IMG/VR virus record: IMGVR_UViG_3300043411_001841 | Coordinates: 1 to 32,566 of that record | Strand: one strand, 5' to 3' | DNA length: 32,566 nucleotides | Source of the DNA: a virus | In this document: piece after piece, positions 1 through 32,566 of the stretch | Position numbering within the stretch: position 1 is the first letter of the stretch | Layout of the letters: each line of letters begins with the position of its first letter | Position numbers and translations under genes: made by a program | The notes under the pieces: generated by a model | Databases searched by the model: none | What the model was told of the DNA's origin: nothing | Seen by the model: only the letters and a program-made list of their open reading frames with translations

Positions 1-127
1 TATGCTTCACATGATAGTGGTGCCCATAGAGTTGATTGATGGACTTTGGCTTACCTTCTAATGTTACTTTTAATTTAAAAGGAGACTCCGAGATCAATTC
101 TGCCCTATTTAATATCATCTTCAATTT
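1..127. repeat. Terminal direct repeat, left copy (circular contig overlap)
   Basis: These 127 bases are identical to 32440-32566. The repeat lies inside coding sequence (the 5' part of the RusA-like gene and the last codons of the gene at 105-749). This indicates a circular or circularly permuted, terminally redundant genome of 32,439 bp. A length of exactly 127 is a common assembler k-mer size, so this is more likely an assembly overlap than a physical terminal repeat. Confidence 0.95.
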
Positions 128-749
128 CTCGGACTAAATACTCACCAATTTCTATCTGATCTCTCCACTCAGCATCCCCACCTTTAAGCCCCCAATAATT
201 TAAGACAGCTCTTTTCCAGAAAGGATGACAGAATGCCCAGAACTTTAGCAGTCCTGATCTTTTAGCCACGCAGATGATTTGATTTTGTTCCCCGTGGGGT
301 CTGATTAATGTGGAGTAAAGAATATCTAGGATTTGCCATGGGTAACCGATGAGTCCGAACCAGTACATCCACCATACTTTAGCGCAGAGGATGTAATGAA
401 AATAGGCACCTGGAGCTAAAATGTCCCAGTTAGGACAGAATCCAGTCCAGTATTGTTTATCCCAGTGGATAAGAAGTAGTCGTGAGTTACCAGAGTAATA
501 GAGACCAGAGGCTAAGCACATAAGTTGGTCCCTTGAAAAGTTACCAGGTTCATTCCAAGTCTTTTGTGGTTTTGGGCATCTTACAAAACCATCTTTAGTA
601 TAATGTGAAACAATACACTTTTGATCAATTTCACTATAAAATGTAGACATTATACCAGAGCTTCTAGACGCATCACCAAAGTCTAGATATGTAGGATCAT
701 TAGGATCATGTTGGCCAATAATATTTGTTTCCTTATCTCTAACAATCAT
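105..749 (-). CDS. Hypothetical protein, Trp/Tyr-rich
   Basis: Protein of about 214 residues that I do not recognise. It is unusually rich in Trp and Tyr in its middle (WDKQYWTGFCPNWD, then YHYILCAKVWWMYWFGLIGYPW-type stretches), which could be a membrane-associated or compact globular segment; several Cys are scattered through it. The end is acidic (EIEDDIK). I prefer the ATG at 749 because GGAG lies just upstream and it overlaps the end of the HNH gene by about 10 bases; an ATG at 764 is the alternative. Its stop overlaps the start of the RusA-like gene on the circular map, so it belongs to the leftward recombination operon. Function unknown. Confidence 0.75.
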   Translation of the reverse strand: MIVRDKETNIIGQHDPNDPTYLDFGDASRSSGIMSTFYSEIDQKCIVSHYTKDGFVRCPKPQKTWNEPGNFSRDQLMCLASGLYYSGNSRLLLIHWDKQYWTGFCPNWDILAPGAYFHYILCAKVWWMYWFGLIGYPWQILDILYSTLIRPHGEQNQIICVAKRSGLLKFWAFCHPFWKRAVLNYWGLKGGDAEWRDQIEIGEYLVREIEDDIK

Positions 750-1773
750 TTCTCCAACCCTCATTGTTATATGTAAAATCAAATTTATTAAATTTCTTTA
801 CATTTTCATTACATGATAAGTATTGAAGATTCCATGGAACATGTAAACCACAAATATTTTTACTAGATAATGGAATAATATGATCTACGTGATAATGTTC
901 AGGACAATTATTGTAAATTTCAATTATTTTGTTTCTATCTACCCAATTAGGAGATGATTTTCTTTTTATTGCTCTTCGGAACGAAGCCTTTATTCTTTCT
1001 TTCAAAATATTTTCTTTTTTTAAACGTAACTCTTTTCTTCTTAATTTTAATTTCTCTTTGTTCCCATCTTTTTCTTTAAATTTATTTTGATAATTACGAC
1101 GGATCTCTTTTTGTTTTTCTATTGGAAGATCTTTAATTAAAATTTTATTTTTTGTATCTTCAAAATCTTTATTTAAAATATATTTTTTATAATGGATACT
1201 ACACAAATTTCTTGTTTTTTTATTATCCGTACAATCTTTTATATAACATAATATGTTTTTATCATCATGATTTTCTTTAAATAATATATTTTTATTATTT
1301 AAATTTGTTTTTATAAATATAATATTTTTTTCATATCTTGAAATTAGTCTTTTTTGTGTTTTATTTCTTAAACATCCACAATGATTTTTTTTATATTTAC
1401 TAAAATTATATTCTTTTAAGCTTCCACATACACACAAACATAAATATTTTTTATATGATGATGGTATAGCTTCCTTGATTTCAAGATGTCCAACTTTTTC
1501 TCCAATTTTAAATTTATTTAAAAAACTATTATTATTTATAGCATACTTCTTATTACTATAAAATTTATCATTAGATAATAGTAATTCAATTTTTTTACAT
1601 CCACAGCTCTTAGTATGACCATTTAATAATTTTTGAGCTTTTAATTCTTTAATATTTCCACATACACATTCGCATATATATTTATATTGGTTTGATTTTC
1701 CAAAATCCTTAGTTTTTGATAAAACTTTCCAAAAAGAAAAGATTTTCCCGTCTAAAGAAAAATATTTTGACAA
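739..1773 (-). CDS. HNH homing endonuclease with zinc-binding repeats
   Basis: About 344 residues. The N-terminal half has two zinc-finger-like units seen in phage HNH homing enzymes: a CECVCG...SCGC unit and a second CLCVCG...HCGC unit. A third Cys/His cluster (CYIKDC...CSIHY) follows, then a very Lys-rich linker. The C terminus carries the HNH nuclease core HVDHIIPLSSKNICGLHVPWNL, written here in two parts: HVDHIIPL and then GLHVPWNLQYL. Start choice: the frame is open to an ATG at 1872, but that ATG has no ribosome site, whereas the TTG at 1773 is preceded by GGAGG five to six bases upstream and gives the usual short lead into the first zinc unit. The gene is far more AT-rich than its neighbours and sits as an insertion between two small operon genes, as expected for a mobile endonuclease gene. 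Confidence 0.88.
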   Translation of the reverse strand: MSKYFSLDGKIFSFWKVLSKTKDFGKSNQYKYICECVCGNIKELKAQKLLNGHTKSCGCKKIELLLSNDKFYSNKKYAINNNSFLNKFKIGEKVGHLEIKEAIPSSYKKYLCLCVCGSLKEYNFSKYKKNHCGCLRNKTQKRLISRYEKNIIFIKTNLNNKNILFKENHDDKNILCYIKDCTDNKKTRNLCSIHYKKYILNKDFEDTKNKILIKDLPIEKQKEIRRNYQNKFKEKDGNKEKLKLRRKELRLKKENILKERIKASFRRAIKRKSSPNWVDRNKIIEIYNNCPEHYHVDHIIPLSSKNICGLHVPWNLQYLSCNENVKKFNKFDFTYNNEGWRNDC

Positions 1774-1790
1774 AATCCCCTCCAAAAAGG

Positions 1791-1871
1791 TGGGCCAGAG
1801 TGAAGCTCTTTTAACCAATTTGTCTTTCAAAGGATGCCACATCAACGACGTTACTTTTCCACTCTGGCCCA
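1791..1871 (-). promoter_or_regulatory. 12-bp inverted repeat upstream of the HNH gene
   Basis: TGGGCCAGAGTG at 1791-1802 is the exact reverse complement of CACTCTGGCCCA at 1860-1871, with 57 bases between. It is G+C-rich in an AT-rich stretch. In the leftward mRNA it would form a stem ending just before the GGAGG of the HNH gene. It could protect or silence the endonuclease message, be a protein-binding site, or mark an insertion boundary. The repeat is seen directly; the role is inferred. Confidence 0.6.
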
Positions 1872-1893
1872 TAGTTAGTTTAGTTACTTGGGA

Positions 1894-2112
1894 CTAAAAG
1901 TCATCCTCAAAATCGTGTTCGATATGATCACGCACATTCTGAGCAATGGTCATGTTTCTCTCTTCGGATCTAATTTGCTCTAATCCTATGATAAAACATT
2001 TATGAACCATATCTCGTCTAATACCGTTGGAATATTTGTTTGTAAGTCTAGTAAGTATTCTGTCCTCTTCTGGAGAAACGAAGAATCTTACATCTTTTTT
2101 GTTGTAAGCCAT
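1894..2112 (-). CDS. Small protein, possible ribbon-helix-helix DNA-binding fold
   Basis: 72 residues. The first half (KKDVRFFVSPEEDRILTRL, then KYSNGIRRDMVHKCFIIGLEQI) has the pattern of an Arc/MetJ-type ribbon-helix-helix: a short strand followed by two amphipathic helices. The C terminus is acidic (HIEHDFEDDF). The start is coupled to the upstream gene by a TAATG overlap. The HNH gene follows downstream, so this protein was probably next to the gene at 105-749 before the insertion. A role as a small operon regulator is an inference from fold pattern only. Confidence 0.65.
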   Translation of the reverse strand: MAYNKKDVRFFVSPEEDRILTRLTNKYSNGIRRDMVHKCFIIGLEQIRSEERNMTIAQNVRDHIEHDFEDDF

Positions 2113-2309
2113 TATTCACCGTCTATAAAATTATGTATTATTAATTTCAGTTTTGAGACCTTTCTTTTTAATACTTCAATTTCTAAATGCAATTCTTTTA
2201 CAAGATCAGAATCATTTTTATTTACGGATTTTTGGTTATTAATTTCTGCTTTTTTTCTTCTTCCACGTCTTTTCTTTACAGCAATAGTTTCTTCTTTTAC
2301 TTCTTCCAT
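2112..2309 (-). CDS. Small basic and coiled-coil protein
   Basis: 65 residues. An N-terminal basic cluster (KKRRGRRKKAE, with an AT-hook-like RGR core) is followed by a heptad-like helix (LVKELHLEIEVLKRKVSKLKLI). It starts at an ATG with a good AAGGAG seven bases upstream and ends in a one-base TAATG overlap with the next gene. The layout suggests a small DNA- or RNA-binding dimer, but no family is recognised. Confidence 0.7.
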   Translation of the reverse strand: MEEVKEETIAVKKRRGRRKKAEINNQKSVNKNDSDLVKELHLEIEVLKRKVSKLKLIIHNFIDGE

Positions 2310-2317
2310 AGGTCTCC

Positions 2318-2602
2318 TTAAAACGGAATATCATCATCCGTATATTCTTCAATTTTGTTTGAGTTGTTATAGAATCCATTTTGTTCACTAGGTCCACCAT
2401 CGTTCTTTGGATCAAGAAAGAATCTAGGTTCAACATAGGCAACAAGGTCGGGGGATTTCTCTGATTTCTTGTAACCGTTTGGCCAAATAGAGATTTGAGT
2501 ATCACCTAAATAACCAGAAAGAACCTCAGTAGGAATCCCGTTAACATTTACAGTCTTTCTCCAAAGAGAGAATAATTTAATCTTTTGTTTTTTCTCTGCC
2601 AT
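2318..2602 (-). CDS. Putative single-strand DNA-binding or recombination accessory protein with SSB-type tail
   Basis: 94 residues. The C terminus is EEYTDDDIPF, the classic acidic tail by which bacterial SSB proteins recruit repair and replication partners. The body (residues about 7-55: LFSLWRKTVNVNGIPTEVL, then GYLGDTQISIWPNGYKK) is beta-rich but shorter than the roughly 110-residue OB fold of standard SSB, and no canonical SSB signature is seen. It is preceded by GAGGAA and sits two genes after the ERF annealing protein, a common place for phage SSBs. An ssDNA-binding role is likely; an alternative is a small DUF736-like protein. Confidence 0.65.
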   Translation of the reverse strand: MAEKKQKIKLFSLWRKTVNVNGIPTEVLSGYLGDTQISIWPNGYKKSEKSPDLVAYVEPRFFLDPKNDGGPSEQNGFYNNSNKIEEYTDDDIPF

Positions 2603-2777
2603 TGTCTTTCCTCACCTTAAATGTTTCTATATGAGTGCTAAGATCCACTTCGATAGCTAACTCAACTTGTCCAAAGCTATTAATTGAGCGAATCTCTATA
2701 ATCGAAGATCCATCAATCACAAGCTTTGTGTGCGGGTATACGTTTGTGACATAATTTCTCTTGGTCTTTGGCATCAT
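2577..2777 (-). CDS. Small beta-rich protein, weakly CsrA-like
   Basis: 66 residues. The central stretch (TKLVIDGSSIIEIRSI followed by QVELAIEVDLSTHIE) has the spacing of hydrophobic residues found in the CsrA/RsmA fold, but the characteristic N terminus (MLxLTR) is missing, so the similarity may be chance. The gene starts in an ATGATG that overlaps the ERF stop codon and its end overlaps the start of the SSB-like gene, so it is translated as part of the leftward operon. Function unknown. Confidence 0.6.
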   Translation of the reverse strand: MMPKTKRNYVTNVYPHTKLVIDGSSIIEIRSINSFGQVELAIEVDLSTHIETFKVRKDNGREKTKD

Positions 2778-3463
2778 AAAGGAATCCCTAAATATTGCTT
2801 AATAGCCTTCTCATCCTCTTGAGCTTTGGCAGGAAGATCTTTACCAGACTCAACGACATGTGCAGCACAGTAAGCTATAAAGAGTTTTAGATCATGTTGA
2901 GTCAAAGATTCTAGTGTCCTACCACAATACTTTCCGGACTTCATTACATAGACAGATAATGCTAAATTAGGTGGGACTTCTTTAACAGGACCAATTTCTT
3001 TAGGTGGTGTAATAGTTTTTTGTTCACCTGGAGGTTTTTGTTGTGGTTTATAAACTTTATTCCCATCGGGTGGATGAGAAGATTTGTTCCCATCGTCATC
3101 CTCATCACTAGTAATTCCAAGGATAGAGCTGAGTGAGTATCGTCTGGCATAGGTTAAAGCACTACCATAGCCTTGAGGATCGTTCTTTACAGGATTAACA
3201 GGGTAAGAGCTCTCTATCCACTCTCCACTCCCATGTATGATCCTAGTCTTTATGAATAGCTTCCCATCAATATCCACTGTGGGTTGCATAAAGGCTAATC
3301 CATTCTTTGCTAATACTGGGCGAATGGTATCAACGATAGAATCAAAGTTAGCATACTTAGACCTAAAGTGAGGGTTAGTTGCATCTTTGACTGCGGGTGT
3401 AAACTCAGACTGGGCTTGAATAATAGACTTAAAAATATTGGAAACACTTTCAGATGTTTTCAT
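2774..3463 (-). CDS. erf: ERF-family single-strand DNA annealing protein
   Basis: 229 residues. The first 120 match the ERF superfamily: a lead helix (NIFKSIIQAQSEF), the motif NPHFRSKYANFDSIVDTIRP, the segment KNGLAFMQPTV, and the closing GYGSALTYARRYSLSSILGI followed by DEDDDGN. A Pro/Lys-rich linker (residues about 125-160) leads to a C-terminal domain (YVMKSGKYCGRTLESLTQHDL) that may bind DNA or a partner. ERF proteins anneal complementary single strands for phage recombination and genome circularisation. The ATG at 3463 is chosen over one at 3487 because AAAGGA lies six bases upstream. First gene of the leftward operon, with SSB-like and RusA-like genes further along. Confidence 0.93.
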   Translation of the reverse strand: MKTSESVSNIFKSIIQAQSEFTPAVKDATNPHFRSKYANFDSIVDTIRPVLAKNGLAFMQPTVDIDGKLFIKTRIIHGSGEWIESSYPVNPVKNDPQGYGSALTYARRYSLSSILGITSDEDDDGNKSSHPPDGNKVYKPQQKPPGEQKTITPPKEIGPVKEVPPNLALSVYVMKSGKYCGRTLESLTQHDLKLFIAYCAAHVVESGKDLPAKAQEDEKAIKQYLGIPL

Positions 3464-3501
3464 GGGTATCCTTTCTAGATTGTTCAATTTTAGTGGCTTG
3501 G

Positions 3502-3530
3502 ATACTAGTAGAAAAGTATAGGGATGTAAA
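3502..3530 (-). promoter_or_regulatory. Candidate sigma70-type promoter of the leftward recombination operon
   Basis: On the minus strand TTTACA (complement of 3525-3530) and TAGTAT (complement of 3502-3507) are separated by 17 bases, giving a start about 30 bases before the ERF ATG. The -35 matches five of six consensus bases and the -10 four of six. Read by eye, not tested. Confidence 0.45.
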
Positions 3531-3584
3531 CTAAATAATAGTAAACAAGCTGTAATTTAATTGTAAACAAAGTGTGTTGATAAC
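3526..3584. repeat. Three GTAAAC repeats and a DnaA-box-like site
   Basis: GTAAAC occurs at 3526-3531, 3541-3546 and 3563-3568, all in the same orientation. TGTTGATAA at 3576-3584 reads TTATCAACA on the minus strand, one mismatch from the DnaA box TTATCCACA. This could be an operator for the leftward promoter or part of a replication origin. The repeats are visible; the role is a guess. Confidence 0.35.
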
Positions 3585-3601
3585 TCTGTGTATAGGCTTA
3601 A

Positions 3602-4278
3602 AGGCGATAGAATAGTTTTTATTCTGACTGACCCCCCAAGATGCCTTGGAGACAGAGAATAACCGCCAATTAAGAGGTTTCATAAATCTAAAGCTATCGT
3701 GGGGCTAAAGTCTTATTTAAAGACCGACCGACTGACCCCTAGGAGTTCAAAACTCGCAGTTGTTGCTCAAAACGAAACGATAACAAAAGAGCTCGCCACT
3801 TGCCATAAAAGCACATGACTAGAATCACTTTAGATTTAATCCCAATCTTTTTCACTTGGACCCAAAAGTTCACACCTCTGGAATTCCCCTACCTCTACTT
3901 AATCCCTCTTGAGGTAATATGAAGACTATTCTTATCCCGTTTCCTTCATATCTGACCTATCGCCTAGTGCTCTTCCTGAGACTTGCCCAACTAGACGCCC
4001 CATAGTTTAGTATTAAATAGACCGTTAGCTTTCACTTCGGGGCATTAAACATGCCTAGCCTTTTTTGAGTTGTTTAAGGCTGCAACCATCCAACCCCACC
4101 AAAGGATATAAAAATTACCCTTTTAGTGAGACTGAGTTTAAAAAATCTACAAGGCTTTTAAATTGATATTTACAGACTAAGAAAAACTTATTACTAGATG
4201 AGTATGAGTTGTTCATAGTGGTTTTATGATCAATTTTAGAAAAGCCTGGGTCTCTGAAACTCAGGTTTTTTGTTTTTT
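3602..4278 (+). ncRNA. Candidate large structured non-coding RNA
   Basis: About 680 bases without a plausible gene on either strand, ending in a strong intrinsic terminator on the plus strand. Short helices visible by eye include CCAAG/CTTGG (3636-3649), GTCTT/AAGAC (about 3710-3725), GAGTT/AACTC (3743-3755), ATATGAAG/CTTCATAT (3917-3924 with 3944-3951), CTAGT/ACTAG (3964-3968 with 3990-3994), GGCAT/ATGCC (4041-4055) and AGCCTT/AAGGCT (4057-4081). A 9-bp long-range match joins AGGCGATAG (3602-3610) to CTATCGCCT (3957-3965). GACTGACCCC occurs twice (near 3625 and 3729). The region is less AT-rich than the spacer after it. Size and setting recall large phage-borne ornate RNAs such as GOLLD and ROOL, but I cannot match a family. 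No clear plus-strand promoter was found, and it could instead be untranslated leader or spacer. Confidence 0.45.
4241..4278 (+). terminator. Rho-independent terminator
   Basis: CCTGGGT (4245-4251) pairs with ACTCAGG (4259-4265) around a seven-base loop, and flanking A and T runs extend the stem. The T-rich tail TTTTTTGTTTTTT lies on the plus side. The minus strand has a weaker CTTTTCT tail, so it may also stop the leftward cassette that ends at 4681. Confidence 0.8.
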
Positions 4279-4457
4279 ACTCTATGATTCTATCTAGATA
4301 AATACTTTTATAAATAAAAATTACATTAAAATTTATTAATCCTACATTTAGACCAAATAAAATATATGTTACTATGGATAGTAATAAATTCTCAGAATGA
4401 TACAAATATGCTTAATTTATTTACTAAATAATAACTCTTGGAGTTATAATATATCAT
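4279..4457. other. AT-rich spacer
   Basis: About 180 very AT-rich bases between the terminator and the next ORF. A TATAAT lies just before the ATG at 4458 (starting about 4447), without a good -35 at standard spacing. Nothing else recognised. Confidence 0.5.
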
Positions 4458-4688
4458 ATGGAAAAAAGTAGACTGTCTAATTTTATAGCTCTCAAATCCC
4501 ATGCTTGGTTAAAAAGATTATTTATTAAGCTTAATAAAAAAGAGTTAGAGCTCTGTTATAATTTTATAAAAAGTACTTATGAGGACTCAAATAACGAATA
4601 TGCTTCAAAAGTAAACAGAATGTTTCTAGATAAGGAAAAACCCAAGTCTTGGAAAGAGATACAGGAGTTATTGCTTTGTTCTATTTAG
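4458..4688 (+). CDS. Small basic helical protein, unknown
   Basis: 76 residues, Lys-rich and mostly helical in appearance (AWLKRLFIKLNKKELELCYNF, split here as AWLKRLFIKL and NKKELELCYNF). No family recognised. The ribosome site is weak: GGAG is about 14 bases before the ATG. It is the only ORF on this strand between the structured region and the virion operon, and its 3' end overlaps the end of the convergent glycosyltransferase gene by eight bases, so the two transcripts are partly antisense. A real gene is likely but not certain. Confidence 0.5.
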   Translation: MEKSRLSNFIALKSHAWLKRLFIKLNKKELELCYNFIKSTYEDSNNEYASKVNRMFLDKEKPKSWKEIQELLLCSI

Positions 4689-5541
4689 AGTATTTGATCT
4701 CTTCTCTTAAAATCATAGGGTAAGTGAAGTCTTTCTCAATCCGGTGATGGATCCTTTTGTTCTTACTTCCCATATCATGTACATAGACACTTGAGGGGTG
4801 ATACATAACTGAGTAGAAACTCTTTACGTAAGTACCGAGCTCTAAGTAGATAGTAGTAAGCCCACCGTCATTTTGCTGTGTCATCACCTGATTTAACTGA
4901 ACTAAAGTGCTAGTAAAGCAAAGGTGTCCTCTAGAACCGTTAAGGACATACATGTTAACGTCTTCATTTATGAGTCCATAGAAATAGAAAGGTCTTTCTG
5001 TTTTACAAAAGAAGGAGTTCATGACTTTTCTAGTAAACATTATTTTTTTAGCATAATTATTACCAGCTCCTCCTATAAAGTCCCCACCTTGAGCAAAAGC
5101 GAGTGTGTCGGTATTTGTATTCATCATAAATTCTAGGTAAATAGAAAAAACCCTATCAATGTTTTTAATAACTTTACGTTTAAAGAGATCATTTTTATCT
5201 GAAGTATACGAGAAAGCTGTATAATCATCGTCTAAGACTAAGAAGTAATCGTATCCTAACTCATTAGCTATCTCATGAGTCATGTTTCTAGCATAAACGA
5301 CTGCCTTAGGGTTTCTAGTATTGTCGGCACTGTCGGTAAGGTCTATGGCCTTATCTTTATTGAAAATATATATTTTATCATTAGGATAATTCTTCTTATA
5401 CTCATCAGCAGTCTTATCGGTATCATCTAGAACTAATACGATATCACCCGTGTAATTAGATTTTCTTAGCGTCTCAACGGTATAGACACGATCTGCTCTT
5501 TTATGAGTTAGAATAAAACAAGCAAATCTATTCTTCGTCAT
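4681..5541 (-). CDS. Glycosyltransferase, probably TET-associated (TAGT)-like, DNA base modification candidate
   Basis: 286 residues. N terminus: FILTHKRADRVYTVETLRKS then YTGDIVLVLDDTDKT, a nucleotide-sugar-binding start typical of GT-A folds. Residues about 80-92 read VVYARNMTHEIA, and LVLDDDYTAF (D104-D106) is the likely metal-binding DxD motif. Further conserved-looking parts are DFIGGAGNNYAKK, FYFYGLINEDVNMYV and the final HHRIEKDFTYPM. From memory this arrangement fits the phage TET-associated glycosyltransferase (TAGT) family, proposed to put sugars on modified bases in phage DNA. The ATG overlaps the end of the ParB-like gene by 14 bases, so the two are co-translated. No TET/JBP oxidase, hydroxymethylase or thymidylate synthase-like gene is visible in this genome, so the acceptor base is unclear. 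A surface-glycan or protein target is the alternative. Confidence 0.75.
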   Translation of the reverse strand: MTKNRFACFILTHKRADRVYTVETLRKSNYTGDIVLVLDDTDKTADEYKKNYPNDKIYIFNKDKAIDLTDSADNTRNPKAVVYARNMTHEIANELGYDYFLVLDDDYTAFSYTSDKNDLFKRKVIKNIDRVFSIYLEFMMNTNTDTLAFAQGGDFIGGAGNNYAKKIMFTRKVMNSFFCKTERPFYFYGLINEDVNMYVLNGSRGHLCFTSTLVQLNQVMTQQNDGGLTTIYLELGTYVKSFYSVMYHPSSVYVHDMGSKNKRIHHRIEKDFTYPMILREEIKYSK

Positions 5542-6346
5542 CTGTTATAGATTCCTTCATTTTTTCTGTTAATTTTACAAACCCAAGCTCTATTGCTTTA
5601 TCAAAATCAATAATAACCAAAGCACTCTCCTCGAAGAGTTCCTTAGCCTCTTTACTTTGATGGGCATAGAGTTCCGCTATGTTTTTGTAATTAAACTTAA
5701 CATGTCTATAAGATGAATAGATTAAAAACTCTTTTAGTTCTTGATCTAAGGAGGAAGAATTTATTTTATCTATAAGAGAGTCAGACTTACTTTTATCATA
5801 AACATGATGGAGTTCAGGTTTATCACCCTTTGGCTCATAAATAGGTGTTTCGACTTTCCTGGTATAAGTATCATCATCTTCGGGATTTATGTCCTCACCT
5901 ACTTTAAAATCAGACATATCAATATCGATTAAATCTAATAGATTAATATCAGGAAGATTAAGCTCCATCTCGATCATATAGTTTCCAAGACTAGTCTCAT
6001 CCATCCGAGAATACCTAGAATTGGCTATGAGAACGATTTGTGCAGCATCCTTCTTACTTTTAGCCTGAACTATATTTACAGGAATAGGGGGAACAAAATA
6101 ACCATCATCTTCCAATGATTTAAGGGCTGTTATCCTAGTATGACCATCAAGGATCCAGTTTTTTCCTTTTTCATCCCTCCATACATGGAGGGCTAAAGGG
6201 AGTCCGTCTTTAATAAGGGAATTTTTAAGATCATCGAGTTTATCTTTTGTTAAAGTTTTCAATTTTCCCTGAAAGGGTTCTAATTCGTGAATAGAAATGT
6301 TAGAATGACTTTCACATCTTATATTTATTACTTTACCGATATTCAT
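5528..6346 (-). CDS. ParB/Srx-domain protein of phage modification cassettes
   Basis: 272 residues. Residues 18-120 form a ParB N-terminal-like (ParB/Srx) domain: LEPFQGKLKTLTKDKLDDLK, then WILDGHTRITALKSL (residues 64-78, the variant of the ParB GxRR box), then AAQIVLIANSRYSRM. A middle segment ends in LLDLIDIDMSDFK, as in ParB-like proteins joined to DNA methylases. The C-terminal module (KEFLIYSSYRHVKFNYKNIA, AHQSKEAKELFEESALVIID, FDKAIELGFVKL) matches my memory of a module found in phage proteins of this type. There is no ParB helix-turn-helix centre or partner ParA, so plasmid partition is unlikely; a nuclease, kinase or targeting role in DNA modification is more plausible. It overlaps the glycosyltransferase start and the end of the LuxR-type gene (ATGA-like overlap). 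Confidence 0.8.
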   Translation of the reverse strand: MNIGKVINIRCESHSNISIHELEPFQGKLKTLTKDKLDDLKNSLIKDGLPLALHVWRDEKGKNWILDGHTRITALKSLEDDGYFVPPIPVNIVQAKSKKDAAQIVLIANSRYSRMDETSLGNYMIEMELNLPDINLLDLIDIDMSDFKVGEDINPEDDDTYTRKVETPIYEPKGDKPELHHVYDKSKSDSLIDKINSSSLDQELKEFLIYSSYRHVKFNYKNIAELYAHQSKEAKELFEESALVIIDFDKAIELGFVKLTEKMKESITDDEE

Positions 6347-6597
6347 GAGAGTAACCCTAGGTTAAACACATACCACAGGGCTATCTGTGTTCTATTCGTA
6401 CTACCAATTTTTCTGTGAATATTCGTCATGTGATACTTAATAGTATTCTCGACCACAAAAAGCTTTTCAGAAATATCCTTAGTATTAGCACCTAAAGTTA
6501 ATAGTTCTACTATCTGAACCTCTTTAGGAGTAAGGGAAGCCATCTCCAAAGTGTTCATTCGACATAATTTATTTAATAATTCTGATTTGATATCCAT
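6343..6597 (-). CDS. LuxR/GerE-type helix-turn-helix regulator
   Basis: 84 residues, almost only a DNA-binding domain. Residues 22-76 fit the GerE/LuxR HTH: LTPKEVQIVELLTLGANTKD, ISEKLFVVENTIKYHMTNIH, RKIGSTNRTQIALW. There is no receiver or sensor domain, so it acts by level or partner rather than by a sensed signal. No ribosome site precedes the ATG at 6597, and the inverted repeat at 6603-6637 begins six bases upstream, so the mRNA may be leaderless and the protein may bind that repeat to control both directions. First gene of the cassette with the ParB-like protein and glycosyltransferase. Confidence 0.85.
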   Translation of the reverse strand: MDIKSELLNKLCRMNTLEMASLTPKEVQIVELLTLGANTKDISEKLFVVENTIKYHMTNIHRKIGSTNRTQIALWYVFNLGLLS

Positions 6598-6602
6598 GAA
6601 AT

Positions 6603-6637
6603 GATATTGACACTACCCGATAAGACTAGTCAATATC
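6603..6637. promoter_or_regulatory. Divergent promoter/operator inverted repeat
   Basis: GATATTGAC (6603-6611) is the perfect reverse complement of GTCAATATC (6629-6637), with 17 bases between. Each arm carries a TTGAC -35-like box, and the opposite arm falls at the -10 position (weak TCAATA). This gives two fully overlapping divergent promoters, one leftward to the LuxR-type gene and one rightward to the virion operon. Probable operator of the LuxR-type protein, by position. Confidence 0.5.
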
Positions 6638-6655
6638 TGTAACTAGGAGGTATTT

Positions 6656-6712
6656 ATGGCTAAGAAAAAAGCAACCAAAAAAGTTACTAAAAAAGCATCT
6701 AAAAAGTGTTAA
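6656..6712 (+). CDS. 18-residue Lys/Thr/Ala-rich peptide
   Basis: A tiny ORF, MAKKKATKKVTKKASKKC, with a near-perfect ribosome site (AGGAGG five bases before the ATG). It resembles the Lys/Ala tails of histone H1-like proteins. It is the first reading frame after the divergent promoter, so it would be translated strongly at the head of the rightward operon. It may be a leader peptide sensitive to lysine supply, a tiny nucleic-acid-binding peptide, or a stub of a longer gene. Confidence 0.5.
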   Translation: MAKKKATKKVTKKASKKC

Positions 6713-6726
6713 TGAAATGAGGCTCC

Positions 6727-6942
6727 ATGGCAGCGAATATAGACGAACTGAAAAAGGTGCATGATTACTATGCAGCTACTATTCAAATCCTGAGAAGTAG
6801 GGTTCAATTTTATTTCGAAGAGTTTGAAGGGGTTCAAGAGTTGAATATGTTTTACTCTAAACTGATTCAGGACATTCGTTCCGATATCGAAGCCTTGGAG
6901 CCCAAAGTCGAAGAGCCCGTAAAAGAAGAAAAGGCTGACTAA
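6727..6942 (+). CDS. Small acidic helical protein, unknown
   Basis: 71 residues, helical, with an acidic tail (EPKVEEPVKEEKAD). GAGG precedes the ATG by a few bases. It ends in a TAATG overlap with the next gene. It lies in the run of small genes before the terminase; no family recognised. Confidence 0.7.
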   Translation: MAANIDELKKVHDYYAATIQILRSRVQFYFEEFEGVQELNMFYSKLIQDIRSDIEALEPKVEEPVKEEKAD

Positions 6943-7166
6943 TGGCTACAGTTCGGGTTAGGACTCAAGAAAAAGAGACTATGAAAGATCCACAACGAAT
7001 AATATGGTTTGGAAAAGAAGACGGCTGGTTCGTCTTTAGAGAAGTGGAGATAGAGAAGGACGTTTTGGAGAAGTTTGGGACTGTTGTTGACAAGACTGAA
7101 CCAGACATCTTCCCCATATTTAAAGAGATCTTAATCAGGAAAGCTAGATCCATCTTTGGGATTTAA
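6942..7166 (+). CDS. Small protein, unknown
   Basis: 74 residues, mixed alpha/beta, with DPQRIIWFGKEDGWFVFREV near the start. The start is coupled by TAATG to the gene before. No family recognised; position suggests a minor virion or packaging-related role. Confidence 0.7.
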   Translation: MATVRVRTQEKETMKDPQRIIWFGKEDGWFVFREVEIEKDVLEKFGTVVDKTEPDIFPIFKEILIRKARSIFGI

Positions 7167-7167
7167 A

Positions 7168-7437
7168 ATGCTTAAAATTATCGCACAGTATCAAATCGAA
7201 CTCTTAACTATTATATCCGTGATCCAAGGGTTAGCATTAAACAATCCTGGTGTTTGTTTAGTTGCTATGGGTTTGATGGTTGTCCGGAGAGATGCCATCA
7301 AACCCTACTTTGATTCTAGAAAGCCTGAAATACTAATCAACTCAGAGATCGAGTCTTTGAGAAATCAAATCGATGAAATTAAACGAGAACTAAATTCAAT
7401 TAAATTAGATAAGGTCATTCGGAGCTTTAATGGTTGA
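7168..7437 (+). CDS. Small membrane protein with coiled-coil tail
   Basis: 89 residues from the ATG at 7168 (an upstream in-frame TTG at 7156 is less likely). Residues about 10-38 are hydrophobic (ELLTIISVIQGLAL, then GVCLVAMGLMVV), enough for one long or two short membrane segments. The C-terminal half is a coiled coil (EIESLRNQIDEIKRELNSIK). It could be a holin-like or membrane-anchored accessory protein, although it lies before the terminase rather than with the lysis genes. Function unknown. Confidence 0.65.
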   Translation: MLKIIAQYQIELLTIISVIQGLALNNPGVCLVAMGLMVVRRDAIKPYFDSRKPEILINSEIESLRNQIDEIKRELNSIKLDKVIRSFNG

Positions 7438-7732
7438 GTGGCCCTCGATTAAAAAGCTCCGTGATGATCTTGATTACTGGATCTATATTGGAATTGATTC
7501 AGACCTATACGAGTGTCCTGATCACCGTAAAGAGTATAAACCCCTTGTAGAGGAGGCTAAAACTCACCATTTAGAGGGGAGAGATATTTCTAAATGGGTA
7601 CTCTTAAGATTATCTAAAGAATTAGAAAAACCGTGGTATAATAGAATCTATATGGTTTACCTGTGTAAACTATATTTATTTAATTCATTTAAAAGAGTGG
7701 GTTTATGTCTAAGAAGATGGGTCGGCCTGTAA
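7430..7732 (+). CDS. Hypothetical protein upstream of the terminase
   Basis: 100 residues, Trp/Tyr- and charge-rich (WPSIKKLRDDLDYWIYIGID). It overlaps the previous gene by eight bases and the terminase small subunit by 28, consistent with a compact operon. Near the end it has hydrophobic and basic residues (YMVYLCKLYLFNSFKRVGL). Unrecognised. Confidence 0.6.
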   Translation: MVEWPSIKKLRDDLDYWIYIGIDSDLYECPDHRKEYKPLVEEAKTHHLEGRDISKWVLLRLSKELEKPWYNRIYMVYLCKLYLFNSFKRVGLCLRRWVGL

Positions 7733-8136
7733 AAGAATTCGATTGGGGTTTAGTCGATTCTCTTTGTGGACTAAATGCCTCGATGGATTATGTTTGTGAA
7801 CGCCTTATAGCTAAGGACGGGGTTGAGTATAATGCAAAATCCCTTAATTCTAAAAGGCAACATTTAGAGCGAAAAATAAAAAATAGATTCGGTATAACAT
7901 TTGTACAATATCGTGAGAAAAAGATTGATCCCATGAGAATTTCAGTCTTGAAAAAGCAATATGAAGTAGCTATGGCTGGTAACGTAACTATGCTTATTTG
8001 GCTTGGTAAACAACTCCTCGGTCAAACAGATGTAGAGAAATCTGAGGTAAAACGTCTATCTGATGCTGTCAGTGTTATCACAGAAAGAATAGATGTTTTA
8101 AAGCTGGTGAAATCACAGGGTGAATCAGCTGCATGA
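7705..8136 (+). CDS. terS: Terminase small subunit (probable)
   Basis: 143 residues. The N terminus MSKKMGRPVKEFDWGLVDSL with the GRP motif, followed by helices (CGLNASMDYVCERLIAKDG), is typical of phage small terminases that bind the packaging site through a helix-turn-helix. The C terminus has a helical stretch for oligomerisation (VKRLSDAVSVITERIDVLKL). It lies directly before the large subunit with an ATGA overlap, its usual place. Identification rests mainly on position and the N-terminal pattern. Confidence 0.78.
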   Translation: MSKKMGRPVKEFDWGLVDSLCGLNASMDYVCERLIAKDGVEYNAKSLNSKRQHLERKIKNRFGITFVQYREKKIDPMRISVLKKQYEVAMAGNVTMLIWLGKQLLGQTDVEKSEVKRLSDAVSVITERIDVLKLVKSQGESAA

Positions 8137-9494
8137 ATAACGAAGTTAGATCAGAGATAATCCTGTATCTACATGGTCTATTAAAAGATGTGCAGAAGAA
8201 AATGTTTGATCTGGTTTATTCTAATACTAAATCTAGAAAATATATCATCCATTGCTCTCGTCGTTTAGGTAAGACATTCCTTCTGGTAATTATATCTTGC
8301 TGTGTTGCTTACTCTAGTGACAACGCTCAAATAAGATATGCCTCAGTGACTCAGAAATCTGTTCGGAAAATGATTCATCCTATTTTTAAAGAGATCTTTA
8401 AATTCGTTAGTAAAGATTATCGACCTAAATGGAACTCCCAAGAGGGAGCCTATATATTACCTAATGGTTCAATGATCCATATCGCTGGTGTGAATAACGG
8501 CCATGCAGATGATCTCCGAGGAACTGCGGCTGACTTATGCGTAGTAGATGAAGCGGCCTTCGTGGATGATCTTACCTACCTTATAGACTCAGTCCTAACA
8601 CCTCAGTTGATTACGACAGGGGGACAGTTACTCATGGCGAGTTCTAGTCCCGTTAGCCCTGCCCATGATTTTACGGATTACATTCATGAGGCTAAGATCG
8701 ATGGTTTTTACTCCTCATTTGATATTTACTCGTCTGGTTTCCCTGAGGAGTTAGTAAATGAGTTTATGAAGGAAGCTAAAGGACCTGATTCTACGACTTG
8801 GAAGAGGGAATACTTAAACGAGATCATAGTCGATAGTGATTACTCTATTATCCCAGAGGCAGATAAACTAAAGATTGGGATTATACCTACAGAGCATAAA
8901 CAGTTTTATCATCGCTATGTTGGTATGGACATTGGTACTCGAGATCTTACTGTGATCATATTTGGATACTATGACTTTAAGAGAGCCACTCTTTGCATAG
9001 AACGAGAGTTCATTATCAATGGTCCACAGATGACTACTCCAAAGATAGCCGAGAGTGTAAATGCGATTGAGTTAGATCTTTGGAAAGATGTAAAGCCACT
9101 TAAGAGGATATCAGATAATAACAATTTACTCTTGCTCCAAGACCTTGGTTATTTACATGATTGCCACTTCATACCAACATCTAAGGATAGTCTAGAGGCT
9201 ATGGTTAACGAGATGAGGATATGGGTTAAGGATGGTAGGCTGGAGATAGATCCATCGTGCCAAGTTTTAATAGAATCCCTTAAATATGGGTTCTGGAATG
9301 AACAGAGATCAGGATGGGGTAGATCTAAGACTTTAGGTCACTTTGATGCAATCGCTGCGCTGATGTATTTGGTCAGAAACATAGACACTCATACTAACCC
9401 AATCCCAATAAAACTAGGATTTGACCAGGTAATGATTGAAGAACAAAATAGTACTCATTCGGCTTTAACTTCACTTTTTAATTTAAGGGGATAG
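8133..9494 (+). CDS. terL: Terminase large subunit
   Basis: 453 residues, normal for the family. ATPase domain: Walker A SRRLGKT (residues 42-48), Walker B LCVVDEAAF (about 133-141) and a coupling motif ASSSP (about 165). Nuclease domain: GMDIGTRDLTVIIFGYYD (about 266-283), a second acidic site around the SDNNNLLLLQDL segment, and GHFDAIAALMYLV (about 408-420) supplying the last metal ligand. It translocates DNA into the prohead and cuts it. The start overlaps the small-subunit stop (ATGA). Confidence 0.96.
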   Translation: MNNEVRSEIILYLHGLLKDVQKKMFDLVYSNTKSRKYIIHCSRRLGKTFLLVIISCCVAYSSDNAQIRYASVTQKSVRKMIHPIFKEIFKFVSKDYRPKWNSQEGAYILPNGSMIHIAGVNNGHADDLRGTAADLCVVDEAAFVDDLTYLIDSVLTPQLITTGGQLLMASSSPVSPAHDFTDYIHEAKIDGFYSSFDIYSSGFPEELVNEFMKEAKGPDSTTWKREYLNEIIVDSDYSIIPEADKLKIGIIPTEHKQFYHRYVGMDIGTRDLTVIIFGYYDFKRATLCIEREFIINGPQMTTPKIAESVNAIELDLWKDVKPLKRISDNNNLLLLQDLGYLHDCHFIPTSKDSLEAMVNEMRIWVKDGRLEIDPSCQVLIESLKYGFWNEQRSGWGRSKTLGHFDAIAALMYLVRNIDTHTNPIPIKLGFDQVMIEEQNSTHSALTSLFNLRG

Positions 9495-9497
9495 AAA

Positions 9498-11432
9498 ATG
9501 AAAACATACTGGGCATCGGAATCGCCTGAGAATATCGGCAAGGAAGTACTGACTAAATTTGATGAATATAAGAAGTATTTACTAACAAGCGGAATGCTGA
9601 AGGACCTAAGAAAGTCCTATCAATGCTACTACGGTCAAACAGAGATCAAAGATGTAAGCCAGTCCCTTAAAGCAATTCACGTAAACAACTATGCATCTAT
9701 CCTTAGAAACCTCCATGTAATGGTGACGTCTACTCGTCCAGCTTGGTCAGCCAGAGCTATTAATAGTGATCTAGAGTCTCAAGCTAGTGCTGAACTTGCA
9801 GAGGGATTACTGGACTACTACATGAGAGAGAAGGGGTTAGAGGGTAAGGTTAACCGATCCACAGAGCTTGCCTTATTCTTAAGAGAAGGCTGGATCGTTG
9901 CTGAGTGGGATGTAAATGCCGGTGAAATTATAGCCGTTGATGAAGAGCAGAACCCTATCCTAGAGGGTGACATTGAAGTAAATGTGTATTCGATGATGGA
10001 TATGTGTCGGGACATTTGGAAACGGGATATTGATCATGACTGGTATATTAAACGGGACTTTGTAAACAAGTGGGATCTATCGGCTCAGTACAAAGATAAG
10101 TCTGAGCTCATCGAGAAGGTCTCCTGTGATCAAAGGGATAACTTTGAGTATGAACTTAACCCTATTAACAACCGATTGATTGATACTGAGAGTGATCTCA
10201 TACCAGTCTATAAGTTATATCATGCAAAGACACCTGCTGTTCCAGAAGGACGCTTGGTTGTTGTAGTAGATAAGGACTGTATCCTGTTTGATGGGCCACT
10301 TCCTTATAAAAAACCCTACATTTTCCCCATCTATACTACCCAAAAGCAAGACATGGCATTCGGTCACTCCAATGTGTTTGATCTACTCCCACTCCAAGAT
10401 GCAATGGATGCCACTTTCTCAGCAATCCTGACTAACCAAGCTGCCAACGCGGTACAAAATTTTCAAATGCCTAAGGGATCGGGCTTGAATGTCACAAAAG
10501 TAATGGACGGGATGAACGTATTAGAGTTTGATCCTAAGTTAGGGCCTATTGCTCCACTGGATTTGTTGAAAACTGCCCCAGAGGTATTTAATTTCAATGA
10601 GACTATTAATAACTATATGCAGCTGCTTAGTGGTGTTAGTTCTATTTCTCGCGGTGACGCTCCTGCTTCCATGTCAGGGGCCGCAATGGCTCTCTTGCAG
10701 CAACAATCGATTCAATTCTCTTCTGGGCTTCAACTCTCCCATGCCATAATGCTTGAAAACTTAGGGACTGCGATCATTGAGCTCCTTCAGACCTATGCTG
10801 AAGAGCCTCGGATGGCCATTATTGCTGGTAAGACTAAAAAGCCATTGATGAAGTACTTCAAAGGCTCTGATCTTAAGGGTGTGAACCGTGTGATCATTGA
10901 TACGGCTAACCCTCTAACTAAGACAGCGGCTGGTCGAGTTGAGATCGCTAACCAATTGCTTCAAACTCCTGGGATGATAAAAACTCCAGAGCAATACTTA
11001 GGTGTATTAACCACTGGTAACTTAGAGCCCCTTTATGAGTATGATCGTAGCCGTCAGCATTTAGTTAAAGCCGAGAATGAAGCTTTGATGAATGGGGAGC
11101 AAGTCCAAGCTATCCTTACAGATGATCATGCTATCCACGTATTGGAGCACTCTTGTGTGACTAACAATGTAGAGATCAGAACTAAGCCTGAGATCTTGCA
11201 GAATGTTTTAAATCATATCCAAGAGCACATAAACATGGCTCAGCAAATGACTCCTCAGATGGCGGCTATGCTTAAGCAAACAAGCTTTGCTCCACCTCCA
11301 CCGCCACCTCCTCAACAACAAGGTCCTGGAGTTAATCCTAATATGATGACTCAAGAGCCTCCTTTGGAGCAGCAGGCTAATGCCGTGAATCTTCCAAAAC
11401 CAGCTAAATCACCATTGCCACCAATGCAGTAA
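9498..11432 (+). CDS. Portal protein
   Basis: 644 residues, in the range of large podovirus portals. It follows terL directly (ribosome site GGGGATAG). It contains a helical N terminus, the mid-region FGHSNVFDLLPLQDAMDA that is typical of portal stem/wing proteins, and GVSSISRGDAPASMSGAAMA, a common portal motif. The C terminus (from about residue 590) is low-complexity: a run of seven Pro and then a Gln/Pro/Asn-rich tail, possibly a flexible barrel end. It forms the ring at the packaging vertex. Confidence 0.92.
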   Translation: MKTYWASESPENIGKEVLTKFDEYKKYLLTSGMLKDLRKSYQCYYGQTEIKDVSQSLKAIHVNNYASILRNLHVMVTSTRPAWSARAINSDLESQASAELAEGLLDYYMREKGLEGKVNRSTELALFLREGWIVAEWDVNAGEIIAVDEEQNPILEGDIEVNVYSMMDMCRDIWKRDIDHDWYIKRDFVNKWDLSAQYKDKSELIEKVSCDQRDNFEYELNPINNRLIDTESDLIPVYKLYHAKTPAVPEGRLVVVVDKDCILFDGPLPYKKPYIFPIYTTQKQDMAFGHSNVFDLLPLQDAMDATFSAILTNQAANAVQNFQMPKGSGLNVTKVMDGMNVLEFDPKLGPIAPLDLLKTAPEVFNFNETINNYMQLLSGVSSISRGDAPASMSGAAMALLQQQSIQFSSGLQLSHAIMLENLGTAIIELLQTYAEEPRMAIIAGKTKKPLMKYFKGSDLKGVNRVIIDTANPLTKTAAGRVEIANQLLQTPGMIKTPEQYLGVLTTGNLEPLYEYDRSRQHLVKAENEALMNGEQVQAILTDDHAIHVLEHSCVTNNVEIRTKPEILQNVLNHIQEHINMAQQMTPQMAAMLKQTSFAPPPPPPPQQQGPGVNPNMMTQEPPLEQQANAVNLPKPAKSPLPPMQ

Positions 11433-11447
11433 CACCAAGGAGAAACT

Positions 11448-12374
11448 ATGAGTGAAGAATCATCAGATATGGCCACAGAAGCCACAGAAGGTATAGAAAA
11501 TCAGGACGAAGGTCTAGTTGGGGGGGAAGAGCAGGTTCAATCCGAGGCTCCTCCCAAGGAATTAGAAAAGCAAATTCAGAACATGAAAAGAAAATTCCTC
11601 CTTAAAGTAGATGGGGAGGAATTTGAAGAGGAGTTTGATCTAGCTGATGAAGAGAGCCTTAAACGTGAGCTCCAATTAGCTCGTGCCGCAAAGAAGAGAA
11701 TGGCTGAGGCTCAAGATGCTAAACGAAAGGCTTTTGAACTTGTCCAAGGGTTTGAGAAAGATCCTGCCTCTATACTTAAAAGGCTTGGCCCTAAAGGTTA
11801 TGAATATGCTGAACAAGTTTTGCTTGAAAAGCTTCAGAATGAGATGATGTCTCCTGAGCAAAGAAAGCTCGCTGAGTATGAGGCTAAAATAAAGCAGTAT
11901 GAAGACTTGGAGAGATCTCAGAAAGAAGAGCAAGAGAAAGCTCAGCAACAAGCTTTAGAAACAAAGCATGCTGAGCATTATCAGAAAGTGATAATCGAGG
12001 CTCTTGATAAGTCTGGACTACCTAAAACTCCTGACATGGCAAAACGAGCGGCTTACTTGCTTCAAAAGAACCTAGAGCTTGGCCTAGATCTAGATGCATC
12101 TGATTTAGTCAGTGAGATGAAAAAAGATGTTTTATCTATGGTTAAAGGTTTAGTCGGTAGTGCTGAAGGTGATCAGCTTTTAGAAATACTAGGACAAGAC
12201 ACTGCTAAGAAAATTAGACGGCATGATATTCAAACTATAAAGCAAAAACAGTTAAATGGAGTAAAACCTATTTACCAAGGATCCCCTGCTCCTCAGACTT
12301 CCAAGAAAAAAGGCTATGTGTCTTTTGATGAGTGGCAAGAAGAGGTCTCTCGTCGTTTACAGTCTCAAGAATAA
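11448..12374 (+). CDS. Capsid scaffolding protein
   Basis: 308 residues, very acidic at the N terminus (EESSDMATEATEGIENQDEG), with long Lys/Glu-rich coiled coil in the middle (residues about 75-180) and a basic C terminus (GYVSFDEWQEEVSRRL). Size, charge and place between portal and capsid gene fit a scaffold that guides prohead assembly and then leaves. Start at a good AAGGAG. No protease motif seen. Confidence 0.88.
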   Translation: MSEESSDMATEATEGIENQDEGLVGGEEQVQSEAPPKELEKQIQNMKRKFLLKVDGEEFEEEFDLADEESLKRELQLARAAKKRMAEAQDAKRKAFELVQGFEKDPASILKRLGPKGYEYAEQVLLEKLQNEMMSPEQRKLAEYEAKIKQYEDLERSQKEEQEKAQQQALETKHAEHYQKVIIEALDKSGLPKTPDMAKRAAYLLQKNLELGLDLDASDLVSEMKKDVLSMVKGLVGSAEGDQLLEILGQDTAKKIRRHDIQTIKQKQLNGVKPIYQGSPAPQTSKKKGYVSFDEWQEEVSRRLQSQE

Positions 12375-12547
12375 TATTGATTTAATCCTAAAATATAGTC
12401 ACAATTCAAATCATAGAGAGCAATCAATACCAGGTTGTTCTCATCAGTTTATCAAAGAAAAGATAAGTCAAAACCAGACTGAATCTAAATTAAGCACTTT
12501 ATAATTTAATTTTAATTTAATTTATATATCAGAAAGGTATTAATAAA
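12375..12547 (+). other. AT-rich leader of the capsid gene
   Basis: 173 bases between scaffold and capsid genes, with TATAAT near 12500 and long T/A tracts. AGAAAGG lies about 11 bases before the capsid ATG. This may hold a dedicated promoter for the highly expressed capsid gene, but no convincing -35 is seen. Confidence 0.35.
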
Positions 12548-14759
12548 ATGGCTGCTGCAAATACAACTTCCACATTAGACGGTCTCTTTAGAGTGTAACT
12601 TTAGAAGAGGTGAGGTGAAACCCCTCAGTGTACAAATACACTAAAAGTTTGTGAATTTCTGGAACCCGAAACAAGTAAAGTTGTCGGCAATCAGAAGCCA
12701 AGACCTGAAATATGGTAAGGTTCAACGACTAGACATTTTATATACATTCTTGATGCCAAAGGCGGTTAGAAGGTGATTATGACAAGGAAAGATAAGCGAT
12801 CAATGCTTTTATCTTTAGTTATCGGAGATGGATGTTTGCATTATATAAAGAGCAATCATCGAACTTATGGGGGACTCCACGTTGGTCATTCGTCTGATCA
12901 AGCAGATTACTTAGCTTGGAAAGCGAATTTAGTAAGCACCATACTAGGACGTACGATTAAGTTGAGAACTGGTAATAACCGTGGATTTGAAGGGTATGAG
13001 TCTAAACCATTCATACAATTTCAAGCTTCATGGATAAGATTTAAAGCATGGAGAAAGTTTATTTATCCCAATGGGAAAAAGGATAAATCTAGGATTCTTA
13101 GATTTATTAATAATCCAGAGTTTTTGATGTCTATATGGCTTATGGATGACGGTTACGTCGAAGGTAAGATAGATAAAAAATATAATAAATGCTACTCAGC
13201 AAGTTTGCGCATTTTTATATCAGATCAGAGACTAGAGTCTTGTTTAAGTATACAAGATTGGATTACTAAGAATTTTAATTTTGTGACTATTTTAAAGTAC
13301 CAGAAGTCACGAGAGAAAATTCATCCTTTTTTAAAGATAAACGCACAAGATAGTTTATTAATTTGGGATAAAATTCGAGAATTTGTTTTGCAGTTTAAAA
13401 GTATGCAACACAAGTTCCGATTCCTTGAAATGAGATACCAATATAAGAAGTCACTAGCGCAAACTAAGGAGATAACACTCCCGAATGATATAGTCTGCAC
13501 CGATAGAAATATTGGATAAAGCGAAAGTAGTTTACGGTGAGGGTCCTATCAATGCGATCCCCGAAGTAAGCATTCTTCAACAAAAAATTAAGTTTGAAAA
13601 AGCTAACAAAATCGGAAAAAGCTACAACTTCCCTGTTATCTTAACAAACGAAGCTGGCGTAACTTATTTGGCTGCTGGAGCTGGTGTATCTACACTTAAC
13701 GACTCTATCGCTGCTCAATTAAAAGAAGCTTCAGTTGATGCAAACCAAATCATTATCCGTGGACAAATGGACTATGAAGCAGCTGCTAAAGCGACAGGTT
13801 CTAAAGAGGCGTTTAAATCAGCATCTGAATTGTTGGTAATGAACATCCAAGAAACTGCTTCTCGACGTTTAGAAATGGCTTTCTTATACGGTCAATCAGC
13901 AACTGGTCTTGGAACTGCTGACTCTTCTGTAAACGCATCTGCTACATCTACTGTAGTAACTATGCTTGCAGCGGGTTGGGCTCCTGGAATTTGGGCCGGA
14001 AGCGAATCAGCACTCGTGTCGTTCTACAAAGTATCTGATGATTCTTTAGTTTCCTCTGGATCAGATGCAGTATTCACAGTAACTGCCGTAGACTTTGTTA
14101 ACCACAAACTCACTTTCACTGGAACAGCTACTGGAATCACAGCTCTTGATATCGCTCTTGCCGCTGGTGATTGTTACATCCACTTTAAAGGTGCTAAAAC
14201 TGCTGAACCCGTAGGGATAGACAAGATTGTAACTAATGCGGGCACCTTGTTCGGAATTTCGGCTGCAACCTACTCACTCTGGTCAGGTTCTAGCTACGGT
14301 TTCGGTTCTGCTGCTGCAACTACTGCCAAGCTTTTAAATATGGCTGGTTACGCAGTTTCTAAAGGTGGATTGATGGGTGAGGCTGACATTTACTTGTCTC
14401 CTAAAACTTTCATGAACCTTTCTGGAACTATGACTGATCTTCGTCGTCAAAATGGCGGACAAAAAGAAACTGAAGGAATTGCCGGATTCGAATCCATCAC
14501 TTTGATGGGTCCTAACGGTAAATTAAACCTTGTTCCTCATCCTATGGTTAAGGAAGGTGAATGTTTCCTTATCCCAGTAAAACAATTCCGAAGAATTGGT
14601 TCTCAAGAGTTCAGCTTCCAGACTCCTGGTCGCAAAGACGAATTGTTCTTACACATTCCTGATAAGAATGCTTACGAACTTCGTTTGTACAGTGCACAAG
14701 CCCTTGTTTGCTTGAAGCCTGCTCAATGCGTTAAGGGTCATTCAATAACCAATAGCTGA
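12548..14759 (+). CDS. Major capsid protein, split by a group I intron (exons 12548-12589 and 13524-14759)
   Basis: Exon 1 gives MAAANTTSTLDGLF and exon 2 continues KVVYGEGPINAIPE, together a normal N terminus for this class of podovirus capsid protein (DGLFK-VYG). The joined product is 425 residues. The rest fits an HK97-type capsid: ETASRRLEMAFLYGQ near the spine helix, a large central insertion rich in Ala/Thr/Ser, and a C-terminal part ending ALVCLKPAQCVKGHSI. Without splicing, exon 1 would run into a stop three codons later. Exon 2 also has an in-frame TTG at 13512 inside the intron end, which would be mistaken for the start. Codon use is less AT-rich than the intron, as expected for a highly expressed gene. 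Confidence 0.9.
12590..13523 (+). ncRNA. Group I intron in the capsid gene, IA-like
   Basis: Core features seen by eye: P1 pairs exon CTCTTT with GAAGAG, putting a U-G wobble at the 5' splice site after 12589. P10 pairs exon 2 AAAGT with ACTTT just 5' of the P1 strand. P2 is TGAGG/CCTCA, then a GTGTA/TACAC hairpin. P5 is CCGAACAA-like pairing with TTGTCGG. GGTTCAACGACTAGAC is the typical P6-P7 region, and GATATAGTCT (near 13488) is its P7 partner. P9 is CCGATA-GAAA-TATTGG (13500-13515) with a GNRA loop. The intron ends in G at 13523. The endonuclease ORF sits between the two P7 strands, in P8. Layout resembles T4 td-type introns. Confidence 0.88.
12779..13519 (+). CDS. LAGLIDADG homing endonuclease in the intron
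   Basis: About 246 residues with two LAGLIDADG-type motifs, so a single chain: LLSLVIGDGCL (residues about 10-20) and LMSIWLMDDGYV (about 117-128); each has the acidic active-site residue. Typical flanking features are GGLHVGHSSDQADYLAWKAN and YQKSREKIHPFLKIN. The ATG at 12779 has AGAAGG upstream; a GTG at 12773 is an alternative. The reading frame continues over the intron's 3' core (P7 and P9) and stops four bases before the splice site, so coding and ribozyme sequence overlap. It probably cuts intronless capsid genes to spread the intron. Confidence 0.93.
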   Translation: MTRKDKRSMLLSLVIGDGCLHYIKSNHRTYGGLHVGHSSDQADYLAWKANLVSTILGRTIKLRTGNNRGFEGYESKPFIQFQASWIRFKAWRKFIYPNGKKDKSRILRFINNPEFLMSIWLMDDGYVEGKIDKKYNKCYSASLRIFISDQRLESCLSIQDWITKNFNFVTILKYQKSREKIHPFLKINAQDSLLIWDKIREFVLQFKSMQHKFRFLEMRYQYKKSLAQTKEITLPNDIVCTDRNIG

Positions 14760-14796
14760 TTGTGATGGATTAATATTTGACGTAAGTGATTACCTA

Positions 14797-14832
14797 AGAC
14801 ATACACACCTATTAAAAGAGGTGTGTATGTCT
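14797..14832 (+). promoter_or_regulatory. 14-bp hairpin covering the GIY-YIG gene start
   Basis: AGACATACACACCT (14797-14810) and AGGTGTGTATGTCT (14819-14832) are perfect complements around an eight-base loop. The right arm contains the AGGTG ribosome site and the ATG at 14827. In long read-through mRNA it would block translation of the endonuclease; a shorter transcript starting inside would free it, as known for T4 I-TevI. It could also slow or end capsid transcripts. The hairpin is seen directly, the control is inferred. Confidence 0.7.
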
Positions 14833-15570
14833 AAGCTTGGGTTTGTTTATAAAATAACTAATTTAAAAAATGGTAAAATTTATGTTGGTGCAACATTAAA
14901 TATTAATAGAAGAATAGGGAAACATAAACATATGTCTTTATCAGGTAAGAGCAATAGTTTGCTTCATATAGATATGAGAAAGTATGGTTTTGATTCCTTT
15001 AGAACAGAAGTAATTGAGTGTTGCACAGAAGAAGATTATTTAAAAAAAGAAATATTTTATATAAATTCTTTAAAAACATATGAACCCTTTGGCTACAATT
15101 ATAGATTAACAAGCGGATCAGAGTCAGTTCAGCTTGGTAAGACAAAATCTATTCAAGTTTTTAGTATTTCTAATAAAAAGATATCAACTTATAATTCAAT
15201 ATCTGATTTTTCAAGATATGCAGAATGCACAATAGGAGCTGTTACTCTTGCAATTAATAAAAAAAGAATCCTGTATGGGAAGTATATAATTAAATATCTA
15301 TCTGATAAAAAATCATTTGAGGATATTATAAGAGAAATTGAGATTAAGAAATCTAATGAATACTTGCATGATTCATTAGTCAGACAAGGAAGAGTTCCTC
15401 ACAATATTAAAAAAGTTAAATTAATAAATAAAGAGTCAAAAGAAGAGTTAGTATTTGATTCAGTTACAAAAGCCGCAGAATATTTAAAGAGACAGTCTAC
15501 TAATGTTTCCTTTGCCTGTGATAAAAAAGGTAGGGTTGTAGGCGGACACCTTGCAGAATATATGGAGTAA
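14827..15570 (+). CDS. GIY-YIG homing endonuclease 1
   Basis: About 247 residues. GIY-YIG core: FVYKITNLKNGKIYVGATLN, catalytic Arg in INRRIGKHK, and Glu near FRTEVIE. Then comes an intron-encoded-nuclease repeat domain (IENR/NUMOD type) twice: IQVFSISNKKISTYNSISDF with YGKYIIKYL, and a C-terminal copy VFDSVTKAAEYLKRQSTNVS. ATG at 14827 is preferred over GTG at 14821. It is free-standing between capsid and fibre genes; its last codons supply the GGAG ribosome site of the fibre gene. AT-rich compared with its neighbours. Confidence 0.9.
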   Translation: MSKLGFVYKITNLKNGKIYVGATLNINRRIGKHKHMSLSGKSNSLLHIDMRKYGFDSFRTEVIECCTEEDYLKKEIFYINSLKTYEPFGYNYRLTSGSESVQLGKTKSIQVFSISNKKISTYNSISDFSRYAECTIGAVTLAINKKRILYGKYIIKYLSDKKSFEDIIREIEIKKSNEYLHDSLVRQGRVPHNIKKVKLINKESKEELVFDSVTKAAEYLKRQSTNVSFACDKKGRVVGGHLAEYME

Positions 15571-15572
15571 AA

Positions 15573-17543
15573 ATGTCAACAAATGTGACGTTCAATGGAG
15601 TTGTTTATAGTATCGCTTCTGAAGGGGATTCAAATTGGGGCAGCAATATTTCCAATTACTTGATTGCGATTGCTACGGGATGCCTTCAGAAGACTGGCGG
15701 TGCATTTAACCTAACATCGGAAGTAGATTTCGGAGCTACATTTGGTCTTAAAACACCATATATAAAATCTAAAGCTACAAACCCTGCCTCAGCAGGTTTT
15801 TTACGTTTAGGCAATACTGAGACAATCAAGTGGAGGAATGCGGCTAACAGTGGGGACCTTGATCTCACAGTGAGTGCGCTTGATACTCTTCAATTCAACG
15901 GATTCAATGTTCTGTATGTTGGAGCCGGTGCTTTAACTAATTTGATTGTGAACTCTGATGTAAATGCGGCTGCGGCCATTGCTTACAGTAAGCTCAATCT
16001 TTCAAGTTCAATCGTGGATGCGGATATAAGTGGAAGTGCGGCCATTGCATATTCTAAGTTAAACCTTGGAACATCTATCGTAAACGCTGACATCAATGCA
16101 GCCGCAGCGATTGCTTATTCTAAATTAAGTTTAGCTCTCTCGATTGTTGATGGAGACATTAGCTCAAGTGCGGCTATTTCATTATCTAAACTCGCAGCTC
16201 TAAGTCTTGGTAAAGTTGTTCAGACAAATGCCTCTACAGGAGTCCTTGAGGCGTCTGCTGTTTCTAACACCACTCTAAGCTATTTAGATGCAACATCATC
16301 TATTCAAACTCAAATTGATTCTAAGGTTAATAAGTCACTCTATACGACAACGGGTGATATACTTATAGGAAGTGGTGCTAGTAATCCAGTAAGACTTCCC
16401 ATTGGATCTAATAATTATATTTTAACTTCAAATGGAACAACAGCATCTTGGCAATCAAACAACTCTACCGTTGGAATTGGGTCAAGTATTACATCTGCAA
16501 CATCAGGATCATCATTGTATGTCGATAGTACCGGACAATTGGCACAGGATAACTCAAATTATTTCTGGGATGATACAAATAAAAGATTAGGTATAGGAAC
16601 TGGTGCACCTGGTGAAACAGTTCACATGAAAAAGACTTCTGGTGATATTGCGATTAGAATGGAATCAAATGCAGGGAATATGTATTTAGTAAATAGGCCT
16701 GCAACAAGTACCTATGATCTTTTAAATGCCATGAACGGTCCTATGGTATTTAGTACTAATAATAGTGAAAGAGTTCGTATTGATGCATCAGGGAACTTTG
16801 GTATTGGTGCGAGTCCAAGTTCAAAACTTTATGTAAGTTCATCAATAAATGATGGGATAAAGGTATCTGACTCAACAGTAACTGGTATTATGATTCCAAG
16901 TGGAGTTTCAACCCACAGTTTTGTGGTTGGAACATCATCAAATCATCCACTTATTCTTGGAGTGAATAACACTTTCCCAAAAGTAACTGTAAATACAACA
17001 GGGAATGTCGATATAGTTAATAATTTAAACGTCGGTGCCACTGCCACAAATAATCTAAACTTGAATGTTTATGGTGCAGCTTCAACGGATACTGGAATAT
17101 TCATGATTCAAAACACAATCATTCAAATGTGGATGGGAGCAAGATCAAACAATGATGGAAGATTTTATTTTAATACTGGTGCAAGTCTTGGTTTAACTGG
17201 ATGGGGCCAATATCTAGCCAATGGAGCTTCTGGATGGAATACAATTTCTGATGAAAGAGCTAAGGATATTATAGAGCCTATATCAAATGGATTAGATAAG
17301 GTTAATTCTTTAAGATCTGTTATTGGTAAATTCAAAACAGATCCTATTGATAAGAGGAGAGCATTCTTAATAGCTCAAGATGTTTTAGCTGTATTACCTG
17401 AGGCAGTTGATATGCCAGTAAATGAAGATGACTTTATTGGTCTGTCTTATTCAGATGTAATTCCATTATTGGTTGCATCGATTAAAGAACTTAGTGCCAA
17501 AGTTAACTCATTAGAGACTAGAATTGCAGCAGCTAACTTATAA
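15573..17543 (+). CDS. Fibre or spike protein with S74 intramolecular chaperone
   Basis: 656 residues. An N-terminal domain (residues 1-120), then four 22-residue repeats (about 125-212), then a long beta-rich shaft (FGIGASPSSKLYVSSS type repeats) and a C-terminal peptidase S74 chaperone starting around SDERAKDIIEPISNGLDKV and containing FLIAQDVLAVLPEAV and LVASIKELSAKVNSLETRI. The Ser in SDER is the likely self-cleavage site. Such domains trimerise fibres, then are released. Lying right after the capsid gene and before the connector is unusual for a tail fibre, so a head fibre is possible. Ribosome site GGAG at five bases. Confidence 0.85.
   Translation: MSTNVTFNGVVYSIASEGDSNWGSNISNYLIAIATGCLQKTGGAFNLTSEVDFGATFGLKTPYIKSKATNPASAGFLRLGNTETIKWRNAANSGDLDLTVSALDTLQFNGFNVLYVGAGALTNLIVNSDVNAAAAIAYSKLNLSSSIVDADISGSAAIAYSKLNLGTSIVNADINAAAAIAYSKLSLALSIVDGDISSSAAISLSKLAALSLGKVVQTNASTGVLEASAVSNTTLSYLDATSSIQTQIDSKVNKSLYTTTGDILIGSGASNPVRLPIGSNNYILTSNGTTASWQSNNSTVGIGSSITSATSGSSLYVDSTGQLAQDNSNYFWDDTNKRLGIGTGAPGETVHMKKTSGDIAIRMESNAGNMYLVNRPATSTYDLLNAMNGPMVFSTNNSERVRIDASGNFGIGASPSSKLYVSSSINDGIKVSDSTVTGIMIPSGVSTHSFVVGTSSNHPLILGVNNTFPKVTVNTTGNVDIVNNLNVGATATNNLNLNVYGAASTDTGIFMIQNTIIQMWMGARSNNDGRFYFNTGASLGLTGWGQYLANGASGWNTISDERAKDIIEPISNGLDKVNSLRSVIGKFKTDPIDKRRAFLIAQDVLAVLPEAVDMPVNEDDFIGLSYSDVIPLLVASIKELSAKVNSLETRIAAANL
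15945..16208 (+). repeat. Four 66-bp tandem repeats in the fibre gene
   Basis: IV(N/D)xD(I/V)xxxAAIAYSKL-type units start at 15945, 16011, 16077 and 16143, an exact 66-base (22-residue) period. The DNA copies have diverged but the protein pattern is kept, which suggests selection for a regular coiled or beta shaft segment. Confidence 0.85.
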
Positions 17544-17564
17544 TTAAAACCATATGGAGTAAAT

Positions 17565-17834
17565 ATGAAAGATATATCAGTTAAATCAAAAGTATTAAAA
17601 GAGATCATGGATCTAATGGATCAAAAAGAGGGTGATAAATTAAAATCTCATCCAAAGCTTGTTGCTATGAAAGTGACTACAGCTATGCCTATGAAAAAAG
17701 AAGACATGATGGAAGACAAGGCTGAAGGTGAGCCTAAAGAAGTTGAGGGATTAGAGGAAAAGCTTGGATCTGATATCAGTGAAGAGGTTAGCCCTGAATT
17801 ATTAGCTCAACTTATTAAACTCTCTAAGAAGTAA
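17565..17834 (+). CDS. Small acidic/charged protein, unknown
   Basis: 89 residues, Lys/Glu/Met-rich (AMPMKKEDMMEDKAEGEPKE) with a helical end (VSPELLAQLIKLSKK). Ribosome site GGAG, very like that of the fibre gene (ATATGGAGTAAA). Between fibre and connector genes; probably a minor virion or chaperone protein. Confidence 0.7.
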   Translation: MKDISVKSKVLKEIMDLMDQKEGDKLKSHPKLVAMKVTTAMPMKKEDMMEDKAEGEPKEVEGLEEKLGSDISEEVSPELLAQLIKLSKK

Positions 17835-17848
17835 GAAAGTAGGGACCT

Positions 17849-18718
17849 ATGTTAGTCTCTGAATTAATCTCAGCTATAAAAATTAAGGGATCTTTTCCGA
17901 CATCGGATGATTTGTACTCAGATAGTGATTATCTAGTATTATTAAATCATCAGATGAAGACTGAGATTATCCCTACAATGCTTTTACTTAGTGAAGAGTT
18001 CTTTTTGTTAAGTAAGGATTTTACCATTACTCAAGGGAGTACTTATAGAATTCCTTCTAGAGCAGTGGGAGCAAAGATCAGAGACTTGCAATATTTAGAT
18101 CCAAGTTTGAATGTAAGTCATATCGTTCGTCTTTTTGAAGAGGATCGTGATGGAAACCCATCAGGATATTACATGGTAAGGAACTCAATCGAGTTATCTT
18201 CGGATTACACCGCTAACACGCTAAGGATGAAATACTTTGGACGACCGAATAAACTCGTTCTGGAAACGGCTTGTGCTCAGGTATTATCTATTGATTCTTC
18301 GACTCAAGTTACTGTTAGTTCTTTGCCTACTAGTTATTCTACGGGGTCTTTATGCGATTTTGTCCAAAACAACAACCCGTACGACTTACTGGACTATGAT
18401 TCTGCTATTGTGGGCATATCTGGTACTAGTGTTTCGTTTGCGTCACTCCCAAATGGCCTCGCAGTAGGGGACTGGTTATGTTTAGCGGAACAAGCTCCTG
18501 TTCCAATGGTTCCAGAGGAGTTGCATCCTGTACTTGTTCAGAGTGCCCTTGTTGCTGCGTTAAGTAGTAAGAAGGATAAAGCATTAGACTTTGAAGCAAA
18601 GCTCTTAGAGCGCATTAAGCAAGATGCAGTGAGGATGCTAGATCCTAGGGTTGAAAATGATTCCACTAAGTTTAGATCCGGAAGACTTTTGAGTTACTTC
18701 TCAAATAGGTGGTATTAA
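17849..18718 (+). CDS. Head-tail connector/adaptor protein (probable)
   Basis: 289 residues. Helical N terminus (LVSELISAIKIKGSFPTSDDLY), a middle of beta strands (FTITQGSTYRIPSRAVGAKIRDLQYL) and a helical end. The N-terminal pattern and the GAKIRDL element fit the P22 gp4/T7 gp11-like adaptors that sit under the portal. The stop overlaps the next start (TAATG). No strong single motif, so the call rests on position and pattern. Confidence 0.7.
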   Translation: MLVSELISAIKIKGSFPTSDDLYSDSDYLVLLNHQMKTEIIPTMLLLSEEFFLLSKDFTITQGSTYRIPSRAVGAKIRDLQYLDPSLNVSHIVRLFEEDRDGNPSGYYMVRNSIELSSDYTANTLRMKYFGRPNKLVLETACAQVLSIDSSTQVTVSSLPTSYSTGSLCDFVQNNNPYDLLDYDSAIVGISGTSVSFASLPNGLAVGDWLCLAEQAPVPMVPEELHPVLVQSALVAALSSKKDKALDFEAKLLERIKQDAVRMLDPRVENDSTKFRSGRLLSYFSNRWY

Positions 18719-21186
18719 TGAGTCAGAAACTACTTCTTAAAATTAAAGGTTTAGCAACAAATCAAAACCAATTGAGTGAAGTAGTCGATGGTTCATTAAG
18801 TGTTGCTAAAAACATTGTGGTTGATAAGGACTCAGTGGGTGAAAGTCGTCGTGGTCTTGGATTCTTTGATCCTAATATAGGGGTTGAAGATGCGAGAGTT
18901 GATCGGATTACAACTTACAAGAATGCTTTAGTAATACATCGCTCTGATAATGATAGCCTAAGTTCATACGAAGGCGGTTGGACTGATTATGATGGAACCT
19001 TTTCACATCCGGATGCTGATTATGCAAGAATGCGATTTGTACAAGCTAGCGGCAATTTGTATTTTACTACTAGTCTTGGTGTCAATGTTCTAGATAATAT
19101 CTCTGGTCCTGTTTACTCGACTGGAATGCCTGCTGGACTTGATGGTTCTGGAGTTACCACTGGTGCAAGTGGATTCATGACAACTAATACTCAAGTTGCC
19201 TACAGAATTGTTTGGGGAAGCAGGGACTTTAATAACAATCTTTATCTCGGAGTTCCTTCCCAGCGTATTATTGTTGCTAACTCTTCTGGTGGGACAAGAG
19301 ATGTTTCTCTTACATTTACCATCCCAGTGGGAATTACTGTAAATGATTTTTATCAGATCTATCGCTCAAAGGAGTCTGCAACTTCGACTGATGAGCCGAA
19401 CGATGAGCTCCAATTAGTATATGAGAATAACCCTACAGCGGGTGAGATCACAGCTAAGAGCATTACTCATACTGATTCAACTCCTACATCTTTGATGGGT
19501 GCTTCGTTGTATACCAATGCAAGCCAAGAGGGAATCAGTGAGGCTAATGAACAACCTCCTCAAGCTAAAGACATTTCAGAGTTTAAGGGATTCATGTTTT
19601 ATGCAAACGTGCAGAATAAGCATAACATCACGATTAACTTACTTAGCGTTGGAGGAGCCGGTCTAGTTGCCGATGATACCATTACAATTAACAGTGTTGT
19701 TTACACAGCTAAGGCTACTGAGACTGTAGCTTCAGCACAGTTTAAAGTTTCAACTGGTGGGTCTGCAGCACAGAATATTGAGGACACAGCTAAGAGCTTA
19801 GTTAAGGTCATAAACCAGTACTCTTCAAATACCTCAATCTATGCTTACTATGAGAGCGGATATCAGGATCTTCCTGGTATTATCTTGTTAGAGAAAAGAA
19901 CCATAGATGGAACAGTCTTTAATGTGACTGCGAGTAGAGCTCTTGCATGGGATTTAAACGATGGTGAGAGTAACAACGAAGCTTACATCAATGGTCTCAT
20001 GTGGAGTAAGATTCAACAGCCTGAACACGTTCCCATTTCTCATCTAGAATACATTGGTTCTAAGAACTATGCCATTAGAAGGATCATTGCTTTAAGGGAT
20101 TCTTTGTTTGTTCTTAAAGACGATGGAGTATTCAGAGTTACTGGACAGAATGGTCAATGGAGTATTGATCCTCTTGATACCTCTACAAAGATCATAGCTC
20201 CTGATAGTGCAGTGGTAGTTAACAACCAAATTTACTGTTTATCTGACCAAGGGGTTGTTGCTATTAGTGATGTTGGGGTCGAGGTTAAATCACGGCCTAT
20301 TGAAAATAAGATTCAAGAATTGATCTCTGAGAATTACACTAATTTAAAAACATTAAGCTTTGGTATCAATTACGAGACTGATCGAAAGTTTATTTTATTC
20401 ACCATTAAAGATGCTGGTGATCTGCATTGTACTCAAGCTCTTGTTTACAACACATTCACAGACTCTTGGACTACATGGGAGAAGGATGTTGTTCACGGGA
20501 TTGTTAATGTGAATGATGATCGTCTTTACTTAGCTCATGCAAGCTCTCAGAATATCTATCAAGAGAGAAAAGACTTCTTATTCACCGATTATGTTGATGA
20601 GATTTACACAGGTTACACGATGACATCACACTCTGGTTCGAGTGTTGTTTTAGATTCTTTACTAAATGTTGAGATTGGTGATGTTATTTATGAAACCAAC
20701 GTCAAATATTCAATTATTAATAGCATTGATCCAGCAACTAGTACGGTTGTTGTTGATTCAACTATTGCATGGTCTGATACTAGTATTTCTATTTTAAAAG
20801 CCATAGATTGTGAGATAGAATTCACAAATCAGCCCCTAGAAAACGCTGGGATAATGAAACATTTCCAAGAAGTGGCATGGCTTTTTCGAGATAAGGCATT
20901 CAATACTGCGGCAAGTTCATTTTATACTGATCTTAGTGGTGGGTATTCAGAGACTACAATTAACGGGACATTTGGATCAGACCTTTGGGGAGCTTTTCAG
21001 TGGGGAAGTGGACCATGGGGAGGTATTCAAAGACCTAAACCTATTAGATGTACAGTTCCAAGAGAGAAGTCTAGGGGTTCTTTGTTGAGCATTAGATTTA
21101 GAGTTAAGAATGCCTATGCAAAGTGGTCTTTGAATGGGGTTAGTGTTCAATTTGAATACGTATCTGAAAGAATGACGAGGCAGTAA
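18718..21186 (+). CDS. Tail nozzle/hub protein, beta-propeller (P22 gp10/T7 gp12-like)
   Basis: 822 residues, almost all beta. It has propeller-like blades such as LRDSLFVLKDDGVFRVTG, VVVNNQIYCLSDQGVVAIS and VYNTFTDSWTTWEKDVVHGI, and AYRIVWGSRDFNNNLYLG near residue 160. This arrangement is characteristic of podovirus nozzle proteins. Start at the ATG of the TAATG overlap; the upstream GTG at 18709 is unlikely. The stop is again in a TAATG, which now opens into the second GIY-YIG gene. Confidence 0.82.
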   Translation: MSQKLLLKIKGLATNQNQLSEVVDGSLSVAKNIVVDKDSVGESRRGLGFFDPNIGVEDARVDRITTYKNALVIHRSDNDSLSSYEGGWTDYDGTFSHPDADYARMRFVQASGNLYFTTSLGVNVLDNISGPVYSTGMPAGLDGSGVTTGASGFMTTNTQVAYRIVWGSRDFNNNLYLGVPSQRIIVANSSGGTRDVSLTFTIPVGITVNDFYQIYRSKESATSTDEPNDELQLVYENNPTAGEITAKSITHTDSTPTSLMGASLYTNASQEGISEANEQPPQAKDISEFKGFMFYANVQNKHNITINLLSVGGAGLVADDTITINSVVYTAKATETVASAQFKVSTGGSAAQNIEDTAKSLVKVINQYSSNTSIYAYYESGYQDLPGIILLEKRTIDGTVFNVTASRALAWDLNDGESNNEAYINGLMWSKIQQPEHVPISHLEYIGSKNYAIRRIIALRDSLFVLKDDGVFRVTGQNGQWSIDPLDTSTKIIAPDSAVVVNNQIYCLSDQGVVAISDVGVEVKSRPIENKIQELISENYTNLKTLSFGINYETDRKFILFTIKDAGDLHCTQALVYNTFTDSWTTWEKDVVHGIVNVNDDRLYLAHASSQNIYQERKDFLFTDYVDEIYTGYTMTSHSGSSVVLDSLLNVEIGDVIYETNVKYSIINSIDPATSTVVVDSTIAWSDTSISILKAIDCEIEFTNQPLENAGIMKHFQEVAWLFRDKAFNTAASSFYTDLSGGYSETTINGTFGSDLWGAFQWGSGPWGGIQRPKPIRCTVPREKSRGSLLSIRFRVKNAYAKWSLNGVSVQFEYVSERMTRQ

Positions 21187-21236
21187 TGGATAGACAAGTA
21201 TTTATGTCCAATGTAGATATCCAATATGGAGATTTT
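21186..21236 (+). other. Possible orphan 5' end of an interrupted virion gene
   Basis: The ATG at 21186 sits in the same TAATG coupling used throughout the virion operon and opens 17 codons (MDRQVFMSNVDIQYGDF) that run in frame into the GIY-YIG ORF. The GIY-YIG gene has its own GGAG and ATG at 21237. This stretch may be the original start of the gene now beginning at 21967, cut off by endonuclease insertion, or just a leader. Confidence 0.35.
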
Positions 21237-21977
21237 ATGTTGAAAAAATATTATGTTTATACGCACTCCTGTAAAAAAACAGGAAAAGTAATTTATGTCG
21301 GATCAGGTAATGAAAAAAGACCTTATGATTTACAAAATAGAAGCTACAAAAATTGGATAAAAGAAAATGGATCCCCTGAAGTTAATATTATCAAAGAATT
21401 CTATGATAAAAATGAATCACTAATCTTTGAAAAAGAATTAACATTAAAGTTAAAAGAAAATAATGAAGCTATTTTCAATGAACGCAATGGAAATTATTGG
21501 GATGAAAATAATAAGTTAAAACTTAAAATAATTCATACTGGTAAGAAACTAACGGATGAGTGGAAAGAAAATATTAGATTATCTCATTTAGGAGAAAAAA
21601 ATCATTTTTTTGGAAAAAAACACAACGAAGAAACGAAAAAAATAATATCTGAAAAAATTAAAGAGTTACACAAATATTCATCGTTTAGACTGGGTAAGAA
21701 ACATACAGTTGAGAGTAAAAATAAAATGTCAATTAGTCAGAGGAAAAGTATGACTAAAGAACGTATTATGAAAATGTCTAAAGCACGTATTGGGAAAAAA
21801 CCAGCAAATATAAAAAAGGTTATTTGTTTAAATACTGGTATTATTTATGAATCAACCTGGGAAGCATCAAAAATGACTGGATGTTCACAGTCTAAAATAT
21901 CAGAAGTATGTAATAATGTTCATAAAGAAACAAAAAAACATATTTTTAGGTATTATGAGGTAAAAAATGAAAATTAA
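21237..21977 (+). CDS. GIY-YIG homing endonuclease 2
   Basis: 246 residues. GIY-YIG core: YYVYTHSCKKTGKVIYVGSG with Arg in EKRPYDLQNRS. Then NUMOD3-like DNA-binding repeats (LGEKNHFFGKKHNEETKK; LGKKHTVESKNKMS; ARIGKKPANIKK) and a final IENR1-type segment (VICLNTGIIYESTWEASKM). Start chosen for GGAG five bases upstream. The end overlaps the next gene by 11 bases and contains its GAGG ribosome site. AT-rich and Lys-rich compared with neighbours. It probably cuts uninvaded alleles at this site. Confidence 0.9.
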   Translation: MLKKYYVYTHSCKKTGKVIYVGSGNEKRPYDLQNRSYKNWIKENGSPEVNIIKEFYDKNESLIFEKELTLKLKENNEAIFNERNGNYWDENNKLKLKIIHTGKKLTDEWKENIRLSHLGEKNHFFGKKHNEETKKIISEKIKELHKYSSFRLGKKHTVESKNKMSISQRKSMTKERIMKMSKARIGKKPANIKKVICLNTGIIYESTWEASKMTGCSQSKISEVCNNVHKETKKHIFRYYEVKNEN

Positions 21978-22368
21978 ACCACAAAAGTTTACATTGGAAC
22001 AATTCCAAGAACAAGCTTCTTGGATTGGTGGGTTATTTTCAACTTTGAATCAATTCATAAATGATATTTGGATATCCTATAACAATAACCTTTCTATAGA
22101 AGATAACCTTTACCAAGAGATCAAAGAAATTAAGTTTAAGAATGATTCAAATAATTTCCCAATGAAATTCAGGACTAAATTTAATGTGTTCCCTCAAGGA
22201 TTAATGCCAATTTATTTATTTAATAATACCATTGGTTCAATGGCAGTTCCGAGTGTGAGCCCCTACATTCAGTGGACATTTAAAGATAATGAAATAATAA
22301 TTGATAGTATAACTGGTCTTACTGCTTCGACCACTTATACCATCCGAATATTAGTGATATACGGTTAG
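21967..22368 (+). CDS. Small virion-associated protein, unknown
   Basis: 133 residues. Helical start (FTLEQFQEQASWIGGLFSTL) followed by beta strands (FRTKFNVFPQGLMPIYLF; GLTASTTYTIRILVIYG). It may form a small trimeric or tail-tip protein. It uses a ribosome site inside the endonuclease gene. No family recognised. Confidence 0.7.
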   Translation: MKIKPQKFTLEQFQEQASWIGGLFSTLNQFINDIWISYNNNLSIEDNLYQEIKEIKFKNDSNNFPMKFRTKFNVFPQGLMPIYLFNNTIGSMAVPSVSPYIQWTFKDNEIIIDSITGLTASTTYTIRILVIYG

Positions 22369-22376
22369 GAGACAAG

Positions 22377-23780
22377 ATGCCTTTTGCACCTAAATACAAA
22401 CAAGACGATCAAGCTCAGAGTGGTCAATCAGGACAAGGTCAGAACATCTCCGGAGTTTCTACATCGTTCAATGTCCCTGGTTCTGGAGGTTCCTCAAGTG
22501 GAGCATCCTCTACACCTAAGTCTAGTGGTCAGTATCAGAATCTTGATAAGTATGTTTCAGCGAACCAACCACAGGGCGCTCAGATGGGACAGCAGATAGC
22601 AAGTGGAGTAGAGAGTGATATTAATAAAGCTCAACAAGCTGTGGGTGGGTTAACAAGTCAGGTTCAAAAGACTGCGGCTTATGATCCTATGGCTACTATT
22701 AATAGAGCGGACCAATTATCCGATGAAGAAAAAAAAACCTACAAAACTACAAAGCAGACTGGTGGTTATACTGGACCTAGTGACATTACAGGTCTAGGTG
22801 GATATGCAGAAGCTCAGACTGCCACGACGAGAGCAAAAGAACAGCTTGGTAAGGTTGGGAATGATTTAGGTCAAAAGGATCTCTTTAAACAAACCTACAA
22901 TAGACCTAATTATACTTCCGGAGCTCAAAATCTTGATCAAGTGATCATGCAAGGTTCTACTCAAGGCCGACAAGCGATTGAATCACTTGCAGATAAATAT
23001 AAAAATTTAAATGATCAGTTTGGCCAGTCATTTACTGGAGCTCAAAATGATATCTCCACAAGTTTAGCGAATGCAAAAGCTAACAAGGCAGCGATTGCTC
23101 AAGCTGAACAAGATTCTATGAACAACTTAATCAATCCTATTAGTCAGAGAGCTGATCAGTTTAATGCTGATTCATTAGCAAAAAGAAACTCTGTCGCATC
23201 TGATGTATCAGACGATATTTTAAACCAAGAGACTCTTGCTAATTTAGGTTTAAATGAAGGTCTGAGTTTATATGACCTTAATCTTGGTAGTTATGTTAAT
23301 TATGATGCAACTCCAGCAAATATGAACAACGTAGCGACACAAGAAGAGAGAAATAAGTATGCGGCACTTCAAAGTCTATTTGATGGAGCTGACCAAAGAT
23401 TAACAGCGGATGGAAAGCCTATTAATCCATTAGGTTTTGATAAGGCTAAGTTTGACAGTGATTATGCTGCATCTGAAAATGCTGCCAATGCAAGATTTAA
23501 ATCATCAATTGGATTAGGACAAGATTCAAAGGCTACTACTGGAGGTCCTTTCTCTTCAATATCTTCTGATGCTATAAACTTTTCTAAATATATTAAAGCA
23601 ACCCCTATTGATGAGTTAAGAAGTAGATTAGGTGATGACTTTATAAAAAAATATGTATTTCAACCTGGCGGTAAATTCCAAAGTCTTGATACAGCAAACC
23701 ATGATCAAGAGGCTATGGATATGGCTCGTCAAATTTACAAAAACGCGGATTTATCAAGTAGAAAAATAAAAAGAGGTTAA
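22377..23780 (+). CDS. Internal virion/ejection protein candidate 1
   Basis: 467 residues. N-terminal 60 residues are low-complexity Gln/Ser/Gly (QSGQSGQGQ...GSGGSSSGASS), followed by helical, Ala/Gln/Asn-rich sequence. No enzyme motif. Place after the nozzle gene and composition fit DNA-ejection proteins of podoviruses. Start at AGGAG-ACAAG-ATG. Gene ends in AGAGGTTAA, giving the ribosome site of the third GIY-YIG gene. Confidence 0.65.
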   Translation: MPFAPKYKQDDQAQSGQSGQGQNISGVSTSFNVPGSGGSSSGASSTPKSSGQYQNLDKYVSANQPQGAQMGQQIASGVESDINKAQQAVGGLTSQVQKTAAYDPMATINRADQLSDEEKKTYKTTKQTGGYTGPSDITGLGGYAEAQTATTRAKEQLGKVGNDLGQKDLFKQTYNRPNYTSGAQNLDQVIMQGSTQGRQAIESLADKYKNLNDQFGQSFTGAQNDISTSLANAKANKAAIAQAEQDSMNNLINPISQRADQFNADSLAKRNSVASDVSDDILNQETLANLGLNEGLSLYDLNLGSYVNYDATPANMNNVATQEERNKYAALQSLFDGADQRLTADGKPINPLGFDKAKFDSDYAASENAANARFKSSIGLGQDSKATTGGPFSSISSDAINFSKYIKATPIDELRSRLGDDFIKKYVFQPGGKFQSLDTANHDQEAMDMARQIYKNADLSSRKIKRG

Positions 23781-23781
23781 C

Positions 23782-24588
23782 ATGGGTTGGAGTATGAATA
23801 AGGGTATTGCATGGATTTACAAGATCACTTGTTTGTCTACTCATAAATTTTATATAGGTAAATGTGAACAATCACGTCTTAAGGATCGATTTGATAAACA
23901 CAAGTCTGAGTTAAATAGAAACGTACATTTTAATAGATATTTACAAAAAGCATGGAATAAATATGGAAAATCTAATTTTATATTTGAATCTATAGATTTT
24001 GTAGAAAAAAATTCTGATCATAATATTAATGAACTAGAAATCTATTGGATTAATAAATTAAGATCCAACAATAAGGACATTGGTTATAACTTAACCTCAG
24101 GAGGGAATGGAGGTTTATCACCTTCAGAAGAAACACGATTGAAACTTTCTTTAGCAAGCAAAAAAAACTTCTTAGAAAATCCAAAAGGACATTTTAAGAA
24201 AGGACAGACTGCTTGGAACAAAGGTATTCCAAGAACTGAAGTAGAGAAAAAAGAGCATTCTGAAAAAATGAAAGGAATATCTGCTTGGAATAAAGGATTG
24301 AAAAATGTACAAGTAGCATGGAACAAAGGTATTATAACAAGTGATTCAACTAAATTAAAACAATCCTTGGCAAAAAAAGGAAAACAAAGTGGATCTAAAG
24401 GTTATTCAAAGCACTCATACATTATAATAAATGAAAAAACAAAAGAGCAAAACACGTTTGAAAATGCTTACTTTTTAGCTAACTTTCTTGGAACAACTTA
24501 TTCAAGTATAAAAAATAAGATTAGACGAAAAAATCCATTAATTCTGGAAAAATATCAGATTAATGAAATTAAAAATGGAGGTTTATAA
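23782..24588 (+). CDS. GIY-YIG homing endonuclease 3
   Basis: 268 residues. GIY-YIG core: WIYKITCLSTHKFYIGKC, catalytic Arg in LKDRFDKHKSEL, and a conserved YNLTSGGNGG after ELEIYWINKLRS. NUMOD3-type repeats follow (FKKGQTAWNKGIPRTEVEKK; SAWNKGLKN; VAWNKGI), with three copies of AWNKG, then a C-terminal IENR1-like segment (NTFENAYFLANFLGTTYSS). Free-standing between two ejection-protein genes; the TAATG at its end links to the next gene. Confidence 0.92.
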   Translation: MGWSMNKGIAWIYKITCLSTHKFYIGKCEQSRLKDRFDKHKSELNRNVHFNRYLQKAWNKYGKSNFIFESIDFVEKNSDHNINELEIYWINKLRSNNKDIGYNLTSGGNGGLSPSEETRLKLSLASKKNFLENPKGHFKKGQTAWNKGIPRTEVEKKEHSEKMKGISAWNKGLKNVQVAWNKGIITSDSTKLKQSLAKKGKQSGSKGYSKHSYIIINEKTKEQNTFENAYFLANFLGTTYSSIKNKIRRKNPLILEKYQINEIKNGGL

Positions 24589-25571
24589 TGGGAGGTCGTA
24601 CAAACTCGGCACTGGCAGGGGCGGCCACCGGAGCACAATTAGGTGGACCTTTGGGTGCCGCTGCTGGTTTAGCTGGAGGATATCTTTTAGGTCAGGATAA
24701 TCAATCCCCTGACATTATGGCAGATATGTTAAGACAAGCTCAGAATATTCCATTACCTGTTTTAAAAGAATATTATCCAGAGTTGTATAAACAAGTGATC
24801 CAATTAAATCCTGAGATGGAAACAGCGCAGACTCTTGCTCCATCTGCAATGGAAGATGTAGTCGGTGATCCCGCATTAAAACAAGCTCAGATGAATGCTC
24901 TCTTAAAACTTCAAGGTATCGGTGATACTGGAATGACAGCCACTGATAAGGCTCGTCTTGCTCAGATCGAAGGAGATGTGAACACTAATCTTCAAGGTCA
25001 AACTGGTGCTATCATGCAGAACATGGCCACTAGGGGAATGAGTGGTGGAATGAGTGAGTTGGTAGCTCGTCAATTAGCTGCTCAACAAGGTGCTAATAGA
25101 CAAGCTCAAATGGGAATGGATGTTAAAGCACAGGCTGAACAGAGAGCTCTTGATGCTATCATGCAGTCAGGTCAACTCGGTGGACAAATGGGACAACAAC
25201 AATTCTCTCAAGATGCTCAGAAAGCCCAGGCTAAAGACATAATTAACAAATTTAATACTCAGAATGTTCAAGATGTTAGTATGAGAAATGTTGGTGCCAG
25301 AAACACAGCTCAAGCCTCTAATGCTCAGAATATGCAAAATACTGCAAATCAAAATGTTGGTTTAAATAATCAAGCTCAACAATATAATCTAAATTTAGAT
25401 CAGCAAAACTTTAATAATCAAATGTCGAGAATGGGTCTTCAATCAGATGCTGCTAAGAACTACGCGAATGCCTCTGGAGCAGAAGATCAATCTAATAATC
25501 AGTTCTTAGGGAATGCTTTATCTTCAGCATCAACTGCTTACGCTGCAAACCAAAAGAAGAAGGAAGTCTAA
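24588..25571 (+). CDS. Internal virion/ejection protein candidate 2 with glycine zipper
   Basis: 327 residues. Residues 8-35 are a glycine zipper (GAATGAQLGGPLGAAAGL) like those in P22-type ejection proteins that insert in membranes. The C-terminal two-thirds is Gln/Asn/Ala-rich (repeats of AQN, NQN and QQ), likely helical. GGAGG lies six bases upstream. Supports DNA passage through the cell envelope by inference. Confidence 0.72.
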   Translation: MGGRTNSALAGAATGAQLGGPLGAAAGLAGGYLLGQDNQSPDIMADMLRQAQNIPLPVLKEYYPELYKQVIQLNPEMETAQTLAPSAMEDVVGDPALKQAQMNALLKLQGIGDTGMTATDKARLAQIEGDVNTNLQGQTGAIMQNMATRGMSGGMSELVARQLAAQQGANRQAQMGMDVKAQAEQRALDAIMQSGQLGGQMGQQQFSQDAQKAQAKDIINKFNTQNVQDVSMRNVGARNTAQASNAQNMQNTANQNVGLNNQAQQYNLNLDQQNFNNQMSRMGLQSDAAKNYANASGAEDQSNNQFLGNALSSASTAYAANQKKKEV

Positions 25572-25572
25572 T

Positions 25573-26472
25573 ATGGATTATGAAATGGATCCTAAAGTAC
25601 AAGAATACTTAGCTCAAAAATTAGCTGAGAGACAAGCTATTCAAAAAGAATATGACGATCAAACTTCTGGATTAGGTATGGGGCAATTTGCTGCTGGGAT
25701 GGGTGCAGCATTAGCTGGAAGATCACCTGATGCTGTAAACCAACAATTCGAGGGAATTAGAGGACGCATAAAAGCTGATACTCTTGGAGCTTTTGATTCA
25801 AAAGAGAAAATGAGATCTGAAGCTAACAAAGAAATTCTTGAAAACTATTATAAGCGTAAAAAGCTTGAGCTTGAGGAAAAGAAAATGGAGCAATCAGATT
25901 CTGATAAAGGTCTTGATCGTGCTTTGAAAGAAAGAGCTCTTGAACAATCATTATCAGATAAGGCTTTAAAGAAACAGGAATTAAGTTTATCTCAAGCTAA
26001 GCAATTAGGATTAGCTGAGATGGGGAATCTTGCAAATAAGCAATACGAAGACGCAGTTAAAAAAGGATTTGAGCCAACTAGTTATGGTTCGTTAGTTGAT
26101 CAAACTTCATGGGCTCCACAATTTTTAAAATCAGACGCTGGGAAAGAAGCTGCGGCTGCACAAGAAGCATGGGTTGAAACATATTTAAGAGATGCTTCTG
26201 GTGCTGCAATCCCAGTGGATGAAAGATTTAATTATTCAAAACCATTTTTCCCCCAAAGAGGAGACAGTCCAAAGGTTATTGAGAATAAAGCTGCATTAAG
26301 AGCTCAAAAAGAAAAAATAGCATTATTAGGAGCTGGTAAAGGGGCAGAACAATTTGAAAAAGCATCGGATCAAAAACCACAATCTGAAACTAAAACATAT
26401 CAAGGTAAAACATATCAATATGTAGGCGGAGACAGAAGTAATCCTGAATCTTGGAAAGTCGTAGGTCAGTAA
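25573..26472 (+). CDS. Internal virion/ejection protein candidate 3
   Basis: 299 residues from the ATG at 25573 (AAGGAAG upstream; an earlier frame opening at 25513 lies inside the previous gene). A short Gly/Ala zipper (GLGMGQFAAGMGAALAG, residues about 30-46) is followed by a long charged coiled coil (KRKKLELEEKKMEQSDSDKG and LKERALEQSLSDKALKKQEL). The C terminus is more globular (TYQGKTYQYVGGDRSNPESW). TAATG overlap with the next gene. Confidence 0.7.
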   Translation: MDYEMDPKVQEYLAQKLAERQAIQKEYDDQTSGLGMGQFAAGMGAALAGRSPDAVNQQFEGIRGRIKADTLGAFDSKEKMRSEANKEILENYYKRKKLELEEKKMEQSDSDKGLDRALKERALEQSLSDKALKKQELSLSQAKQLGLAEMGNLANKQYEDAVKKGFEPTSYGSLVDQTSWAPQFLKSDAGKEAAAAQEAWVETYLRDASGAAIPVDERFNYSKPFFPQRGDSPKVIENKAALRAQKEKIALLGAGKGAEQFEKASDQKPQSETKTYQGKTYQYVGGDRSNPESWKVVGQ

Positions 26473-28064
26473 TGGCAAAAGAAAGAGCTCCTTGGGATGA
26501 AGAAGAAGTTGCACCATGGGAAACCCCAGCTCCCTCTCAATCGGGGTTTTCTAGTGCTATTAGAGAAATGGCCAATGAGATTCCTAATCAACAAAAAGGG
26601 TTAACTAAAGAGAAAATGATTGAGGCAACTTTATCATCTCTTCCTACTATTGGTATGCTTGGAGGCGGACTAGTTGGAACTGGATTGGGGCCAGCGGGTT
26701 CAGTTGGAGGAGCCGGATTAGGTGCAGCAGGTGGAAAAGCTCTCGAGGATATTGGGAGAACTTATTTACTTGGAGAACAACCTAAGCCAATGATGGATAG
26801 ACTTAAAGGTATAGGAGAAGAGGCCATCGGTGGGATGATGGGTGAGATGGGTGGACAAGTTGTTGGGAAAGCTATCTCCAAAGGAATTTCACAACTTCCA
26901 AAAGTTGCCCATGCTCTTACAGGTGTTCCAGAACAAGAGATAAAAACCTATGCAAAGAATGCTGATAAAGTAAAAGAAATGGCAAGATCTAGTGAGGGAT
27001 CAACCATTGAAGCTGCTGATCAAATCCGTCAACAATACAATAAAGATATTGGATCTAAAATTGGTGAGATAAATAATGAAATTTCAAATGTCTTAAGTAA
27101 ATCTAATAAGACAGTGCAGTCTCAACCTGTAATTGATTCGTTGGAAAAATATAAATCTAGTCTTGATCCATCTTTATGGAAAAATGAAGTTAAACAAATA
27201 GATGATATAATTGCTTCCGTAAAAGGTATGTCTCCTGACGGAGTTTTGCCTGTAGCAAAGGTTCATGAATTAAAACAATTCTTACAAGATAAGGCATCTT
27301 CTGCTTACAGAAACGGTGATATGTTTCAGATAGGCAAAGAAGCGGCAAATGCATCTAAAAGTGCTGCAGCTACAGCAAGACAACTTGTTGATCAAGCAGA
27401 GCCTTCAGTGACTAAATTAAACAAACAGCTTTCAGAGTTTCATAGAGTTGAAGATTCTATGAACTCTAATATTTTAAAGTCCGGTGCTCCTGAAGCCTCT
27501 TTAATGGCTGCGGGTTCAGGTGGGAACGCAAGAAATGCAGCGGCTCTTGAAGAGCTAGGAATGATGACTGATTCTCCTATGCTAGAGCAGGCTCAAAATT
27601 TAGCTGCGATGAGAACATTTAACAATGCTCCATTTATGCCACTAGATGTGACTGGTAAGAGTGCAACTAGATTAGGTGCTGGAGCTGGGATTGGTTTTGC
27701 TTTAGGAGGTGCTCCAGGAGCCGCCGTCGGTGCAGCGGCAACTAGTCCATTTGCATTAAAAACTGTAATAGATACTGGAAGAGCAATTGCTCCAGCTGTT
27801 AACGCAATTACTCCATCAGCACCTACTAGAGAAATGCTCTACAAAGGTTTGATTCAAAAATATTACTCATCTCCTGAAGATAAAGTTGTCGAGGAGAAAA
27901 AAGCACCTGATCAAACATCTATTATGGATAAAGTAAAAGGGACACCGTATGAACAGGTGCTCCAAAACTCACTTAAGTCTGGGGGTGACAAATCCTTCGC
28001 TGCGGCTAACTATGTTCTACAGAATAGGGATGAAAAATATCGAAGATTATTTGAGGAAACATGA
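26472..28064 (+). CDS. Internal virion/ejection protein candidate 4, two glycine zippers
   Basis: 530 residues. Two Gly/Ala-rich membrane-type segments: residues about 55-85 (GMLGGGLVGTGLGPAGSVGG) and about 400-425 (LGAGAGIGFALGGAPGAAVG), with a helical middle. The end (GDKSFAAANYVLQNRDEKYR) is seen in ejection proteins of related phages by pattern. N terminus is acidic with Trp/Pro (APWDEEEVAPWETPAPS). Role in forming a channel during DNA delivery is an inference. Confidence 0.72.
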   Translation: MAKERAPWDEEEVAPWETPAPSQSGFSSAIREMANEIPNQQKGLTKEKMIEATLSSLPTIGMLGGGLVGTGLGPAGSVGGAGLGAAGGKALEDIGRTYLLGEQPKPMMDRLKGIGEEAIGGMMGEMGGQVVGKAISKGISQLPKVAHALTGVPEQEIKTYAKNADKVKEMARSSEGSTIEAADQIRQQYNKDIGSKIGEINNEISNVLSKSNKTVQSQPVIDSLEKYKSSLDPSLWKNEVKQIDDIIASVKGMSPDGVLPVAKVHELKQFLQDKASSAYRNGDMFQIGKEAANASKSAAATARQLVDQAEPSVTKLNKQLSEFHRVEDSMNSNILKSGAPEASLMAAGSGGNARNAAALEELGMMTDSPMLEQAQNLAAMRTFNNAPFMPLDVTGKSATRLGAGAGIGFALGGAPGAAVGAAATSPFALKTVIDTGRAIAPAVNAITPSAPTREMLYKGLIQKYYSSPEDKVVEEKKAPDQTSIMDKVKGTPYEQVLQNSLKSGGDKSFAAANYVLQNRDEKYRRLFEET

Positions 28065-28549
28065 CTTTTACAAAGCACATTGTATACCCTACGAAGACGG
28101 TCTCAGCGATCGAATCTTCAAAGATTACTCCAATTACTGGGACTATCGCTACGGGTGATACAGTTGTTGTGGACTCGTCTGATTACTCAACATTCTTTGC
28201 TACTAGATATTTTGTAGCGGTCCAGTCGGTAAGTGGGAAAACAAATACTTTTGATTACTCGATAGCAGATGACGGAGCTGGTGGTTTAAAACAAGTAGTG
28301 TTTGGTCAGATCTTTGGAGGGTTGGCATTGGAAACAAACTCCTTTGTTGATTCTGGAATAGTTGTAGATATCTACGGGTCACTAAATAAACAAGAATGGG
28401 TTAAGTTAGATGGAGCAACGTATACAATCACCGCAGATGGTGATTATTTGTTTACACTTTCAGAGCTAAAGTCGTTAGGCTATGTAAAACCAGTAGTTTC
28501 TGTTAATTCTGGTTCTGCTGTCTTTTACATAATCGGGAGGACTGTCTAG
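28061..28549 (+). CDS. Beta-rich virion protein, unknown
   Basis: 162 residues, rich in Thr/Ser/Val with alternating strands (ITPITGTIATGDTVVVDSSD). Looks like a small jelly-roll or Ig-like decoration or tail protein. Start overlaps the preceding stop (ATGA); end overlaps the next start (TAGTG). No family recognised. Confidence 0.7.
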   Translation: MTFTKHIVYPTKTVSAIESSKITPITGTIATGDTVVVDSSDYSTFFATRYFVAVQSVSGKTNTFDYSIADDGAGGLKQVVFGQIFGGLALETNSFVDSGIVVDIYGSLNKQEWVKLDGATYTITADGDYLFTLSELKSLGYVKPVVSVNSGSAVFYIIGRTV

Positions 28550-28806
28550 TGGATTTTTCAAGTTTCATGAGTTGGGCCTTTTACGGTTTAGTAAGCTTTG
28601 CTTTCTTAAGACTAGATAAGATCATGAGTGGGTTGAAGGAGTCAGTAGATAAGTTGAACTTAACATTTGTGCAAGAAGTTGAGCGCTCTAATAATACTAA
28701 ACTTACTGTAGAGATGTTGAGATCAGAAATTAAAGAGATTGATACAAGAGTTTATAAGATTGAATTAACCCAAGCCGCAAACGGATGTTTAAAAGAGTGT
28801 AAATAA
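28549..28806 (+). CDS. Holin-like small membrane protein (candidate)
   Basis: 85 residues from a GTG in a TAGTG overlap. One N-terminal membrane segment (FMSWAFYGLVSFAFL) and then a coiled coil (VERSNNTKLTVEMLRSEIKEIDTR). This one-helix pattern suits class III-type holins or an accessory lysis protein. It opens the run of small membrane genes before the spanin-like pair. Confidence 0.5.
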   Translation: MDFSSFMSWAFYGLVSFAFLRLDKIMSGLKESVDKLNLTFVQEVERSNNTKLTVEMLRSEIKEIDTRVYKIELTQAANGCLKECK

Positions 28807-28816
28807 AGGAGTATTT

Positions 28817-29095
28817 ATGTCAGTAAAAGAAACAAAGGAAGTTTTAGTTGGTCTTTTAAAAGTATCAGGTGTTTTAGCTGAGTCTTTTAAGGATGGTGTT
28901 CAAACAGAGGATTTCGTAGTTATGTTTGAGAAGATCATGAAAGATGAGCCATTAAAACAAGCTTTGATGGACCTCTACAATGGTATTGATCAAGTTCCCA
29001 CTGAATTAAGTGGAATGAGTTTCACCGAAGGCATGGAGCTTTTAACCTCAGCTATTCCTGAAGTCATCAGCATCGTTAAAAAGATTCAGTCATAG
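28817..29095 (+). CDS. Small helical protein, unknown
   Basis: 92 residues, all helical in appearance, no membrane segment and no recognised family (VKETKEVLVGLLKVSGVLAE). AAGGAG five bases upstream. Its place suggests a lysis- or tail-associated accessory protein. Confidence 0.7.
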   Translation: MSVKETKEVLVGLLKVSGVLAESFKDGVQTEDFVVMFEKIMKDEPLKQALMDLYNGIDQVPTELSGMSFTEGMELLTSAIPEVISIVKKIQS

Positions 29096-29102
29096 GTATT
29101 AT

Positions 29103-29321
29103 ATGGGATTTGTTACACTCCTCTTTCAAGTTATTATAGCCATCCCCAAGATATTTGGGATGGTTAAATCTTTGATTAAAACGATTGAAGAACATAATAG
29201 GCAAGTCAAGGAAGAGGAGCATCAAAGGGCTTTAGATGCGTTCAAGGAAGTACAATCGAAGCCCTCCGTTTCTTTAAAAGAGAAAGAGAAAAAAGCTGAT
29301 GAGTACTTGGACAGTATATAG
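29103..29321 (+). CDS. Inner-membrane spanin-like protein (candidate)
   Basis: 72 residues: an N-terminal hydrophobic helix (FVTLLFQVIIAIPKIFGMV) followed by a long charged coiled coil (IEEHNRQVKEEEHQRALDAF). Together with the overlapping lipoprotein gene it looks like an Rz/Rz1 pair, which joins the inner and outer membranes at lysis. A holin is the alternative. Confidence 0.5.
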   Translation: MGFVTLLFQVIIAIPKIFGMVKSLIKTIEEHNRQVKEEEHQRALDAFKEVQSKPSVSLKEKEKKADEYLDSI

Positions 29322-29583
29322 TCTATTACTGATTGCACTCTCATTAATGGGAGCCTCATCTTGTGAGAAAAAACCTAATGCTTACAAATGTGTGACTATT
29401 GAAGAGAAGGGGCAGATGTTGTTTAGATGTAAGAACTCTGAAACAAACGATGCCTTTACATCTGACATATCAATACTTGGTAGATGCATAAATGACAGAA
29501 ATAGAGAGTGTCCTTGGTTCCTAACTGATTCAAATAATTTTGAACGAATGAGATTATTTTACAAGGAGCAGTGTAGCCAATGA
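29299..29583 (+). CDS. Lipoprotein, outer-membrane spanin candidate
   Basis: 94 residues. Signal peptide (VYSLLLIALSLMGASSC) with a lipobox-like ASSC; Cys would be lipidated. Mature part is Cys-rich (five more Cys) and lacks the usual proline-rich stretch of Rz1. It starts out of frame inside the end of the previous gene, the classic nested spanin layout. Its stop overlaps the next start (ATGA). It implies a host with an outer membrane. Confidence 0.55.
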   Translation: MSTWTVYSLLLIALSLMGASSCEKKPNAYKCVTIEEKGQMLFRCKNSETNDAFTSDISILGRCINDRNRECPWFLTDSNNFERMRLFYKEQCSQ

Positions 29584-31187
29584 AAAAAATAATCACAGGA
29601 TCATTATTATCTATAGGTATAGCCTCTGGAATAATAACAGGATTAAATATAGAATCAGATGACTTTAAATTATTAGAAAATGATGTCCATTCTAATCTGG
29701 ATCTTACAAATATCACAGATATGATAGGGACTAATAATCTTAAGAAACTTGTTAAGATTTCTTCCGATGGAAAGTCTCTTCCTGACGATGCTAAAGATTG
29801 GGCCTGTACCTATACAGAATACATGGATAATGGGTCTTTAAAGAAAGTTCTTTGGGAAGTAAAAACGAAGGACGAGAGCTTTAGAGATATGAGATGGACC
29901 TATTCTTATTATGATTCGAATGATTCTTGGAACGATAGTCAGGGTCAAAGTGTTCATGGTTACAAAGTAGGATTGTGTAAGAAAAAAGGATCGAATGTTG
30001 AAAGTCATGATTGCTCTAGTGAAGATTATTCTAATTCTGTTAACGAGATAAATCTCTGTGGAGTAAATACCTGGAGAGTACCTGTAATGAAGGAACTATC
30101 CTCTATTATAGTATGCCAAAAAGGATTTAAACCTTGGGAATATGCAGGGGTAAAATACTGGGATCCTGGTATGCTTGCAATGCGTGGATATCAGTGTGAA
30201 GACGATAGTTATCCTGTTCAAATAAATGAGAAGTTCTTTCCAAATACTTATTCGGCATCGGATCAGGGAAGTGGCAGATCGTTTAACGGAATACCTTTGG
30301 CATATTATGATCGCTGGCAACCACAATATGTGTCCAAGACAGAATACAAGAATATCCCTGGCTCTAGATGGTTTGCAAATTTTGCCACAGGAGAGAAGAC
30401 GTGGAATGGGGCAAGTTCTTTCTTTAGCTTAAGGTTAATTGCTAATGCTGATAAATTTAATCTAGATGTCATTGAAGTGAAAAAGTCATGTCCAATACCT
30501 CCTGGAACAGTTGGAATTTGTAGCGGTGTTTACTTAAAGGAAAAGGCACCTGACACATCTGTTTGTGAAGTTTACTCCACAGACCAAAAGGATCTCGCTG
30601 GAAAAATGGCAGTTTGTAATGATGGAGTATGGAAAGCACTTCCTTTTTATAAATCATTCTGCGAGATCCCTGACGGATATAAAGCAGAGCCTCCTTGTGA
30701 ATCTAAATATATTTCAGACAATAGCAAGTGTGTTGCACCTAATGGAAAAACATACCTCTGTCGAAATACTGTTTGGGAACAAATAGAAACTGAAAAAGAT
30801 GTTTTTAAAATTGGAGATCAAGGACCTGCTGGCGGTATTATTATCAGTGTAAATGCAGATGGGATTCATGGTTTGGAAGTTATGAAAAAAGATAGTTCTG
30901 GAATTGGCCGCAATGGAGTTAATTTCGAAGGAGCTTTAAAGATTGCTGAGGCTTTAGGGAATGGATGGAGAGTCCCAACTAAGGACGAATTAAATAAGAT
31001 CTATCTTAATAAGGCTTTAGTAGGCATAGAGAGTTTTAAGCACAACGATTTTGATTATAACGTGTATTGGAGCTCTACTGAATTAGATTCTCAAACGGCC
31101 TGGTATCAGTCTTTCGGGAATGGTTTCCAAGGAAACTTGGTAAAAAAATATAATTCAAATGCCGTGAGAATGATTAGAAACTTTTAA
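29580..31187 (+). CDS. Exported protein with two Lcl/DUF1566-type domains
   Basis: 535 residues with a signal peptide (MKKIITGSLLSIGIASGIIT). First Lcl-like domain about residues 70-290 (WEVKTKDESFRDMRWTYSYY; NTWRVPVMKELSSIIVCQ; GEKTWNGASSFFSLRLI). A Cys-rich linker (about 300-400) follows. The second domain starts GDQGPAGGIIISVN with GIHGLEVM, then GNGWRVPTKDELNKIYLN, YWSSTELDSQTAWYQSFGNG and a final AVRMIRNF. This is the C-type-lectin-like fold seen in many surface adhesins and, in some systems, in retroelement-diversified proteins; no reverse transcriptase is present here. Export from a phage late operon is unusual: possible roles are surface masking, receptor binding after lysis or superinfection exclusion. 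Confidence 0.75.
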   Translation: MKKIITGSLLSIGIASGIITGLNIESDDFKLLENDVHSNLDLTNITDMIGTNNLKKLVKISSDGKSLPDDAKDWACTYTEYMDNGSLKKVLWEVKTKDESFRDMRWTYSYYDSNDSWNDSQGQSVHGYKVGLCKKKGSNVESHDCSSEDYSNSVNEINLCGVNTWRVPVMKELSSIIVCQKGFKPWEYAGVKYWDPGMLAMRGYQCEDDSYPVQINEKFFPNTYSASDQGSGRSFNGIPLAYYDRWQPQYVSKTEYKNIPGSRWFANFATGEKTWNGASSFFSLRLIANADKFNLDVIEVKKSCPIPPGTVGICSGVYLKEKAPDTSVCEVYSTDQKDLAGKMAVCNDGVWKALPFYKSFCEIPDGYKAEPPCESKYISDNSKCVAPNGKTYLCRNTVWEQIETEKDVFKIGDQGPAGGIIISVNADGIHGLEVMKKDSSGIGRNGVNFEGALKIAEALGNGWRVPTKDELNKIYLNKALVGIESFKHNDFDYNVYWSSTELDSQTAWYQSFGNGFQGNLVKKYNSNAVRMIRNF

Positions 31188-31206
31188 TTTTGATAAACAT
31201 GAATAA

Positions 31207-31226
31207 TTTATGCATTCGTGCATAAA
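31207..31226. terminator. TTCG-loop hairpin between convergent operons
   Basis: TTTATGCA (31207-31214) and TGCATAAA (31219-31226) form an eight-base-pair stem with a TTCG loop, between the ends of the rightward (31187) and leftward (31228) operons. No T tract follows on either side, so it may be a weak terminator or a 3' end-protecting hairpin. Confidence 0.5.
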
Positions 31227-31227
31227 C

Positions 31228-31446
31228 CTATTGCATGATGTTAACCTTAGGATCAAAAGGTTGCAGTACTTCAGAGCGTATAGCAACCCAAGTAATGAAT
31301 GCCGCACAGGTGGCTTTGAAGGGGGAGTCGAATTCTCCCTCATCTAGAATAGATCTTTGAAGTGCTTTAATATCATCCCAATCCTGTTTCGTCAGCTTGT
31401 CTAGATCAACAAGTCCAGCACAGGTTTCAACCTGATAGACAGCCAT
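31228..31446 (-). CDS. Small protein after the endolysin, unknown
   Basis: 72 residues, mixed, with KLTKQDWDDIKALQRSILDE near the middle and a short hydrophobic stretch (CAAFITWVAI). GGAGG is four bases before the ATG. Last gene of the leftward operon. No family recognised. Confidence 0.7.
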   Translation of the reverse strand: MAVYQVETCAGLVDLDKLTKQDWDDIKALQRSILDEGEFDSPFKATCAAFITWVAIRSEVLQPFDPKVNIMQ

Positions 31447-31457
31447 TGGGCCTCCAA

Positions 31458-32159
31458 TTACCTAGTTAATTTGTAGAGATCTTTTAAGTATTTTTGATAC
31501 TCAGGAATACTCATAGATAGAGATCCACCTGGATCGGTCTTTCTCCCTTTAGGAGAACAAACTGAGTCGTGCCCTAGGACAAAGTCGAAACTAAACGTGT
31601 TTGAAGGGTCATTATCTTTAAGCCACAAAATAAGGTGCTTTAAAGTCTCTTCTTGTTCTTTGGTGTAGCGCTGATAATAGCCTTTAATCATATTGTCTTT
31701 AGCCTCAACGAATCTCACATCGTCTGGGCCAAAGTACTCGGATTCTTTTTTATGAAACCAAGCTTTATATTTAACCTCTCCGTTAACCATGACTTTTTCG
31801 ACTTTCCCAGCACAGGCAATTTCGATACCTATGAGCTCATCAGAAACAGCCCCATTAAGTCCAGGGTAAGCAGATGCCCCCGCATGCCAACCCCATCTCG
31901 AGATTGGATGAGCTTGATGAAGTCTTCCGAGACCATCGATTAAAAGAAAGCAGTAACCCATCTTACGACCATAATCTATGGTTCCCTGTCCAGGTCTTGC
32001 TCCTGCTGTAAAATGGATTATCGCTCCGCGGCACCATCCATTCTTGTACTTTCCAAGTGTCTTCATCTCATCTTTATGAATAGTGGCCCAAGGGATCCAA
32101 TCCTGACCAATGTCTTTTCTATCGGGTCTTTCTTTAAGTGGATTAATCTCAACGCTCAT
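31458..32159 (-). CDS. N-acetylmuramoyl-L-alanine amidase endolysin (amidase_2/T7 lysozyme-like)
   Basis: 233 residues, no signal peptide. Zinc amidase elements: IIHFTAGA (His about 49), RWGWHAGASAYPG (His about 92) and LGHDSVCSPKGRKTDPGG (about 194-211), with the KTDPGG end typical of the family. It cuts the link between MurNAc and the peptide in peptidoglycan. Start overlaps the RusA-like stop (ATGA). It is leftward with recombination genes rather than beside holin-like genes, so it may also be made early. Confidence 0.93.
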   Translation of the reverse strand: MSVEINPLKERPDRKDIGQDWIPWATIHKDEMKTLGKYKNGWCRGAIIHFTAGARPGQGTIDYGRKMGYCFLLIDGLGRLHQAHPISRWGWHAGASAYPGLNGAVSDELIGIEIACAGKVEKVMVNGEVKYKAWFHKKESEYFGPDDVRFVEAKDNMIKGYYQRYTKEQEETLKHLILWLKDNDPSNTFSFDFVLGHDSVCSPKGRKTDPGGSLSMSIPEYQKYLKDLYKLTR

Positions 32160-32557
32160 ACTCTCTCCTCAACAATCACCTCGATCAGTGATCCTAGTTT
32201 TCTTTGTCTGAAAAATTGTTCTACTTTCCAAGGGCCAGTAATTTTGTAGTTATCATCTTTAATAATCTTAAGCTCAGTCAATGCATCACAAACAGGTTTA
32301 AACGAGGCGACACAGCCATCGTAATCAAGGAATCTTTCTGAGTGCCTGGTAAACGACAGAGAAACGCTTTCTAGAGGTTTTTTAGGGATACGGTAACCTA
32401 TCACCATCCTCATTAAACTCTTCCAGTAGGTGGCATTGTTATGCTTCACATGATAGTGGTGCCCATAGAGTTGATTGATGGACTTTGGCTTACCTTCTAA
32501 TGTTACTTTTAATTTAAAAGGAGACTCCGAGATCAATTCTGCCCTATTTAATATCAT
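32156..32557 (-). CDS. RusA-like Holliday junction resolvase
   Basis: 133 residues from the ATG at 32557 (a TTG at 32563 is an alternative). RusA-like elements: FKLKVTLEGKPKSINQLYGH, the metal-binding part LDYDGCVASFKPVCDALTELKIIKDDN with several Asp, and a basic N-terminal region. RusA family enzymes cut four-way junctions made by recombination and ready DNA for packaging. On the circular map it follows the gene at 105-749 (overlap) and precedes the amidase (ATGA), completing the leftward operon from ERF. Confidence 0.9.
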   Translation of the reverse strand: MILNRAELISESPFKLKVTLEGKPKSINQLYGHHYHVKHNNATYWKSLMRMVIGYRIPKKPLESVSLSFTRHSERFLDYDGCVASFKPVCDALTELKIIKDDNYKITGPWKVEQFFRQRKLGSLIEVIVEERV

Positions 32558-32566
32558 CTTCAATTT
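32440..32566. repeat. Terminal direct repeat, right copy (circular contig overlap)
   Basis: Identical to bases 1-127. It contains the start of the RusA-like gene, which is therefore split at the left end of the window but complete here. Confidence 0.95.

Follow-up and report, generated by a model that had tools for sequence, protein, structure and literature searches.

We analyzed a single IMG/VR virus record of 32,566 bases from an uncultured phage (referred to below as the window) and compared it with related phages and with known introns. The reading in which we have high confidence is that the major capsid gene is split after codon 14 by a mobile group I intron with its own LAGLIDADG homing endonuclease gene, which would splice itself out of the RNA and spread by homing. 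Sequence comparison establishes the ribozyme anatomy, the empty sites, the family and fold of the enzyme, and the patchy occupancy of the site; we infer splicing, cleavage, homing, and translational control. An initial annotation had placed a group I intron at this position. Beyond that annotation, we found a site-specific family, distributed over distant phages, of which this intron is a member, as well as further introns in the capsid genes of several relatives.

Table 1. Coordinates of the interrupted capsid gene and its intron in the window
Feature	Position	Strand	Evidence
Capsid exon 1, 14 codons, MAAANTTSTLDGLF	12548..12589	+	ATG at 12548; N-terminus uninterrupted in 14 relatives
Group I intron, 934 bases, terminal G	12590..13523	+	RF00028; leave-window-out model; joined protein
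Internal guide: ACUUU 12598-12602 (P10), GAAGAG 12604-12609 (P1)	12598..12609	+	Guide covaries with exon 1 in 11 introns
P2 (12611-12615 with 12623-12627) and P2.1-like hairpin (12628-12632 with 12637-12641)	12611..12642	+	Read from sequence alone
5' core: P3 5' strand, P4, P5, P6, P6a, P7 5' strand GACUA 12727-12731	12646..12731	+	Pairing and compensatory changes in 11 introns
Conserved hairpin between P7 and P3'	12747..12773	+	Pair counts; single-sequence folds; RNAalifold without the window
LAGLIDADG homing endonuclease gene, 246 aa	12779..13519	+	PF03161; structure model; Foldseek
3' core within the ORF: P3' 13458-13465, P8 13468-13481, P7' UAGUC 13491-13495, P9 13500-13515	13458..13515	+	Pair counts
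Capsid exon 2, 411 codons plus stop, KVVYGEGP...	13524..14759	+	phrog_14242; HK97-type fold

By predicted fold and gene order, the interrupted gene encodes an HK97-type major capsid protein. Exon 2 matches the PHROGs family phrog_14242, annotated 'major head protein' (E 1.4e-11), and it also matches SU10_MCP, below the curated cut-off. An AlphaFold model of middling confidence (pLDDT 75.8) resembles the HK97-type capsids of Pa223, VP1, and SU10, and the gene is located downstream of portal and scaffold-like genes. Joining base 12589 to base 13524 gives MAAANTTSTLDGLF^KVVYGEGP and a protein of 425 amino acids. Among 15 capsid relatives in viral contigs, 14 (12 of them distinct, since L010/L011 and L013/L014 are near-identical pairs) have no interruption at the junction. 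Empty-site relatives read [SAT]T[LM]DG[LNM]F-K[IVT][VI]YG across it, and the joined window protein, ..TLDGLF^KVVYG, agrees with them, as expected from the initial proposal that splicing restores LF-KVVYG. The junction is also uninterrupted in L002, where ATC replaces the ATG start codon of the others. The fifteenth relative, L006, has an intron at the identical site, and its exon 1 differs from that of the window by five synonymous and two amino-acid-changing codons. The sole capsid match in the annotated phage collection, Silvanigrella phage CP017838 (23% identity), lacks this intron.

The segment between capsid codons 14 and 15 has the anatomy of a group I intron. CUCUUU, the final six bases of exon 1, forms the exon strand of P1, in which 12584-12589 pair with 12604-12609 (6/6 pairs) and a U.G pair lies at the splice site. 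P10 joins 12598-12602 to 13524-13528 (5/5 pairs), and G13523 is the last base of the intron. The core is completed by P3 (12646-12653 with 13458-13465, 8/8 pairs), P7 (12727-12731 with 13491-13495), P8 (13468-13471 with 13478-13481), and P9 (13500-13505 with 13510-13515). When P1, P3, P4, P5, P6, P6a, P7, P8, and P9 were placed by hand, all 43 window pairs were standard. These helices fit the splice sites that had been derived earlier from P1, P10, P7, P9, and the terminal G.

Searches with the enzyme and with a seven-sequence alignment yielded 11 distinct homologues in IMG/VR, every one of them in a group I intron that occupies this capsid site; the capsids of nine distant carriers are about 30-39% identical to that of the window where compared. 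Together with 13 distinct empty sites, these 11 occupied sites form our comparative set. In all 11 introns, a U precedes the intron and a G ends it, and the guide sequence follows each phage's own exon 1, such that P1 retains 65 of 66 pairs despite varied exon ends (CUCUUU, UUGUUU, AACUUU, AUGUUU, and others). L022 and L034 have TTC rather than TTT as the Phe codon, and their introns lie 1 nt earlier, so that exon 1 still ends in U. P3, whose two strands flank most or all of the ORF, retains 78 of 88 pairs, while P4 (66/66) and P6a (33/33) are fully paired. We observed compensatory changes in P3, P4, P5, P6, and P6a; P7 is invariant and therefore offers no covariation. P10 is complete in the window and weak or absent in L023 and L028. 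In L022 (3826-4719), the P3/P4 region has been rewritten, with P4 reading UUAGGU/ACCUAG instead of UUGCUG/CAGCAG, and every P4 pair is kept.

For these counts, we picked helix strands by eye and counted them strand by strand, because MAFFT shifted P3' by one to two columns when run on concatenated cores. Choosing strands by eye can inflate pairing; therefore, we ran a test in which the position of P1 was free and a covariance model from which the window was left out. In permutation tests, including the one with free P1 position, the observed values for P1 and P3 were never reached. RNAalifold, applied to nine relatives without the window and L022, recovered the same P4, P5, P6, and P6a and the hairpin listed in Table 1. 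The covariance model, built from nine relatives with the window and L022 left out, scored 97.3 bits (E 1.4e-21) on the window and 61.7 bits on L022, and it had no match in the 12 relatives lacking this intron; the E-values of so small a model are rough. The assignment of 12590-13523 as a group I intron at codon 14 is confirmed, and its boundaries, the enzyme family, the host gene, and the ORF's overlap with the 3' ribozyme core likewise withstood independent testing. The general group I model, which the initial annotation had suggested as a check, gave a mixed outcome: Rfam Intron_gpI (RF00028) gave 36.5 bits for 12580-12861 (E 5.9e-6 when the whole window is searched), less than its cut-off of 50 bits, which is a curation threshold and not a defining feature of group I introns. 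At the curated threshold there is thus no Rfam match in the window, and the match appears at lower thresholds, probably because the ORF splits the core. A second segment, 13484-13514, matches weakly (13.1 bits). Homologous introns score similarly, with L018, L020, and L019 at 37-46 bits and L032 at 51.6 bits. With Rfam hits accepted up to E <= 1, the window showed no other group I intron, and we dismissed a group II intron match (21 bits, E 8) as noise.

The ORF within the intron most likely begins at ATG 12779, preceded by a Shine-Dalgarno sequence (AGAAGG, 12768-12773); GTG 12773 is a less likely start. Its product matches PF03161 (E 3.9e-10) as a two-motif LAGLIDADG_2 protein, and the acidic positions of the motifs IGDG and MDDG are invariant in an alignment of seven homologues. 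Foldseek matched the enzyme model (pLDDT 87.9) to I-SceI and I-WcaI at E about 1e-8, which indicates an I-SceI-like fold. I-SceI comes from the yeast mitochondrial LSU rRNA. The window enzyme shares the monomeric two-motif LAGLIDADG fold with I-SceI (PDB 1r7m, 5a0m) and I-WcaI (6x1j), at 14-18% identity. By its motifs and modeled fold, the product is an intact-looking LAGLIDADG homing endonuclease with predicted cleavage activity; PHROGs contains no family for it.

The ORF starts downstream of the hairpin located after P7, and its last part contains P3', P8, P7', and P9, in line with the earlier observation that the LAGLIDADG frame covers the 3' ribozyme core; in other family members, the stop codon comes earlier. 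The hairpin (12747-12773) retains 33/33 inner and 32/33 outer pairs over the 11 introns, with compensatory changes. By location it may correspond to P7.1/P7.2 of IA introns, which are extra elements between P7 and P3'; a single conserved hairpin occupies that interval here. The 3' strand holds the start of the Shine-Dalgarno sequence, paired as UCC/GGA or, in the window and L006, as UCU/AGA. By analogy with I-TevI (PMC2988022), this hairpin may hold back translation of the endonuclease and so spare the core from ribosomes, because ribosomes moving along the ORF would unwind P3', P8, P7', and P9.

The same overlap could be read in the opposite way if the intron needs its LAGLIDADG protein as a maturase, in which case splicing would be tied to ORF translation instead of being impeded by it. 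LAGLIDADG maturases do exist, including that of the bacterial Thermotoga neapolitana 23S intron (PMC3984707), and two maturases, bI3 and I-AniI, appear among the fold matches, ranked below I-SceI. However, all standard core helices are fully paired in the window, so no RNA element seems to be missing, the aligned homologues retain both acidic motifs as expected of an endonuclease, and the L034 frame lacks the usual N-terminus, yet its intron core is retained. Overall, we consider dependence on a maturase unlikely.

Far less probable is the idea that splicing does not occur and that capsid translation restarts at an in-frame TTG at 13512 (MDKAKVVYG...), leaving exon 1 as a relic. In L006, too, an ATG in frame lies 21 bases upstream of exon 2, but no Shine-Dalgarno-like stretch lies upstream of 13512. 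The exon 1 protein sequence is kept, with mostly synonymous changes, exon 1 and guide covary in 11 introns, and relatives show a normal N-terminus without a restart; on these grounds, we rejected it. Because the window comes from one virus record assembled from a metagenome, two contigs might have been misjoined during assembly, but the chance of this is negligible: L006, which is a different record, carries this intron at the identical position and has an enzyme 68-69% identical to that of the window, and nine more distant introns share the site and structure. An intein is rejected because the unspliced exon 1 frame reaches a stop two codons past 12589, so the insert is not in frame with the host protein.

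On the capsid tree, the window groups with four intron-less phages (100/99), with L006 outside this group, and a clade of the window and L006 is rejected (p-AU 0.0018). At least four gains or losses of the intron are needed on this tree, on which L036 (occupied) and L043 (empty) are sisters. The enzyme tree is resolved for the window and L006 only and is too poor to be compared with the capsid tree. This patchy occupancy, as seen in collections that are biased and in loci that came from pattern-seeded searches, agrees with homing combined with loss; an old intron that was lost repeatedly could by itself also yield such a pattern. Scanning bacterial and archaeal genomes with the enzyme returned only kin at 21-28% identity (L038, L039, L040, and L041), which lie within or next to 23S rRNA genes in Patescibacteria MAGs; three of these four loci have group I introns that reach the gathering score.

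Other inserts are present in and around these capsid genes. Additional downstream inserts were detected in the capsid genes of L018 (Rfam 109.6 bits), L032 (98.8 bits), and L020 (30 bits, with a GIY-YIG frame), and interrupted capsid homology points to more in L019, L022, L028 (two more), L036, and L043. Two to three successive inserts occupy the N-terminal part of the capsid gene in L028 (1192-3448), L032 (2802-5713), and L018 (3815-5105), some with GIY-YIG frames and some without an ORF. Directly behind the capsid stop, the window has a GIY-YIG homing endonuclease-like frame (14821-15570), and frames with a GIY-YIG-like start occupy the same place in L006 (5318-6136) and L018 (6370-7224); the capsid gene is thus flanked as well as invaded. 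Elsewhere in the window, we found three more homing endonuclease-like frames at 21186-21977, 23782-24588, and 739-1872 (minus strand), of NUMOD3/I-TevI-type, GIY-YIG, and HNH-like character. A frame at 4681-5541 (minus strand) matches a beta-glucosyl-HMC-alpha-glucosyltransferase (phrog_842, E 3.4e-64), and from this match the phage may have glucosylated modified bases. A search for relatives of the ORF at 108-653 found none.

Introns in capsid genes, phage introns with LAGLIDADG enzymes, and hairpins that hold a Shine-Dalgarno sequence have each been described before. The initial annotation had singled out a virion gene as the target; the HK97-type fold upholds the capsid identity, but insertion into a virion gene is not new (PMC3706429, PMC7886860). 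A capsid-gene intron has been cited for Tuc2009 (PMC3706429), and splicing of the capsid-gene group I intron of mycobacteriophage LittleE was demonstrated by RT-PCR and N-terminal sequencing (PMC3706429). As in LittleE, the window combines a group I intron and a homing endonuclease gene in the major capsid gene with close relatives that have empty alleles; however, the LittleE enzyme is of the HNH family and is transcribed in the opposite direction, and the insertion lies far into the gene, whereas the window has a LAGLIDADG enzyme in the same direction at codon 14. The crAss-like phages of the Delta and Zeta groups have group I introns in their MCP genes, with up to four inserts per gene and an MCP in five fragments (PMC7886860), so capsid genes are recurrent targets of several inserts there too; these phages belong to a different order, and we draw the likeness at the level of the gene rather than of insertion sites or enzyme families. 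Reviews assign phage homing enzymes mostly to the HNH and GIY-YIG families (PMC3943268, PMC3984707). The LAGLIDADG_2 intron in the Nitunavirus DNA polymerase (PMC11878797) likewise pairs a phage group I intron and this enzyme domain, but it interrupts a replication gene and is a lone case among mostly HNH enzymes. In the T4 td intron with I-TevI (PMC2988022), a Shine-Dalgarno sequence is likewise within a hairpin and the end of the ORF overlaps the ribozyme core; unlike the window, T4 td has a GIY-YIG enzyme in the thymidylate synthase gene. The T4 hairpin is tied to a late promoter. In the papers searched, we found no description of LAGLIDADG introns that form a family bound to a single capsid site in distant phages; one may still be published.

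In the mechanism that we propose, the ribozyme would fold in the mRNA through the P3/P7 pseudoknot, P4-P6, P8, and P9. With P1 holding U12589, free guanosine would attack after this base; the freed exon 1 would then attack after G13523, with P10 holding exon 2, and LF-KVVYG would be joined. In co-infecting phages whose capsid allele lacks the intron, the endonuclease would cleave the conserved TLDGLF^K site, and the intron would be copied in when the break is repaired from the allele that carries it. The hairpin with the Shine-Dalgarno sequence probably limits translation of the enzyme.

The capsid gene is essential and presumably highly expressed. A broader reading, which we regard as doubtful, is that a long-lived intron lineage has specialized on one capsid site across deeply diverged phages, with the guide tracking host codons even through a 1-nt slide, a ribozyme hairpin coupling endonuclease synthesis to splicing of the capsid mRNA, and the multi-intron capsid gene being a regulated locus rather than a mere victim. 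For annotation, gene callers may put the capsid start at TTG 13512 and miss the true N-terminus, and the same error will affect related phages with two to three inserts in the capsid gene. The 11 occupied and 13 empty sites provide a compact set for asking how a guide and an endonuclease track a drifting coding target.
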